NCBI RefSeq assembly: GCF_002095535.1
Contig: NZ_MLJI01000001.1
Coordinates: forward strand, 356,690-420,689
Reading direction: 5' to 3'
DNA from: Pantoea cypripedii
Lineage (GTDB): Bacteria; Pseudomonadota; Gammaproteobacteria; Enterobacterales; Enterobacteriaceae
Length of the DNA: 64,000 nt
Below, in pieces: positions 1-64,000 of this stretch. Every line of letters starts with the position of its first letter. Position 1 is the stretch's first letter. The notes under the pieces were generated by a model that was not told the DNA's origin, searched no databases, and saw only the letters and a program-made list of their open reading frames with translations. Both the position numbers and the translations under genes were made by a program.

Positions 1-14
1 CGGACCTAAGTCCG
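1..14. terminator. Hairpin downstream of gcd at window edge
   Basis: CGGAC (1-5), loop CTAA and GTCCG (10-14) form a perfect five-base stem 12 bases beyond the gcd stop codon. It is placed to end gcd transcription, but any T-tract on the minus strand would lie outside the window, so terminator activity cannot be judged. Confidence 0.35.
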
Positions 15-26
15 CTTTATTTATAG

Positions 27-2417
27 CTATTTTTCGTCCGGCAGTGCATAGGCAATGACGTAGTCGCCCAGCTTGGTACCAAACGAACCGTGACCACCTG
101 CAGCGATAACAACGTACTGCTTGCCATCCACTTCATAGGTCATCGGCGTTGCCTGGCCGCCAGCTGGCAGACGCGCCTGCCACAGCATTTCACCGGTATT
201 GGTGCTGAAGGCACGCAGGTAGTTATCTGCGGTCGCACCGATGAAGAACACGTTACCGGCTGTGGTGATCGGACCGCCGAGCATCGGCATACCCATCTTG
301 AACGGCAGCGGAACCGGTGCGCTATCGCGAACCGTACCAATGCGTTTTTTCCACACGGTTTCGTTAGTTTTCAGGTCAACAGCTGAGACATAGCCCCATG
401 CCGGTTGTTTACACGGCAGACCAAACGGTGACAGGAACGCGTTCAGTTCCACGCCATACGGCACGCCGTACTGTGGCTGAACACCGCTTTCGGTACCCGA
501 ACCGCCTTCCGCACCTTTCGGTGGCTCGATCGGGTTGCCCGGACCGCGCGGAATCAGTTTGGAAACGAACGGCAGGGCCATCGGGTTAGCGATAGCGATC
601 TGACGATGCGGATCGACCGCAATGCCACCCCATTCGAACATACCGAGGTTACCTGGGAACACCAGCGTACCCTGCTCAGACGGCGGCGTGAACGGACCGT
701 CATAGCGCAGGCGCTTGAAGATCACGCGGCACACCAGCTGGTCGTACATGGTTGCGCCCCACATATCCTTATCAGTCAGATTCTGCTTCGGACGGAAGGT
801 CAGTTCTGAGTAAGGCTGGGTCGGTGAAACGTGGTCACCTTTAGCTGCACCCTGCGGAACCGGGGTTTCCGGAGCCGGTACGACAGGTTTACCGGTGCGG
901 CGATCCAGTACAAAGATGTTACCGGTTTTCGCCGGGGCATAAATCACCGGTACGGTGTTGCCATCTTTGTCAGTGATATCGGCCAGCGTCGGCTGCGACG
1001 GCAGGTCCATATCCCACAGATCGTGATGCACGGTCTGATACGACCACACCAGCTTACCGGTGGTGGCGTTCAGCGCCAGTACGCTGCTCGCGTAGCGCTC
1101 CTGGTCAGGCGTACGGTTGCCACCCCAGATATCCGGAGTTGACACGCCCATCGGCAGGTAAACGATATCCAGTTTCGGATCGTACACCGCCGGTGCCCAG
1201 GAGTTCGGCGAGTTCATGGTAAAGGTGTGTTCATCGTCAGGAATCGCGTTCGGATCTTTCGCGCCCGGATCGAAGACCCACAGCAGTTTACCGGTGTTAA
1301 CGTCAAAGCCACGAATGACCCCTGACGGCTCACGGGTAGAGTAGTTATCCGTCACCGCACCGGCAATGATGATGGTGGTATCGGTGATGATCGGCGGTGA
1401 AGTCGGCTCATACTGACCCGGCGTCAGCACCGGCTGTTTGTGTTGCAGATCCAGCTCGCCGTTGTTGCCAAAAGAGGCACAACGCTCGCCAGTTTCTGCA
1501 TCCAGCGCGAACAGACGACCGTCGTTTACCGGCAGGTAAATACGGCGTGAGCACAGCGCAGGCTGGGTGTTGGACGCATCAGCAGCGGCCGGAACCTCGT
1601 GGTAAGACACGCCACGGCAGGTTACGTGCTGGAAAGTCGGGTTCGGCTTAAGGCCCGGATCGAATTTCCACTTCTGCTTACCGGTTTTCGCATCCAGCGC
1701 AAACAGGATTTGGTGCGGTGAGCAGAGATACAGCGTGTCGCGGATTTTAATCGGGGTCACTTCATCAGTGATTTCGCCCGGATCGTTCGGGGTCTTCAGG
1801 TCGCCAGTCTGGAACTGCCAGGCTACCTGCAGATTTTTCACGTTATCCGCATCGATTTGCTTAAGCGGTGAGAAGCGGGTGCCTTGCTGATCACGCGCAT
1901 ACGCTGGCCAGTCGCCATCGGCGATGTTGCTCAGCGGCTGTGCCTGAGGTGCGTTAGCCGCCGCGTCCGGCAGGGTGCCATTCAGCTCCTGCGGATCGTG
2001 GAAGACGGCCCACGCCAGCACCAGGACGCTGGCGATCAGGGCAATACCCATCGCGCTCAGTGCACCTTTACTGGCGTTGTTGAGTTTGCGATAGACAAAC
2101 GGCAACACCAGCCAGATACCAAAAATCACCAGCACGTCGGTACGCGGTGCCAGCGCCCAGAAGTCGAAGCCGACTTCCCACACGCCCCACACCAGCGTGG
2201 CCAGCAGCAGCAGGGCATACAACACCAATGCTGAACTGCTACGACGCCACAACAAAATAGCGGTGATTAACATAACCACACCGCCAATTACGTAGTACCA
2301 GGAACCTCCAATGGCGGCTAACCAAATGCCACCAACCAGCATAAACGCTCCTGTCAGCAGTGCGAACAGCACTGTCAGGAAGCGAATTACGCCAAAAGAT
2401 GAGGAAGCTTTCCCCAT
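27..2417 (-). CDS. gcd: Membrane-bound PQQ-dependent glucose dehydrogenase
   Basis: Quinoprotein glucose dehydrogenase of the inner membrane. It oxidises D-glucose to gluconolactone on the periplasmic side and passes electrons to ubiquinone. The first ~145 residues hold about five hydrophobic segments, including GGSWYYVIGG and WGVWEVGFDFWAL, as in E. coli Gcd. The rest is the PQQ propeller with CRGVSYHE, HHDLWDMD and repeated W-motif blades. I chose ATG 2417 over an in-frame start at 2480: it follows an AGAGG Shine-Dalgarno sequence eight bases away and gives 796 residues, the length of the E. coli enzyme. No pqq genes are in the window, so cofactor must come from elsewhere. In plant-associated relatives this enzyme acidifies the surroundings and dissolves phosphate (known for the family). 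Confidence 0.96.
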   Translation of the reverse strand: MGKASSSFGVIRFLTVLFALLTGAFMLVGGIWLAAIGGSWYYVIGGVVMLITAILLWRRSSSALVLYALLLLATLVWGVWEVGFDFWALAPRTDVLVIFGIWLVLPFVYRKLNNASKGALSAMGIALIASVLVLAWAVFHDPQELNGTLPDAAANAPQAQPLSNIADGDWPAYARDQQGTRFSPLKQIDADNVKNLQVAWQFQTGDLKTPNDPGEITDEVTPIKIRDTLYLCSPHQILFALDAKTGKQKWKFDPGLKPNPTFQHVTCRGVSYHEVPAAADASNTQPALCSRRIYLPVNDGRLFALDAETGERCASFGNNGELDLQHKQPVLTPGQYEPTSPPIITDTTIIIAGAVTDNYSTREPSGVIRGFDVNTGKLLWVFDPGAKDPNAIPDDEHTFTMNSPNSWAPAVYDPKLDIVYLPMGVSTPDIWGGNRTPDQERYASSVLALNATTGKLVWSYQTVHHDLWDMDLPSQPTLADITDKDGNTVPVIYAPAKTGNIFVLDRRTGKPVVPAPETPVPQGAAKGDHVSPTQPYSELTFRPKQNLTDKDMWGATMYDQLVCRVIFKRLRYDGPFTPPSEQGTLVFPGNLGMFEWGGIAVDPHRQIAIANPMALPFVSKLIPRGPGNPIEPPKGAEGGSGTESGVQPQYGVPYGVELNAFLSPFGLPCKQPAWGYVSAVDLKTNETVWKKRIGTVRDSAPVPLPFKMGMPMLGGPITTAGNVFFIGATADNYLRAFSTNTGEMLWQARLPAGGQATPMTYEVDGKQYVVIAAGGHGSFGTKLGDYVIAYALPDEK

Positions 2418-2700
2418 AATATTGACCTCTTTTTTCGCCATAAATCTAAAAGGAAACAACGTGTTGCGCTGTTCCCCCATATAAGGTACGAGGTGATGTA
2501 AATGTTTGCTGCTGCACTCTTCCGTTAAGTCAGATGATCCTTGTGCGTTAAATTTTATCTTAAAAACGTTAACAGGTTTGACTTTTTTAGTGCTTTAAAG
2601 CACTGGAATGGTAGTAGTGCGACATTTTATGAGGGGATTATGAGAATAGGCCCGGTGATATCGGGCCATAAAGGGAAAATGCGCTATTTTGTGTAACCGT
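2418..2700. other. gcd upstream region
   Basis: AT-rich stretch carrying the gcd promoter on the minus strand. It holds a perfect 16-base palindrome AGTGCTTTAAAGCACT (2589-2604) and a weak hairpin GGCCCG/CGGGCC (2649-2667) behind the neighbouring gene. I could not fix a convincing -35/-10 pair. No ORF of interest. Confidence 0.5.
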
Positions 2701-2706
2701 TTACAC
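2691..2706. promoter_or_regulatory. GalR/LacI-family operator-like palindrome
   Basis: GTGTAACCGTTTACAC matches the E. coli GalR/GalS operator consensus GTGKAANCGNTTNCAC at every specified position. It overlaps the stop codon of the 2701-3300 gene and lies about 275 bases upstream of the gcd start, so gcd is the likeliest target. Neither LacI-type regulator in the window is next to it. Confidence 0.55.
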
Positions 2707-3300
2707 TTCGAATAAATTGCTGCTGGTTCGCTGTTCCTGCCAGCCGCTGATATGCAATCGAGTATAGCTTTCTTCAGGCAAAACCAGACGTGAAGTGCGT
2801 AATATCACCTCTGCTTCTCTTTCGCGGAAGGAAGAGAGCATAAATGGAAAGCTGAACTTGAGATAATTTTCGCTGAAAAACTCGTCAGTCAGAACAATGC
2901 CGCTTAAGGGAAAGTTCTCAATATTTTGCCAGCGCGTACCGGGCGATGCCAGGTCATAGAGCCAGAAACGGAAATCTGACGCTCGTGACCGCAACTCAGG
3001 CCCGGCCTGTTGTAACGCATCATAGTTGATGGCCAGCCGGACATTGTCGGATCGCAAAAAGGAATAATTATCCGTTGCCTGTAAAAACTGCGTCAGCATA
3101 TTTCCCTGTAAAGGGATAATTATTAATTCTGGCATCGCCGGTAGATGGTTTTGCAAAGTAATTATGTTGCGTTCATTAAGTAATGTGTGGCTACCTTGCT
3201 CGCAATGCATAAAGGGTGCTGAATAACAGATACCCGTCAGCGCGCCATCAAAGCGGCGGATACGCTCGGTAACATAAGGGTTATATGCGTTGTTTTTCAT
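2701..3300 (-). CDS. Degenerate EAL-domain-like protein, function unknown
   Basis: 199 residues, not confidently recognised. The stretch LAINYDAL ... FWLYDLASPGTRWQNIENFP followed by LSGIVLTDEFF has the spacing of the EAL-domain region LDDFGTG...L..LPVD.IKID. The EAL signature itself and the metal-binding acidic residues of active c-di-GMP phosphodiesterases are missing. It may therefore be a YdiV/RflP-type regulator that binds protein or nucleotide without hydrolysing c-di-GMP; this is inference. No signal peptide or membrane segment. The gene is more AT-rich than gcd. An AGAG motif precedes ATG 3300. It appears monocistronic. Confidence 0.4.
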   Translation of the reverse strand: MKNNAYNPYVTERIRRFDGALTGICYSAPFMHCEQGSHTLLNERNIITLQNHLPAMPELIIIPLQGNMLTQFLQATDNYSFLRSDNVRLAINYDALQQAGPELRSRASDFRFWLYDLASPGTRWQNIENFPLSGIVLTDEFFSENYLKFSFPFMLSSFREREAEVILRTSRLVLPEESYTRLHISGWQEQRTSSNLFEV

Positions 3301-3720
3301 TTATCTCTATGAATAAATTAATTAACTGGAAGGATGGAGTTATTATAATGATGGTCGATCTGCTGCCATAATCCGTTTGCTAATATAAAACGTTTCCTTT
3401 GCAAAGATCATCTTTTTTATCTGTTTCTGCTAAAGAGATATTAGGCAGTATTACCGCAGTAATTAACGCTTTATTGTAACGTTCTGGAAGTCTCGCTATT
3501 TTCAACATAAAAAAATAAGCCTGCTAATATTCAGAACTCTACCTTTAGACTTTTCCCCTATAAGAGACTGTTTTTAAAGCGCACGGCTTGCCGTTGCCTG
3601 GCACGGTAAAATCCCGCACTCTGTGGCCTGAAAAAAAAGATAAGGAAAACCGTATTACGGTTTTCCATCAGGCCAGGTGCATGGCGGCCTGGCGGCAACA
3701 GAATTCAGGATGGGATAAAT
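3301..3720. other. Intergenic region with minus-strand-oriented hairpin
   Basis: 420 bases, AT-rich in the left two-thirds, no credible ORF. It separates two divergent genes and should contain both promoters. The right part has a strong hairpin (3644-3666, listed separately) and a second possible stem CCAGG...CCTGG just before the MFS gene start. Confidence 0.5.
3631..3666 (-). terminator. Rho-independent terminator on minus strand without an evident gene
   Basis: GGAAAACCGTA and TACGGTTTTCC form an 11-base perfect inverted repeat (3644-3666). Read on the minus strand the stem is followed by TTATCTTTTTTTTC, a good U-tract. No annotated minus-strand gene ends here, since the right-hand neighbour is on the plus strand. 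It may end antisense transcription or a small RNA. Confidence 0.55.
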
Positions 3721-4989
3721 ATGGGTTTACTGGCAACAGCTGCGGATGATTCGCTGCTGCGACACAGGTCATTCGTCGCCTTCTGGCTGGCGCGAACCTG
3801 CTCTTCGTTTGGTTTTCAGATGTTCTCGGTTGCCGTCAGCTGGCAGATCTACTCGTTAACCAACAGCGCGATGGCGCTGGGGATGATTGGTCTGATGCAG
3901 TTTCTGCCCTCGGTGCTGCTGGCGCTGCCCGCCGGGCATCTGGCAGATCAGTTTGATCGTCGCCGGATTGTGTTGTTGGGTCAGTTGGTGGAGTGGGGAG
4001 CGTTGCTGGCGCTGATGGTGCTGACGCTGTTCCACTGGGCGGATAAAACCGCCATCTGGAGCCTGGTGTTCCTGATTGCGGTGGCGAAGGCTTTGGAGTG
4101 GCCAGCGCTGTCATCGATGTTACCGGCGCTGGTGCCGCCCGAAATCCTGGCGCGCGCGACAGCAGCCAATGCGGTAGGTGGTCAGGCAGCGGTGATCATT
4201 GGTCCCACGCTGGGTGGGTTGCTGTATGTCGCCGGGCCGGATGTGGTATACGGCGTGGCCGCCTTGTTCTATTTATTCTCGCTGCTGCTGGTCAGCCGTA
4301 TCCGTTATGAGCGCCCGCCACAGACCCGCCTGCCGATGAACCTCACCAACCTGTTTGCCGGCGTCCATTTCATCCGCGAACGCAAAGATGTGCTCGGGGT
4401 GATTTCCCTCGATTTGTTCGCGGTGTTGCTCGGCGGTGCGACGGCGCTGCTGCCGATTTTTGCCAAAGACATTCTGCATACCGGTCCCTGGGGATTGGGC
4501 ATGTTACGCGGCGCACCTTCAGTGGGCGCGCTGCTGGTCGGCGTGTGGCTCAGCCGTCACAAGCTGGAAAAGCATGTCGGGATGATCATGTTTGGCGCGG
4601 TGGCGGGTTTTGGTGTTGCTACATTGATTTTCGCGCTTTCCAGTCAGCTGTGGCTGTCGTTACTGGCGCTGGCGGCGTTAGGCGCTTTTGATATGGTCAG
4701 CATGGTGATCCGTGGTTCACTGGTGCAACTGGATACGCCGGATGATATGCGCGGACGCGTCAACGCGGTCAACGCCATCTTTATTAATACTTCTAACCAG
4801 CTGGGCGAATTTGAATCCGGCATGCTGGCGGCGTGGCTCGGTGCGGTGCCCGCTGCGGCACTGGGCGGTATTGGTACGCTGGTGGTGGTGGCTCTCTGGA
4901 TGACGCTGTTCCCGCATTTGCGTAAGCGGCAGAAGCTGGAGAACGAACCCGCCGTTGTGCCAACAAAAACCGGCCAACAGGCCGGTTAA
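3721..4989 (+). CDS. MFS transporter of the EntS/MFS_3 type
   Basis: 422-residue major facilitator protein with about 12 hydrophobic segments. Motif A appears as GHLADQFDRRR after the second segment. A second motif-A-like stretch, DTPDDMRGRVNAVNAIFINTSNQLGEFESG, is typical of the MFS_3 group that includes the enterobactin exporter EntS and related effluxers. The natural substrate cannot be read from the sequence and no siderophore biosynthesis genes are nearby. It stands alone between an upstream regulatory region and a convergent oxidoreductase. The C-terminal ~20 residues are hydrophilic. Confidence 0.8.
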   Translation: MGLLATAADDSLLRHRSFVAFWLARTCSSFGFQMFSVAVSWQIYSLTNSAMALGMIGLMQFLPSVLLALPAGHLADQFDRRRIVLLGQLVEWGALLALMVLTLFHWADKTAIWSLVFLIAVAKALEWPALSSMLPALVPPEILARATAANAVGGQAAVIIGPTLGGLLYVAGPDVVYGVAALFYLFSLLLVSRIRYERPPQTRLPMNLTNLFAGVHFIRERKDVLGVISLDLFAVLLGGATALLPIFAKDILHTGPWGLGMLRGAPSVGALLVGVWLSRHKLEKHVGMIMFGAVAGFGVATLIFALSSQLWLSLLALAALGAFDMVSMVIRGSLVQLDTPDDMRGRVNAVNAIFINTSNQLGEFESGMLAAWLGAVPAAALGGIGTLVVVALWMTLFPHLRKRQKLENEPAVVPTKTGQQAG

Positions 4990-5020
4990 GGGTATTGCCA
5001 GTCCGCACTGCCATGACAAA

Positions 5021-5050
5021 GCTCGCGATCAGGGGGCAGGGATCGCGAGC
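5021..5050. terminator. Hairpin between convergent genes
   Basis: GCTCGCGATC (5021-5030) and GATCGCGAGC (5041-5050) form a perfect ten-base stem with a ten-base loop, midway between the stop codons of the MFS gene and the oxidoreductase. There is no T-tract on either side, so it may stall transcription or protect 3' ends. Confidence 0.5.
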
Positions 5051-5058
5051 GGTGGCCG

Positions 5059-6219
5059 TTAAACGGCCGATGTTTTCCCCAGGCTGGCGTCAAATTGTTT
5101 CCAGCTTTCTGTCATATCCACCACGGTTTTCGATTTTCGCGCTTCGTCGATTTTAATCGCGGTGAGCCCGGCTTCCAGTGCGTCCACCACCGTCACTTTC
5201 AGCGGCGTTCCCTGTTTAATGTGTTTCACAATCTCTTCGGCCATCAGCGCATCAGCGCCATAGTGACCATCGTAAGCGTTGCCGCTGTAAGTGGTGTCCA
5301 CTTCACGCTCACCGGTGCGGGCGTTATGCACGCGGAAGTAGTTACGCACAAAGTCGCCTTCCGCCATACCGTCCGTTCCCATCACGCAGAAGCGGCGGAA
5401 CTCATCCGGCACGTTGAGGTTGGCGTGGAAGGCGAGAGTGGCCCCACCGGCGTATTCAATGATGGCCGTCTGGTAATCGACGATATCAGCGTCGCTATCA
5501 AACACCGCGTCGGTGCTTGACCAGCCGCTCGGTTTGACGTGATACACCTCGGAAGCGGGGGTGATGGCACCCTGTGGCGCGTGCTGCGGCGTAAAGGATT
5601 TACGGCCACCAAAGCTGGCGACGCGCACCGGGCGTTCACCCATCAATCCCTGATAGAGATCGATATCGTGGCAGCATTTTTCCAGCATGTATGGACCGGC
5701 GTATTTCTCCAGACGACGCCAGTCGCGCTGGAAGAAAGCACCGTGGTACGGCTTGATATGTTCGGTTGCTTCGATTGAGGTGATCTCGCCAAGGCGTTTA
5801 TCATCGCGCGCGGCCAGCAGGTCGTGATACAGCGGTGAATAACGCAGCACCAGTCCGACCAGAATGCGCTCGTGACCATATTGCTGTACCAGCTGCGCCA
5901 TCGCCATGGTCTGTTCTTCATTGATCACCACCGGCTTCTCGGTGAACACGGTATAACCCGCCGCCAGCCCCTGACGAATATGGTCGAGATGCATAAAGTT
6001 CGGTGAACCGACCAGCAGCAGATCAAAGCCGCCGTGATCCAGCAGTGCGTCGATGCTGGCAAACGCCTGACCAGGATCGATACCAAAGGTGTGAAGATTG
6101 GGTAAACCCGCTGGAGCCGGATCGACATAACCCACGACGGAGAACTCTGTATCGGCTTTGCTGAACTCTTTCACCACATGGGAAAGACGAAAGCCAAGAC
6201 CAATAATGCCCACTTTCAT
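5059..6219 (-). CDS. Gfo/Idh/MocA-family oxidoreductase
   Basis: 386-residue NAD(P)-dependent sugar dehydrogenase-type protein. The Rossmann start MKVGIIGLGFRL is followed by VGSPNFMHLDHI, the conserved EKP (TEKPVV) that holds the cofactor and catalytic lysine, and EKCCHDIDLYQGLMG, which supplies the usual active-site HD pair in the C-terminal domain. The substrate is unknown. It is divergent from a BadF-type kinase and ROK regulator across about 270 bases, which suggests one sugar or amino-sugar pathway. The AT-rich divergent region contains ATGATT-TT-AATCAT (6358-6371), a possible operator for the ROK protein. Confidence 0.85.
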   Translation of the reverse strand: MKVGIIGLGFRLSHVVKEFSKADTEFSVVGYVDPAPAGLPNLHTFGIDPGQAFASIDALLDHGGFDLLLVGSPNFMHLDHIRQGLAAGYTVFTEKPVVINEEQTMAMAQLVQQYGHERILVGLVLRYSPLYHDLLAARDDKRLGEITSIEATEHIKPYHGAFFQRDWRRLEKYAGPYMLEKCCHDIDLYQGLMGERPVRVASFGGRKSFTPQHAPQGAITPASEVYHVKPSGWSSTDAVFDSDADIVDYQTAIIEYAGGATLAFHANLNVPDEFRRFCVMGTDGMAEGDFVRNYFRVHNARTGEREVDTTYSGNAYDGHYGADALMAEEIVKHIKQGTPLKVTVVDALEAGLTAIKIDEARKSKTVVDMTESWKQFDASLGKTSAV

Positions 6220-6357
6220 GTTATACCCCTGAAGCCCGTTGCCTGTTAGCTGCCCGACCCATCAGGCTGCTGATAATCTGACCGCTAACTTATTACGGCA
6301 GAAAAACTAATGTCAATGAATATCCTGGGTGTAAAAATCCTATAATTTGTTATTTGT

Positions 6358-6371
6358 ATGATTTTAATCAT
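6358..6371. promoter_or_regulatory. Inverted repeat in divergent promoter region
   Basis: ATGATT-TT-AATCAT has six-base arms and sits in the very AT-rich spacer between the oxidoreductase and the kinase-ROK operon. A TATAAT hexamer (6341-6346) lies just upstream. A ROK operator here is a guess from position; the repeat is short enough to occur by chance in such DNA. Confidence 0.3.
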
Positions 6372-6488
6372 TTTTATTTGATGTTGTGGCTTCCATATTT
6401 ATTTGTTATTGCGATTTAAGTTTTTTTACCCTATCTTTCGCACATCTATAAAGAGTCATTCCGAGCGGTGCAGGGCAGGAGGAAGCGC

Positions 6489-7367
6489 GTGCAGTCACTT
6501 ATGCTAGGTATCGATGGGGGTGGTACGCACTGTCGCGGACGCCTCACCGACGCTCAGGGGCAACTGCTGGCGGAAGCGCGCGGCGGGCCAGCCAACGTCT
6601 GGTCGCAGTTTGAAGCGGCGATTGACGCCATCGATCGGGTGATTGACGATCTCTTCACTCAGGCGGCATTACCGGCGACAGCACGGGCGCAAACCGTGCT
6701 GGTGGCGGGGCTGGCGGGGGCGAATGTCGCTTCGGTCAAAGCCCGTCTGGATAACTGGCAGCCCGTTTGCCAGGCGCGCTATGTTTTTACCGATGTCGAA
6801 ATTGCCTGCGCCGGGGCGCACGATGGCGCGCCTGGGGCGGTGTTTATTACCGGCACCGGCAGCCAGGGTGCTGCCTGGGATGGTGAACGCTTTACGTTGC
6901 TGGGTGGCTGGGGTTTCGCACTCTCCGATGCGGGTTCCGGCGCGGTGCTCGGTCAGCGGGCATTGCGGCTGGCGCTGCTGGCCCATGAAGGCATTGTGCC
7001 GTCCTCGGCGCTGACGCAGCGTATCATGGCGCATTATCACCACAGCCCGGAACAGATGCTCATCTGGTCACGTCAGGCGACACCTGCCGACTGGGGCCGG
7101 ATCGTGCCGGACATATTCGCCGCCGCACAGGCGGGGGATGAGCATGGTACTGCCTTAATTGAACAAACCGCGGCGGATATCGCGCAAATGGTCCAGCCAC
7201 TGCTGGCGCGCAGCCACGGTAAGCTGGCATTGATGGGCGGCTTAGCCACGCCGATTCAGCCCTGGCTCCCGACGGATATCGCCGCGCTGCTGGTGCCGCC
7301 CCAGGGCGATGCGCTGAGTGGGGCGATCCGGCTTGCCAGCCAGTTTAGCCTGAGCCAACTCGCGTAA
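6489..7367 (+). CDS. BadF/BadG/BcrA/BcrD-family ATPase, probable amino-sugar kinase
   Basis: About 292 residues of the actin-like ATPase superfamily. The phosphate-1 loop is MLGIDGGGTHCRGRL, and GAVFITGTGSQGAAW plus GGWGFALSDAGSGAVLG follow, as in N-acetylglucosamine or glucosamine kinases of the BadF group. I chose GTG 6489 because AGGAGG (6477-6482) lies six bases upstream; an in-frame GTG at 6468 would put that site inside the gene. The ROK regulator follows 28 bases downstream. The probable role is to phosphorylate an imported (amino) sugar; the exact sugar is unknown. Confidence 0.75.
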   Translation: MQSLMLGIDGGGTHCRGRLTDAQGQLLAEARGGPANVWSQFEAAIDAIDRVIDDLFTQAALPATARAQTVLVAGLAGANVASVKARLDNWQPVCQARYVFTDVEIACAGAHDGAPGAVFITGTGSQGAAWDGERFTLLGGWGFALSDAGSGAVLGQRALRLALLAHEGIVPSSALTQRIMAHYHHSPEQMLIWSRQATPADWGRIVPDIFAAAQAGDEHGTALIEQTAADIAQMVQPLLARSHGKLALMGGLATPIQPWLPTDIAALLVPPQGDALSGAIRLASQFSLSQLA

Positions 7368-7395
7368 CCTTTTCATTCTGCTGATAAAGAGAACC

Positions 7396-8517
7396 ATGAC
7401 TGCTCCGAACGTAACCGCCCGTATTCTGCGGCTGATTGTCGAAAATGCGCCGATAAGCCAGTCCGATCTCAAAGTGCGCAGCGGCCTGAGCATGTCAACG
7501 GTCTCGCAGGCCACCAATCGCCTGCTGACTGGCGGCATTGTGCAGGAGCTGGGGCTGCGCCGGGTCTCGATGGGACGACCCAAAACTCTGCTCGGCCTCA
7601 ATCCTGATCACGCCAGCGTGGTTGGTATCCAACTCAATGCGGAACGTAACCTGATTGTGCTGACCGACCTCGGCGGCAATATCATCGGCGAGCAGCAAAT
7701 GCCTTCCGGTGCGATGAGCCCGAAACAGCTGGGTGACGCGCTGGCGAAGTTTCTGCGCGGCGTAGAAGGCAAGAAAGTCGGTGCCATTGGCCTGGCGCTG
7801 TCCGGTCTGGTGGATGCCAGTAATGGCTATTGCGTGCGCTCACGCGTGCTGGACTGGGATAACGTGCCCATCGCCCGCCTGCTGGAAGAACGTTTTTCGC
7901 TACCGGTATTTATCGAAAACGACGCTAACGCGCTGGCGATGGCGGCGCTGGTGTTTGGTCAGCTTGGCCATGCGCAATCGGCGATTATCGCCACCTTCGG
8001 CAAAGGGATTGGCGCGGGTATTTTGCTGGATCGTCAGCTTTATCGCGGACGTCATGGCAAAGCGGGGGAGATTGGTAATGCCCTGCTGGGTGATGGTTCT
8101 GAGCGCCTGCTGGAAGATGTCGCCTCATCGCAGGCGATTCTGCACCGGGTGGCGGAGACGCTGAAAGAGGATGTACCGCCGACGCTGCGCGATTTGGATT
8201 TGCGTCCAACACCGGAGGTGTTAAGCGCGCTGGCGGAAGCCGGGCATCAGCTGGGCATGTCGCTGGCGAACCTGTCGATTGCCTATGATCCGGATGTGGT
8301 TTATCTGGCGATGGAGCCGCAAATGGCGTCGCGCATTCTGCTGGATAATATCACTCAGAGTTTCCAGAACTATCGTTTGAAGCTGACACCGCATATGACG
8401 CCGTTGCAGTTTATTACCGAGTCGAATCGGATGTGGGCGCAGGGCGCGGCGGGGTTTGCGGTGAATAAGTTGCTGGATTTGCTGGCGGCGCAAGCCGATG
8501 AAGAAATTACGTCTTAA
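7396..8517 (+). CDS. ROK-family transcriptional regulator lacking the zinc motif
   Basis: 373 residues with an N-terminal winged helix (ARILRLIVENAPISQSDLKVRSGLSMSTVSQATNRLL) and a ROK sugar-kinase-like body (GLALSGLVD, ENDANALAMAAL, FGKGIGAGILLD). NagC and Mlc carry a cysteine-rich zinc site after GEIGH. Here the stretch reads GKAGEIGNALLGDGSERLLED, with no cysteine and the histidine changed to asparagine. It may still bind DNA and sugar, but by a structurally altered hinge. It is cotranscribed with the kinase and likely represses the divergent oxidoreductase and its own operon. Confidence 0.8.
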   Translation: MTAPNVTARILRLIVENAPISQSDLKVRSGLSMSTVSQATNRLLTGGIVQELGLRRVSMGRPKTLLGLNPDHASVVGIQLNAERNLIVLTDLGGNIIGEQQMPSGAMSPKQLGDALAKFLRGVEGKKVGAIGLALSGLVDASNGYCVRSRVLDWDNVPIARLLEERFSLPVFIENDANALAMAALVFGQLGHAQSAIIATFGKGIGAGILLDRQLYRGRHGKAGEIGNALLGDGSERLLEDVASSQAILHRVAETLKEDVPPTLRDLDLRPTPEVLSALAEAGHQLGMSLANLSIAYDPDVVYLAMEPQMASRILLDNITQSFQNYRLKLTPHMTPLQFITESNRMWAQGAAGFAVNKLLDLLAAQADEEITS

Positions 8518-9180
8518 GTCGCACGTTTTTTTCGCTTTCGAGGTGGTTTCGTTCGCCTCGGGCACCTGAAGTTTCAGTTCGCCGGTGCGGCGACCGAGCA
8601 AAGGGGGCCTGGCCGCCCCCTTTGCATTCCCCGGCCTTGCGCCGCCTCCCTCGCCGCTTCGCGGTCCCTTCGCTTACTCACGCTTCCGACGGACCGGCGT
8701 CGATTCGCTCCTGCTCAACGCCGCCTTTCGCCGCATCCTTGCGGCTCATCCTGGAATCGTTCCCGCGCTCAGCGAGTCCGGATGGCGCTAACACCCCCGC
8801 TGCAACCGCGATGACGGTCTTTGGTTTTTCTTTTGTTGTTTGTTTTTTATTAGATGGTCCTGCAAACGGGGGGGTGGGCGGCATTCGCAGCGCCGAGTGC
8901 AGAGGGAAGGCCAGGACGAGACGCATGGATGCGGCGAGAGCGCGGCATGAGCCATGGAGGGCGAATCCGCGCGGTCCGTCAGGCCTGAGTGATAAGCGAG
9001 GGAACAGCGCGTAGCGCTGCGCGAGGACGCCGCAGGGCGCGGATTGCAAAGGTGCGCGCCATCGCACCTTTGCCCGTCCGCCTGCACGGCGGCCCTGAAA
9101 CTGCCTAAAGCCTGGCGGGCGGAACCTTCTCAGAGCACAACCGCTGCCAGCGAGCCAACCCGCTGCCAGCGGACAGAATC
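8518..9180. other. 663-base GC-rich region without a credible gene
   Basis: The region between the ROK gene and the ABC ATPase contains a hairpin-bounded element (8598-9073, listed separately). ORFs of up to 168 codons exist on both strands, but they are Arg/Ala/Pro/Gly-rich, mutually overlapping and without start signals, so I do not call them genes. A T-rich tract (about 8819-8853) interrupts the otherwise very GC-rich sequence. Confidence 0.55.
8598..9073. repeat. Hairpin-bounded GC-rich non-coding element
   Basis: The left boundary is GCAAAGGGGG paired with CCCCCTTTGC (8598-8625). The right boundary is GCAAAGGTGCG paired with CGCACCTTTGC (9046-9073). Both hairpins share the outer GCAAAGG/CCTTTGC. 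Inside are more stems, for example GCCGCA-TCCT-TGCGGC (8730-8745). From memory, similar Arg/Pro-rich spurious ORFs occur repeatedly in enterobacterial genomes, which would fit a dispersed repeat; this cannot be shown from one window. Confidence 0.45.
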
Positions 9181-10272
9181 TCACCGTATTCGCGCCCCAT
9201 CTTGATCAAACAACAAGCACCCCTCTGCTTCCAGCTGGTAACGAACGGGTTCACCGATCTGATGGCTTGCCACATTCCGCTCCTCAATCACCAGCAGCCG
9301 CTCCTGACCCACATCCAGATAAAGGTAATTGGTATGCCCCAGCATCTCACTGAACGACAGCGGTGCGCTGAAGCTCAGCGGTGCGCTGGCCGAGGTGGCG
9401 GGCTGGAAATGCTCAGGACGTACACCCAGCGTCACCTTCTGCCCTTCATGGCAGGCCGCGCCAATCTTCATGGTCAACGCATGAATACCGAGCGAGGGCA
9501 CGCGCAGCTGGACTTCGCCAGGAGCCATAGCAGCCACCTCGGCGGGTAAGAAATTCATCTTCGGTGAACCAATAAACCCGGCGACAAACAGGTTATCCGG
9601 GTCGCGATACAACGCCAGCGGCGCACCGACCTGTTCAATACGCCCCTGACGCAGCACCACGATCCGGTCGGCCAGCGTCATCGCTTCCAGCTGGTCATGG
9701 GTAACGTAAATCATGGTGTTGCCCAGCGAGGCGTGCAGCCGGGCAATTTCGATACGCATCTGCAAACGCAGCTCGGCATCCAGGTTCGACAGGGGTTCAT
9801 CGAACAGGAAAATACGTGGATGGCGAATAATGGCGCGGCCAATCGCCACGCGCTGCCGCTGCCCGCCCGACAAGGCACGCGGCAGGCGATCGAGCAACTC
9901 GGTAAGATGCAGGCGCGCTGCGGTCTGCGCAATCGCCTGTTCAATCTCGGCTTTCGGCCGCTTCATCACCTCCAGCGGATAAGCGAGATTGCCGCGCACC
10001 GTCATATTCGGGTAAAGCGCATAGGACTGAAACACCATGGCGATACCGCGCTCGGTGGCAGGCTGGTGGGTCATATCCGCCCCCTCAATCAGCAGCTTGC
10101 CATCGCTGATCTCCTCCAGCCCGGCAATCATGCGTAACAGCGTCGATTTTCCGCAGCCCGAGGGGCCAACAAACACCACAAATTCACCGCTGTTGATGGT
10201 GAGATCGATACCGTGGATCACGTTCACTTGCTCGTAAGACTTCTTAACGCTTTGCAGATGCAGGCTGGTCAT
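9181..10272 (-). CDS. Sugar ABC transporter ATP-binding protein, MalK/UgpC type
   Basis: 363 residues. Walker A GPSGCGKSTLLRMIAG, Q-loop FQSYALYPNMTV, signature LSGGQRQRVAIGRAI, Walker B IFLFDEPLSNLDAEL and the switch histidine in YVTHDQLEAMT are intact. The C-terminal ~120 residues form the TOBE-type regulatory domain. It is the only CUT1-type ATPase in the window and faces a binding protein and two permeases across a 530-base divergent region, so it should energise that transporter. It lies 12 bases behind the GNAT gene on the same strand. Confidence 0.9.
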   Translation of the reverse strand: MTSLHLQSVKKSYEQVNVIHGIDLTINSGEFVVFVGPSGCGKSTLLRMIAGLEEISDGKLLIEGADMTHQPATERGIAMVFQSYALYPNMTVRGNLAYPLEVMKRPKAEIEQAIAQTAARLHLTELLDRLPRALSGGQRQRVAIGRAIIRHPRIFLFDEPLSNLDAELRLQMRIEIARLHASLGNTMIYVTHDQLEAMTLADRIVVLRQGRIEQVGAPLALYRDPDNLFVAGFIGSPKMNFLPAEVAAMAPGEVQLRVPSLGIHALTMKIGAACHEGQKVTLGVRPEHFQPATSASAPLSFSAPLSFSEMLGHTNYLYLDVGQERLLVIEERNVASHQIGEPVRYQLEAEGCLLFDQDGARIR

Positions 10273-10284
10273 GCTGTGTCTCGC

Positions 10285-10884
10285 TTAAAGTGGCTGGCCC
10301 AGATAAATGGCGTTGCTGCGCACGATGGGCGTGAAACCAAGGCGCTGATAAAAACCGCAAACCTGCTCGTTTTGCAGGCTGACGCCGAGGTGCACGCCAG
10401 GCACACCGGCCTGGCGCAACAGCGTCAGCAGTTGCTCAATCAGTTTGCGCCCCCAGCCCCCCTGCTGCGCGGCTGGCAGCAGATTAATGTGCAGATGCGC
10501 GGGCCATTGGCTCACCAGCTGATCGGCGGCGGCATCCGGCTGGAGGATGGCCTCCAGTATTTTGCTGTCGAGCGGGGCGCTGGCCGGGTAATCACGATAT
10601 TGCGCCTGCAACAGCGGCCACCACTGCTGGTTCAGCACCGCCTCGAAGGCACGGGTATCCGGTACCGCGACCGCATAGCCGACGACCTCTCCCTGCTGTT
10701 CCAGTACCAGCGCGAAATCAGGCACGAAACGGGCGTAGGGAATCACAAAACGCAGGCCAGGCAGGGCGGGGTCAGAATAAAGCGCCGTCGCGTCTTTCCC
10801 GGCATTGGCGGTTTCTAAACAAATACGCGAGAGCGCGGGAAAATCCGCCTCGCTGGCGTGACGAATAACACCTTCAGCCGTCAT
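10285..10884 (-). CDS. GNAT-family N-acetyltransferase
   Basis: 199 residues. An acetyl-CoA-binding segment (INLLPAAQQGGWGRKLIEQLLTLL) and the GFYQRLGF motif near the C terminus place it in the GNAT superfamily. The N-terminal half probably shapes the substrate site. It is the first gene of a two-gene unit with the ABC ATPase, an unusual partner that hints at acetylation of an imported sugar or its derivative; this is inference. No membrane segment or signal peptide. Confidence 0.75.
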   Translation of the reverse strand: MTAEGVIRHASEADFPALSRICLETANAGKDATALYSDPALPGLRFVIPYARFVPDFALVLEQQGEVVGYAVAVPDTRAFEAVLNQQWWPLLQAQYRDYPASAPLDSKILEAILQPDAAADQLVSQWPAHLHINLLPAAQQGGWGRKLIEQLLTLLRQAGVPGVHLGVSLQNEQVCGFYQRLGFTPIVRSNAIYLGQPL

Positions 10885-11412
10885 GGTGGAGCCTCTGTGG
10901 TCAGGAGATGAACAGTTTTTACGGTAATGAAAGCGTACTTAGTTTTCAAGGTGTAATAATTGCGTCATCCCGCAAAGTGAAGACGAAACATAACCGCAGC
11001 GCATGACCATCAGCGTGACAAGGCAGCCGTGATGCGGTAGCAAACCCTTAATCCGCAGGCTTTTTAACGTTTCTTCCGCGAGATCCCTTCATAACTATAC
11101 GATTTTCATATGCTCTATCAGTAGGTTAATGTACTTTACTATCACCAGTTATTTATGCTGAGCTTAACCAAGGACCGCTTGTTTACATCGGCTTTCCGCG
11201 TAATTAAGCAGCATTCCCTGCTGATCACCGCGCCTTTCTTCTCACTTTTTGCACTGCATCACAGAGCAAAAATTCCGCTCCGTACAGGTTTGACTTTCTT
11301 TTGTGCATAAAGTAAGTATGGATAAGTGCGTTATTTCTGCTGAATCAACCTGCGGGAACTGCGGGTGTCGAGATGAAGGGATGCCAGTCATCTGTTGGAG
11401 AAACCGAGCATT
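10885..11412. other. Divergent promoter region of the sugar ABC locus
   Basis: 528 bases without a credible gene, separating the GNAT-ATPase unit from the binding-protein operon. TTTTTGC (11246-11252) and GCAAAAA (11266-11272) form an inverted repeat that could be an operator. A TTGACT hexamer (about 11290) may be a -35 box, but no good -10 follows. I saw no KdgR-type box, although the operon carries a pectinase-like gene. Confidence 0.45.
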
Positions 11413-12753
11413 ATGTGTGATTCAACTGTACGTTCGCAGTACTTCCATCGCTCTCTGCGCACCTTGTCTCGTCTGGTTTCCGCTGGGGTGTTGCTCGGCG
11501 CAGCGATGGCGTCGGCCCAGGCGGTGACCCTGAATGAGTGGGACATTTATACCTATCCGCAGCAGACGGCAGCCGTGGATGAAGCGATTAAAGTGTTCCA
11601 GCAACAAAATCCCGGCATTGTCATCCAGCGTTCTGTGCACTCCTTTGAAGATACCCGCATCCCGCTCAAACTGGCGCTGACGGCCGGTGATGGCCCGCAG
11701 ATCGCCCAGGTTAACCAGGGCGGTGGCGATATGGGGTCGCTGGTGAAAGACAAGTTGCTGTGGCCGCTGGATGATTACGCCAAAACCTACGGCTGGACCA
11801 CACGCTTCCCGGATTCAATCCTGAAACGCAACCGCTGGTCCGATAATCAGGACTTCGGCAGCGGCAAGCTGTATGGCGTCGCCAGCCTCGGTGAGATGGT
11901 CGGCCTGTATTACAACAAAGCGTTGCTGGATAAAGCCGGTGTCGCGGTGCCGAAAACCCTCGCCGAGCTGGAACAGGCGATGGCAAAACTGAAAGCGCAG
12001 GGCACCGCACCTATGATGCTGGGGCTGCTGGACGGCAACATGGGCCAGCAACTGCTCAGCACCCTTTGGGAAGCGCAGATTGAAAGCAGCGACCGTAAAA
12101 AACTGGATGACCTGATTTACGACGTGGGCGGCACCTTTAAAGACGACAAGCTGGTGAAAGCCGCCAACATGATGAAAAGCTGGAACGACAAAGGCTATTT
12201 GTTCCCCGGCTTCCAGGGAATTGGCCAGGATGATGCCGCCACCCTGTTCCAGAACGGTCAGGCCGCCTTCCTGGTGAGCGGCACCTGGTATCTGGGGCAG
12301 TTCAAAGATAACAAAGATATTCACTTTGCCGCGATGCCGATGGGTGCGGGTGTGCAGCATGCGCTGATGGTGGGCGGGACTGACCTGGCGTTCTCCATCA
12401 CCAGCACGGCGAAAACCAAAGAACAGCAGGATGCCGCAGCGAAGTTCATCGATTACATCGTGTCGGATGAGATGGCGAACCGCTGGCTGAAAGTGGGCTT
12501 CCTGCCCGCCAGTGCCAACAAAAATGCGCAAATCCCGGCAGATAATCCGCTGCTGGCGGAGGCTTATCAGGTCTGGGTCGCGCTGAATGAACATGATGGT
12601 CTCGGCCATTACGTGGACTGGGCGACACCCACCATGAACGCCGAACTGAATCAGAACGTGCAGCTGCTGCTGGGCGGACGGCAAACCGCCGACCAGATGG
12701 TCACCAACTTCGACAACAACTATCAACGTTACCTGAAAACCCTGAAGCACTGA
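11413..12753 (+). CDS. Extracellular sugar-binding protein, family 1
   Basis: 446 residues. The N terminus [20 protein letters not shown] followed by ASAQA is a Sec signal peptide with an AxA cleavage site. The mature protein resembles MalE/UgpB-type family-1 binding proteins ([53 protein letters not shown]). I chose ATG 11413 rather than an upstream TTG (11395) because GGAG (11397-11400) then serves as ribosome site, though the spacing is long. It should deliver an oligosaccharide or uronide-type ligand to the permeases downstream. The GH28 gene in the operon suggests a pectin-derived ligand. Confidence 0.88.
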
Positions 12754-12760
12754 TAAATCC

Positions 12761-12781
12761 GGCCCGGCATGAGGCCGGGCC
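12761..12781 (+). terminator. Intercistronic hairpin after the binding-protein gene
   Basis: GGCCCGGC (12761-12768) and GCCGGGCC (12774-12781) form an eight-base GC-only stem just after the stop codon, without a T-tract. Such hairpins between binding-protein and permease genes usually stabilise the upstream mRNA, so that binding protein outnumbers permease. Confidence 0.6.
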
Positions 12782-12809
12782 GCTGACAGGTCCGCAAGCG
12801 AGTAAGGTT

Positions 12810-13682
12810 ATGCTGAACAAATCTGCCTGGCGCAATGCGCTCTATCTCCTGCCCGCGGTGCTGGTGTACGCGGTCTTTCTGTTGCTGCCGCTGCTGGCGT
12901 CGCTGGGCATCAGTTTTACCGAGTGGGATGGCATCTCGATGCCGATTTTTACCGGCATCAGTAACTACATGCGTATGTTCAGTGACCCGGTGTTTTGGGT
13001 GGCGCTCGGCAACAACGCATTGCTGATGTTGTTCTACACCTTGTTGCCGATTGGGGTCGGCCTGCTGCTGTGCAGCTTCCTGTACGAAACGCGTAACAAC
13101 AAAGAACGCAGCCTGCTGCGTATCTTCTTCTTTCTGCCGTATATCATGCCGATGGCGGTACTCGGTGTGGTGTGGCGCTGGTTGTACAACCCGGCGTTTG
13201 GTCCGATCGACCAGTTCCTGCGCGCCATCGGCCTGCCGCAGCTGGCGTTGTCCTGGCTGGGCGATTTCACCTGGGCGTTGCCTGCGGTCGGTCTGGTAGC
13301 GACCTGGTACTTCTTTGGTTTTTGCCTGGTGTTGTTTATGGCGGGATTACAACGCATGGACCCGTCGCTGCTGGAAGCGGCCGACCTGGACGGCTCCTCG
13401 CGGCGGCAAAAATTTATGCGCATCACCCTGCCGTCACTGCGCCCGGAGCTGCGTATCGCGCTGCTGCTGACGGTGATCGCCAGCCTGAAAGCTTTTGACC
13501 TGGTCTACGTGATGACCCAGGGCGGGCCGGGCACCGCAACCATGGTCACCAACATCTTTATGTATAAGCAGGGTTTTGACCTGCACTACTTCGGTTATGC
13601 CTCGGCGGTCGCGGTGTTCAGTATGATGATTGTGTTGTTGATCAACGCGTTAATCCACTTTGCTATTCGGGAGCGTCACTGA
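12810..13682 (+). CDS. Sugar ABC transporter permease, MalF/UgpA type
   Basis: 290 residues with about six membrane segments. The cytoplasmic EAA loop that docks the ATPase reads EAADLDGSSRRQKFMRITLP. PYIMPMAVLGVVWRWLYNPAFGPI is typical of CUT1 first permeases. Its stop codon overlaps the next start by one base (TGATG), so the two permeases are translationally coupled. Confidence 0.9.
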   Translation: MLNKSAWRNALYLLPAVLVYAVFLLLPLLASLGISFTEWDGISMPIFTGISNYMRMFSDPVFWVALGNNALLMLFYTLLPIGVGLLLCSFLYETRNNKERSLLRIFFFLPYIMPMAVLGVVWRWLYNPAFGPIDQFLRAIGLPQLALSWLGDFTWALPAVGLVATWYFFGFCLVLFMAGLQRMDPSLLEAADLDGSSRRQKFMRITLPSLRPELRIALLLTVIASLKAFDLVYVMTQGGPGTATMVTNIFMYKQGFDLHYFGYASAVAVFSMMIVLLINALIHFAIRERH

Positions 13683-14497
13683 TGCGTGGCACGCCAGTAG
13701 TTTCTCGTGCGCTTATCTGGATCGTGGCGCTGATGACCATTATGCCGTTCCTGATGGCGCTGATGACCTCATTCAAAACCCAGATGGAGCTGTTCCAGGG
13801 CGTCTTTACCTTACCCGCGTCACTCAACTTTAAAAACTACGTCACCGCCTGGCAGCAGGGCCATTTCAACGTTTACTTTATGAACTCGGTGCTGGTGGTG
13901 ATCCCGGTGGTGATTTGCAGCATCCTGCTCGGTATTCTGGCCGGTTTTGGTTTTGCCTGGCTGAAGATCCCGGGCAAAAAAGTGGTGGCGGCGATGCTGG
14001 CGCTGGGCATGGTGCTGCCGAGTGAAGCCTTTATTATCCCGCTGTATCACGAGCTGCGCTGGATGGGGCTGACCAACACCTACCTGGCGCTGATTCTGCC
14101 GCAGATTGCGCTGTCGCTGCCGTTCACCACGCTGATGATTGCCACCGCACTGCAACAGGTGCCGCGTGAGCTGGTGGAAGCCTCGGTGATGGATGGCGCA
14201 TCACGGCGCAAAATTCTGTGGGGCATTCTGGTGCCCGCCATCTGGCCCACGTTATCGACGCTGGCGCTGCTATTGTTTATCTGGACCTGGAACGAATTTC
14301 TCATCCCACTGATTCTGGTGAACAAAGATGAGCTGCGCACCTTGCCCATCGGCATGATGTTTTTCCAGAACAAAAACACCATTGATATCCCGGTGCTGAT
14401 GGCGGGGGCGATGATCGTCATCCTGCCGCTGGTGGCGGTATTCCTGGTGTTCCAGCGTAAATTTATCAGTGGTGTGACCGAAGGCGCAGTGAAATAG
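13682..14497 (+). CDS. Sugar ABC transporter permease, MalG/UgpE type
   Basis: 271 residues, about six membrane segments. The EAA loop is EASVMDGASRRKILWGILVP, and the C-terminal FQRKFISGVTEGAVK is the usual MalG-type ending. It forms the second half of the membrane channel with the upstream permease and is followed nine bases later by the GH28 gene. The ATPase is encoded on the opposite strand at 9181-10272. Confidence 0.9.
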   Translation: MRGTPVVSRALIWIVALMTIMPFLMALMTSFKTQMELFQGVFTLPASLNFKNYVTAWQQGHFNVYFMNSVLVVIPVVICSILLGILAGFGFAWLKIPGKKVVAAMLALGMVLPSEAFIIPLYHELRWMGLTNTYLALILPQIALSLPFTTLMIATALQQVPRELVEASVMDGASRRKILWGILVPAIWPTLSTLALLLFIWTWNEFLIPLILVNKDELRTLPIGMMFFQNKNTIDIPVLMAGAMIVILPLVAVFLVFQRKFISGVTEGAVK

Positions 14498-14506
14498 GAG
14501 AACCTG

Positions 14507-15838
14507 ATGCAGCTTTCTCTGGCCGATTTTCATCCCGCCGCCGACGGGGAAACGCTCGATACCGCCTGCTTTCAGCGCGCGCTGGATCAGCTGGCGCAGC
14601 AGGGTGGTGGTACGCTCACGGTGCCAGCGGGGCGTTACCGGCTGGGCACCGTCACGCTGGGGTCGAATCTCCAGCTGCATCTGGCGGCGGGGGCAACCTT
14701 GCTGGCGAGCCAGAGGGTTGAGGATTATCAGCGTTGCCTGGCGCAGAGTCAGGCGGAGCTGTCGCAGCATGTGCTGCTGTACGCGGTGGGCCAGCGCAAT
14801 ATCACCCTGAGCGGCAAAGGGGTGATCGACGGGGATGGCGAAGCCTGGTTTGCCGCCGAAAAGGATGATCAGGGCTATCGACTGCCGCGCCCGCTACGTC
14901 CACGCATCATCGTGTTTGAAGATTGCCAGCAGGTCACGCTACAGGAATTCAGTATCGTGCAGGCACCAATGTGGACCGTGCATCTGGTGAGCTGTCGCCA
15001 TGTCCATATTGATCATCTTACCATCGATAATTCCATGACCATGCCGAATACCGATGCGCTGGATATCGACAGCTGCGAAGCGGTGTTTGTCAGCAACAGT
15101 TACCTGAGCGCGGCAGATGACGCGATCTGCATCAAAACCACCGACAAACCGGCTCCTCTCAGGCGCGCGGCGCGTCAGATTATGATCAGCAACTGCCTGC
15201 TGCGCTCGTACAGCTGTGCGTTCAAAATCGGTACCGAAACCTTTGATGACGTGGAAGATGTTACCGTCACCGGCTGTACCATTTTCGACTCCAACCGGGC
15301 GATTGGCCTGCTGTCGCGCGACGGTGGTTGTTTCCGTCGTCTGCATTTCAGCAACCTGACGCTGGCCTGCCACCATGCGCCACCGTGCCACTGGGGCAAA
15401 GCCGATGCGCTGTTTGTTTCGGTTCGCGCGCGCGATCCGGCGATTGCGCCGGGCCATATCGAACAGCTGCAATTCACTAACGTCAGCGGAGTGATGGAAG
15501 GGGCGATTAACCTGCATAGCGAGAAAGCGGGGCAGATCCGTGAGGTGATGCTCAGCAATGTTCAGCTGCGGCAGGTGGCGGCGGCCACGGCGGAGCAGGG
15601 GCACTACGATGTGCGCCCGCCCTGTAATCCCGCATCACCCACCGGAATGGGGCTGGATAACGCCTATAAAATGAATAGCCTCACCGGGTTGGCCTATGGT
15701 GTGGCGGCCTACCCGGATGGGCTGCCGGGGGTGTTTGCGCGCGGCGTGGAGAACCTGCAACTGCACAATGTCACCATTGTGCGCCCGCAGCCGTTGCCAG
15801 CGGGCTGGCATACGGCAACGTGTGATATTGCACAATAA
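14507..15838 (+). CDS. Glycoside hydrolase family 28 protein, intracellular polygalacturonase-like
   Basis: 443 residues of right-handed beta-helix. The family-28 active-site aspartates are in NTDALDID and ADDAICIK. The usual G-H-G segment appears to be replaced by FKIGTETFDDVEDV ... RAIGLLSRDGG, so specificity may differ from classical polygalacturonase. There is no signal peptide, which implies action in the cytoplasm on oligosaccharides brought in by the ABC transporter, as proposed for exo-acting GH28 enzymes. It is the last gene of the operon, with AGGAG before ATG 14507. A repeat-derived terminator follows. Confidence 0.78.
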   Translation: MQLSLADFHPAADGETLDTACFQRALDQLAQQGGGTLTVPAGRYRLGTVTLGSNLQLHLAAGATLLASQRVEDYQRCLAQSQAELSQHVLLYAVGQRNITLSGKGVIDGDGEAWFAAEKDDQGYRLPRPLRPRIIVFEDCQQVTLQEFSIVQAPMWTVHLVSCRHVHIDHLTIDNSMTMPNTDALDIDSCEAVFVSNSYLSAADDAICIKTTDKPAPLRRAARQIMISNCLLRSYSCAFKIGTETFDDVEDVTVTGCTIFDSNRAIGLLSRDGGCFRRLHFSNLTLACHHAPPCHWGKADALFVSVRARDPAIAPGHIEQLQFTNVSGVMEGAINLHSEKAGQIREVMLSNVQLRQVAAATAEQGHYDVRPPCNPASPTGMGLDNAYKMNSLTGLAYGVAAYPDGLPGVFARGVENLQLHNVTIVRPQPLPAGWHTATCDIAQ

Positions 15839-15850
15839 ATCGCCCCGATT

Positions 15851-15881
15851 CGTAGCGGCGCGATTTATCGCGCGTTTTTTT
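15851..15881 (+). repeat. Palindromic repeat unit doubling as terminator
   Basis: One unit of the repeat family (CGTAGCGGCGCGAT then TTATCGCGCG) ending in GTTTTTTTA. Stem GCGCGAT/ATCGCGC with the T-run makes a plausible Rho-independent terminator for the sugar operon. ATAAATCGC at the end of the GH28 gene can pair with GCGATTTAT here as an alternative fold. Located between convergent genes. Confidence 0.7.
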
Positions 15882-15896
15882 ACCGCAGTGGCGTGA

Positions 15897-16967
15897 TTAT
15901 AACGCCGCCGCGATGGCAGCTCCCAGCTCCTCAGTCGAGGCTTTGCCACCGAGGTCACGCGTCAGGCTGTTGCCCGCCGCCAGCGTGCGCTCGATAGCAT
16001 CCAGCACCGCCGCACCCGCTTCAGCAAAGCCGAGGTGTTCCAGCATCATCGCGCCACACCAAATCTGACCAATCGGGTTCGCCACACCAAGCCCGGCGAT
16101 ATCCGGCGCGGAGCCGTGAACCGGTTCGAACAGGCTGGGGAATTTGCCTTCCGGGTTGATATTGGCCGATGGCGCAATGCCGATGGTGCCGGTACAGGCC
16201 GGGCCGAGATCCGATAGGATATCGCCAAACAGGTTGCTGGCGACCACCACATCAAACCAGTCCGGGTGCAGCACGAAGTTGGCGGTGAGAATATCGATAT
16301 GATACTTATCGACCTTTACCTCCGGGTAGCTGCCAGACATGGCTTCAACCCGACTATCCCAGTACGGCATGGTAATGGCGATACCGTTGGATTTGGTGGC
16401 GGAGGTCAGGTGTTTTTTCGGGCGCTTCTGCGCCAGTTCGTAGGCGAATTTCAGGATGCGATCGACGCCGGTACGCGTCATCACCGTTTCCTGGATCACC
16501 ACTTCACGCTCGGTGCCGGGGAACATGGTGCCGCCCACGCTGGAGTATTCCCCTTCGGTGTTTTCGCGCACCACGTAGAAATCAATATCGCCCGGCTGAC
16601 GATTGGCCAGCGGCGCTTTGACACCCGGCATCAGCCGCACCGGACGCAGGTTGACGTACTGGTCGAACTCACGACGGAACTGCAACAACGATCCCCACAG
16701 TGATACATGATCCGGCACCACCTCTGGCCAGCCCACGGCACCGAAGTAGATCGCATCAAAGGTTTGCAGGGAAGCGAACCAGTCATCCGGCAGCATTTTG
16801 CCGTGCTGCTGCCAGTATTCGGCGCTGGCATAGTCAAACCACTGCCACTCCAGCGGGATATTGAATTTTTTCGCTGCCGCGTCCATCACGCGGATGCCTT
16901 CCGGCATCACTTCTTTACCAATGCCATCGCCAGGGATGACGGCGATTTTAAATGTTTTGCCGCTCAT
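15897..16967 (-). CDS. dmlA: D-malate dehydrogenase (decarboxylating), DmlA/TtuC family
   Basis: 356 residues of the isocitrate/isopropylmalate dehydrogenase family, closely resembling E. coli DmlA (YeaU). Shared blocks include IPGDGIGKEV, DAIYFGAVGWP, SLWGSLLQFRREFDQYVNLRPV, YVVRENTEGEYSSVGG, SATKSNGI, SNLFGDILSDLGPACTGTIG and FEPVHGSAPDIAG, covering the substrate arginines, metal-binding aspartates and NAD site. It should convert D-malate to pyruvate and CO2; tartrate dehydrogenase/decarboxylase is the alternative within this family. It is divergent from a LysR gene exactly as dmlA/dmlR are in E. coli. Confidence 0.88.
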   Translation of the reverse strand: MSGKTFKIAVIPGDGIGKEVMPEGIRVMDAAAKKFNIPLEWQWFDYASAEYWQQHGKMLPDDWFASLQTFDAIYFGAVGWPEVVPDHVSLWGSLLQFRREFDQYVNLRPVRLMPGVKAPLANRQPGDIDFYVVRENTEGEYSSVGGTMFPGTEREVVIQETVMTRTGVDRILKFAYELAQKRPKKHLTSATKSNGIAITMPYWDSRVEAMSGSYPEVKVDKYHIDILTANFVLHPDWFDVVVASNLFGDILSDLGPACTGTIGIAPSANINPEGKFPSLFEPVHGSAPDIAGLGVANPIGQIWCGAMMLEHLGFAEAGAAVLDAIERTLAAGNSLTRDLGGKASTEELGAAIAAAL

Positions 16968-17052
16968 AGGGTCTCTCGCAGGTTGCTGTTGATGTTCTGC
17001 CCGCAGTATAACTTTGCATCATGGGGAAATAATTAGCCTGAACAGCAAGCCA

Positions 17053-17961
17053 ATGTTGAATAAAAGTAGAGAATCCCGCACCTCCACCGACGATCTGGCC
17101 TTTTTCGTGCGTATCGCCACCCTCGGCAGCCTGACGGCGGCAGCACGCGAGCTGGGGCTGTCGTTACCGGCGGTAAGTAAACGGCTGAGCCAGCTGGAAT
17201 TGCGTCTTGGCGTGCAGCTGCTGCGCCGTACTACGCGTCGGCTGGAGCTGACGCCTGAGGGCAAACGTTACCTGGAAGGGGCACGTCCGCTGCTGGACCA
17301 ACTGGCGGAGCTGGAGGAGTCGGTCAGCAGCCAGACCGCCGTGCTGCGCGGTACGCTGAATATCAATGCCTCGTTTGGTTTTGGCCGCCGCCACGTCGCG
17401 CCGCTGGTGTCGCGTTTTGCCGCGCTGCACCCGGAGCTGTCACTCAGCCTGCAACTGAGCAGCCAGCCGCTCAGTTTCCTTGATGCACATATCGATATTG
17501 ATATTCGCGTCGGTGAGCCGCCGGATGCGCGGCTGATGGCACGCAAACTGCGTACCAATCCGCGTGTACTGTGTTGCGCACCTGCCTATGCCGAACGTTG
17601 TGGCCTGCCGGAGAGCGTCGCGGCGTTGGCGCAGCACAACTGCATTTTGCTGCGCCAGTACGAAAGCGATTTTGCCCTGTGGCGGCTGAGTAATGGCGAA
17701 CAGCAGTTAACGCAAAAGGTCCGCGGCACGCTGATCACCAATGACGGCGAGGTGGCGATGCAGCTGGCGCAGGATGGACATGGCATTCTGTTGCGGTCGT
17801 GGTGGGATGCGCAGCACAGCATTCACAGTGGCGAGCTGCTGCATGTGCTGCCAGCCTGGACGGCACCAGACGGCGATATCTTTGCCGTCTGGCAACCGCA
17901 GCGCCAGCTTCCGGCGCGCATCAGCGCCTTTGTTGAGTTTTTGCAGCAGGAATTACAATAA
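17053..17961 (+). CDS. dmlR: LysR-family regulator, DmlR-like
   Basis: About 302 residues. The N-terminal helix-turn-helix (DLAFFVRIATLGSLTAAARELGLSLPAVSKRLSQLE) is followed by the LysR effector domain (RGTLNINASFGFGRRHVAPL ... FDIRVG-type core). I chose ATG 17053 over a TTG at 17014; neither has a strong ribosome site. The divergent pairing with dmlA supports activation of D-malate use. The 85-base spacer would hold the shared binding sites. Confidence 0.8.
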   Translation: MLNKSRESRTSTDDLAFFVRIATLGSLTAAARELGLSLPAVSKRLSQLELRLGVQLLRRTTRRLELTPEGKRYLEGARPLLDQLAELEESVSSQTAVLRGTLNINASFGFGRRHVAPLVSRFAALHPELSLSLQLSSQPLSFLDAHIDIDIRVGEPPDARLMARKLRTNPRVLCCAPAYAERCGLPESVAALAQHNCILLRQYESDFALWRLSNGEQQLTQKVRGTLITNDGEVAMQLAQDGHGILLRSWWDAQHSIHSGELLHVLPAWTAPDGDIFAVWQPQRQLPARISAFVEFLQQELQ

Positions 17962-17971
17962 ATTTATTGAG

Positions 17972-18001
17972 TTGAGTGATTTCGCCCGGCTTCTCTATAA
18001 T
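17972..18001 (+). promoter_or_regulatory. Sigma-70-type promoter of the ATPase-PIN module
   Basis: TTGAGT (17972-17977) and a perfect TATAAT (17996-18001) are 18 bases apart, giving a start near 18008 and a leader of about 47 bases. The leader contains a seven-base stem AGCAGAT/ATCTGCT (18016-18036) and GGAGG (18045-18049) five bases before the ATG. The module thus has its own promoter and strong translation signal. Confidence 0.65.
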
Positions 18002-18054
18002 GGGCGGCTGGAGTCAGCAGATAAAATCCATCTGCTCTTCGCCTGGAGGCAATA

Positions 18055-19350
18055 ATGTTAACGCAGATTCATATTGAGAATTTTAAAAGCTATAAAAAGC
18101 AAACGCTGCATCTGGCACCGCTGACGCTGATGATTGGTGCGAACGCATCAGGTAAGAGCAACGCGCTGGAGGCCTTTCGTTTTCTTTGCTGGTTAGGACA
18201 AGGCCAGAAGCTGTCTGTGTTGAAATACCGGGTTGAGGACTCTGAAGAGATATTAAGAGGAAAGATAAGTGATCTGGGGTATCTATCTTCTCCGCAATTT
18301 GAAATTGGCTGTAGTACGGATGACGATGACTGGAATTTTTTTGAAGTTGAAATCGCTGTGCGTGATAGTGAGCTACATATTATTCATGAAACGATTCTTT
18401 CTCCAGATAAGAAAAGACCGCTTTATAGAATTATGAAACCTTCTGAAGGTGCCAGTACGCTAATTAAAGTTGCCTATAACAATTTTTCTACTCATGGCCG
18501 AATGCCGCTGGTTAACTGCACTGATAATATGCTGGTAATGAGTCAGTTGGCCAGTTCTGCCATTTTTGAGTCAGGACATAAGAAAGCACAGAAAACGCTG
18601 CCTGAAATAACAGAAAAATTTCAGACGTTACTTGAAAATACGCTGTTTCTTGATCCTGTTCCTTCTTCTATGAGAGGAGACAGTGCGCCGGATAAAAAAC
18701 TTCGAGGTAACTGTGCGAACCTTTCTGGTGTTTTGTACATTCTTTGTCAATATGATGAATTAAAATCATCGATTATTGATTTTATAAAAAGCTTACCGGA
18801 ACAGGATGTAAAAGATATTACTTTCTTCAGGGATCGGAGAGGTCAGGTTTCTCTGGAACTGGTTGAGAGTTTTGGTGGGAAAGAACGTACATGGTCGGTT
18901 GACCTTCTCTCGGATGGTACTCTGCGCGTGCTGGCTATCGCCGCTGCATTGCTTTCAGTCCCGGAAGGTTCCACTGTCGTTATCGAGGAAGTTGATAACG
19001 GTGTACATCCTTCACGCGCGCGGCAATTACTTGAGACTATGCGGAAACAAGCTAGCCTGCGTGGTGTGCGATTGCTGCTATCTACACATAACCCAGCTTT
19101 AATGGATGCTTTGCCTGACGAAGCCTTGGGTGATGTTGTGTTTTGTTACCGCGATGCAAAAGCTGGGGATAGCTGCCTGGTCAGGCTGGCTGATTTAGAT
19201 GATTTTCCGGGTTTAATTACTCAGGGGCCATTAGGTGAGTTAGTGACGAATGGGGTTGTTGACCGTTTCGTGAAAACCGCTTCTTCTTCTGAAGAACGTA
19301 AGCAAAAAGCCATGGCGTGGCTGGAAAGTTTTCAGGGAGAGAAGAAGTGA
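18055..19350 (+). CDS. OLD/RecF-like AAA ATPase of a two-gene defence-type module
   Basis: 431 residues of the ABC/SMC-like AAA_15/AAA_21 group. Walker A GANASGKSN is at residues 28-36 after the FKSYKKQTLHLAPLTLMIG lead-in; the signature-like LLSDGTL is at 284-290; Walker B VVIEEVDN is at 308-315; the switch histidine is in STHNP, 343-347. Between the two halves lies a ~240-residue insertion in place of a coiled coil. It has no C-terminal TOPRIM domain, unlike OLD nucleases, so the nuclease role would fall to the PIN-like partner. The stop codon overlaps the partner's GTG start. The region is much richer in A+T than its neighbours, which suggests horizontal gain. A defence role is inference. 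Confidence 0.8.
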   Translation: MLTQIHIENFKSYKKQTLHLAPLTLMIGANASGKSNALEAFRFLCWLGQGQKLSVLKYRVEDSEEILRGKISDLGYLSSPQFEIGCSTDDDDWNFFEVEIAVRDSELHIIHETILSPDKKRPLYRIMKPSEGASTLIKVAYNNFSTHGRMPLVNCTDNMLVMSQLASSAIFESGHKKAQKTLPEITEKFQTLLENTLFLDPVPSSMRGDSAPDKKLRGNCANLSGVLYILCQYDELKSSIIDFIKSLPEQDVKDITFFRDRRGQVSLELVESFGGKERTWSVDLLSDGTLRVLAIAAALLSVPEGSTVVIEEVDNGVHPSRARQLLETMRKQASLRGVRLLLSTHNPALMDALPDEALGDVVFCYRDAKAGDSCLVRLADLDDFPGLITQGPLGELVTNGVVDRFVKTASSSEERKQKAMAWLESFQGEKK

Positions 19351-19838
19351 GTGCGATATGTATTATTGATACCAGCGTATTTTTAAATATCCTTAATGTT
19401 CCGGGAAAGAACGATCGCCATGAGGAAATGATGGGGGCATTTAAAGATTATATTAGCTGTGGCGCTTCCTTTATCTTGCCTATGGCGACGATTATTGAAA
19501 CCGGAAACCATATTGCACAAAATGGTGATGGGGATCTGCGTCGTGAAACAGCTAAAAGATTCTGTGATCTGGTCAAAGACTCAATGGAAAATACCGCTCC
19601 TTTCCGAGTTTCTGCATTCCCTACACCGCATGAAGTATTAGAATGGCTTGATACCTTTCCCGACCATGCCGGAAGAAACAAAAAGATCGGAGAGGGAACC
19701 AGTCTGGGTGATCTCTCCATTATTGAAGAATTCAATAAATGCAGACGAGTTTCATCTATGTCTGAGATCTTCATCTGGTCACTTGATGCAGATTTAGAAG
19801 CGTATCATTTTAAACCTGCGATACCCAGACGACATTAA
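19347..19838 (+). CDS. PIN-like nuclease partner of the ATPase
   Basis: 163 residues from GTG 19347, which overlaps the ATPase stop (GTGA) and has GGGAG (19335-19339) seven bases upstream. The sequence fits a PIN-domain fold: CIIDTSVFLN (Asp8) on the first strand, IIETGNH (Glu51), SLGDLSIIEE (Asp122) and FIWSLDADL (Asp147) supply the four acidic positions that bind metal in PIN ribonucleases. It is not a typical VapC in length or partner. As the likely effector it could cleave RNA or DNA when the ATPase is triggered. The family assignment is from motif spacing only. Confidence 0.65.
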   Translation: MSAICIIDTSVFLNILNVPGKNDRHEEMMGAFKDYISCGASFILPMATIIETGNHIAQNGDGDLRRETAKRFCDLVKDSMENTAPFRVSAFPTPHEVLEWLDTFPDHAGRNKKIGEGTSLGDLSIIEEFNKCRRVSSMSEIFIWSLDADLEAYHFKPAIPRRH

Positions 19839-19855
19839 TTGAACTGGCTTTGAAA

Positions 19856-19879
19856 AATGGCGGCCATGATGCCGCCATT
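19856..19879. terminator. Bidirectional terminator between PIN gene and sugar porter
   Basis: AATGGCGGC (19856-19864) and GCCGCCATT (19871-19879) form a nine-base stem with loop CATGAT. On the minus strand it is followed by TTTTTC, giving a good terminator for the MFS gene. On the plus strand it can also end the ATPase-PIN transcript, though without a T-tract. Confidence 0.7.
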
Positions 19880-19886
19880 AAACGCT

Positions 19887-21386
19887 TTACTCCTCCGCTG
19901 TTTGCTGGCGGCGCTGCTGGAGCGGGTAAAACTCTCCGGCTTTCAGTGAAGTTTCAATTTCTTCCAGCGAGCGGCCTTTGGTTTCCGGCATCAGGAAAAA
20001 GACAAACACAAAGCCGAGCAGATTCAGCAGTGCGTAGAACCACATGGCACCGCCAATTCCCAGCAGGTTGACCATCGACAGTGCGGTGGCGGTCAGCAGC
20101 AGGTTAGAACCCCACAGCATCCCGGCGTGCAGGCTGGTGGCTTTCTCACGAATACCCAGCGGATACAGCTCTGAACCCATCAGCCAGCCAATCACCTGAA
20201 TACCGCCGGAGTTAAACACCATAAAGCCAAACAGGCAGAGCACGATCAACAGGCTATGGCCGCCGCCGTGTGCATCGAGACGAAACACCGTGCCCAGCAG
20301 TACCAGGCTGACGATGGCGCCTGGCATCATCCACAGGGTTAAAGCGCGGCGGCCAACATGGTCAACCAGCAGTTTGCCGATGATGGTCAGCGTCAGATAA
20401 ATCACCGCCACGCCCAGTGCTGAATACAGTGCCGCATCACGGCTGAATCCGGCGTTGGTGAGAAAGGTGGGCGTGTAGTAAATCATCATTTCAATGCCGG
20501 AAAGCTGCGTAAAGGCGGCGATACCCAGCCCTACCAGCAATGCCGGACGCAGCCAGGGCTGCTTCAGATCACTCCAGCTCGCAACTGCCTTACGTTCCAC
20601 TTTGGCGTGCACGCGCTGGATATCGCGAATCTCCTGACGCACCTGCTTTTCCGTGTCGCGCACGCTATCCAGCGCCAGATGGGCCTCTTTCAGGCGTTTC
20701 TGACCGACCAGCCAGCGCGGGCTTTCAGGCAGCGGCAGCATTCCCAGTAGCAGGATCACCGCCGGAATGGCGGCGACGGCAAACATGGTGCGCCAGCTCC
20801 AGATATCCTGCATAAAGGTGCCAACCAGCGCGGCGGTCACAATGCCGACGCCAATTGAGATGTTGAAGAAGGTCACCAGACGGCCACGGCGGTCCGGGGG
20901 AGCCAGCTCGGCGATATACACCGGGACGATTTGCGAGGCACCACCGACGGCAAAGCCCAGCACCAGACGTGCCACACCGAGCCAGACGGCATTGGGGGAC
21001 AGACCGGAGCCGATCACCCCGACCGCAAAAATCGCCGCCACAATCATCACCGTGTAGCGACGGCCGAGCTGGCTGGAGAGACGTCCACAGCTGAGTGCAC
21101 CCACCACCGCGCCGACGAGGATCGCACTGGTCACCAGCTCCTGTGCATGCGAAGAAAGGTGGAAATCATGGGTAATCTGCAACAGTGCGCCGGAGATAAT
21201 GCCGGTGTCATAGCCATAGAGAAAACCAGCAATGGCGGCGATGGCGGTCGCTGTCAATAAAAAGGCATCTGCGCTGAGAAAGCGGCTGTTTTCTACGGTT
21301 GCGCTTGCGGATAACTTTTCATTGTCAGCCTGAGCAGACGGGGTTTCCGGCGAATATCGCCAGGTTTTATTTTCTGATGTAGGCAT
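19887..21386 (-). CDS. MFS sugar porter (SP family)
   Basis: 499 residues and 12 membrane segments. Sugar-porter hallmarks are present: LYGYDTGIISGAL in segment 1, LGRRYTVM and DRRGRLV loop motifs, PESPRWLVGQKR after segment 6, and PETKGRSLEEIE at the end, as in GalP, XylE, AraE and IolT. The hydrophilic N-terminal extension is about 45 residues. I chose ATG 21386 because AAGGA precedes it by five bases; an upstream in-frame start at 21449 lacks a ribosome site. It imports a monosaccharide or polyol by proton symport; the ligand is not determinable here. Confidence 0.85.
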   Translation of the reverse strand: MPTSENKTWRYSPETPSAQADNEKLSASATVENSRFLSADAFLLTATAIAAIAGFLYGYDTGIISGALLQITHDFHLSSHAQELVTSAILVGAVVGALSCGRLSSQLGRRYTVMIVAAIFAVGVIGSGLSPNAVWLGVARLVLGFAVGGASQIVPVYIAELAPPDRRGRLVTFFNISIGVGIVTAALVGTFMQDIWSWRTMFAVAAIPAVILLLGMLPLPESPRWLVGQKRLKEAHLALDSVRDTEKQVRQEIRDIQRVHAKVERKAVASWSDLKQPWLRPALLVGLGIAAFTQLSGIEMMIYYTPTFLTNAGFSRDAALYSALGVAVIYLTLTIIGKLLVDHVGRRALTLWMMPGAIVSLVLLGTVFRLDAHGGGHSLLIVLCLFGFMVFNSGGIQVIGWLMGSELYPLGIREKATSLHAGMLWGSNLLLTATALSMVNLLGIGGAMWFYALLNLLGFVFVFFLMPETKGRSLEEIETSLKAGEFYPLQQRRQQTAEE

Positions 21387-22055
21387 AGTATTCCTTGCAG
21401 ATGAATTTATTTTTATGCAGGGGTACAGTGCGGCCGAAATAATCGGCATTCGATCCTTGATATTATTTTGATGAGATAAAGGTATAACATGATGTGTGAT
21501 TTATGTCACATTTTCCCGTGGATAGATGGCGAATTATAGCGGTTATTCTGCTAATTCTATAAAAATAAATCGGCATAATTAATTGATATAAATGATTTTT
21601 ATTTTATAAAAATTAATATGTTCTGAATTTCCTTTCTCAATTCTGGAATATTGAGTTAAATAAAATTTCATCAGTCCGATTCGGACAAAATAATGTTTTA
21701 CTCTCCATGCTCTCACCAGAAAATATCACTGCGTACGCCGCTGCGCTGAGCACAGATATTACAACCCTTCTTTTCCCGCGCAGGCGCGATGATCATGCCA
21801 TGGGATGATGTTTTGATTATTTGTAATCAACATTGAGTGTTTGTGAGCATGATCAAACAAATTTATCCGGCCATCACCTATAAAGTAGCCCTGTCAGTGC
21901 GTAATTTTGCTCTTTGTTGAGCGATTTAAATCATTCTTACCCTGGTGGCGATACCCGGTGCTCAGACACCCGTCAAAATAACAGACGCCACCCTTAATAA
22001 CGGCGCGCGTGAAGCCCAGCGCGTGCCACGACCCTACGTTATCGATGAGGCTGAA
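21387..22055. other. Divergent regulatory region of sugar porter and SSS operon
   Basis: About 670 bases, strongly AT-rich, no credible gene. It carries a CRP-type promoter for the rightward operon (21842-21884) and a stem TTGATTA/TAATCAA (about 21813-21830). The rightward transcript would have a leader of about 165 bases before ATG 22056; part of it can be read as an in-frame N-terminal extension from GTG 21945. Confidence 0.5.
21842..21884 (+). promoter_or_regulatory. CRP site and class II promoter for the SSS operon
   Basis: TGTGA-GCATGA-TCAAA (21842-21857) matches the CRP consensus at nine of its ten specified bases. TATAAA (21879-21884) predicts a transcription start near 21891, which puts the CRP site centre at -41.5, the exact class II position. 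Catabolite activation of the symporter-sialidase-SDR operon is therefore likely. Confidence 0.6.
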
Positions 22056-23477
22056 ATGAAACAATTCTCTGCAGAAGGGATGGTGATTATTGTCGGGATT
22101 GTGATTGCTTATATCCTGTTTACCACCTGGCTGACCTGGCGTTTGCGCAGTAAAAATACCGGCGACTTTATGGCGGGATCGCGCGCCATGCCGGCGTTTA
22201 TTGTCGGGGTGATGCTGATGTCAGAATATATCGGTGCCAAATCGACTATCGGCACCGCACAGGCGGCGTTTGAAGATGGTTTTGCCGCGTCCTGGTCGGT
22301 GATTGGCGCGGCAATCGGCTTTCCGTTATTTGGGATGTTGCTGGTCAAACGTATCTATAACACCGGAAAAATCACCATTTCCGGCGCGATTGCCGAACGT
22401 TACGGCAACTCGACCAAAAACATCATCTCGCTGATCATGATCTATGCGTTGCTGCTGGTGAACGTGGGGAATTACGTCAGCGGCGCAGCGGCCATCTCCA
22501 CGGTGCTGAACCTCGACCTCACCACCGCGGCCTTTATCACCGCCGTCGTCAGTACCTTCTATTTTATGTTCGGCGGAATGAAGGGTATCGCCTGGGTGAC
22601 GCTGCTGCACAGCGGACTGAAATATATCGGGATTATGATTATTCTCGGTGTGGCGCTGCATATGACCGGCGGCGTGAGTCCGATGATCAAGCAGATGCCG
22701 CACTTCTACTGGACCTGGGATGGCAACGTTGGCGGCAGCACCATTTTTGCCTGGCTGATTGGCACCATCGGTTCGATCTTCTGTACTCAGTTCGTGATTC
22801 AGGCAATTGCTTCGACCAAAAGCGCCGCCTCGGCGAAGCGCGCCACCTGGGTAGCTTTCTTCTTCTGTATGCCGATTGCCATCGCCATCGCGCTGATTGG
22901 TGTGGCGGCGAAATTCCTCCATCCCGATATCAAAAGCCTGTATGCGCTGCCGGTGTTTTTGCAGGATATGAGCCCGTGGCTGGCGGGGATTGTCACCACT
23001 TCGCTGGTGGCGTCGATTTTCGTCAGCGTCAGCACCGTGGCGCTCGCCATCGCCTCACTGGTGGTGAAGGATTTTTATGTGCCATACCGCAATCCCACGC
23101 CGGAACGCGAATTCCGCATGACACGCTGGCTGTCGCTGTTGATTGGCTTCCTGCCGCTGATTTTCGTGTTGTTCGTGCCTGAAGTGCTGAAACTGTCGTT
23201 CTTTACCCGCGCTATCCGCTTGTCGATTTCGGTGGTGGCGATCATCGCCTTCTACCTGCCGTTCTTTAAAAGCACCCGTGGTGCCAATGCCGGGCTGATC
23301 GCCGCCTGCGTGGTGACCTCGGTGTGGTATTTGCTGGGTGACCCTTTTGGTATCAACAACATGTATGTGGCGCTGGTGACGCCAGCGATTGTGATGGTGA
23401 TTGACCGACTGATTCCGTCGCGCCAGACACAGGATAAAAAAGCCCCGAAACAAACCATGCAAAACAGTGGAGCCTGA
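22056..23477 (+). CDS. Sodium:solute symporter (SSS family)
   Basis: 473 residues with about 12-13 membrane segments. Early segments contain YILFTTWLTWRLRSKNTGDFMAGSRAMPAFIVG and MLMSEYIGAKSTIGTAQAAFEDG, the typical SSS start with its Na+-site region. I chose ATG 22056, preceded by TGAGG five bases upstream, because the upstream 37 codons from GTG 21945 are hydrophilic and unlike the family N terminus. It is the first gene of an operon with a sialidase-fold protein and an SDR, so it probably imports their shared substrate, plausibly an acidic sugar. Confidence 0.85.
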   Translation: MKQFSAEGMVIIVGIVIAYILFTTWLTWRLRSKNTGDFMAGSRAMPAFIVGVMLMSEYIGAKSTIGTAQAAFEDGFAASWSVIGAAIGFPLFGMLLVKRIYNTGKITISGAIAERYGNSTKNIISLIMIYALLLVNVGNYVSGAAAISTVLNLDLTTAAFITAVVSTFYFMFGGMKGIAWVTLLHSGLKYIGIMIILGVALHMTGGVSPMIKQMPHFYWTWDGNVGGSTIFAWLIGTIGSIFCTQFVIQAIASTKSAASAKRATWVAFFFCMPIAIAIALIGVAAKFLHPDIKSLYALPVFLQDMSPWLAGIVTTSLVASIFVSVSTVALAIASLVVKDFYVPYRNPTPEREFRMTRWLSLLIGFLPLIFVLFVPEVLKLSFFTRAIRLSISVVAIIAFYLPFFKSTRGANAGLIAACVVTSVWYLLGDPFGINNMYVALVTPAIVMVIDRLIPSRQTQDKKAPKQTMQNSGA

Positions 23478-23478
23478 T

Positions 23479-24663
23479 ATGACCGATTTAACCGTGACCG
23501 TTGATCGCAACGGTAACCTTCATCCCCACGCGCAGGATGCGCAGCAGCTCACCGCGATGCTGCCCTCGGTCTGCCCGCAAAACCACGCCGCCAATTTGCT
23601 GCCCTTGCCGAATGGCGACCTGCTGTGCGTCTGGTTTGGCGGCACCCAGGAAGGGATCGCCGATATCTCGGTCTGGAGCTCGCGGCTGGAAAAAGGCTGC
23701 GATCAATGGCGTGATGCGCAAAAGTTATCGGACGATCCGACGCGATCGGAACAAAACCCGGTGCTGTTCCTCGATCCGGATCAGGTGCTGTGGCTGCTGT
23801 GGACGGCGCAGAAATCCGGCAACCAGGACACCGCAATTGTGCGCTATCGCCAGTCGCGTGATTTTGGCCGCAGCTGGAGCGCCATCGACACGCTGCTTGA
23901 TCAACCCGGCACCTTTATCCGCCAGCCGCTGGTGGTGCTGCCAAATGGCAACTGGCTGCTGCCGGTGTTTTATTGCCGCACCCAGCCGGGGGTGAAATGG
24001 GTGGGTAACGATGATGTCAGCGCGGTGAAAATCTCCAGTGATAAAGGCAAAAGCTGGCGTGATGTGGCGGTGCCGGATAGCCTCGGCTGCGTACATATGA
24101 ATATCACCTTGTTGCACGATGGCAGCCTGTTGGCGCTGTATCGCAGCCGTTGGGCGGATTTTATCTATCAAAGCCGTTCCTATGACGGCGGCGAAAGCTG
24201 GAGCGCACCGCAGGCGACGACCTTGCCCAACAACAACTCATCAATTCAGGTGACAACGCTGCACAACGGCCATCTGGCGCTGGTGTTTAACGCCATGAGC
24301 GCCCGCGATGCCAGCGAGCGACGTTTGTCGCTGTATGACGAGATCGAAGATGAAGACGAGGGTGATGTGGCGGTTGCGGCGGAGCCGGTGGCGCACAGCG
24401 GCAGAACCGCGTTCTGGGGCGCGCCACGCGCACCGATGACACTGGCGATTTCTGCCGATGGCGGGCACAGCTGGCCGTGGCAGCGCAATCTCGACGAAGG
24501 TGACGGCTACTGCATGACCAACAACTCGCAGCAGAAGCTGAATCGTGAATTCTCCTATCCCAGCATTAAACAGGGGGAGGATGGCGCGCTGCACATTGCC
24601 TATACCTGGTTCCGCCAGGCGATAAAGTATGTGCGCGTTGATGAATCCTGGGTTATCTCATGA
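23479..24663 (+). CDS. Cytoplasmic sialidase-family (BNR/Asp-box) beta-propeller protein
   Basis: 394 residues from ATG 23479 (GGAG six bases upstream). Four Asp-box repeats are visible: SRDFGRSW, SSDKGKSW, SYDGGESW and SADGGHSW, the mark of sialidase-type six-bladed propellers. There is no signal peptide, so it acts inside the cell. An acidic insertion (EIEDEDEGD) lies between blades 4 and 5. Its stop overlaps the SDR start (ATGA). Without the sialic acid catabolic genes, a true neuraminidase role is doubtful; it may cleave or rearrange another imported acidic sugar. Confidence 0.75.
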   Translation: MTDLTVTVDRNGNLHPHAQDAQQLTAMLPSVCPQNHAANLLPLPNGDLLCVWFGGTQEGIADISVWSSRLEKGCDQWRDAQKLSDDPTRSEQNPVLFLDPDQVLWLLWTAQKSGNQDTAIVRYRQSRDFGRSWSAIDTLLDQPGTFIRQPLVVLPNGNWLLPVFYCRTQPGVKWVGNDDVSAVKISSDKGKSWRDVAVPDSLGCVHMNITLLHDGSLLALYRSRWADFIYQSRSYDGGESWSAPQATTLPNNNSSIQVTTLHNGHLALVFNAMSARDASERRLSLYDEIEDEDEGDVAVAAEPVAHSGRTAFWGAPRAPMTLAISADGGHSWPWQRNLDEGDGYCMTNNSQQKLNREFSYPSIKQGEDGALHIAYTWFRQAIKYVRVDESWVIS

Positions 24664-25340
24664 GCCGACATGCGCTGGTGACCGGTGTCAGCTCCGGTAT
24701 CGGTGCGGCGATTGCCGATGCCCTGTTGCAGCAGGGCTGGCAGGTGACGGGCTTTAGCCGCACGCAGGTGAAAAAAGAACATCCGCGTTTTACCTCGGTC
24801 AGCGTGGATCTGTTTGATGCGGCGTTACTGAAACAGGCGCTGGCTGTGCTGCCGAAAGTGGATGCGCTGGTACATGCTGCCGGGATGATGGCCGCCGCGC
24901 CGCTTGGCGATCTGGATGAGGAAGCCAGCCACCGTTTGTGGTATCTGCATGTGCAGGCCGCGCAGATTATGGCTAACGCGCTGCAACCGCAGATGCAGCA
25001 GGGCGATCGTATCCTGCTGATTGGCAGCCGTACTTCACGCGGGGCGGCGGGCCGCAGCCAGTATGTCAGCACCAAAGCGGCGATGGTGGGGATGGCGCGT
25101 AGCTGGGCTGCCGAGCTGGCACCGAAAGGGATCACAGTGAATGTGATAGCACCAGGAGCCACGGCAACGCCAATGCTGCTGCAACCGGGGCGTGCCAGCT
25201 CGCCACCACAACTGCCGCCTATCGGGCGTTATATCAAACCGGAGGAGGTGGCGGCGCTGGCGGCTTTTGTGTTGTCGCCCGCCGCAGATGCCATCACCGG
25301 GCAGGAGCTGGTGATATGCGGCGGTGCATCATTATCGTAG
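24660..25340 (+). CDS. Short-chain dehydrogenase/reductase
   Basis: 226 residues, classical SDR: cofactor motif TGVSSGIG, NAG-type turn HAAGMMA, catalytic serine in IGSRTS and YVSTK. It overlaps the sialidase-family gene by four bases and ends the symporter operon, so it likely oxidises or reduces the same sugar. The stop codon lies inside a palindromic repeat unit. Confidence 0.85.
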   Translation: MSRHALVTGVSSGIGAAIADALLQQGWQVTGFSRTQVKKEHPRFTSVSVDLFDAALLKQALAVLPKVDALVHAAGMMAAAPLGDLDEEASHRLWYLHVQAAQIMANALQPQMQQGDRILLIGSRTSRGAAGRSQYVSTKAAMVGMARSWAAELAPKGITVNVIAPGATATPMLLQPGRASSPPQLPPIGRYIKPEEVAALAAFVLSPAADAITGQELVICGGASLS

Positions 25341-25364
25341 CAGCGCAATTTATTGCGCGGGGTT

Positions 25365-25365
<1 letters not shown>
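25336..25365. repeat. Palindromic repeat unit between convergent genes
   Basis: Single unit CGTAGCAGCGCAATT then TATTGCGCGGGG, with stem GCGCAAT/ATTGCGC (25343-25358). It spans the SDR stop codon and reaches the stop of the convergent sigma-54 activator. A short T-run follows (GGGGTTT), so it may help end transcription. Confidence 0.65.
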
Positions 25366-27320
<1,955 letters not shown>

Positions 27321-27355
27321 AAGGCACTCCGCTACAGGATGGAATGTCCATTTTA

Positions 27356-27380
27356 TTTACATGTGAAGTTGACATGTAAA
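27356..27380. promoter_or_regulatory. Inverted repeat, probable activator binding site (UAS)
   Basis: TTTACATGT (27356-27364) and ACATGTAAA (27372-27380) are perfect nine-base arms with a seven-base spacer. The centre is about 101 bases upstream of the start predicted from the sigma-54 promoter, the normal distance for an enhancer. It is the best candidate site for the divergent AcoR-type protein. Confidence 0.6.
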
Positions 27381-27442
27381 TTTTGTGGCCAGTTTGTGAA
27401 CTGTATCTGTGTGGCGTCTCACAAATTCCGGCGATTTTTACC

Positions 27443-27457
27443 TGGCATCGGCTTTGC
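27443..27457 (+). promoter_or_regulatory. Sigma-54 promoter
   Basis: TGGCATCGGCTTTGC has the -24 GG (27444-27445) and -12 GC (27456-27457) ten bases apart, as required. It matches TGGCACG-N4-TTGC except at two less conserved positions. The predicted start is near 27469, 48 bases before the oxidoreductase ATG, which has AAGGAG upstream. Confidence 0.8.
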
Positions 27458-27516
27458 AATAACTCCGTTAAATGTCGCATCTCATCTGATGTTTCCTGAA
27501 TAACAAGGAGTTAGCA

Positions 27517-28527
27517 ATGATTCAACCTGTACGCGTTGGCCTGATTGGGGCCGGTCGCATGGGCAGCTTCCATGCAGAAAACCTCGCCTGGCGGGTGCCG
27601 GGCGCAACCCTGGCGGCCGTGGCCGATCCTCTGCCGGGTGCGGCGGAAAAGCTGGCACAGCAGCTCGGGGTGGCGAAAGCCTATAGCGATCTGCACGCGC
27701 TGTTGCAGGACGCGGAAATCGACGCCATCGCCATTGCCGCTCCGGCACGTACCCATGCGGAATGGGTGATTGCCGCAGCACAGGCGGGAAAACATGTGTT
27801 CTGTGAAAAGCCGATGGCGGTGACGCTGGATGAAGCCGACCGCGCCATTCAGGCGGCGAAAAGCGCCGGGGTGGTATTGCAGGTCGGGTTCAATCGCCGC
27901 TTCGACAGTGGTTTTGCTGCTGCCATTGCCGCCGTAAAAGCCGGGGAGAATGGCACCACGCAGCTCAGCCGTTCCGTCACCCGTGACCCGGCGCTACGCG
28001 ACCCGGCACCCATCCCGCCGTGGACCATTTTCCTCGAAACCCTGATTCACGATTTCGATACCCTGCTGCACTTCAATCACGATGCCAGGCCGGTGGAAGT
28101 GTACGCGCTGGCCGATGCGCTGGTGCGCCCGGATTTTAAAGACAAAGGCCTGCTGGATACCTCGGTGGTGACCATTCGTTTCGACAATGGCGCGATTGCC
28201 ACTGCCGAAGCCAATTTCCAGGCGGTGTATGGCTATGACGTGCGGGGTGAAGTGTTTGGCAGCAAAGGGATGTTGCAGGCCGGACATATCAACGCTAACC
28301 ACTGCGTGCGTTACCACGCGGGCGGTATCGCGATTGACACCTCGCGTCTCGACTCGGATCTGCTGCGCGATGCCTATGTGGCGGAGATGACCGAGTTTGC
28401 CCGCTGCATCCGCACGGGCGAGACGCCACGCGCCACTGGCGAAGATGCGCGTAATGCGCTGGAAATCGCGCTGGCCTGCATTGAATCCGTCAAACAACGC
28501 CAACCGATCACGCTGGGAGGCCGCTAA
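27517..28527 (+). CDS. Gfo/Idh/MocA oxidoreductase, inositol 2-dehydrogenase-like
   Basis: 336 residues. Rossmann motif VGLIGAGRMGSFHAENL, catalytic EKP in CEKPMAVTLDEADRAI, NRRFD and the LIHDFDTLLHF active-site block resemble IolG-type myo-inositol dehydrogenases. It is the first gene behind the sigma-54 promoter and overlaps the next gene by one base (TAATG). With the isomerase and binding protein it probably oxidises an imported cyclitol or sugar with NAD; the precise substrate is not established. Confidence 0.82.
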   Translation: MIQPVRVGLIGAGRMGSFHAENLAWRVPGATLAAVADPLPGAAEKLAQQLGVAKAYSDLHALLQDAEIDAIAIAAPARTHAEWVIAAAQAGKHVFCEKPMAVTLDEADRAIQAAKSAGVVLQVGFNRRFDSGFAAAIAAVKAGENGTTQLSRSVTRDPALRDPAPIPPWTIFLETLIHDFDTLLHFNHDARPVEVYALADALVRPDFKDKGLLDTSVVTIRFDNGAIATAEANFQAVYGYDVRGEVFGSKGMLQAGHINANHCVRYHAGGIAIDTSRLDSDLLRDAYVAEMTEFARCIRTGETPRATGEDARNALEIALACIESVKQRQPITLGGR

Positions 28528-29306
28528 TGGCTGGATACCAACTTTCTGTCTGTGCCGAAATGGTGTTTCTCGATCTGCCGTTTATCGAACGCGTCAGACG
28601 TATTCACGAGCTGGGCTTTGGCGTCGAAATCTGGGGCTGGGCCAATAAGGATATTGAAGCGCTGGCCGCGACAGGGGCGCGCTTCACCTCCATGACCGGC
28701 TATCTGACCGGCAACCTGACCGATGATGAGCAGATCGCCCAACTACTGCAAAGCGCGGAAGCCTCGCTGGGCGTAGCGGCACTGCTGAATTGTCCGGTCC
28801 TTAATCTGCATGGCACCGGGCTGGATGACCGGGGGCTGCCGGTGAAACCGGTGGCGGTGGTGACTGGTGCCATGTGGCTGAAAGCCGCCGACACGCTGCG
28901 CAAAGTGGCGCAGCTCGGTGAGCGCACCGGGCGGGTATTCACGCTGGAGAACCTCAATCTCCCGGTTGACCATCCGGGTACGCCTTTTGCGCTGGCTGCC
29001 GATACGCTGGCGCTGGTGGAGGCGGTCAACAGCCCGGCGCTGAAGATGAATCTCGATCTGTACCACGCGCAGATCGGGGAAGGCAATTTGATCGAACTGA
29101 TCCGTCGTGCCGGTGCGGCGATTGGCGAGCTCCAGGTGGCGGATGTGCCCGGACGTCAGCAGCCAGGCACCGGGGAAATCAACTATCGCGCCATCGCCCG
29201 TACGCTGCATGACATCGGTTATCAGGGCACGGTGGCGATGGAGGGCTGGGCCAGCGGCGACAGCACGGCTGCGCTGCAACAGTTCCACGAGCACTTCAGT
29301 TTATAA
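28527..29306 (+). CDS. TIM-barrel isomerase, hydroxypyruvate isomerase-like
   Basis: 259 residues of the AP-endonuclease-2/xylose-isomerase-like family. The metal and acid residues are visible in FTLENLN, LKMNLDLYHAQIGEGN and ELQVADVPGRQQPGTGEINY, the last block being typical of hydroxypyruvate isomerase (Hyi). It is cotranscribed with the upstream dehydrogenase. In this context it may act on a keto-sugar product rather than on hydroxypyruvate. Confidence 0.8.
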   Translation: MAGYQLSVCAEMVFLDLPFIERVRRIHELGFGVEIWGWANKDIEALAATGARFTSMTGYLTGNLTDDEQIAQLLQSAEASLGVAALLNCPVLNLHGTGLDDRGLPVKPVAVVTGAMWLKAADTLRKVAQLGERTGRVFTLENLNLPVDHPGTPFALAADTLALVEAVNSPALKMNLDLYHAQIGEGNLIELIRRAGAAIGELQVADVPGRQQPGTGEINYRAIARTLHDIGYQGTVAMEGWASGDSTAALQQFHEHFSL

Positions 29307-29315
29307 GCGTTATCC

Positions 29316-29342
29316 CGCCGGGTATTTGCCTGTTACCCGGCG
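29316..29342 (+). terminator. Intercistronic hairpin before the binding-protein gene
   Basis: CGCCGGGTA (29316-29324) and TACCCGGCG (29334-29342) form a nine-base stem with no T-tract. It probably processes or attenuates the operon mRNA so the binding-protein message behaves independently. Confidence 0.5.
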
Positions 29343-29385
29343 TTAAACCACAACTATAAAATCGCAACCCTACAGGAAACATATC

Positions 29386-30303
29386 ATGAAAATCAGAACC
29401 TTATTTCTCCTGCTCTGTTCGTTGTTGTTCAGCCTGAGCGTGAGTGCCAAAACCTTCACCGTTGGCGTGGCGCTGGCGAATTTTGACCTCAACTTTGTGT
29501 CGATTTTGCGTACCCAGATGGAAGCCGAGCTGAAGGCCAATCAACTCAAAGGGCAGTTTGTTGATGCCAAAGGCGATGTGGCGCTTCAGGTACAGCAGGT
29601 GGACGATTTTATCAACCAGGGTGTGGACGCCATTATCCTCAATCCGGTGGATACCCAGGGCGTGTTACCGATGATTACCGCCGCGAAGAACGCCGGGATT
29701 CCGCTGATCTTCGTCAATCGTAAACCGGAAGTGAAGCTGCCGGCGGATATGGCCTATGTCGGCTCCGATTCGGCGCTGGGCGGTGAAATGCAGATGGAAG
29801 CGCTGGCGAAAAAGATGAATTACAAAGGCAACGTCGCCATCCTGATGGGGGCCTTGTCCAACGAAGAAGCTCGCGAGCGCACCCGCGCGGTGGAAGCGGT
29901 GATCGCCAAATATAAAGATATGAAGGTGGTAGAGAAGCAGAGCGCGAAGTGGCAGCGCAACGAGGCGGTGGATGTGGTATCGGGCTGGCTGCTGAATCAG
30001 CGTCCGATTGATGCCATCGCCGCCAATAACGATGAGATGGCGATTGGTGCGATTATGGCGCTGAACCAGGCGAAGAACGAAAAGATCCTGGTGGCGGGCA
30101 TTGATGGTACGCCGGACGGCCAGCAGTTTGTGAAGAGTGGCAAAATGGTGCTGACGATTTTCCAGGATGCTAAAGGCCAGGCGACTGGTGCGGTGCAGGT
30201 GACCAAAGAACTGCTGAATAAGCAGCAGGTCCAGGTTTACAACTGGGTGCCGTATAAAACCATTACGCCGGAGAATTACACCCAGTTTGTCGCGGCGAAT
30301 TAA
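29386..30303 (+). CDS. Periplasmic sugar-binding protein, RbsB/inositol type
   Basis: 305 residues with a clear Sec signal peptide (LFLLLCSLLFSLSVSAK). The mature protein has the type-I periplasmic fold of ribose and inositol binders: VDDFINQGVDAIILNPVD, TAAKNAGIPLIFVNRKP, NNDEMAIGAIMALNQA and LVAGIDGTPDGQQ. No matching RbsA/RbsC-type ATPase or permease lies in the window, so it either borrows a distant transporter or serves as a sensor. It belongs to the sigma-54 operon by position. Confidence 0.88.
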   Translation: MKIRTLFLLLCSLLFSLSVSAKTFTVGVALANFDLNFVSILRTQMEAELKANQLKGQFVDAKGDVALQVQQVDDFINQGVDAIILNPVDTQGVLPMITAAKNAGIPLIFVNRKPEVKLPADMAYVGSDSALGGEMQMEALAKKMNYKGNVAILMGALSNEEARERTRAVEAVIAKYKDMKVVEKQSAKWQRNEAVDVVSGWLLNQRPIDAIAANNDEMAIGAIMALNQAKNEKILVAGIDGTPDGQQFVKSGKMVLTIFQDAKGQATGAVQVTKELLNKQQVQVYNWVPYKTITPENYTQFVAAN

Positions 30304-30330
30304 GGTATTGCGCGAATAACGCGCGTTACG

Positions 30331-30369
30331 TTTACTACGCAATCGTTAATACGTATGATTCTCATTCTT
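30331..30369 (+). promoter_or_regulatory. Promoter overlapped by a Fur-box-like sequence
   Basis: TTTACT (30331-30336), a 17-base spacer and TATGAT (30354-30359) form a promoter for the YncE-like gene. On the complementary strand GAATGAGAATCAT overlaps the -10 and agrees with the Fur consensus AATGATAATCATT at 11 of 13 positions when aligned on the AATGA. E. coli yncE is Fur-regulated, so iron repression is plausible. Confidence 0.6.
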
Positions 30370-30395
30370 TTTACAACTCCCTGATGGAGCGAAGA

Positions 30396-31484
30396 ATGAA
30401 ATCCTTGTTCAACCCACGTATTGCGGGTGTGGCGCTGGCCGTTGTCACGGCGCTGAGTCTGACGGCTTGTCAGGCACCGGCGAAAAAAGCCGCAGCGCCT
30501 GTTGTTGCCCCTCAGCCGGTTGCCACTAATGTGCAGCAGCGGGTGCTGGCGGACGGCCTGTATGAAATGGCCTATGTCCCCGGCAGCACCGCGTCGCTGT
30601 TTGTCGCCAGTGCGCAGAGCTTCAAAGGGGTTAACGGTGGCGTGATTTACCGCCTCGATCCGGCCACGCTGGCAACCAAAGGCGAAACCCATACCGACCT
30701 GAAAAACTTTGCGATGACGATGGAGCCGGACGGTAGCCTGCTGTACGTCACCAATACGCTGGATGGCGGGATTTCAAAAGTTGATGCGCAGAGCGGCAAA
30801 GTGTTGCAGCGTCTGATGTTTGGTTTGATCAACGATAAAGGCTTCCCGTCTGGTGCGCGTGAAATCATGCTGCACGACGGCCTGCTGTATATCGGTGGCG
30901 TGGCGGATCCGGGCGTGATCTGGGTGGTGGATGCCAAAACCTTTAAGCTGAAAACCACCATTAAAAATGCCGGTAAGTGGGTAACTGGCCTGCTGTATTC
31001 ACCGGTCACCGATCGTATCTATGCGGCCAACGGCAGTGGCGAGATCCTGGTGATCAACCCGCGCAACCATAAGATCGATAAACGCTGGACACCGGGTGAT
31101 GGCAAAACCTATTTGTTGCTGAATCTGGCGGAAGATCCGGCCACCGGTCGCCTGTTTGTCACCGACAATTCCAAAGCGAAAACCACGCTGGTATTTGATG
31201 AGCACACCGGCAAGGTGATCAAGCGGATCGACGGTGATGCGCTGGGTATCAAGTTCAACGCTAAACGCAATGAGATCTACATCAGCCAGCGTGAATCCGG
31301 CAAGGTGCTGCAACTGGATGCCACCACTTACGCGCTGAAAAACAGCTGGACGCTGCCAACCCATCCGAACAGCCTGCTGGTCTCACCGGATGGTCAGACG
31401 CTGTACGTGACGGTGAAGCAGGGCTTCAACAAGGATCATTCGGCGAAAGGGCCGGATAGCGTGGTGCGGATTACATTGAATTGA
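30396..31484 (+). CDS. YncE-like beta-propeller lipoprotein
   Basis: 362 residues from ATG 30396 (GGAG six bases upstream). The N terminus ends in the lipobox LTAC (VTALSLTACQAP), predicting a lipoprotein, whereas E. coli YncE is a soluble periplasmic protein. Repeated propeller blades are visible: GGVIYRLDPATLATKG, GGISKVDAQSGKVLQ, GVIWVVDAKTFKLK, GEILVINPRNHKIDK. The likely Fur box links it to iron limitation. Its molecular role is not known; the E. coli homologue binds DNA in vitro. Confidence 0.78.
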   Translation: MKSLFNPRIAGVALAVVTALSLTACQAPAKKAAAPVVAPQPVATNVQQRVLADGLYEMAYVPGSTASLFVASAQSFKGVNGGVIYRLDPATLATKGETHTDLKNFAMTMEPDGSLLYVTNTLDGGISKVDAQSGKVLQRLMFGLINDKGFPSGAREIMLHDGLLYIGGVADPGVIWVVDAKTFKLKTTIKNAGKWVTGLLYSPVTDRIYAANGSGEILVINPRNHKIDKRWTPGDGKTYLLLNLAEDPATGRLFVTDNSKAKTTLVFDEHTGKVIKRIDGDALGIKFNAKRNEIYISQRESGKVLQLDATTYALKNSWTLPTHPNSLLVSPDGQTLYVTVKQGFNKDHSAKGPDSVVRITLN

Positions 31485-31493
31485 TGAAGTGAA

Positions 31494-31514
31494 AAGGGCG
31501 GTTACACCGCCCTT
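31494..31514. terminator. Bidirectional terminator between convergent genes
   Basis: AAGGGCGGT and ACCGCCCTT form a nine-base stem with a three-base loop. On the minus strand it is followed by TTTTC, and on the plus strand by AATTT. It ends the DUF1330 gene on one side and the YncE-like gene on the other. Confidence 0.7.
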
Positions 31515-31518
31515 AATT

Positions 31519-31809
31519 TCAGGCCACGCCCTGCACCAGCAGCACGCGATATTTTGCGCCCTTCAGACGATGCGTTTTGGCTTCCTGATAGGCCGGGCTG
31601 TAATACCAGCCTTTCGCAGCATTGATATCCGGGAACTCCAGTACCACCACACCTTCTGCTTCCGGGCCTTCCAGCGTTTCCAGCTCGCCGTAAAAGGCCA
31701 GCGGGGTGATCGGATGATCGCCGCGCGCTTCACCGGCTTTCTCTGCGTAGGTCGCCATTTCGTTGCCGTTCAGCGTCTCATCGCGGATAAACACCACATA
31801 TGCGCTCAT
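31519..31809 (-). CDS. DUF1330-family small protein
   Basis: 96 residues of the DUF1330 dimeric alpha/beta-barrel-like family: YVVFIRDETLN, YAEKAGEA, FYGELETLEGPEAEGVVVLEFPD, AKGWYYSPAYQEAKTHR. Function is unknown for the family. Its start overlaps the stop of the GST gene by one base (TAATG), so the two are coupled. That suggests a role in the same detoxification step. Confidence 0.8.
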   Translation of the reverse strand: MSAYVVFIRDETLNGNEMATYAEKAGEARGDHPITPLAFYGELETLEGPEAEGVVVLEFPDINAAKGWYYSPAYQEAKTHRLKGAKYRVLLVQGVA

Positions 31810-32690
31810 TATTTTTCTCCCCGCGCCTGGCGTTTGTCTTCGGTGTTGATCTCAAAATCGGATGCATCATGACGCTCCAGCAACTGGTCTTCCGGCGCGG
31901 CACCGAAGGCACGGTTCACTTTGCGACCGCGAATCACTGCCGGACGCTGGGCAATCTCTTTCGCCCAGCGCACCACATGTTTATACGATTGCACATCAAG
32001 GAACTCGGCACCGCCGTATTGATCGTTCAGCACTAGGTTGCCATACCACGGCCAGGTGGCGATATCGGCAATGCTGTATTCATCGCCGCCGAGATAGCGG
32101 TGATTGGCCAGCTGGCGATCCAGCACATCCAGCTGACGCTTCGCTTCCAGCGTGAAACGGTTGATGGCGTACTCGATTTTTTCCGGCGCGTAGTGATAGA
32201 AATGGCCGAAACCACCACCGAGATAAGGGGCAGAACCCTGCAACCAGAACAGCCAGTTGAGCGCTTCAGTGCGACCGGCAATGTCTTTCGGCAGGAAGTG
32301 GCCGAATTTGTCCGCCAGGTACAGCAGGATGTTGCCGGATTCAAACACGCGCAGCGGCGGATTGACCGAGTGGTCGCTCAGCGCCGGGATTTTGGAGTTC
32401 GGGTTAACGTCAACGAAACCGCTGGAGAACTGGTCGCCCTCGCCGATACGGATCAGCCAGGCATCGTATTCGGCGGCAGTGATGCCGAGTGCCAGCAACT
32501 CTTCCAGCAGGATGGTGACTTTCTGGCCGTTGGGGGTACCGAGCGAGTACAGCTGGAGCGGATGTTTGCCGACCGGCAGCGTTTTCTCGTGAGTGGGTCC
32601 AGCCGTCGGACGGTTGGCCTTAGCGCCGTTGCCTTTGGCTTCCGGGTCCCAGGTCCAGACTTTTGCGGGCTGATACTGATGTTCCGACAT
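31809..32690 (-). CDS. yghU: YghU-type glutathione S-transferase / disulfide-bond oxidoreductase
   Basis: 293 residues, closely resembling E. coli YghU: YQPAKVWTWD, an N-terminal extension before the thioredoxin fold (LQLYSLGTPNGQKVTILLEELLALG), SSGFVDVNPNSKIPALSD, ESGNILLYLADKFG, and the all-alpha domain with HRYLGGDEYSIADIATWPW. These nu-class enzymes bind two glutathiones and reduce disulfides or peroxides. It is followed by the coupled DUF1330 gene and preceded by a LacI gene on the same strand about 100 bases upstream. Confidence 0.9.
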   Translation of the reverse strand: MSEHQYQPAKVWTWDPEAKGNGAKANRPTAGPTHEKTLPVGKHPLQLYSLGTPNGQKVTILLEELLALGITAAEYDAWLIRIGEGDQFSSGFVDVNPNSKIPALSDHSVNPPLRVFESGNILLYLADKFGHFLPKDIAGRTEALNWLFWLQGSAPYLGGGFGHFYHYAPEKIEYAINRFTLEAKRQLDVLDRQLANHRYLGGDEYSIADIATWPWYGNLVLNDQYGGAEFLDVQSYKHVVRWAKEIAQRPAVIRGRKVNRAFGAAPEDQLLERHDASDFEINTEDKRQARGEK

Positions 32691-32792
32691 AGTGATTTCG
32701 CCTTGTTGTGGTTGCGTTTTTAGCTGCCACTGAGTGTAGCAGTCGCAGTCAACGGCGATTTAACCGCGCTGGCGATGAGATGCAAAGTGCGG

Positions 32793-33812
32793 TTATGCAA
32801 AGTTCTCTTGCGTAAAAAGCATAAAGTCCACTTTGCCTGCCTGCCAGGTATCCGGCTGTTCACCTTCTTCCAGGTAGCGCAGCAGCAGCGTCAGGGCCAG
32901 CTGGGCATGGCGCAGGGTGTTTTGATCGATCGTCAGCGTCAGTACCTGTTTTTCCAGCAGCATGCGCGTGGTGTTGTACAACTCATGGGTGATGTACACC
33001 ACTTTGCCGCTCAGACGGTGGCGCGCCAGCGCTTCATCAATCTGTGTATTGCCCATCCCGGTGTTATACAGACCGACAATTTGCTTTGAATGCGCCAGCG
33101 TTTTTTCCAGCAGGCGGCTGATACGTTCGCGCTCATCCTGCCCGGCGAGAATGGCGTTGAGATGAAGCTGCGGGAAGCGTTCAGCCAGCACCGCCTGGCA
33201 TCCTTCGATGCGCTGACGGTGCGCATGATAATCGGCCCGACCACTCACCAGCACCACTTCACCCGGCTGAGACAGCATACTGCCCAGCATCAGCCCGGCG
33301 GTGCGTCCGGCTTTGTACTGATCGATACCCACATGGCACAGGCGCGCTGCGTCAGGCAGATCGGTCACCAGCGTAATCACCGGCACCGCGCGCGCCTGAC
33401 ATGTCGCCAGTGCCTGATAAATCAGCGGATTTTCATGGGCGAAGACAATCAGCGCATCCATTTTTTTGCTGCTGGCTTCGATGTGTGCCGCCAGCTTCTC
33501 TGGCGCGTTTTCCGGGATCAGGGTGCGATGCAGCCGCAGGCGGCGATAGCCCAGTTCATCCGCCAGGGTCGCGAAATCCTGTGCCAGCTGTTGAAAGAAG
33601 AATGAACCGTTGCCACTCAGCAGCACTTCAATCTGCCATGGATGACGATGCTCCTCCGGCAAAATGCGTTTGAGTCCGGCATCCCGTGCGATTTGCAGCA
33701 CTTTTTTGGTCATCGCCGGGGAGACACCGCCCCGGTCATTCAGCACCCGGTCTACCGTTGCCACGCCTACGCCTGCCCGTTTGGCCAGTTCTGCCAGCGT
33801 CATTGCCTTCAT
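32793..33812 (-). CDS. LacI-family transcriptional regulator
   Basis: About 339 residues. The N-terminal HTH MTLAELAKRAGVGVATVDRVLNDRGGVSP carries the sugar-type recognition helix VATVDRVLN. The effector domain has LIVFAHENPLIYQAL and VVLVSGRADYHAHRQRIEGCQ, as in RbsB-like regulators. The start is uncertain between 33812 and an ATG at 33827. It is divergent from the inositol-dehydrogenase-like gene at 33914, its most likely target. TTGACA at 33867-33872 may be the -35 of that gene. Confidence 0.85.
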   Translation of the reverse strand: MKAMTLAELAKRAGVGVATVDRVLNDRGGVSPAMTKKVLQIARDAGLKRILPEEHRHPWQIEVLLSGNGSFFFQQLAQDFATLADELGYRRLRLHRTLIPENAPEKLAAHIEASSKKMDALIVFAHENPLIYQALATCQARAVPVITLVTDLPDAARLCHVGIDQYKAGRTAGLMLGSMLSQPGEVVLVSGRADYHAHRQRIEGCQAVLAERFPQLHLNAILAGQDERERISRLLEKTLAHSKQIVGLYNTGMGNTQIDEALARHRLSGKVVYITHELYNTTRMLLEKQVLTLTIDQNTLRHAQLALTLLLRYLEEGEQPDTWQAGKVDFMLFTQENFA

Positions 33813-33913
33813 CTGAGTGAATTCCATCAAAAACCGCGTTCAGACAGCCTGCCAGAAGCGGCTATTTTGACAAGCAACCGACCTCTGAAATGTGAACAAA
33901 CAGGAGCTTTATC

Positions 33914-34909
33914 ATGCGGTCACCGCAACGTTTTGCCTTGATTGGGAGTGGTTTTATCGGCCAGGTGCACGCCGCGAATCTGGCGGCACATCCTGGCGTG
34001 GAACTGGCGCTGGTGTGTGATATCGATGCCGCCCGCGCGGAAGCGGTGGCGCAGCGCTACGGTGCTCAGGCGGCCAGCGTGCAGCAGGCACTCGCCAGTG
34101 ATGCGATTGATGGGGTGCTGATCGCCAGCGCCACGCCGACTCATGCCGATCTGCTGGAGCAGGCGGTGACGGCAGGCAAGGCGGTGTATTGCGAAAAGCC
34201 GATCGATCTGTCGCTGGCGCGTGCGCGTGAGGTGGTGGAAAAAATTTCGCCGGTGCAGGTGCCGATCACCGTTGGTTTCAACCGCCGTTTTGACCGTAGC
34301 CATCAGCAACTGAAAGCACAGCTGCGGCAGGGGGTGATTGGCCGGGCTGAGCTGATCCAGATGGTGTGCCGGGCGTCTGAGTTGCCGCCACTGAGCTACC
34401 TGCAATCATCAGGTGGGCAGATGCGCGATCAGGCGATTCATTTCTTCGATCTGCTGCGCTGGCTGACGGACGATGAAGTCACCACCGTCGGGGCGATGGG
34501 TGCCGCGCTGGCGATGCCGGAAATCCGGGATTTTGATGTTGATACTTCGGTGCTGATTATGCGGATGCAGCAGGGCGCACTGGCACAGCTGGATAATACC
34601 CGCCGCACCGCCTACGGCTACGACGAGCGCATTAGCGTGATGGGCAGTGCCGGGATGCTGGCATCGGAAAGCCAGTCGGTGCGCGGTGCCACCTTGTATC
34701 AGGGCCAGGGGATTACCCAGCCGGGTTTGTATGCTGACTGGTTCAGCCGGGTACGCGAAACCTATTACACCCATCTGGATGCGTTTCTGCGCCATATCGG
34801 TGGGGAAACGGTGGCGGACCTGCCGGGATTGCAGGATGGTTTGCGCGCGCAGGCGATTGCTGAAGCGGCACAGCTGTCTTTGACCCGTGGTGAGTTTGTT
34901 GAGGTATAA
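33914..34909 (+). CDS. Gfo/Idh/MocA oxidoreductase, inositol 2-dehydrogenase-like
   Basis: 331 residues. FALIGSGFIGQVHAANLAAHPG, YCEKPIDLSLARAREVVEK, VGFNRRFDRSHQQL and GGQMRDQAIHFFDLLRWL are all IolG-like, with the catalytic lysine of EKP and the active-site D/H pair. A paralogue lies at 27517-28527. It is transcribed alone, divergently from a LacI regulator. The probable reaction is NAD-linked oxidation of a cyclitol or sugar ring hydroxyl. AGGAG precedes the ATG. Confidence 0.84.
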   Translation: MRSPQRFALIGSGFIGQVHAANLAAHPGVELALVCDIDAARAEAVAQRYGAQAASVQQALASDAIDGVLIASATPTHADLLEQAVTAGKAVYCEKPIDLSLARAREVVEKISPVQVPITVGFNRRFDRSHQQLKAQLRQGVIGRAELIQMVCRASELPPLSYLQSSGGQMRDQAIHFFDLLRWLTDDEVTTVGAMGAALAMPEIRDFDVDTSVLIMRMQQGALAQLDNTRRTAYGYDERISVMGSAGMLASESQSVRGATLYQGQGITQPGLYADWFSRVRETYYTHLDAFLRHIGGETVADLPGLQDGLRAQAIAEAAQLSLTRGEFVEV

Positions 34910-34922
34910 CCTGCCCGGTTTT

Positions 34923-34984
34923 GCGCGATGAATCGCGCCGCTACGGACATCTGCATGTATTTGTAGCGGCGCGATTTATCGCGC
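34923..34984. repeat. Inverted pair of palindromic repeat units
   Basis: Unit 1 (34923-34944, GCGCGATGAATC then GCGCCGCTAC) and unit 2 (34963-34984, GTAGCGGCGCGAT then TTATCGCGC) are inverted copies with one mismatch over 22 bases and an 18-base spacer. They lie between the convergent dehydrogenase and isomerase genes and end in CTTTT, so the pair can fold into a long hairpin terminator. Confidence 0.75.
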
Positions 34985-34986
34985 TT

Positions 34987-35865
34987 TTACAACAACTCGC
35001 GTTCAATCAGTTCGCGGGTTTCCACTGCCTGATATTTCATCTTCTCGGGATAGCCAAACAGCGCCGCCGAGATGATTGATTCGCCGCCCACTTTAAAGCT
35101 GCGGTTGGCGAAATCCATCTCGCGCAGTGCTTCGAACAAGGCATCGAAATTAACTTCCCCTTCGCCAACCCCGACATGCTGGTGGATGGTGGCATCCACG
35201 CCCGGTGGGTTAACGATATAGCGGCAATGTTTGGTGTGGTTCATGGTATCGGCAATCAGCATATGCGACAGGTCATCCCCGGCGTATTGCAGCATGCTTT
35301 TCACATCGCCTTTGCCTTTGTCATAGAAGAACGTGTGCGGCGCGCTGTAGATGTATTTCACATGATCGCTGCGGAATGACTTCACGATATCCGCCGTTTC
35401 GTTGCTCTCTTCGCAGAAGTCCCATGGATGCGCCTGGATCTCCACGCGGATACCTTCACGTTCGATAATCGGCAGCAGCTCCTCCATGGAGCGATAGAAC
35501 ATCTCTTCACAGATCTCCGGCTCATTCGGGTTGCCGGACAGCTCGGTATTGATCACCGGCACCCCCATTTCCACGGCGATTTCAATCATGCGTTTCCAGT
35601 TCTTCACCGCCGCCTGGCGACGTAATTCATCCGGACCGGACCAGCGATACACCACGATAAACGAGGAAATTTCCAGACCGGTCGAACGTAGCGCGTTCTT
35701 GTATTCCGTCATGATTTCACGGCTGGCTTTCGGGTGTTTATAGAACGGGTTAATTTGCGGATGCGGCGACTGTTCAATGTACTTGTAGCCCCATTCCGCC
35801 ACCTGATGCACCATGCGGGTGATACCAAGGTCACGGATGACATCCACATCAAAAGCGATTTTCAT
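34987..35865 (-). CDS. Sugar phosphate isomerase/epimerase-type TIM barrel
   Basis: 292 residues from ATG 35865 (GGAG seven bases upstream; an earlier in-frame start at 35913 has none). It belongs to the AP-endonuclease-2 superfamily. Metal ligands are probably in VINTELSGNPNEPE, RVEIQAHPWDF and the SHMLIADTMNHTKHCRY block. It has distinctive segments (YIEQSPHPQINPFYKHP, VNPPGVDATIHQHVGVGEGEVNF) not found in hydroxypyruvate isomerase, so a specialised sugar epimerase or keto-sugar lyase is possible. It is cotranscribed with the dehydrogenase upstream (16-base gap). Confidence 0.78.
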   Translation of the reverse strand: MKIAFDVDVIRDLGITRMVHQVAEWGYKYIEQSPHPQINPFYKHPKASREIMTEYKNALRSTGLEISSFIVVYRWSGPDELRRQAAVKNWKRMIEIAVEMGVPVINTELSGNPNEPEICEEMFYRSMEELLPIIEREGIRVEIQAHPWDFCEESNETADIVKSFRSDHVKYIYSAPHTFFYDKGKGDVKSMLQYAGDDLSHMLIADTMNHTKHCRYIVNPPGVDATIHQHVGVGEGEVNFDALFEALREMDFANRSFKVGGESIISAALFGYPEKMKYQAVETRELIERELL

Positions 35866-35881
35866 TGTTTTCTCCTGCGCG

Positions 35882-36919
35882 TTAAGCCGGTCGCTCTTCA
35901 TTGAAAACCACACCGATCTGGCGTCTCACTTCATCCATCGCGTTAAGGGTGGCCAGCGAGGTGGCAAGCGGACGAACCGGTGAGTCGATCAGGCCCTGAT
36001 GGCTGCACCAGGCGGTATGTTCGATTTCATGAGAAAGCTGGATATAGCGATTATTGGGTTCTTCCCAGCGCAGCGTGTGGCGGCCATCGCTGGAGGTCAG
36101 ACGGAAGTTGCCGGGGGTGTAAAATTGTCCATCGAGATACAGGGTGGCATCGCGACCGGCGATCACCGCCGTGCCGGGCGTGTTACTGAATAAAGTGGTG
36201 TTGAGCACCGCCTGCATCCCGCCGGGATGGGTCAGCAGCATTGAGGTCTGGCCGTTGACGCCGCCAGGCGCAGGCTGACCCACGGCGACGATGCTGTCTG
36301 GTGCGCCCGCCACCAGCACGCTGAAACTTATCAGGTAGCTGCCGAGATCCAGCATCGGGCCACCTGCCAGATCGGCGTTGAAAATGCGGTGATCCTGAGT
36401 GAAATACTCGCCATGATCGGCAATCAGGGTATGAATCTCACCGAGTGCGCCATCCGCCAGCAGCTGGCGAATCACATCATATTTTGGCGCGTAGTCGCAC
36501 CACATGGCTTCAATGCACAGGCGCTGCTGTTGCTGCGCTTCCTGCTGTAACCGCAACGCCTGCTGCGCATTCAGCGCCAGCGGCTTTTCAATCAGTACAT
36601 GCTTGCCAGCCTGCAACGCGCGTAAACCATCCGGGAAATGGTGGTTATGCGGTGTGGCGATATACACCACATCAATATCGTTGCGGTTCAGCAAGGCATC
36701 GATACCTGCACAGGCGTGGGGAATATCCCATTTGCTGGCAAATGCCTGCGCTTTTTCCATGCTGCGTGACGCGACCGCCACCAGCTGTTGTTGCGTGTGA
36801 TGACGCAGCGCATTGGCAAAGTGGTCGGCAATCCAGCCGGGGCCGACAATGCCCCAGCGCAGCACGGGAATCTGGTTAACAGGGTGACGACGGGGTACAG
36901 GTAAGGTTGAAGGGAACAT
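35882..36919 (-). CDS. Gfo/Idh/MocA oxidoreductase, dihydrodiol-dehydrogenase-like
   Basis: 345 residues. LRWGIVGPGWIADHFANAL is the Rossmann start; YIATPHNHHFPDGLRALQAGKHVLIEKPLALN contains the catalytic EKP; CIEAMWCDYAPKYDVIRQLL and GGPMLDLGSYLISF mark the trans-1,2-dihydrobenzene-diol dehydrogenase-like branch. GGAG precedes ATG 36919. The first ~17 residues are proline-rich and precede the fold. With the downstream isomerase it forms a two-gene unit, divergent from a LacI regulator across a region rich in operator-like sites. Confidence 0.82.
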   Translation of the reverse strand: MFPSTLPVPRRHPVNQIPVLRWGIVGPGWIADHFANALRHHTQQQLVAVASRSMEKAQAFASKWDIPHACAGIDALLNRNDIDVVYIATPHNHHFPDGLRALQAGKHVLIEKPLALNAQQALRLQQEAQQQQRLCIEAMWCDYAPKYDVIRQLLADGALGEIHTLIADHGEYFTQDHRIFNADLAGGPMLDLGSYLISFSVLVAGAPDSIVAVGQPAPGGVNGQTSMLLTHPGGMQAVLNTTLFSNTPGTAVIAGRDATLYLDGQFYTPGNFRLTSSDGRHTLRWEEPNNRYIQLSHEIEHTAWCSHQGLIDSPVRPLATSLATLNAMDEVRRQIGVVFNEERPA

Positions 36920-37122
36920 ATCATCTCCGTTTTGCTTCGATACGTAACAGGCAGGCCGTTAACCACTATAGAAAGGCGTGGCAGGCCGCTCTAACGCTTT
37001 GCTGATGCAAATCCATCAACCCGTTGTCAGGCGTCGTCGGTAAAAATAATTATCAAACATTTATTCCGAATGGTATGGATGTGAAATTATTCATTTCATT
37101 TTTGCGAAGAGGATCAAAATTA

Positions 37123-37139
37123 TGAGAGATTCTCTATCA
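37123..37139. promoter_or_regulatory. Weaker copy of the TGATA-N7-TATCA operator
   Basis: TGAGAGATTCTCTATCA agrees with the 37210-37226 operator at 13 of 17 positions, the right half being perfect. It sits between the divergent dehydrogenase-isomerase unit and the LacI gene. Confidence 0.4.
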
Positions 37140-37209
37140 GATATGGCGATTTGATGACGATTTCCGGCGCGAAGTGTTCGCACTTTTGATGCGGCTGAGG
37201 CATTATTTT

Positions 37210-37226
37210 TGATAATTTTTCTATCA
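37210..37226. promoter_or_regulatory. Operator upstream of the LacI-family gene
   Basis: TGATAATTTTTCTATCA, an inverted repeat TGATA-N7-TATCA, lies 20 bases before the LacI start. A near-identical 17-mer (two differences) occurs at 38295-38311 beyond the gene, so this is probably the site of that regulator and the point of autoregulation. Confidence 0.6.
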
Positions 37227-37246
37227 TTTAATCCTGGAAATCTGGC

Positions 37247-38275
37247 ATGAGTAAAATCACCATGAATGCCATCGCCGCTGCTGCCGGTGTCGGTGTGGCA
37301 ACAGTCGATCGTGTGCTTAATCGCCGTGCGCCAGTGCGCGCAGCCACCGAACAGAAGGTGCTGGAGGCGGCGAGCCGTCTGGGTTATCGCGCAGATCTGA
37401 TGCCTTTGCTGCACCAGGGGCAGCAGGTGCCCGCCGTCTCGCTGCGTATGGGGTTTATTCTGCTGGCGAAAAGCTATTCGTTTTATCAGTCGCTAACCGA
37501 TGCCCTGCGCGCGCAGGCGCAGCCGCTACATCCGGCAGGCAGCGAACCGCGGTTTTTCTGGCATGACATTGATGCTGTTGATGCGGTGGTGGCCTCACTG
37601 CATACCCTGGCGCAACAGGTTGATGCCATTGGGCTGGTGGCGCTCGACCATCCGTTGATCCGCCGGGCGATTGAAAGCGTATCGCGCCAGGGGGTGAAGG
37701 TTTATGCGCTGTTTTCCAATTTCTCCCCCTGTGGTCATGCAGGGTACTTCGGGCTGGATAATCAAAAAGCCGGGCGGACCGCAGGCTGGATGGCAACGCA
37801 TTTGCTGCATCAGCCAGGCCCGGTGGGTGTGCTGGTGGGGGACCACCGTTTTACCTGCCAGGAAAGCTGCGAGATCAGCTTCCGTTCTTACCTGCGCGAG
37901 CAGGACAGCACGCGCCGGGTGCTGGAGCCGTTAAAAACCCATGAGTCGATCGAGGGGGGTTATCAGGCGACGCGCCGCCTGCTGGATGAGCATGCCGATC
38001 TGGCTCTGATCTTCGCGCCATGCGGTGGGGTTGAAGGGGTGATCCGTGCCCTGCGTGAACAGCCGCAACGGCGGGTGGCGCTGATTTGCCACGGCCCGGT
38101 CAGCGATGGCGATCTGGCCTTGATTGACGGCACCATCACGGTGATGCTGCGCCATCGCATTGAGGATCTGGCGCTGACGCTGGTTCAAACGCTGCAACAG
38201 CAGCAGGCCGCTGGCAGCGAGCATTTCACCCAGGTGACGTTGCCGTTCGATATTGTGACGCGCGAGAACCTCTAA
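37247..38275 (+). CDS. LacI-family transcriptional regulator
   Basis: 342 residues. HTH MNAIAAAAGVGVATVDRVLNRRAPVRAATEQKVLEAASRLGY has the same VATVDRVLN recognition helix as the 32793-33812 protein. The effector domain includes FGLDNQKAGRTAGWMATHLL, VGVLVGDHRFTCQESCE and LIFAPCGGVEGVIRAL. Near-identical palindromes flank the gene on both sides, suggesting it controls itself, the left-hand dehydrogenase-isomerase pair and the right-hand isomerase-dehydrogenase pair. It lies between two such pairs, which supports a common inducer. Confidence 0.87.
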   Translation: MSKITMNAIAAAAGVGVATVDRVLNRRAPVRAATEQKVLEAASRLGYRADLMPLLHQGQQVPAVSLRMGFILLAKSYSFYQSLTDALRAQAQPLHPAGSEPRFFWHDIDAVDAVVASLHTLAQQVDAIGLVALDHPLIRRAIESVSRQGVKVYALFSNFSPCGHAGYFGLDNQKAGRTAGWMATHLLHQPGPVGVLVGDHRFTCQESCEISFRSYLREQDSTRRVLEPLKTHESIEGGYQATRRLLDEHADLALIFAPCGGVEGVIRALREQPQRRVALICHGPVSDGDLALIDGTITVMLRHRIEDLALTLVQTLQQQQAAGSEHFTQVTLPFDIVTRENL

Positions 38276-38294
38276 CGGCCTGATTCTTATCGTA

Positions 38295-38311
38295 TGATAA
38301 TAATTCTATCA
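38295..38311. promoter_or_regulatory. Operator upstream of the IolE-like operon
   Basis: TGATAATAATTCTATCA differs from the 37210-37226 operator at only two central positions. It is about 110 bases upstream of the isomerase ATG, in an AT-rich segment with further TGAT/ATCA half-sites. It probably places the 38423-40526 operon under the same LacI protein. Confidence 0.6.
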
Positions 38312-38422
38312 TTTTAATGATAAAAAATAACATGATCGCTATCAAAAAATGAAAGTTTCATGCTTGTTGAGGATGAAATTTTTATTTGATACTTGCGCCA
38401 TCAATCACCGCAAGGAACGATC

Positions 38423-39346
38423 ATGACTATTCATATCGCCAATGCGCCCTGTAGCTGGGGCGTTGATGATCCGAAAAATCCCTTTCTGCCGCCGTGGCAA
38501 AAAGTCCTGAGTGAAGCGGCGCAGGCGGGTTACCGCAGCATTGAGCTTGGCCCCTGGAGCTACCTGCCGGTGGATGCCCGCGAACTGCGTCAGCAGCTGG
38601 AGTTGCACAACCTGTCACTGGTGGCAGGCACCATTTTTGACGACCTGGTGAGTGCGGCCAATTTCCCGGCAATGGTGGAACTGACGCACAATATCTGCCG
38701 CAACCTGTCCCAGGTGCCGACGGCAGAGAAAACCCACGGTGTAAACCAACCGGCTCCCTACCTGGTGATTATCGATTTTGGTAACCCCGAACGGGCGAAA
38801 TATGCCGGTCAGTCCGATAAAGCGCCGCGTCTGTCATCCGCCGACTGGCAGCGCATGATGCAGCACATCACCACCCTGAGCGAAATCGCCTGGCAGGAAT
38901 ACGGCGTGCGCGCGGTGATCCATCCCCATGCCGGTGGCTGCATTGAATTCGCCGATGAACTGGAACAGCTGGTGCAGGATATTCCGCACGAGGTGGCCGG
39001 TTTGTGCCTCGATACCGGCCATCTGTACTACTCCGGCATGGACCCGATTACCTGGCTGAATCGCTACTGGGATCGTATCGATTATCTGCACTTCAAAGAC
39101 GTTAACGAGGCGGTGTGGCGTGATGTGATTGCCCGTGGCGTCGATTTCTTTGCCGCCTGTGCCGAAGGGGTGATGTGCCCGATAGGTAAAGGGGCGATTG
39201 ATTACCCGGCGGTGCGCGGCTTCCTCGCGGAGCGTGATTACCAGGGCTGGATCACCATCGAACAGGAGCGCGACCCGCGCAATGCTGACACCAGCCTGCG
39301 CGATGTCACTGCCAGCCTGCACTATCTGCAATCCGTCGGATTCTGA
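38423..39346 (+). CDS. IolE-like TIM-barrel dehydratase/isomerase
   Basis: 307 residues from ATG 38423 (AAGGA six bases upstream). The opening IHIANAPCSWGVDDP is typical of inosose dehydratase (IolE) and relatives. Metal-binding residues are in SIELGPWSYLP, VIHPHAGGCIEF, GLCLDTGHLYYSGMDP, YLHFKDVN and ITIEQERD. IolE dehydrates scyllo-inosose; here no other iol genes (iolD, iolC, iolB) are present, so a related keto-sugar dehydratase or epimerase is equally possible. Eleven bases separate it from the next gene. Confidence 0.8.
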   Translation: MTIHIANAPCSWGVDDPKNPFLPPWQKVLSEAAQAGYRSIELGPWSYLPVDARELRQQLELHNLSLVAGTIFDDLVSAANFPAMVELTHNICRNLSQVPTAEKTHGVNQPAPYLVIIDFGNPERAKYAGQSDKAPRLSSADWQRMMQHITTLSEIAWQEYGVRAVIHPHAGGCIEFADELEQLVQDIPHEVAGLCLDTGHLYYSGMDPITWLNRYWDRIDYLHFKDVNEAVWRDVIARGVDFFAACAEGVMCPIGKGAIDYPAVRGFLAERDYQGWITIEQERDPRNADTSLRDVTASLHYLQSVGF

Positions 39347-39356
39347 GGACAACATC

Positions 39357-40526
39357 ATGATTAACGGCACGAAAGCTCTCGATCGTTCACTGCGCTGGGG
39401 TATGGTTGGCGGCGGTGGCACCAGCCAGATTGGTTACATTCATCGTTCCGCTGCCCTGCGTGACGGCAATTTTGTGTTGCAGGCCGGAGCGTTCGATATC
39501 GACGCTGAACGTGGCCGGGCCTTTGGCGTGGCGCTGGGCGTGGCACCAGATCGCTGCTATCCCGATTATGAAACCCTGTTTGCGGCGGAAGCGGCACGCG
39601 TCGACGGCATCGAGGCGGTCTCCATCGCCACCCCCAACAACACCCATTTCGCCATTTGCCGTGCCGCGTTAAACGCCGGGCTGCATGTGGTGTGTGAAAA
39701 GCCGCTGTGCTTCACCGTTGCTGAGGCTGATGAGCTGGAAAAACTCTGTGCGGAGAAGAAAAAAATCATCGGGGTGACTTACGGTTATGCCGGTCATCAG
39801 TTGATTCATCAGGCACGGGAGATGATCGCCGAAGGACTGCTGGGAGAGATTCGCATCATCAATATGCAGTTTGCCCACGGTTTCCATAACGAGGCGGTGG
39901 AGCTGCAAAATCCCAGCACCAAATGGCGTGTCGATCCGCGCTTTGTTGGCCCCAGTTATGTGCTGGGGGATCTCGCGACCCATCCGCTGTTTATCGCTGA
40001 AACCATGGTACCGAAGCTGAAGGTCAAACGTCTGTTGTGCAGCCGCCAGAGCTTCGTCAAAAGCCGCGCACCGCTGGAAGATAACGCCTTTGTGATGATG
40101 GAGTATGACAACGGGGCGGTGGGCACCATGTGGGCCTCGGCGGTGAATTGTGGCTCGATGCACGGCCAAAAGGTACGGGTCATCGGCGAGAAGGCCAGCC
40201 TGGAATGGTGGGATGAACAGCCGAATCAGCTGCGCTACGAAGTGCAGGGCGAGCCGGTGCAGATTCTGGAGCGCGGTATGGGGTATCTATACGGACGCGC
40301 GTTAGAGGAAGATCGGATCGGCGGCGGCCATCCTGAAGGGCTGTTTGAGGCGTGGTCAAATCTCTATCGGCGTTTTGCGCTGGCGATGGATGCCACCGAT
40401 CGTGCTGACCAGGCGTTCCTCGATAACTTCTGGTATCCCGATGTGCATGCGGGATTGATGGGGGTGCGCTGGGTCGGGCAGTGCGTGCAGTCAGCCGATG
40501 CTGGAGCGGTGTGGGTTGATTGCTGA
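39357..40526 (+). CDS. Gfo/Idh/MocA-family oxidoreductase
   Basis: 389 residues from ATG 39357; an AGGA site (39346-39349) precedes it. LRWGMVGGGGTSQIGYIHRSAALRDG is an unusual glycine-rich Rossmann loop. VVCEKPLCFTVAEADEL holds the catalytic lysine, and YVLGDLATHPLFIAETM the active-site D/H pair. The C-terminal block HPEGLFEAWSNLYRRFA is characteristic of a branch often paired with TIM-barrel isomerases. It is the last gene of the LacI-controlled operon, followed by a repeat pair with a T-run. Confidence 0.83.
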   Translation: MINGTKALDRSLRWGMVGGGGTSQIGYIHRSAALRDGNFVLQAGAFDIDAERGRAFGVALGVAPDRCYPDYETLFAAEAARVDGIEAVSIATPNNTHFAICRAALNAGLHVVCEKPLCFTVAEADELEKLCAEKKKIIGVTYGYAGHQLIHQAREMIAEGLLGEIRIINMQFAHGFHNEAVELQNPSTKWRVDPRFVGPSYVLGDLATHPLFIAETMVPKLKVKRLLCSRQSFVKSRAPLEDNAFVMMEYDNGAVGTMWASAVNCGSMHGQKVRVIGEKASLEWWDEQPNQLRYEVQGEPVQILERGMGYLYGRALEEDRIGGGHPEGLFEAWSNLYRRFALAMDATDRADQAFLDNFWYPDVHAGLMGVRWVGQCVQSADAGAVWVDC

Positions 40527-40540
40527 AGCGAACATTCGTA

Positions 40541-40600
40541 CGCGCAATAAATTGCACCGCTACAAACCGTGCGTAGCGGCGCGATTTATCGCGCGTTTTT
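40541..40600. repeat. Inverted pair of palindromic repeat units with T-run
   Basis: Unit 1 (40541-40563, CGCGCAATAAATTG then CACCGCTAC) and unit 2 (40573-40595, GTAGCGGCGCGAT then TTATCGCGCG) are imperfect inverted copies, followed by TTTTT (40596-40600). Located between the oxidoreductase and a convergent gene; it probably terminates the operon. Confidence 0.7.
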
Positions 40601-40604
40601 GCCG

Positions 40605-41729
40605 TTAAAAATAATAAATTTCCAGATTTTTAGGGAGCGTTTCCGGATGGTTCAGTGGCGTAAAGGTGGCCCCTTGTTCAATGCCGAGACGGCATGGGTA
40701 GTCATGAGTAACCAGAGAGTGCAGGGTGGCGCCACTTGCGAGGGTAATCTGCGGAATAAAACCGGTGGCCTCATCCAGGCGCGGTAAACAAATTTCATCA
40801 ACAACGGCTTCCTTCCCCATCTTCAGGTTTTGCCCCAATAGCTTCAATGAACCATGGACCGTTGAAGATAAAATTTCATTGTTTTGACCGCCCAGAATGC
40901 CCCCCTGCCTGACAACAGAATGGTTGTGGATAAGCGTATTACTATCTCTGGTATAAATAAATTCCACCGTGGAATCATTTATCTCTGTCTTGCCAATATT
41001 ACTGTATACGGCTTTTGCGCTGCTTTTTTCCACCAGAATATCGCCTGCACGATTCAGGAGATTTCCGGTTACAGTGGAGTCGATGATTTCAATATTCCGT
41101 GTGGGAAGCCCTTCCTCATAAAAGAGAATTGCCACATTGCCATATATTTTGCATTTATTTTCACACCTGATGCTGTTATCAACATTTTCAATCGCTACGT
41201 GGGATAAATTTTCTCCCCCGATCGCAGGTTTTAAAAGGTCTTTATAATAATCAACTTCACTCATGTTGAATTGATAAACAGCATCATCGCTATCTTTTAC
41301 CGGACAAATCCACTCATAAAATCCGGACTGCGGCATCAGTTTCACATTAGTGTAATCCTGGCTTCTGATCTCCGTTGTTATTAAATTAATGGCACCATGG
41401 TAACTTTCTACTTTCCCCTCAATTAAGCAATGTTCAGCCTCAGTGAGGTGATTTGGTGTATAGATGATGCCCTTTATCTCACAATTATTGAGTTTTATTT
41501 TTCCATCCTGTGAAGAAATGACCTCCCAGATATGCTGTTTAGTATTTTTAATGCCAACCTTACAATTATTTAGGGTGATGTTATTCGTAGCTGAAATACT
41601 AAGATCGACGACATGATTACTCACATCCAGGGGTTCGTAATTCCAGCTTATTAGCTGCACAAACCGCCACTGAATATCAGCATTATTAGCAACCGTACCG
41701 TATGAAGCCGAAACCGATCCCACGCTCAT
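40605..41729 (-). CDS. Orphan protein with right-handed beta-helix-like repeats
   Basis: 374 residues, not recognised. Short repeats such as NITLNNCKVGI, KIKLNNCEIKGI, NIEIIDSTVTGNLLN, KTEINDSTVEFIY and NEILSSTVHGSLKLL recur about every 20-25 residues, as in parallel beta-helix proteins with Asn/Ser/Thr ladders. There is no signal peptide or catalytic motif. ATG 41729 has AAGGA eight bases upstream. The coding sequence is clearly more AT-rich than its neighbours, suggesting recent gain. It could be a secreted effector or surface-modifying protein exported by a specialised route, but nothing in the window shows such a route. Confidence 0.5.
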   Translation of the reverse strand: MSVGSVSASYGTVANNADIQWRFVQLISWNYEPLDVSNHVVDLSISATNNITLNNCKVGIKNTKQHIWEVISSQDGKIKLNNCEIKGIIYTPNHLTEAEHCLIEGKVESYHGAINLITTEIRSQDYTNVKLMPQSGFYEWICPVKDSDDAVYQFNMSEVDYYKDLLKPAIGGENLSHVAIENVDNSIRCENKCKIYGNVAILFYEEGLPTRNIEIIDSTVTGNLLNRAGDILVEKSSAKAVYSNIGKTEINDSTVEFIYTRDSNTLIHNHSVVRQGGILGGQNNEILSSTVHGSLKLLGQNLKMGKEAVVDEICLPRLDEATGFIPQITLASGATLHSLVTHDYPCRLGIEQGATFTPLNHPETLPKNLEIYYF

Positions 41730-41874
41730 CAATTCATTCCTTTGGAGTATGTAGCCGCACTGGCGAACAGGTGAGGGAAGTGTACTAAGGTCGAAAAGAA
41801 ATTAAAGCGAGGCTGGAACGGTGGGAGTCATTTTCACAGAAATATCATAACTATTCAGGTTTAATATCGATGCG

Positions 41875-41904
41875 AGGCGCTGCGCGATATATCGCGCAGC
41901 GCCT
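41875..41904. repeat. Perfect 30-base palindrome after the ABC ATPase gene
   Basis: AGGCGCTGCGCGATA (41875-41889) is followed directly by its reverse complement. It contains the GCGCGAT/ATCGCGC core of the repeat family but different flanks. It lies three bases beyond the ATPase stop codon on the minus strand. There is no T-tract; 3'-end protection or termination is likely. Confidence 0.6.
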
Positions 41905-41907
41905 GAA

Positions 41908-42645
41908 TTAATGGGATCGTAAATCACTTAAAAAGCGCTGGGCGCGCGGGTGCTGCGGTTCGGTGAAGAATTTTTCTGGCGTGGCTTTTTCCAGAATCTG
42001 GCCTTGATCCATAAACCAGATGGTGTCGGCCACTTCGCGGGCAAAATTCATCTCGTGAGTGACACACATCATCGTCATGCCTTCCTGTGCCAGGCCGCGC
42101 ATAACTGACAACACTTCACCGACCATTTCCGGATCGAGTGCCGACGTTGGCTCATCAAACAGCATCACTGGCGGCTTCATCGCCAGCGCTCGGGCAATCG
42201 CCACACGTTGTTGCTGGCCGCCCGACAACTGAGCCGGATAGGCATCAGCCTTGTGCGACAGCCCGACGCGTTCCAGCAGTTCTCCCGCCTGCTGACGTGC
42301 CTCAGAGCGTTTCACCCCCAGCACCTTCATCGGCGACATCATAATGTTCTCCGCCACCGACACATGCGGGAACAGGTTGAAACTCTGGAAAACAAAACCA
42401 ATGCGCGTGCGCAGCTGGTTGAGGCGCGTGCTGCTGCCGTGGATATCGATGCCATCAAAGACAATCTGGCCAGCTTCGATCGGTTCCAGCCGGTTGACGG
42501 TGCGGATCAGCGTCGATTTGCCGGAGCCGGATGGGCCGCACACCACGACCACTTCGCCGGGATTGATCTCGGCACTCAGGTCGGTCAGTGCCTGATACGC
42601 GCCGTACCATTTGTTGACCTGATTAAACAGAATCATCGGTCGCAT
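41908..42645 (-). CDS. Polar amino-acid ABC transporter ATP-binding protein, GlnQ type
   Basis: 245 residues. Walker [19 protein letters not shown], signature [15 protein letters not shown], Walker [15 protein letters not shown] and switch [13 protein letters not shown] are those of the GlnQ/HisP family. It follows two permease genes, and with them forms an importer that lacks its own binding-protein gene. The family-3 binding protein at 50714-51562 is the nearest candidate partner. Confidence 0.92.
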
Positions 42646-42654
42646 AGCCGTTCC

Positions 42655-43416
42655 TTACTGTGATTGGGTTTTAGTCATCATTACCGCCGGGGCCACGCTG
42701 GGGGCTTCCACTGGCGGCTGACGGCGTTTCTGCGCGAGTCGCGCTTCCAGTTTGTTGGCAAGCCACGTCAGGCTGAAGCAGATGAGGTAGTAGCTCAGCG
42801 CCACGATGGCGAACACCTGGAAAGGTTTGGTCAGCAACTGGTTACTCACCTGATTTGCGGCGAAAGTCAGTTCCGGCACGTTAATCACATAGCCGAGGGT
42901 GCTGTCTTTAATGATCGACACCAGCTGGCTGACCAGGCTGGGTAGGGTGTTAAACAGCGCCTGTGGCAGGATCACCAGACGCAGGGTTTTGATATGCCCC
43001 ATGCCGAGTGCGCGTGCCGCCTCATACTGGCCGTGCGGCAGTGCCTGAATACCACCGCGCACGATTTCGGCGATATAGGCGCTTTCATAAATCACCAGCG
43101 TGCACAGCATGGTGGTGAAGCCACTGATGTTGTGACCAATCAGCAGCGGCACGCAGAAGTAGGTCCAGAACACCACCATCATCAGCGGGATGCCGCGCAG
43201 CAGGTAGACCCAGCAGGTGGCGGGCCAGCTCAGCCAGCGCCACGGTGACAGGCGCGCCAGCCCCAGCAGCACGCCCACCGGGAAGGCGAACAGCACTGCC
43301 AGCAGCGAGATCAACAGGGTGCAGAGCACTCCACCCAGCGGTCCACTTGGGTACTGGCCCATTAACAGCAGCATGCCGTTGTCATGCAAAATGGTGAACA
43401 TCTCAAGCATCGCCAT
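42655..43416 (-). CDS. Amino-acid ABC transporter permease, HisM/GlnP type
   Basis: 253 residues with about five membrane segments. The ATPase-docking segment is EAARALGMGHIKTLRLVILPQAL, and LLRGIPLMMVVFWTYF is typical of the polar amino-acid permease family. Its start overlaps the previous stop by one base (TAATG). The C-terminal cytoplasmic tail is basic and about 35 residues long. Confidence 0.9.
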   Translation of the reverse strand: MAMLEMFTILHDNGMLLLMGQYPSGPLGGVLCTLLISLLAVLFAFPVGVLLGLARLSPWRWLSWPATCWVYLLRGIPLMMVVFWTYFCVPLLIGHNISGFTTMLCTLVIYESAYIAEIVRGGIQALPHGQYEAARALGMGHIKTLRLVILPQALFNTLPSLVSQLVSIIKDSTLGYVINVPELTFAANQVSNQLLTKPFQVFAIVALSYYLICFSLTWLANKLEARLAQKRRQPPVEAPSVAPAVMMTKTQSQ

Positions 43417-44111
43417 TACCTCGCATAGACGCGTTGAAAGCGGCGGGCCAGCAACGCACCAAGGCCCATCAGCAACAGGGAGAAGAACAGATAACCCACT
43501 GTGGCGACAAAATAGGCCTCGAAGGTGCGGAAGGTCTGGTTCTCGATGTCGCGCGTCACATAGGTCAGTTCCGCCACGCCAATCACCATCGCCAGGCTGG
43601 TGTTTTTGAACAACAGCACCGTATGGTTGATTAACGATGGCAGCGCATTACGAATGCCCTGCGGCAGAATCACCGACCACATGGCGCGCACAAAGCTCAT
43701 GCCAAGCGCACGCGCGGCTTCGTTTTGCCCATCCGGGATGGCGCGCAGGCCGCTGCGGATATCTTCCGAGAAGTAGGCGGCCTGGCACAGACCGAGCGCC
43801 ACCAGCGAGAACAGAAACTCGGCGTTGTAATCGTTAATCCACATTTGCAGCGCTTCCGGCAGCAGCGTCGGAATAGCGAAATACCACATCATCAATTGAA
43901 TCAGCGTCGGCACATTGCGGTGATACGAGACATAGGCTTTCACCAGCCCGACGGCAATGCGTTGATTGGTCAGGCGGATGATCACCAGCAGCATGGCGAG
44001 GGCCATCGCCAGCAGCCAGGCACCCAACGCCAGTTCAAGGGTGACAACCGTGCCATCGACGATCATCTGGCCGAAGTGGCCGGTTATCACACTGCTGAAA
44101 TCGAGTGCCAT
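43416..44111 (-). CDS. Amino-acid ABC transporter permease, HisQ/GlnP type
   Basis: 231 residues, about five membrane segments. The motifs YHRNVPTLIQLMMWYFAIP, IRSGLRAIPDGQNEAARALGMSFVRAMWSVILPQGI and VIGVAELTYVTRDIE are typical of GltJ/HisQ permeases. It pairs with the coupled downstream permease and follows an SDR gene by 19 bases, so the SDR may be in the same operon. Confidence 0.9.
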   Translation of the reverse strand: MALDFSSVITGHFGQMIVDGTVVTLELALGAWLLAMALAMLLVIIRLTNQRIAVGLVKAYVSYHRNVPTLIQLMMWYFAIPTLLPEALQMWINDYNAEFLFSLVALGLCQAAYFSEDIRSGLRAIPDGQNEAARALGMSFVRAMWSVILPQGIRNALPSLINHTVLLFKNTSLAMVIGVAELTYVTRDIENQTFRTFEAYFVATVGYLFFSLLLMGLGALLARRFQRVYAR

Positions 44112-44130
44112 CGTGTTACCTCTTATGACA

Positions 44131-44886
44131 TTACGACCCGGTGCGGTCGCCCGGTCGCATGGTGGAAAGGCCGCCCGGCACCTGCAACGTTGGGGTGATC
44201 TCGATATTGCCGATATTTACCGCCACCGGTGCCGCCAGGGCAAAGGCGACGCAGTCGGCGATATCTTTCGCCTGCGGCAGTTCAAAGCCATCAATAAACC
44301 GTCGACGTGCATCTTCGTGATCGCCAGAAACGTTACCGAAGATGTCGGTCGCGACGCGGCCAGGGCAGATTTCGGTGATTCGCACGCGCTTGCCGTAGCA
44401 ATCGACGCGCAACTGGCGCGACAGGGCGTGCACCCCGGCTTTGGTGGCGTGGTACACCGAGTTACCGCCAAAGTTGTAGATGGCGGCGATGGAGGTGATG
44501 TTGAACACATGGCCACGATCGCGTGCCACCATGCCCGGCACCAGCAGACGGCACAGATGCAGCACCGCGCGCAGGTTCACATCCACCTGGCTTTCAATCA
44601 CGTTTTCATCGGCATCGAGAATCGATCCCGGATGCGATAACCCGGCGTTGTTGACCAGAATGTCGATTTGCAGGTCCTGACACAGTGCCGTCAGCGCGCT
44701 GAGATCGCTGACATCCACCGCGTGTGGAATGCAGCCGGTGCGTTCCGCCAGCGCCGCCAGCTGTTCTTTACGGCGCGCTACGGCGTGAACGGTGATCCCT
44801 TCCTGGCACAGACGTTCAACAATCGCTTCACCCATCCCGGCCGATGCGCCGGTGACCAGTGCGGTTTGGTAATCTGAAAATGGCAT
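44131..44886 (-). CDS. Short-chain dehydrogenase, YdfG-like
   Basis: 251 residues. Cofactor motif TGASAGMGEAI, NNAG (VNNAGLSHPG), the catalytic serine in NITSIAAI and YHATK. The C-terminal half resembles E. coli YdfG, which oxidises 3-hydroxy acids and serine (PGRVATDIFGNVSGD, ELPQAKDIADCVAFAL, INIGNIEITPT-type ending). As the gene before the amino-acid transporter it may oxidise a hydroxy amino acid imported by it. The extra C-terminal ~15 residues are disordered-looking. Confidence 0.82.
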   Translation of the reverse strand: MPFSDYQTALVTGASAGMGEAIVERLCQEGITVHAVARRKEQLAALAERTGCIPHAVDVSDLSALTALCQDLQIDILVNNAGLSHPGSILDADENVIESQVDVNLRAVLHLCRLLVPGMVARDRGHVFNITSIAAIYNFGGNSVYHATKAGVHALSRQLRVDCYGKRVRITEICPGRVATDIFGNVSGDHEDARRRFIDGFELPQAKDIADCVAFALAAPVAVNIGNIEITPTLQVPGGLSTMRPGDRTGS

Positions 44887-45005
44887 TTGCCTCTCCTGTC
44901 ATCGCCGGGCCTGTTGGCTACGGCGCGTTTCTGATCTTTTTCTGACTTTATGCAGTTATGTGGTATGGGGATAAGACATAAAAATTTTGAGGCAATAAGC
45001 GACCC

Positions 45006-45434
45006 TTATAACCGCGGGAGTGCGGGGTTATCCTGATGAATTATCATGATTTCCTGGTTGTATTCCACTGGCGAGCCGCCACCCACGGTGACATTTTCCA
45101 CCCGGCCAGCGCTGGTGCTGGTGACGGGCAAATACAGCGGACCCACCTGCACCAGCGCCAGCACCTCCTCGGGTTGTACTTGCTGGCCGGGCTGGACAAA
45201 ATCCTGCTGGCTGAGCGGATGACGCAGCAACAGGGTACCCGGCATCGTTGCCGTGACAGCATGGGTGCTGCTCGGGAGGGGCTTCGGGGCCGGAGGGGGA
45301 GCAGGAGGCAAGGGGGCGAAAGTCAGGCGTACCGACCAGTCTTTACCGCCCAGCTCAAGGCGGCTCAGCCCGGAGCGGCGCATCCGGCGCGCGATAGCGC
45401 GCAGCGTCGGCAGCGGTATTGCGGTTTTTTCCAT
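45006..45434 (-). CDS. Biotin-carboxyl-carrier-like protein without a biotinyl lysine
   Basis: 142 residues: an N-terminal AccB-like helix region, a proline-rich linker (FAPLPPAPPPAPKPLP) and a C-terminal biotinyl/lipoyl-type barrel (VTATMPGTLLLRHPLSQQDF ... VQPGQQVQPEEVLALV ... SAGRVENVTVGGGSPVEYNQEIMII). The hairpin that should carry EAMKM reads VQVGPLYLPV, and the whole barrel has no lysine, so biotin cannot be attached in the usual way. AccB/AccC-like genes often accompany pxpBCA clusters; here no accC is present. It may act as a non-carrier scaffold in the 5-oxoprolinase-like complex; this is inference. Confidence 0.7.
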   Translation of the reverse strand: MEKTAIPLPTLRAIARRMRRSGLSRLELGGKDWSVRLTFAPLPPAPPPAPKPLPSSTHAVTATMPGTLLLRHPLSQQDFVQPGQQVQPEEVLALVQVGPLYLPVTSTSAGRVENVTVGGGSPVEYNQEIMIIHQDNPALPRL

Positions 45435-45464
45435 GAGGTTCCCGTCAAAGCAAAAGACGACAAA

Positions 45465-45480
45465 GCCCGCCGGAGCGGGC
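45465..45480 (-). terminator. Terminator of nac
   Basis: GCCCGC-CGGA-GCGGGC hairpin. Read on the minus strand it is followed by TTTGTCGTCTTTT, a usable U-rich tail. It separates nac from the carrier-like gene 30 bases downstream and would reduce read-through between them. Confidence 0.6.
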
Positions 45481-45553
45481 AGCTATGCCGTCAATCTAGC
45501 GCGTTCGTCAGACGGGCAGTAAGAGGGTTTCGCTTTGCGGTAATAAGCGAGGC

Positions 45554-46477
45554 TTATCCCACCAGCGTCAGGGGATGGTTCTCGACGTTGCGGCGTGACA
45601 TCAGCGACAGCAGAATCGATTTCACCGCTTCTGCCGGTTGCGACAGCGGCAGGTGATCGGACATGCAGAAGGAGAGCGATGCCTGCACATCCGGTTCGAC
45701 AATCTTCGCCATCCACGCATCGGCATTTTTCAGCATCGCCCGCGCGGCGGATTCCGGCATGATAGTCGCGCCCAGCCCGGCGGCAAGGGCCGCATTGAGG
45801 GTGGTTTGCGATTCGATCTCGCATTTCACCTGATATTGCAGGTTGTTCTGTACAAAGGCATCGTCCAGCACTTTGCGCATGATGTTGTAGATACGCGGCA
45901 GGAACAGATCGTATTTCGCCACATTTGCCAGGCGGATCTCCTTCATCGGTTGCGCGAGGCTGAAGGGGCAAACGAAGCACAGATCTTCTTTCATCAGCGG
46001 CATAAAGCGCAGACCGTGGATGTTGCGGTGGTCATAGATCACCGCCATGTCCATACGGCCATTCATGATCAGCTCACTCAGCGTGGTGCCGAAGTTCTCA
46101 TTAAAATAAAGCACGATACCGGGATGCTGTTGCTGGACTTCCATCATCAGCGGCAGGGCCAGGTTTTGTGCCGCCGTGCCCGGCGCGAGGCCGACAGAGA
46201 CGCTGCCGCTCAGCGACGCGCCGACACGATCAATCGCACTTTGCGCCTGTTCGCACTGGCGCAAAATGGACTGGGCATGGGAATAGAGCGTTTTACCCGC
46301 TTCGGTGGGCGTGACGCCGCGCTTGGTGCGAATCAGCAATTGCTGATTCACTTCCCCTTCCAGCGTTGCCAGCTGCTGGCTCAGGGCGGGCTGGGCGATA
46401 TGTAAAATATCGGCGGCCTGCGTCAGACTGCCGACATCGACAATTTTGACAAAATATTTAAGACGGCGAAGATTCAT
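45554..46477 (-). CDS. nac: Nitrogen assimilation control protein Nac, LysR family
   Basis: 307 residues from ATG 46477 (GGAGGGAG upstream). The N terminus MNLRRLKYFVKIVDVGSLTQ and the following stretch up to LLIRTKRGVTPTEAGKTLYSHA are nearly those of Klebsiella and E. coli Nac, as are the GLAPGTAAQ and GATIMPESAARAML segments. Nac is made under nitrogen limitation from a sigma-54, NtrC-dependent promoter and then drives sigma-70 operons for poor nitrogen sources. Both control elements are visible upstream here. The adjacent amino-acid transporter, carrier-like gene and pxp operon fit that regulon. Confidence 0.9.
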   Translation of the reverse strand: MNLRRLKYFVKIVDVGSLTQAADILHIAQPALSQQLATLEGEVNQQLLIRTKRGVTPTEAGKTLYSHAQSILRQCEQAQSAIDRVGASLSGSVSVGLAPGTAAQNLALPLMMEVQQQHPGIVLYFNENFGTTLSELIMNGRMDMAVIYDHRNIHGLRFMPLMKEDLCFVCPFSLAQPMKEIRLANVAKYDLFLPRIYNIMRKVLDDAFVQNNLQYQVKCEIESQTTLNAALAAGLGATIMPESAARAMLKNADAWMAKIVEPDVQASLSFCMSDHLPLSQPAEAVKSILLSLMSRRNVENHPLTLVG

Positions 46478-46513
46478 GGTCACTCCCTCCAACGGAACGC
46501 ATATCAGCATCAA

Positions 46514-46528
46514 GCAAAGTTGATGCCA
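46514..46528 (-). promoter_or_regulatory. nac: Sigma-54 promoter of nac
   Basis: On the minus strand TGGCATCAACTTTGC has the -24 GG and -12 GC ten bases apart. The predicted start is near 46502, giving a 25-base leader to the nac ATG. Sigma-54 control is established for nac in Klebsiella. Confidence 0.85.
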
Positions 46529-46640
46529 GAATAAGGTTTAGTGATTGAACTCAGACAGGAGGGTACGGCCAGTGTGCCTCCTAAGGCTTTTGCTGAGTTG
46601 ACTCCGTGCCTGCTCAACAAATGCTCAGGCGGGGTATTTC

Positions 46641-46655
46641 GCACCGTTTTGGTGC
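46641..46655. promoter_or_regulatory. NtrC binding site upstream of nac
   Basis: GCACC-GTTTT-GGTGC is a perfect NtrC-type palindrome (GCACC-N5-GGTGC), centred about 146 bases upstream of the predicted nac start, a normal enhancer distance. Confidence 0.8.
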
Positions 46656-46694
46656 GCTTTCCCATCAGCGTTACCAATGGCTGACGACAGCGAT

Positions 46695-46709
46695 GCGCCA
46701 GATTGGCGC
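46695..46709. promoter_or_regulatory. Second, weaker NtrC-like site
   Basis: GCGCC-AGATT-GGCGC repeats the layout of the first site with A-to-G/T-to-C changes, 54 bases farther upstream (about five helical turns). Tandem NtrC sites support cooperative binding. Confidence 0.45.
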
Positions 46710-46970
46710 GTAAAACCGGCTAAAAGTAACACTTTTTTAACATATCCAGCGTAGCAACTGCGTGACCCGCCGCGCATTTCCGCGTAAAGCGCTGGATTTG
46801 TGGCCAAAGTGTGCGACCGGTCCAGTCATCGTTTTGTGTTATATCACCACAACAAAGCGCTATTAACGGTGGCTTTGGGCAAAAACCTATCCTCAGAGAA
46901 CCTTGCTGGCCCTGCGCGTTTCGGCGTGCTGCGCCGTTTCTGCTGACCCTGAGATCAGGAAGAGTTCCCC

Positions 46971-48179
46971 ATGCCCGAGATAGCCGATCGACTCAAGAAT
47001 GTCACTGTTTCCGCCTCCGTCGCCATGACCCAGAAAGCACGCGATCTCGCGGCGCAGGGGATTGATGTGGTAGCGCTTTCCACCGGGGAGCCAGACTTCC
47101 CGACGCCGGATCACGCCATCGAGGCGGCCTACGCGGCGGCACGCGCCGGAGATACCCGTTACCCGCCCACCGATGGCACCCCGGCACTGCGCCAGGCGAT
47201 TCAGCGGAAATTCAAACGTGATAACCAGCTGGATTACGACGTCAGCCAGATCCTGACGGCAGGCGGTGCCAAGCAGATCATTTTTAACGCGATGCTGGCG
47301 ACCATTAATCCCGGTGATGAAGTGGTGATCCCGACGCCATCGTGGATCAGCTATGCCGATATCGTGAAGTTCGCCGGGGGCATTCCGGTGCCGCTGCCTT
47401 GTGCCCAGGAAAACGGTTTCAAGCCGCTGCCGGAACAGCTGGAGGCAGCGATTACCGACAAAACCAAATGGTTGCTGCTTAACTACCCGAGCAACCCGAC
47501 CGGTTCCGTGGCGAGCAAAGCGGAGTTACAGGCGCTGGGCGAGGTGCTGCTGCGCCACCCGCAGATGTGGATCATGACGGATGATATCTACGAACACCTG
47601 ATTTATGACGACGTGCGTTTTTACACCCTGGCGCAGGTGGAACCACGTCTGTATGACCGCGTGCTGACGGTAAATGGTGTATCAAAAGCGTATTCCATGA
47701 CCGGCTGGCGTCTCGGTTTCTGCGGCGGCCCGGCAACGCTGATTAAGGCGATGAGTAACGTCAACACCCAGAACAGCGGCGGTGTCACCACCCTGACCCA
47801 GGCGGCAGCGGTTGCGGTGCTGGAAGGTCCGCAGGATTTATTGCAGGAACGCGCACGTATCTACCGCGAACGTCGTGATTATGTGCTGGAGCGTCTGACC
47901 TCGATCGATGGCCTGCGTTGTCACCGACCGCAGGGGGCGTTTTACCTGTTTGTGAATATCAATGGGTATATCGGCAAAGTCAGCGCCGGTGGCCGCCCTA
48001 TCAATAACGATGCGGACTTTGTACTGGCCTTGATTGAGGAACAACATGTGGTGACGGTGCAGGGAGCGGCCTATGGCATGAGTCCGTTTATTCGTCTTTC
48101 CTACGCCACCAGCATGGAGCGTTTACAGACCGGCTGCGACCGTATCGCGGCGTTTTGTGCCGGTTGCCGTGAAGCCTGA
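46971..48179 (+). CDS. Class I/II aminotransferase, aspartate aminotransferase-like
   Basis: 402 residues of the fold-type I PLP enzymes. ALSTGEPDFPTPDH, YPPTDGTPALRQAI, TAGGAKQIIFNAMLA, NYPSNPTGSV, DDIYEHLIYDDV, the PLP lysine in NGVSKAYSMTGWRLGF, and the substrate arginine in SPFIRLSYATSMERL are all present, as in AspC-type subgroup Ib enzymes (aspartate/prephenate). It is divergent from nac and convergent with the pxp operon, which suggests glutamate-linked transamination in the nitrogen-scavenging block. AGGAAGAG precedes the ATG. Confidence 0.88.
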   Translation: MPEIADRLKNVTVSASVAMTQKARDLAAQGIDVVALSTGEPDFPTPDHAIEAAYAAARAGDTRYPPTDGTPALRQAIQRKFKRDNQLDYDVSQILTAGGAKQIIFNAMLATINPGDEVVIPTPSWISYADIVKFAGGIPVPLPCAQENGFKPLPEQLEAAITDKTKWLLLNYPSNPTGSVASKAELQALGEVLLRHPQMWIMTDDIYEHLIYDDVRFYTLAQVEPRLYDRVLTVNGVSKAYSMTGWRLGFCGGPATLIKAMSNVNTQNSGGVTTLTQAAAVAVLEGPQDLLQERARIYRERRDYVLERLTSIDGLRCHRPQGAFYLFVNINGYIGKVSAGGRPINNDADFVLALIEEQHVVTVQGAAYGMSPFIRLSYATSMERLQTGCDRIAAFCAGCREA

Positions 48180-48192
48180 TGAGAGATGGATA

Positions 48193-48224
48193 AAAAAACG
48201 GTCGCTTCAGGGCGACCGTTTTTA
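48193..48224. terminator. Strong bidirectional Rho-independent terminator
   Basis: ACGGTCGC (48198-48205) and GCGACCGT (48212-48219) are flanked by A7 on the left and T5 on the right, so on both strands the stem is followed by a T-tract. It ends the aminotransferase and the pxp operon. Confidence 0.9.
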
Positions 48225-48232
48225 TTGGTGAA

Positions 48233-49000
48233 TTATGCTACCACCTCGGCCGCTGGTGCCACCTGATGGCCGCTGGCCTCCACTTCGCTGCGTACGATGC
48301 TGGCGAGTGCCAGCGAACCGGGGGTATCGCTGTGGACCAGAATCGAGCGTGCACGCACGGCCAGTTCCTCACCCTCAATCGTGGTGACGGTGCCCTGTTG
48401 CAGAAACTGCCGCACTCTGGCGCGCAGCGCGCCTTCTTCGTTAATTACCGACCCCGCCACACCGCGTGGCACCAGACGCCCCTGGGCATCGTAGGCGCGG
48501 TCGGCGAGGAACAGCGTCAGGGTTTTTAATCCTGCCGCCTGCGCGGCGCGTTCAATAAGGGTATCCGGCTGGGCGAAGATAATCAGCGAACTGTCGATGC
48601 GGGCTACCAGCGCCATCACCTGCTGTGCCAGCTTTTCGTCGCGATTGACGATATTACCCATCGCGGCATGGAAGCTTAAATGCGCCACGGTGGTGCCTTC
48701 GGCGCGGGCGATGGCCATCAACGCACCCAGCTGATAGGCCACCTGCTGGCAAATTTCGTCAGCGGAAAACGGCAGCTCACGGCGGCCAAATCCCTGACGA
48801 TCCCGCAGGCCAGGATGCGCACCAATGCCGACGCCATGTTGCTTTGCCAGCCGCACCATGTTGGTCATGATCGCCGGATCGCCAGCATGAAAACCGCAGG
48901 CGATATTGGCTGATGACACCACTTTCATCAGCGCAGCATCATCGCACAGCTGATACACGCCGAAGCCTTCTCCCATATCGGAATTCACATCAATCTTCAT
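48233..49000 (-). CDS. pxpA: LamB/YcsF-family protein, 5-oxoprolinase subunit A-like with altered motifs
   Basis: 255 residues. MKIDVNSDMGEGFGVYQ, VSSANIACGFHAGDP and GIGAHPGLRDRQGFGRR match PxpA (YbgL). In well-studied PxpA proteins a VKPHGALYN-type motif follows; here residues 108-116 read LSFHAAMGN, and the later LHGD-type motif reads VHSDTPGS. The Lys and Gly of KPHG are therefore lost. It is the last gene of the binding protein-pxpB-pxpC-pxpA operon. It may hydrolyse 5-oxoproline with PxpBC in an ATP-dependent manner, or a related lactam or carboxylated substrate; the changes make the latter worth testing. Confidence 0.8.
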   Translation of the reverse strand: MKIDVNSDMGEGFGVYQLCDDAALMKVVSSANIACGFHAGDPAIMTNMVRLAKQHGVGIGAHPGLRDRQGFGRRELPFSADEICQQVAYQLGALMAIARAEGTTVAHLSFHAAMGNIVNRDEKLAQQVMALVARIDSSLIIFAQPDTLIERAAQAAGLKTLTLFLADRAYDAQGRLVPRGVAGSVINEEGALRARVRQFLQQGTVTTIEGEELAVRARSILVHSDTPGSLALASIVRSEVEASGHQVAPAAEVVA

Positions 49001-49019
49001 CGTAGGGTCCTTGCTCTGG

Positions 49020-50006
49020 TTAAGCGCTGATGGCCTTGCGCAGCGGCAGGCAGCTCAGGCGCAGCCGGGTGAGCCAGTGCGCGACTGCCTGCTCGATGGC
49101 GATGGCTTCACGCGCATCACTTTTCACTAACTGGATCGACTGGCCCGGCAGCAGCTGGCCGAGTCGCCACAGATCCTGTTCGATCACCCCGGCGATCTTG
49201 GGATAACCCCCGGCGGTGTTGGCATCGCTCAGCTGAATGATCGGTTCACCCGCTGGCGGCACTTGTACGATGCCGGGGATCAGACCGTACGATCGCATCT
49301 CCACCGTTTTTGACGGGAAGATCGGATCCCCTGCCAGCCGGTAACCGGTGCGGTTGCTTTGGTTCGATATCTGCCAGGATTGCTGCCAGAAACGGGCTGC
49401 ATCGGCGGCAAACAGGTGATATTCCCCGGACGGAATGGCGCGTAGCTGGATCTCGCCCGCATTGTTGCGGGGAAACAGCGCGCGCAGTGCGCTTTCCGGC
49501 GGTTCAATGCCGATGCCGGACGTGGGCAGGGCCGGGCCGCTTGCGGCACCGAGCGCCAGCTGGTCGCCGCGCTGCAATGCCCGGCCATGATGTCCGCCAA
49601 ATGCGCCACGTAGCGCGGTGCTGCGCGAATTCAGCACCACCGGCACATCAATGCCGCCACTGATGCACAGATAACCGCGTGCACCGCTGCGCGGATAACG
49701 CAGCTCCAGCACCTGTCCGGCTTTCACGCCGCAGCCCCACCAGGGCGGCAGCGGCTTGCCGTCCAGCGTGGCGCGGCAGTCGGCCCCGGTGACGGCGATA
49801 CTGGTGTCCTGCAAAAAGCGCACGCGAAACGGAAACAACTGCACTTCAATCGCCGCGGCGTTCTCATCGTTGCCGAGCAGCAGATTACCCGCGCGCAGCG
49901 CCAGCGGGTCCATCACGCCGCTGACCGACACCCCCATATGGCGGTAATGAAAACGCCCCAGGTCCTGCACCGTATTGAGTGCGCCGCTCTGTTCAATCTC
50001 AATCAC
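49020..50006 (-). CDS. pxpC: 5-oxoprolinase subunit C, biotin-dependent carboxyltransferase-like
   Basis: 328 residues of the KipA/AHS2 family. Characteristic blocks are LNTVQDLGRFHYRHMGVSVSGVMDPLALRAGNLLLGN, FRVRFLQDTSIAVTGADC, GARGYLCISGGIDVPVVLNSRST, QSNRTGYRLAGDPI and QLSDANTAGGYPKIAGVIEQDLWRLGQLLPGQ. It overlaps pxpB by four bases (ATGA). PxpB and PxpC together form the ATP-dependent partner of PxpA in E. coli. The family name recalls carboxyltransferases, which may explain the carrier-like gene nearby. Confidence 0.9.
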   Translation of the reverse strand: MIEIEQSGALNTVQDLGRFHYRHMGVSVSGVMDPLALRAGNLLLGNDENAAAIEVQLFPFRVRFLQDTSIAVTGADCRATLDGKPLPPWWGCGVKAGQVLELRYPRSGARGYLCISGGIDVPVVLNSRSTALRGAFGGHHGRALQRGDQLALGAASGPALPTSGIGIEPPESALRALFPRNNAGEIQLRAIPSGEYHLFAADAARFWQQSWQISNQSNRTGYRLAGDPIFPSKTVEMRSYGLIPGIVQVPPAGEPIIQLSDANTAGGYPKIAGVIEQDLWRLGQLLPGQSIQLVKSDAREAIAIEQAVAHWLTRLRLSCLPLRKAISA

Positions 50007-50710
50007 AGCTCAATCCTCTGCGGCAGAAAGCGGATACGGTCGCCGGGTGCCATCAGCGCCGGGGAATCCGCCAGCGGGTCAAACACCTCCAGCTCGGCAT
50101 AGCCGATGGCGTTCCAGCCGTTCGGTCCGGTCAGCGCCGAAACCCCTGCCTGCGCGCCACCGATGGTGACGGTGCCTTTCAGCATGCTGAGGGAGGGCAC
50201 TTTTTTACGCGGCGTTGCCAGCTGGGGATCCAGCCCGTGCAGATAGCCAAAGCCCGGCGCGCTGCCGAGCGCAAACACGGTGTATTCGTTTTGATGATGA
50301 CGACGCACCACTTCGCGCGCACTGAAGCCGGTATGGCGGCAGACCGCATCGAGATCGATAGCGTGTTCACCGCCGTAATCCACCGGAATCTCAATCAATT
50401 TGCCCTGTGGATGCACCGCCTGCGCCTGCTCCCAGGCCGCATGCAGCCTGGCGCGTACCAGGGTTTCATCCGCTGGGATATGACGAAACAGCACCAGCAG
50501 ATTGGTGACGCCGGGGATTAGCGCTTCGACGTCGTCATCGCCCGCCAGCAGACGTGCCAGCGACCAGACGCGGCGCTGCGAGGGCAGATCAAACCCCCCC
50601 GGAGCTTCAACCAGCCAGGCGCGCGCGCCAATGGTGGAGAGGGTAATGGTGGCACCCGCCAGTGCCGGAGCACTGGCAGGCTGGATAGCCGTTTTTGACA
50701 TCACGGGCAT
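50003..50710 (-). CDS. pxpB: 5-oxoprolinase subunit B, KipI-like
   Basis: 235 residues of the KipI/AHS1 family: VEALIPGVTNLLVLFRHIP, EIPVDYGGEHAIDLDAVCRHTGFSAREVVRRHHQNEYTVF, LGSAPGFGYLHGLDPQLATPRK and VTIGGAQAGVSALTGPNGWNAIG. The last block contains the typical GGxQ/GPxGW residues. It follows the binding-protein gene by three bases and is coupled to pxpC. Together the order places uptake and ring opening of a lactam such as 5-oxoproline in one transcript. Confidence 0.9.
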   Translation of the reverse strand: MPVMSKTAIQPASAPALAGATITLSTIGARAWLVEAPGGFDLPSQRRVWSLARLLAGDDDVEALIPGVTNLLVLFRHIPADETLVRARLHAAWEQAQAVHPQGKLIEIPVDYGGEHAIDLDAVCRHTGFSAREVVRRHHQNEYTVFALGSAPGFGYLHGLDPQLATPRKKVPSLSMLKGTVTIGGAQAGVSALTGPNGWNAIGYAELEVFDPLADSPALMAPGDRIRFLPQRIEL

Positions 50711-50713
50711 GGG

Positions 50714-51562
50714 TTATTCCAGCGGTTCGAATTTCAGACTGGCGAGCGGCTGTACGCGCTCCTCACGCACCATTTTGTATTCGGTATTTGGCCCAATCCA
50801 GGTATCCCAGATTTTGTCGATGGTGCCATCATCGTCCATGGCTTTCAGGCCGCTGTTCACGCTGGCAAGCAGAGCGGGCTCATCACGTTTCATGCCGATG
50901 CCAATCGGTTCCAGCGCCATCGGTTCCTTGATCATCGCGAGGTCGATACCGTCTTTTTTCGCCTGAGTGATCATCTTGATGCCGGTCATGGTGTTGGTGA
51001 CAAAGCCCAGCGCTTTGTTCTGTTCAACAGCCAGGAAAGCCGAAGCGGTATCCTGGAAAGTCACCGCTTTGGCCCCTTTCAGGTAGATCGACTGTTCCGA
51101 GGTGGTGCCTTTGGTGGCGCTGATACGCTTACCTTTGAAATAGCTGAGCGGCTTGTCGGCCAGCGGCGCTTTTACCAGCAGCATCTCTTTGGCGACGTAG
51201 TAGGGGTCGCTGAACTGGATCTGGCTGCCACGGGTTTTGGTGTAGGCGAGGTTGGCGATCAACACATCGGCACGGCCAGTGGCGATCACCGCAATACGCG
51301 CTTCCACCGAGGTCGGCACCAGCGTGGCTTTAACCCCCAGCTGTTTCGCCAGCGCATGACACAAATCCACATCCATACCGGCCAACTGACGGGTTTGCGG
51401 GTCCGGTGAGGAGAAGGGCGGCACATCGGAATACACCGCGCATTTGAGTTCACCGCTCGATTTAATGTTTGCCATCAGATCAGCATGGGCGGAAGCGATA
51501 GCCAGCAGCGGCAGCAGCGGCAGCAGCGCCAGCCCGATGGTGGTACGTCTTTTCATGGTCAT
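50714..51562 (-). CDS. Amino-acid ABC transporter substrate-binding protein, family 3
   Basis: 282 residues with a Sec signal peptide (GLALLPLLPLLAIASAHAD). The mature protein shows the family-3 fold: GELKCAVYSDVPPFSSPDPQTRQLAGMDVDLCHALAKQLG, ARIAVIATGRADVLIANLAYTKTR and SYFKGKRISATKGTTSE. GAGGGG lies six bases before ATG 51562. It is the first gene of the pxp operon and has no permease of its own there. The ABC permeases and ATPase at 41908-44111 lack a binding protein, so the two parts may form one importer for 5-oxoproline or a similar amino acid. Confidence 0.87.
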   Translation of the reverse strand: MTMKRRTTIGLALLPLLPLLAIASAHADLMANIKSSGELKCAVYSDVPPFSSPDPQTRQLAGMDVDLCHALAKQLGVKATLVPTSVEARIAVIATGRADVLIANLAYTKTRGSQIQFSDPYYVAKEMLLVKAPLADKPLSYFKGKRISATKGTTSEQSIYLKGAKAVTFQDTASAFLAVEQNKALGFVTNTMTGIKMITQAKKDGIDLAMIKEPMALEPIGIGMKRDEPALLASVNSGLKAMDDDGTIDKIWDTWIGPNTEYKMVREERVQPLASLKFEPLE

Positions 51563-51670
51563 GTGGTGCCCCTCAATGATGGTTATCGCGGCTGCGCCGG
51601 AAAATGTTCACTTTTCCCGGACTATATCGGCTTTGTTTTAAGGCGAATAAGAGGGAAACCCTGTTGCGCG

Positions 51671-51685
51671 ATAGCGAAATACTAT
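51671..51685. promoter_or_regulatory. Nac binding site 1 upstream of the pxp operon
   Basis: ATA-GCGAAATAC-TAT fits the Nac consensus ATA-N9-TAT and also has the T at the tenth position. It lies about 110-125 bases upstream of the binding-protein start. Confidence 0.5.
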
Positions 51686-51696
51686 GACGGCTGGCG

Positions 51697-51711
51697 ATAA
51701 GTTATTGCTAT
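51697..51711. promoter_or_regulatory. Nac binding site 2 upstream of the pxp operon
   Basis: ATA-AGTTATTGC-TAT is a second ATA-N9-TAT match with the same internal T and C, centred 26 bases from site 1. Two identically spaced matches in one short spacer, in a locus that encodes nac, make regulation by Nac plausible. Confidence 0.5.
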
Positions 51712-51815
51712 CCAGGCAGAACAAAATAGTGTTATCACGCGCGCCGCTCTCTCCTTAACGTAGGCACGTTGTCCTGCCGACAGGTGACTGGCAGAGAGAG
51801 AGTAAGGTTAAAGCA

Positions 51816-52706
51816 ATGAATGCCCGATTAGGCGTATTACTGAAGATAATGGCGGCGCTGTGTTCCACCCTGATGCTGGCGTGCGTGAAGGGATTAAACG
51901 GCACCATTCCTACTGGCGAAGTGATTTTTTTCCGCAGTTTTGTGGCGCTGTTTCCCCTGCTGCTGTGGCTGAAAATCCAGGGGAACGTGCTGGCAAGCCT
52001 GAAGACGCGAAATTTGTTCGGCCATTTGATTCGCGGCTTTTCCGGCACCGGCGGCATGTATTTCAACTATCTGGCGCTGGTGTATATCTCGCTGGCCGAT
52101 GCCACCGCACTCAGCTATGCCGCTCCCTTATTTACCGTGATCATGGCGGCGCTGCTGCTGAAAGAGCGGGTGCGGGCTTCGCGCTGGCTGGCAGTGGTGG
52201 TGGGGCTTTCCGGCATTCTGATTATGCTGTCTTCTAAACTGACGCTGTTTTCCGGCAGCGTAGCCCATGCCAGCGCCGGGATTGGCGTGCTGTGCGCGCT
52301 GGTCGCCGCCCTGTGTACCGCCATTTCCAACGTGCAAATTCGTTTTCTCAACGGTATCGAACAGCCGGGCGCGATTGTGTTCTATTTTTCGCTGATGACC
52401 ACGATGATCGGCCTCGCCACCGCGTTGTTTGGCTGGACGATGCCCGGCGGCATGCAGCTGTTACTGCTGATTGGCTGCGGGTTATTTGGCGGCATGGCAC
52501 AGATTCTGGTGACCCTCAGCCTGCGCTATGCCGATGCGTCGCTGCTGGCGCCGTTCGATTACACCACGCTGGTATGGTCGATGGTGGTAGGTTTCGTGTT
52601 CCTTGACAGCCTGCCGGGGCAAAGCACGCTAATGGGGGCTTCGATTGTGGCGCTGGCGGGGATTTTTACCGTGTGGCGCGAGCAACGCAAACTGGCGGTG
52701 GCCTGA
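51816..52706 (+). CDS. DMT-family (EamA) transporter
   Basis: 296 residues with ten hydrophobic segments in two EamA repeats. The first repeat contains VIFFRSFVALFPLLLWLK and YLALVYISLADATALSYAAPLFTVIMAALLLKERVR; the second contains LRYADASLLAPFDYTTLVWSMVVGFVFLDSLPGQSTLMGASIV. This layout resembles RhaT/YdcZ-unrelated drug/metabolite exporters such as S-adenosylmethionine or amino-acid exporters. It is divergent from the binding protein-pxp operon, so it might export an amino-acid product. GTAAGG precedes the ATG. Confidence 0.82.
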   Translation: MNARLGVLLKIMAALCSTLMLACVKGLNGTIPTGEVIFFRSFVALFPLLLWLKIQGNVLASLKTRNLFGHLIRGFSGTGGMYFNYLALVYISLADATALSYAAPLFTVIMAALLLKERVRASRWLAVVVGLSGILIMLSSKLTLFSGSVAHASAGIGVLCALVAALCTAISNVQIRFLNGIEQPGAIVFYFSLMTTMIGLATALFGWTMPGGMQLLLLIGCGLFGGMAQILVTLSLRYADASLLAPFDYTTLVWSMVVGFVFLDSLPGQSTLMGASIVALAGIFTVWREQRKLAVA

Positions 52707-52707
52707 A

Positions 52708-52740
52708 CGATAAACCGCACCCCAGGGGAGCGGTTTATCG
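52708..52740. terminator. Hairpin between convergent genes
   Basis: CGATAAACCGC (52708-52718) and GCGGTTTATCG (52730-52740) form a perfect 11-base stem between the DMT transporter and the RraA-like gene. No T-tract on either side. Confidence 0.55.
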
Positions 52741-52751
52741 CACCATCACGA

Positions 52752-53447
52752 TCAGCGGTAAATATCGTCGATAATTTCTACCTGCTTATTACGCAGCGTT
52801 TCATCCAGCCAGCCGCGCTCCAGCGAGCCGGTTTTCGCCAGCTCGAAGTTGCGTTTATCCACCTGCAAATAGGCCAGCGCATCTTCCAGAATGCGCGCCG
52901 CATCCTGGCGGGGAACCACAATCACCCCATCGGCATCGCCAAGGATAATATCGCCCGGCGCGACGTGGATTTTGCCACAGGCAATCGGCACGTTGATTTC
53001 GCCCGGTCCATCTTTAAACGGACCGCCCGGCGTCACACCTGCCGCGTAGATCGGGAAATCCATACGCGATAAACCCTCGATATCACGTACCGGACCATCC
53101 AGCACAATACCTTCCATACCGCTCTGTCTGGCATACGTTGCCATCACCTCACCCATCAGCGACTGGCTGCGATCGCCTTCATTTGACAGGATAATCACAT
53201 CGTTACGACCGGCGATATCCATGGCTTTATGTAGCATCAGGTTATCGCCCGAGCGGGCTTTTACCGTGACGGCCAGGCCGCACATAATCGGTTTTTTTGG
53301 CGCGGTTTTCAGGTTGATCTCCGCCGCCAGCGCGGGCAGGCGGCTCATACAATCCGCCACGACGGCGGCGGGCAGGGTGCGAAACGCTTCCAGCAGCGGT
53401 TCGGCATCATTCGGACGGCGTAAATAAATACGATTTCCTGCGGTCAT
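52752..53447 (-). CDS. RraA-like aldolase/decarboxylase
   Basis: 231 residues of the RraA/HMG-aldolase fold. MCGLAVTVKARSGDNLMLHKAMD, VIILSNEGDRSQSLMGEVMATYARQSGMEGIVLDGPVRD and GDIILGDADGVIVVP hold the metal- and pyruvate-enolate-binding residues (D and R of DGPVRD). Members cleave 4-hydroxy-4-methyl-2-oxoglutarate or 4-carboxy-4-hydroxy-2-oxoadipate, or decarboxylate oxaloacetate. It lies 11 bases after the NanT-like transporter in the same transcript and probably degrades its acidic cargo. AGGAG lies five bases before the ATG. Confidence 0.82.
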   Translation of the reverse strand: MTAGNRIYLRRPNDAEPLLEAFRTLPAAVVADCMSRLPALAAEINLKTAPKKPIMCGLAVTVKARSGDNLMLHKAMDIAGRNDVIILSNEGDRSQSLMGEVMATYARQSGMEGIVLDGPVRDIEGLSRMDFPIYAAGVTPGGPFKDGPGEINVPIACGKIHVAPGDIILGDADGVIVVPRQDAARILEDALAYLQVDKRNFELAKTGSLERGWLDETLRNKQVEIIDDIYR

Positions 53448-53458
53448 AGGGTCTCCTT

Positions 53459-54970
53459 TCAGGGTTTGCCTGAGTTAATCGGGGTAAGGTGTTCAGCGGC
53501 ACGTTCTTCACGGGTGAACGCGCCAGAAAGTGGGGTGCCATCGACGGTGTCGTAGTGACGCACCGCCTGTGGCTTCAGCCAGCGCTGCATCCGGGAAGGC
53601 ATATCAAAACCAATCAACAGCATCACCACGAAGGTCAGGCCGAAGGACAGGCCACCGAGGGCGCTGCCGAGAGAGGCGTGCTGGGCAATCAGCGCCCCCA
53701 GCACCGGTGCCAGCGCGCCGCCGAGTGAACCAATGTTGTAGATAAAGCTGAGGTTAGCGGCGCGTTGTTCGGTATCGAAGTAGCCACTGATCATCTTCGC
53801 CAGCAGGCCACCGACGCCCTGACTAAACAGCTGTTGCAGGAAGATCAGCAGACACAGCAACCAGACACTGGAGCCGTTCAGCATAAACACCGGGATGATG
53901 ATCATCTGGGCAATCAGCAGGCTCAGGACATAGGTTTTGCGGGTGCCGATGCGGTCGGCGGCAATACCTGCTACGCAGCAGCCAAGTCCCATGCCGAAGC
54001 GGCTAAAGGAGAACACCAGCGCTACCACCTCCGGCGAGTAATGCAGCTCGGTTTTCAGGTAAGTCGGCAACAGCGCGTGGATCGGCCAGCCGTAGAGAAA
54101 CACGCAGACGATGGTGACGGTGAGCATCAGGCTGGTGGGCCAGCGATCCCCGCCGCTTTGTATCAGAAAGCGGATAAAGATTGCGGCGGTGATGACGGCC
54201 AGCACCGCCGTCATTAGCCCGGAAGTTTGATGATCAAAGCAGAAGTAGAGCGCCGCCGCCGCCAGCAAACCCAGCAACAGGTTGAGGGCATTACGAAGCC
54301 GATTTGGCCCGCGAAATAGCGTATCGACCATGGTTTCTGTCGGTTTTGCCGCTTTGGCTTTAGCCGCTGCCCACTCTTCGGCTTCCGGGATGGCCCGGCG
54401 TAGCCACAGGGCGTAAAACACCGGGATGATGCCGAGGTAAAACAGCGAGCGCCAGCCCCACAGCGGCACCACCCAACTGTAGGCCAGCACCGACAGAATC
54501 GCACCAGCCGAAAAACCGGAATTGAGGAAGGCGCTGGCTTTGTTACGCATATCTTTCGGCCAGGTTTCGATGGCATAGGCCGAACTGGTGCCATATTCTC
54601 CGGCCATGCCAATACCCACTAAAATGCGGGCGATAAACATCCAGGTATAGTTAGGAGCAATACCACAGGCTAAGGTGCCACCAGCAAATAATATAATGCT
54701 GGTGATCATCGCACTTTTACGTCCGTATTTGTCGCCCATTGCGCCGAGGGCCAATCCACCAAACCAGCGCAAAATAAACGCCGCAGAAATTAACGCTGCC
54801 GCTTCTGCGGTACTGACATTAAATTCCGCCATTATTTCCGTCAGCACTAACGTAATAATGACGAAATCAAAACCATCCAGCATATAACCCATCCATGCGG
54901 CCCAGAACGCTTTCCATTGCTGGCGGTTAAGCCTTTTATACCAGGGTAATAGCGAGGTTTCTTCAGGCAT
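53459..54970 (-). CDS. NanT-like MFS acid/sialic-acid symporter
   Basis: 503 residues from ATG 54970 (AGGAG six bases upstream). It resembles E. coli NanT over its full length: [113 protein letters not shown], and the extra central segments that give NanT 14 membrane helices. No nanA, nanK or nanE is nearby; instead an RraA-type aldolase follows. Sialate is therefore one option, and another hydroxy- or keto-acid another. Confidence 0.82.
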
Positions 54971-55278
54971 GACTGGCTCCTGATGCGATTTATAGGGTAA
55001 GAGGAATAAGGGGCGTGCAGGCACGTCCGGTTCAGGGTGTTTATTTTTCTGTTTGAGGAAGCCTACCGGATAAATAACGTGTTACGAAAGTTGTGTTACG
55101 GCTAACAGCGGGGTGATCACGAAATGAAATTCAGTATTGATTTAACACAATGATAAATAAACTTATTGGATTTTATTATGGGGGGATAATTTTATTGTAT
55201 GGGATTCTGGTATCATAGGTGCAATGAAATGGCGTCGAATCACCGTTATCCTGATTTCAGCTTGCCGCAGGGTGCAAA
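54971..55278. other. Divergent promoter region, NanT-like gene and antiterminator
   Basis: 308 bases, AT-rich on the right side. TGG-TATCAT (55208-55216) is an extended -10 element for the antiterminator gene, with no clear -35. No RAT-like sequence was seen here, so the antiterminator gene does not seem to be controlled by antitermination itself. Confidence 0.45.
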
Positions 55279-56142
55279 ATGAAGATTGCGAAAATACTTA
55301 ATAATAATGTGGCTATCGTACTGGGCGAGCAGGGCCAGGAACAGGTGGTGATGGGACGCGGGCTGGCGTTTCAAAAACGCGTGGGCGACCCGCTGGATGC
55401 GCAGTTGATTGAAAAGGTGTTTGCACTACAAAACCATGCGCTGACCAGCCGCCTGAGCGAGCTGCTCTCGGAGATCCCGATTGAGGTGATCACCACCACC
55501 GAATTGATCATCGCGCGCGCCCGGCAGCAACTGGGATCGACGTTGCACGAAAGCCTGTCGATCGCGTTATGCGATCACTGCAACTTCGCCATTGAACGCC
55601 ACCGACAGAACCTGCCGATCCGCAATGTGTTGATCTGGGAGATCAAAACCCTGTACCCCAATGAGTATGCGCTTGGACTGGAGGCGCTGGCGATCATCGA
55701 AAAACGTCTCGGCGAACGGCTGCCGGAGGATGAAGCGGGGTTTATTGCCATGCATCTGGTCAATGCGCAGCTCGACAACGATATGTCGGATGTCGCGCAT
55801 ATCACGCGTTTTATGCAGGATATTTTGCAGATCGTGAAGTATCGCCTGCAACTGGATTATCGCGTCGAAAGCCTGAGTTACAACCGGTTCGTCAACCATC
55901 TGAAATTCTTCGCACAGCGCATGCTGGGCAAACGCGGCGTGTGCAGTGAGGACGAATCATTGCACGATGTGGTACGCGACAAGTACCCGGAAGCCTATCA
56001 GTGCACCCTCAAAGTGGATCAGCATATTCAGCAGAAATATCAGTACGCCCTGTCAAATGAGGAACGGATGTTTCTCACCATCCATATTGAGCGGGTGCGC
56101 AAAGAGACGCGCGCGTTGCAGGAAGATCCTGATGAAGCCTGA
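55279..56142 (+). CDS. licT: BglG/LicT-family transcriptional antiterminator
   Basis: 287 residues. The N-terminal RNA-binding domain (MKIAKILNNNVAIVLGEQGQEQVVMGRGLAFQKRVGD) is followed by two PTS-regulation domains with their phosphorylatable histidines visible in DHCNFAIERH, FIAMHLVNAQ, RFVNHLKFFAQRM and LTIHIERV. When unphosphorylated by the PTS enzyme II it binds the RAT element and prevents termination. The matching RAT lies 3.4 kb away in the bglF leader. The gene is convergent with bglB rather than upstream of bglF as in E. coli or Bacillus. Confidence 0.93.
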   Translation: MKIAKILNNNVAIVLGEQGQEQVVMGRGLAFQKRVGDPLDAQLIEKVFALQNHALTSRLSELLSEIPIEVITTTELIIARARQQLGSTLHESLSIALCDHCNFAIERHRQNLPIRNVLIWEIKTLYPNEYALGLEALAIIEKRLGERLPEDEAGFIAMHLVNAQLDNDMSDVAHITRFMQDILQIVKYRLQLDYRVESLSYNRFVNHLKFFAQRMLGKRGVCSEDESLHDVVRDKYPEAYQCTLKVDQHIQQKYQYALSNEERMFLTIHIERVRKETRALQEDPDEA

Positions 56143-56156
56143 AAACGGCACGATCC

Positions 56157-56213
56157 GTAGCGGCGCGATTTATCGCGCGGTTTTTTGGCCTGCGCGATAA
56201 ATCGCACCGCTAC
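56157..56213. repeat. Inverted pair of palindromic repeat units between licT and bglB
   Basis: Unit 1 (56157-56178, GTAGCGGCGCGAT then TTATCGCGC) is followed by GGTTTTTT; unit 2 (56192-56213, GCGCGATAAATCG then CACCGCTAC) is its inverted copy with one mismatch. The orientation of the pair is reversed relative to 34923-34984. It lies between convergent stop codons and can terminate licT transcription. Confidence 0.75.
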
Positions 56214-56224
56214 GACCAGGTGCT

Positions 56225-59625
<3,401 letters not shown>

Positions 59626-59684
59626 TCAAACGCCGCCATCTTCCAGCAATCAACGCTGAACAGGCAAAGGGAGAAGGGTGGAAA

Positions 59685-59700
59685 TGTGAAGAGGGTCAAA
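59685..59700 (-). promoter_or_regulatory. CRP-like site upstream of the bglF leader
   Basis: TGTGA-AGAGGG-TCAAA has the CRP spacing and nine of ten conserved bases. It is about 60 bases upstream of the RAT element. The promoter hexamers between them are not clear, though TTGACC on the minus strand overlaps the site and could be a -35. Confidence 0.45.
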
Positions 59701-59706
59701 AAATAT

Positions 59707-59765
59707 GCGCGATAAATCGCGCCGCCACGGCTGGATGCGGTCTGTAGCGGCGCAATTTATTGCGC
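59707..59765. repeat. Inverted pair of palindromic repeat units
   Basis: Unit 1 (59707-59728, GCGCGATAAATCG then CGCCGCCAC) and unit 2 (59744-59765, GTAGCGGCGCAATT then TATTGCGC), each a member of the repeat family, sit just after the LysR stop codon on the minus strand and before the bglF promoter region. They may terminate the LysR transcript. Confidence 0.7.
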
Positions 59766-59773
59766 GGGTTTTG

Positions 59774-60697
59774 CTATCCCGCCTGCGCTTCTTCGTTCTG
59801 CATTAACGCGAAAAATGACTCCAGCTCGCGCAGCATCATCGACGCGGCAATCGACAGCTGGCGCTGCGGGGCGACGCACAACGACAGGGTGAACGGCTTC
59901 AGGATGCCATCAATCAGCGGGATAAATTTCAGCTCGCCACGGCGGTATTCATCCACAATATCCAGCCAGCACATCAGGCTGATACCGACGTCATCACGCA
60001 CCAGCGAACGCAGCATATGGATATTGTTGGTGCGGCCCACCTCATTCAGGGTGATGCCGGAACTGTTCACCAGCGCCTCCAGCGGCTCCGCCAGCATCAA
60101 TGGCGCGGCGGGCACGATAAACGGCCAGGACTCGCAATGGCTGAAGCGGATACTTTCCAGCTTTGCCAGCGGATGCTGGCTGCTGACCACGATGCCGAGC
60201 CGCAAGTCGGCGAATGATTTCACCAGCAGTTCGCGTGAGCAATTTGGATTGAGCATGATGCCGAAATCGGCGTCGCCATTGGTCAGCGCATTGGCGATAT
60301 GGATATTGCTCATGGTGGTGAGCGTAAAGGAGATGCCGGGATACTCGGTGCGGATACGTTGCAGAATCGACGAGAAAAAGCCGCGGTTGATGGCGTCAAT
60401 GGTGGCGATATGCACATGACCGTGACGCAAACCGCGCAGATCATCCAGCTGGGTACAGACGCGCCCAAACTCGCGCTGCCAGTTCTTTGCGGCGTTAAGC
60501 AGGATTTCCCCGGCGGCTGTCATACGTAATCCTGATGGATGACGCTCAAACAGCGGCATATCCAGCTGCTTTTCCACACGCAAAATTTGCCGGTCGATGG
60601 AGGATGCCGACACGTGCAGCGTCTCGGAAGCCTTACGCAGTGAACCCTGGCGGGCCACCTCGGTGAAATAAATCAGAAACCGGGAGAAGGCGAACAT
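59774..60697 (-). CDS. LysR-family transcriptional regulator
   Basis: 307 residues. The HTH FSRFLIYFTEVARQGSLRKASETLHVSASSIDRQILRVEKQL begins at the very N terminus. The effector domain includes GHVHIATIDAINRGF, ADFGIMLNP and DDVGISLMCWLDIVDEYRRGEL. It is divergent from the reductase-amidohydrolase operon across about 150 bases, so it very probably regulates that catabolic operon rather than the bgl genes behind it. Confidence 0.85.
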   Translation of the reverse strand: MFAFSRFLIYFTEVARQGSLRKASETLHVSASSIDRQILRVEKQLDMPLFERHPSGLRMTAAGEILLNAAKNWQREFGRVCTQLDDLRGLRHGHVHIATIDAINRGFFSSILQRIRTEYPGISFTLTTMSNIHIANALTNGDADFGIMLNPNCSRELLVKSFADLRLGIVVSSQHPLAKLESIRFSHCESWPFIVPAAPLMLAEPLEALVNSSGITLNEVGRTNNIHMLRSLVRDDVGISLMCWLDIVDEYRRGELKFIPLIDGILKPFTLSLCVAPQRQLSIAASMMLRELESFFALMQNEEAQAG

Positions 60698-60844
60698 AGC
60701 AGGTGCTCTCTTTTTTGCAACGCTTCGTGCTAATTAAACAGATGGACGCTTACACACAGGCAAAATAATAATCGCAATCACGATAAAAACAAGACTACGC
60801 GCGGCTTCCCGGCCGATGACGAGTCCGTCGTATGCAGGATTATT

Positions 60845-61801
60845 ATGAAGCAGGCAGAGAATCTGGCTGTCACCGTCATCGCAAAGCAGTTCAACGGTGC
60901 TGGCAATGTATTACTGACCCTGGCGTCTGCCAGCGGACACCCACTACCGGCATTCACCCCCGGTGCCCATATTGATGTGACCATTCCCGACTGCGGCAAG
61001 CGGCAGTATTCGCTGTGCTCGGCTGCCGGGGAAGATCACTACCAGATTTGCGTCCGTCTCGATCAGGCATCGGGCGGCGGCTCCCGCTGGCTGCACCATT
61101 ATGTGCAGTCAGGGGCGAACTTAGCCATTTCCGCACCCCGTAACCATTTCCCGTTACCCGATGCACCGCGCACGCTGCTGTTTGCCGCCGGTATCGGCCT
61201 GACGCCGCTGCTGGTGATGGCGGAAGAGCTGGCGGCGCGCGGTGCGGATTTCACGCTGCATCTGTATCTCAAACGCCACGATGAACTGCCGTTCAGCACC
61301 CGTCTGGAGCGGCTGGGCGAGCGCGTGCAGCTGCATTACAGCAGCGAAGGCGACAGCCTGCGCCAGCGTATCCCGGCCGATCTCCAGCAGCCGCTTAACA
61401 GCGTACTGGTGAGCTGTGGACCGGCCGGATTTATGGATCATCTGCACCAGCTGGCATTGCAGCACGGCTGGCAGGCCACGCAACTGCATAGCGAGAAATT
61501 CAAAGCTGTTGCCACTGCGCAATCGGTTGCTGGCGACACGTTTGAGGTTGAAATCGCTTCCAGCGGGGCGCGTTACACCATCGATGCCGATGAAACCATT
61601 GCCGAGGTGCTGGAGCGGGCAGGTATTGAGATCGAACTTTCCTGCGAGCAGGGCATGTGCGGTGCCTGCATCACCAGCGTGCTGAGTGGTGAACCGGACC
61701 ATCGCGATGAAGTGCTGAGTCAGAAAGAACGCGCCGCCAATGACTGCATTGTGTTGTGCTGCTCACGCTCCCGTTCCCCGCTGCTGGTACTCGATCTATG
61801 A
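60845..61801 (+). CDS. PDR/VanB-family oxygenase reductase
   Basis: 318 residues of the phthalate dioxygenase reductase type. An N-terminal FMN-binding barrel (PGAHIDVTIPDCGKRQYSLCS), an NAD-binding domain (LLFAAGIGLTPLLVMAEEL, VLVSCGPAGFMDHL), and a C-terminal plant-type [2Fe-2S] ferredoxin with its cysteines in CEQGMCGACITSVL and IVLCCS. It feeds electrons to a Rieske oxygenase or demethylase. No oxygenase component is in the window; it may lie beyond the right edge. The stop overlaps the next start (ATGA). Confidence 0.9.
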   Translation: MKQAENLAVTVIAKQFNGAGNVLLTLASASGHPLPAFTPGAHIDVTIPDCGKRQYSLCSAAGEDHYQICVRLDQASGGGSRWLHHYVQSGANLAISAPRNHFPLPDAPRTLLFAAGIGLTPLLVMAEELAARGADFTLHLYLKRHDELPFSTRLERLGERVQLHYSSEGDSLRQRIPADLQQPLNSVLVSCGPAGFMDHLHQLALQHGWQATQLHSEKFKAVATAQSVAGDTFEVEIASSGARYTIDADETIAEVLERAGIEIELSCEQGMCGACITSVLSGEPDHRDEVLSQKERAANDCIVLCCSRSRSPLLVLDL

Positions 61802-63003
61802 ACGCGTATCCAGGCGCGAGCGGCGCGCGTTTACCCCGCTGGCTGTTACCCGAAAACTGGCCGATGCAGCAGGGGCAACCGGCGCTGGCAACCTTGCATT
61901 TCACTGCCGATGGCACCCGTTTCGAGCCACATCGCGACATCAGCGGCTATCTGGCGCTGGGTGGTGCGCTGGTGCTGCCCGCGCTGATTGAACCCCATGC
62001 CCATCTGGATAAAACCTTTACCGTGCAGCGCAGTCCGGCTCAGCAGCCGGGCCTGCTGGCGGCCATTGCCGCCATGCATCAGGATCGCGACCGCTGGAAC
62101 GCGGACGATCTGCGCAGCCGGGCCACGCAGGCGCTGAACTGGGCAGTGGAGGCCGGTGTGGGCCTGCTGCGCACCCATATCGACTGGTTTTCTGCCGACG
62201 CGCCGCTGGCGTGGCAAATCGTTGGCGAGTTGCAGCACCCGTTATGCGTTATCGAGCGGGTCGCGCTGGCCCCGGTGACATTTTTTGCGGACGCCGACCA
62301 GGCAGAGCATATCGCTGCGCAGGTGGCGGCCAGCGGTGCCGTGCTCGGCGGCTTTATTCACAGCAGCAACTGGGACGCTCAGGCGTTCACCCATTTGTTG
62401 CAGGCAGCAGAGCGCTGGCAGCTGGATATCGATTTGCACATCGACGAAGAGTTGAGTGCTGATGCGCAGGGGCTGCGCTGGCTGGCGCGCTATTTGCAAC
62501 AGCATCCGTTTAGCGGACGCATCACCTGTAGCCACGGCTGTGCGCTGGCGCAGCAGGATGACGGCACCGCCATCCTGGATGTGCTGGCGCAACATCGCGT
62601 CACGCTGATTGCGCTGCCGCTCACCAATCTGTTGTTGCAGGACGCCGTGCCGGGCCGCACGCCGCGTCAGCGTGGTTTAACGCTGATTAAAGAAGCGCAG
62701 GCGCGCGGCATTCCGCTGCTGCTCGGGGCGGATAACGTGCAGGACGCTTTCTGCCCGGTTGGCAGTTACGACCCACTCGACACCCTGTTCAGCGGCCTGC
62801 TGAGCGCTCAGCTGGGTGCGGCTTTTGATGAGGCATCGGCCCTGATTTGCCAGCGCACCGCGCTGCATGACGGTGCAACTTTGCCTGCGAATGATTTTGT
62901 CATTTTCCCTGATGCCGATACGGCCAGCTGGCCGCTGCGCCACCGTCGTCGCTATCGGCTAACACAGGGGATCTGTTATGGGGAATTCTCTGATGACGCT
63001 TGA
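61798..63003 (+). CDS. Amidohydrolase, cytosine deaminase-like
   Basis: 401 residues from ATG 61798, coupled to the reductase gene. The metal site of the amidohydrolase barrel is visible: IEPHAHLDKTF (HxH), DLHIDEEL, CSHGCAL and LLLGADNVQDAFCPVG with the final aspartate. This set is that of the cytosine/isoguanine deaminase branch. Within an operon with a creatininase and a RidA protein it probably opens or deaminates an N-heterocyclic substrate; the exact ring is unknown. Confidence 0.83.
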   Translation: MNAYPGASGARLPRWLLPENWPMQQGQPALATLHFTADGTRFEPHRDISGYLALGGALVLPALIEPHAHLDKTFTVQRSPAQQPGLLAAIAAMHQDRDRWNADDLRSRATQALNWAVEAGVGLLRTHIDWFSADAPLAWQIVGELQHPLCVIERVALAPVTFFADADQAEHIAAQVAASGAVLGGFIHSSNWDAQAFTHLLQAAERWQLDIDLHIDEELSADAQGLRWLARYLQQHPFSGRITCSHGCALAQQDDGTAILDVLAQHRVTLIALPLTNLLLQDAVPGRTPRQRGLTLIKEAQARGIPLLLGADNVQDAFCPVGSYDPLDTLFSGLLSAQLGAAFDEASALICQRTALHDGATLPANDFVIFPDADTASWPLRHRRRYRLTQGICYGEFSDDA

Positions 63004-63448
63004 TGTTGGGGCGGGTAAACCGCTGGCGAAATATGCCGCGTGGCGACGCGCGGGCGACTTTATCTTTCTCTCCGGCATTATCCCGGTGAACCCGCAAACC
63101 GCGCTGATTGTGCGCGGTTACGACGATATTCCTGCTGCGGCCCAGCAACTGCTGGGACGTACCGGTGAGTTCTCCACCGATATCAAAGAAGGGCCGATTC
63201 TGGCGCAAAGCTGGTATGTGCTGGAGAGCATCCGCACCACCATCGAGAGCGCGGGCGGCCAGATGAGCGACGTGATCAAACTGGTGCAGTACTTCCGCAA
63301 TCTGGACCACTTTCCCCACTACAGCCGGGTGCGCAAGCTGTTTTATCCCGATGCGCCGCCGGTTTCCACCGTGGTTCAGGTCAGCGAAATGCTGCCCAGT
63401 CCGGATGTCTTAATTGAAGTTGAAGCGACGGCGTGGTTGCCGCAATAA
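62978..63448 (+). CDS. RidA/YjgF-family protein
   Basis: 156 residues. KYAAWRRAGDFIFLSGIIPVNPQTAL, SWYVLESIRTTIESAGGQMSDVIKLVQYFRNLDHFPHYSRVRKLFYPDAPPVSTVVQVSEML and IEVEATAWLP are typical of RidA trimers that hydrolyse reactive imines or enamines or act as specialised deaminases. The start may be ATG 62978 (AGGGGA upstream) or ATG 62993 (GGGGAA upstream). Both overlap the amidohydrolase gene. Placement between two amide-hydrolysing enzymes fits removal of an imine or carbamate intermediate, as RutC does in pyrimidine breakdown. Confidence 0.88.
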   Translation: MGNSLMTLDVGAGKPLAKYAAWRRAGDFIFLSGIIPVNPQTALIVRGYDDIPAAAQQLLGRTGEFSTDIKEGPILAQSWYVLESIRTTIESAGGQMSDVIKLVQYFRNLDHFPHYSRVRKLFYPDAPPVSTVVQVSEMLPSPDVLIEVEATAWLPQ

Positions 63449-63462
63449 CACGAGGAAGCGAG

Positions 63463-64000
63463 ATGTTACATGGTTATATTCCGGCAAACCGCTTTTTGCC
63501 GTACCTGAGCTGGACTGATATCGCCACGCTGGAAGACAAAGCCAACACGGTGATTGTGCTGCCAACCGGCGCGATTGAACAACATGGCCCGCATCTGCCG
63601 TGCGCGGTGGATAGCGTGATTTCATCCGGCGTGGTGGGGCATGCACTGGCGCGTTTACCGGCGACGATCCCGGCCTATGCCATTCCGCCGATCACCTATG
63701 GCAAATCCGATGAGCACCTGCATTTCCCCGGTACCCTGACGCTGACCGGTGAAACCCTGCTGCACACCATTCTGGAGATTGGCGAGTCCTTGTACCGCGC
63801 CGGTTTCCGCAAGTTCCTGATGGTCAATGGTCATGGCGGTCAGCCGCAGCCGTTGCAGATGGCGGCGCGCGAGCTGCGTCTGCGCCACGGCGACATGATC
63901 ATCATCATGCAGGACACCTTCAAAGTGCCGAACTGCGCCGAAAGTTTTATGGACGAGCAGGAACGCCAGATGGCGATGCACGCCGGACATGCAGAAACGG
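63463..64000 (+). CDS. Creatininase-family amidohydrolase (3' end outside window)
   Basis: Open from ATG 63463 (GAGG seven bases upstream) to the window edge, 179 codons. The translation contains TGAIEQHGPHLP, DSVISSGV, PPITYGKSDEHLHFPGTLTL, MVNGHGGQ and HAGHAET, the metal-binding and catalytic blocks of the creatininase / creatinine amidohydrolase family. Family members hydrolyse cyclic or linear amides such as creatinine or formamidopyrimidines. It is the fourth gene of the operon headed by the PDR-type reductase. Confidence 0.92.
   Translation, partial: MLHGYIPANRFLPYLSWTDIATLEDKANTVIVLPTGAIEQHGPHLPCAVDSVISSGVVGHALARLPATIPAYAIPPITYGKSDEHLHFPGTLTLTGETLLHTILEIGESLYRAGFRKFLMVNGHGGQPQPLQMAARELRLRHGDMIIIMQDTFKVPNCAESFMDEQERQMAMHAGHAET

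Follow-up and report, generated by a model that had tools for sequence, protein, structure and literature searches.

The candidate anti-phage gene pair PDC-M07 standing alone on an AT-rich insert in Pantoea cypripedii

Two overlapping genes of low GC content lie among metabolic genes in Pantoea cypripedii, and an initial annotation read them as an ATPase coupled to a PIN-like nuclease, a candidate defence system not yet described. Is the pair new, how does it come to lie at this site, and what might it do for its host? The window, i.e. the whole stretch of DNA analysed here, comprises 64,000 nucleotides. The annotated coordinates of both genes and their overlap are confirmed:

17951..19885, no strand assigned: AT-rich inserted segment carrying the module, about 1.94 kb
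18055..19350, + strand: gene A, 431-aa ABC/OLD-type ATPase with an ATG start; PADLOC PDC-M07A, Pfam AAA_21/AAA_15
19347..19838, + strand: gene B, predicted 163-aa PIN-fold protein with a GTG start; PADLOC PDC-M07B; the start overlaps the TGA of gene A (four bases, GTGA)

As a kind, the pair is already known and catalogued. A corresponds to PDC-M07A of PADLOC 2.0.0 (PDLC04392, E 1.2e-203, residues 1-430 to 1-431/432) and B to PDC-M07B (PDLC04395, E 1.6e-69, residues 1-156 to 1-158/161). By these sequence matches the window pair is PDC-M07, a listed candidate anti-phage system, and nothing separates it from that system as a kind. PDCs derive, according to the part of the text available, from the 'guilt-by-embedding' preprint of Payne et al. 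(PMC12988326); judged by its name, PDC-M07 presumably belongs to the same set. Nothing was found in the literature under the name PDC-M07, nor any experiment on the pair or its family in the literature searched, a scope that leaves bioRxiv preprints outside. More generally, OLD-ABC ATPases paired with HNH, PD-(D/E)XK or PIN nucleases are described from 594 taxa that carry BREX or systems akin to it, many of the pairs being read as backup suicidal effectors; among them, OLD-ABC plus PIN endoRNase backup modules of BREX/BR systems have, compared by description in the accessible portion of that paper, the same domain pairing as the window's (PMC12839542). The label 'undescribed' therefore fails, a match to a catalogued system having been named beforehand as what would refute it. 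What is seen at this locus is a clear insertion and a contrast between a stand-alone copy and embedded relatives.

The insertion is delimited by alignments to three relatives (L089, L090, L091), which stop at 17950-17958 and restart at 19886-19910; in these relatives the lysR gene nearly abuts the sugar-porter gene, giving a clean junction. The insert is absent from all 24 loci of genus relatives compared (L089-L112). In 14 of them (L092-L105) the sugar-porter gene (window 19887-21811) is also absent and lysR joins sequence matching 21806-21814 onward, and in seven (L106-L112) there is no match downstream of lysR within the stretch compared. The gene content of this site has thus altered on more than one occasion. 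The insert has a GC content of 43.4% vs 56.6% for the whole window, and third-position GC is 0.39 in gene A and 0.35 in gene B vs 0.69 in the LysR gene and 0.67 in the sugar porter, in agreement with the annotation of the module as AT-richer than its metabolic neighbours. These neighbours are, upstream, a tartrate dehydrogenase gene (TIGR02089, above cutoff; opposite strand) and the lysR-family gene and, downstream, the convergent sugar-porter (MFS) gene, all three scanned flanking genes being metabolic or regulatory. No tRNA or Rfam match was found within the window, and no direct repeat of 10 bases or more spans both insert ends as a target-site duplication would. Around A and B the insert holds only a leader of about 100 nt and a tail of 47 nt, which leaves no room for a typical antitoxin gene.

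Gene A carries the motifs of an ABC-type ATPase, at the positions first annotated:

18136..18162, + strand: Walker A GANASGKSN, residues 28-36; G28, N30, A31, K34 and N36 invariant in 32 aligned members
18904..18924, + strand: ABC signature LLSDGTL, residues 284-290; L285-L290 invariant in 32
18976..18999, + strand: Walker B VVIEEVDN, residues 308-315, of the Glu-Glu form; E311, E312, D314 and N315 invariant in 32
19087..19089, + strand: His345, invariant in 32

Among the 32 aligned members K34, S286, G288, E311, E312 and H345 are thus all invariant. The Pfam family AAA_21 is matched with 116.2 bits, and TOPRIM is absent among the nine Pfam matches at E up to 1. The predicted structure consists of an ABC head followed by short C-terminal helices, the chain continuing for 86 residues beyond His345 with a conserved stretch at about residues 384-407, and it matches ABC heads of the SMC/Rad50/PtuA fold. 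Sequence and model together support the annotated reading of A as a predicted ATPase of OLD/RecF/SMC type without TOPRIM.

For gene B, the four acidic positions spaced as in PIN nucleases hold up fully, each being invariant in 40 of 40 sequences:

19368..19370, + strand: Asp8, first acidic position; follows strand 3-7 in the model
19497..19499, + strand: Glu51, second acidic position; helix 46-57
19710..19712, + strand: Asp122, third acidic position; helix 120-135
19785..19787, + strand: Asp147, fourth acidic position; follows strand 140-144

The PIN assignment itself stands by way of relatives and predicted fold, and not by the sequence of B alone. Against Pfam PIN, B scores 12.6 bits (E 0.22), under the cutoff of 23.6; the window's own B has no PIN-family match at E up to 0.01, and a profile search of B against the sequences of solved structures found no PIN chain. 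Relatives of B, at E up to 0.01, match PIN_12 in 10 of 40, PIN in 6 of 40 and PIN_4 in 1 of 40, overlaps between these not being separated. The structural model of B has a pLDDT of 94.2, and its best matches among solved structures are VapC toxins, with Foldseek E-values that are modest (best 1.2e-3, none at or below 1e-3). Together these observations support a predicted PIN fold with four acidic residues.

Several known systems share one half of this architecture. Septu (PtuA + PtuB) and the retrons Eco7/Ec78/Ec83 have an HNH effector, whereas that of the window is PIN; Septu was rejected on this ground and on a score for A of 23.7 bits against the PtuA NCBIfam model (cutoff 500). PARIS (AriA + AriB) likewise joins an ABC ATPase sensor to a separate, tRNA-cutting effector, and A does match the AriA model (E 1.2e-30); it was rejected since AriB is a TOPRIM protein and B a PIN protein, and since A scores 675 bits for PDC-M07A vs 105.5 for AriA. 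Gabija and OLD of classes 1-2 were rejected because A has no fused TOPRIM match and its model ends in short helices after the ABC head, and MADS because A reaches 71.8 bits against MAD3, the NCBIfam cutoff being 420. Closest in presumed working is WonAB, also an OLD-type ABC ATPase with a separate nuclease, which aborts infection by stopping translation; compared by description in the available part of its report, it is related to a pair with a novel restriction-enzyme fold, not PIN (PMC12137116). Two validated anti-phage systems of DefensePredictor, DS-3 and DS-5, contain PIN domains whose catalytic residues are needed. As far as the accessible text describes them, DS-5 is a two-protein system like the window's, but its partner, with DUF5830 and AcrIF4-like domains, is not an ABC ATPase, and DS-3 is a single protein, unlike the two-gene pair (PMC13092281).

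The two genes are conserved together, which the initial annotation had posed as a question. Homologues of B at E <= 1e-3 numbered 1052 among 1061 candidates. In 78 of the best 80 of 302 loci B is immediately preceded by A, whole or in part, and in the other two B lies at a contig edge. The two open reading frames overlap in 75 of 81 measurable pairs, five plasmid loci among them, with the start of B taken nearest its expected place, and distances between copies of A track those between copies of B (r 0.87, 3081 pairs). The loci span Pseudomonadota, Cyanobacteriota, Thermodesulfobacteriota, Chloroflexota, Bacteroidota, Rhodothermota, Verrucomicrobiota, Cloacimonadota and Myxococcota as well as archaea of the Methanothrix group. 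The next-best B is 67-68% identical among the 120 homologues listed, and A was found in its own genome only, both among 61 genomes of the genus (E <= 1e-30) and among 394 of the order (E <= 1e-80, in a search that scored few candidates per genome); E. coli genomes gave no DNA match. Ten plasmid records carry the pair, four typed conjugative and three mobilizable. Phage records gave no match for B, and viral contigs no relative of A in a single-sequence scan that reaches close relatives only. At four loci (L003, L040, L042, L047), mostly on draft contigs, A or B is seemingly broken or shortened, which fits either errors of assembly or a costly module that is often lost.

The genomic settings of the relatives connect the pair with defence. 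The fractions given here come from the best 80 of 302 loci and so describe nearer relatives. In 24 of these 80 the pair is embedded in a type I R-M, BREX, Wadjet or two-helicase cluster, which supports a defence context. Type I R-M systems, accounting for 14 loci, are of two kinds. The first, displaying plasmid-like hsd genes around the pair, includes ten loci (L002-L008, L010, L013, L014). In nine of these hsdS ends at the start of A (L010 excepted), and in nine hsdR follows B, with one ORF between in L007 and L013; the contig of L014 ends before any hsdR could show. Plasmids of Photobacterium damselae and Vibrio campbellii display the order hsdM-hsdS-A-B-hsdR-sprT with overlapping ends from hsdM through hsdR. 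The second kind, displaying hsd genes unlike those of the plasmids, includes four cyanobacterial loci, three with an EcoEI-type R gene downstream (L026, L041, L045) and one with hsdM and hsdS only (L040). BREX accounts for eight loci, five with the order brxC-A-B-pglX (L048, L049, L059, L060, L072) and three (L071, L074, L081) with pglX directly downstream on a contig that begins before any brxC. Members of the family thus lie between brxC and pglX, whereas the window copy stands outside BREX, which sets it apart from the backup modules as the available text describes them (PMC12839542). One locus is embedded in Wadjet, the pair of Parathalassolituus penaei lying exactly between jetC and jetD (L012:5317-11656); those parts of the literature that were available do not list Wadjet among the hosts of such pairs. 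In the last, L046:6404-13761, the pair is flanked by two helicases, a DEAD enzyme like SngC/BrxHI and an SNF2 enzyme like DpdE/ZorD. The references used revealed no host system in the other 56 loci, some of which end at contig edges. Three of the loci were not counted as embedded: L030, whose HsdR-type gene lies about 1.1 kb upstream, as well as L038 and L057, where a helicase or HsdR-like match is more than 5 kb away.

Adjacent genes were also compared with more distant ones, genes being simple longest-ORF calls in 76 of the 80 loci (L040, L050, L074 and L081, each with one complete gene absent, were left out). Among the first 25 families listed in each tally, the commonest PADLOC family reached 10 of 70 adjacent ORFs in one set and 5 of 74 in the other; for control ORFs, taken 6.5 kb or more away (139 of 163 used, up to three per locus), no listed family matched more than 2 of 139. 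Defence genes occur among the controls too, 133 PADLOC families matching at least one of the 139. A tree of 79 pairs was built by quick search without bootstrap from the window, 73 genome loci and five plasmid loci, L042, L047 and L069 being skipped as short. On its starred branches the R-M label changes at least six times and the BREX label at least twice, numbers that missed labels would inflate. These changes suggest repeated gain or loss of the pair by R-M and BREX operons.

The explanation that accounts best for these observations, and that is considered fairly probable, is that the window holds a stand-alone PDC-M07 in which A would serve as sensor and switch and B as a VapC-like PIN effector that cuts host RNA and so aborts infection. 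A, with its ABC head of SMC/PtuA type, probably dimerises through its nucleotide sites and would keep or position B inactive before infection is detected. A phage anti-restriction protein or a replication product might then be sensed by A; these are the first candidates for a trigger since the pair recurs beside DNA-targeting systems. Binding or hydrolysis of ATP by A could free B to act, and B might cleave host tRNA or rRNA, upon which translation would stop and the infection abort. The predicted folds, intact motifs, conserved pairing, absence of the insert from relatives and presence of kin in defence operons were computed here; sensing, activation and RNA target are modelled on the like-working PtuAB, PARIS and especially WonAB. 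Counted against this explanation are the 56 loci without a recognised host, the defence matches among the controls and the lack of R-M/BREX marker matches in the window's own genome (below), as are the ability of PIN domains to cut DNA as well as RNA and the lack of relatives in the phage records and viral contigs searched. If the mechanism is right, a PIN RNase joins TOPRIM, HNH and REase as effectors of OLD-type ABC sensors.

The nearness of B to VapC toxins, together with the two short overlapping genes and their presence on plasmids too, would also suit a VapBC-like addiction module in which B is the toxin, A merely restrains it and the carrier DNA is stabilised. VapBC as a type II toxin-antitoxin system proper was rejected, the gene before B encoding a 431-aa ATPase and not a VapB antitoxin. 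The looser version is unlikely as well: A has invariant catalytic residues where a small DNA-binding antitoxin would be expected, the ATPase gene stands first, and embedding within R-M, BREX and Wadjet operons would be odd for mere addiction. Moreover the ATPase of WonAB, another ATPase-nuclease pair, is needed for toxicity, going by the accessible text (PMC12137116).

The pair might instead be a device directed at DNA, with A as a Rad50/SMC-like scanner and B as a FEN-like, DNA-cutting PIN protein, acting on phage or plasmid DNA alongside R-M and Wadjet. The structural comparisons speak against it, in that the best matches of B are VapC toxins with no FEN-type protein among the 50 matches listed in either structure search, and the longest helix in the model of A is shorter than 25 residues, so that no long coiled coil is predicted. 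This possibility, too, is given little credence.

Returning to the favoured reading, an RNA-cutting effector under the control of A, the window copy is of particular use because of where it stands. It belongs to an 18-row clade (SH-aLRT 97) in which 11 rows are R-M-embedded (two of them plasmids), six, including the window, have no host system found and one lies in Wadjet. No hsd genes accompany the window's pair, its neighbours being the lysR-family gene and the sugar porter. In its own genome no HSDR_N, Methylase_S or PglZ match was found, only two partial N6_Mtase matches over cutoff; the same searches in 14 control genomes found HSDR_N in nine, Methylase_S in nine and PglZ in two. A lineage that often lies inside restriction operons thus stands alone here, with intact frames. 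As neither type I R-M nor BREX markers were found in the genome, there is nothing of that kind for the pair to back up. That an accessory of type I R-M was orphaned here by loss of its partners and now lies idle would agree with its clade, R-M-embedded in 11 of its 17 other rows, and with the marker searches, but is very unlikely given that neither frame is disrupted, that the conserved catalytic residues are retained, that so little of the insert lies outside A and B, and that other copies also stand alone, e.g. on a mobilizable Acinetobacter plasmid of 9.1 kb.

A further, rather doubtful reading takes PDC-M07 as a portable 'anti-anti-restriction' alarm, in which A would itself recognise phage inhibitors of DNA-targeting immunity and fire the PIN RNase. 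It would account for the repeated arrival of the pair in unrelated DNA-targeting operons, namely type I R-M of two kinds, BREX, Wadjet and a helicase cluster. Were this true, the window copy would show the alarm working without the system it guards. Whether such modules, when embedded, need their host system or can work without it is directly testable from the stand-alone copy here and its embedded kin, the former being a clean natural case.

The control elements around the pair are as follows:

17972..18001, + strand: sigma-70-like promoter TTGAGT-18-TATAAT, 10 of 12 consensus matches, inside the insert
18016..18036, + strand: perfect 7-bp inverted repeat with a loop of 7 in the 5' leader of gene A, candidate operator or RNA hairpin
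18045..18049, + strand: ribosome-binding site GGAGG of gene A, read from sequence
19856..19879, no strand assigned: hairpin with a 9-bp stem between gene B and the convergent sugar-porter gene, candidate bidirectional terminator

The module had been credited with its own promoter, strong ribosome sites and a terminator. The ribosome site of gene A is present as annotated. The promoter sequence is present too and is plausible, but it is only suggestive, since four such sites were found vs 3.2 +/- 1.9 in shuffles, within chance expectation. As operator or hairpin the leader repeat is statistically weak and not convincing, being equalled in 3% of 300 mononucleotide shuffles and having an RNA fold z of -1.11. 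The downstream hairpin is stable (z -3.40 on the + strand, where none of 200 shuffles was as good, and -2.89 on the - strand), but the terminator scan left it uncalled and no U-run follows it on the + strand; a bidirectional terminator is thus possible.

Elsewhere in the window two further blocks of low GC content were seen. A 375-aa ORF (40605-41732) borders a 1-kb block of 42% GC with GC-richer neighbours, and a 199-aa ORF lies in a low-GC block (46-49%) at 2701-3300, flanked by ORFs that we take to encode a membrane PQQ-type dehydrogenase and an MFS transporter.
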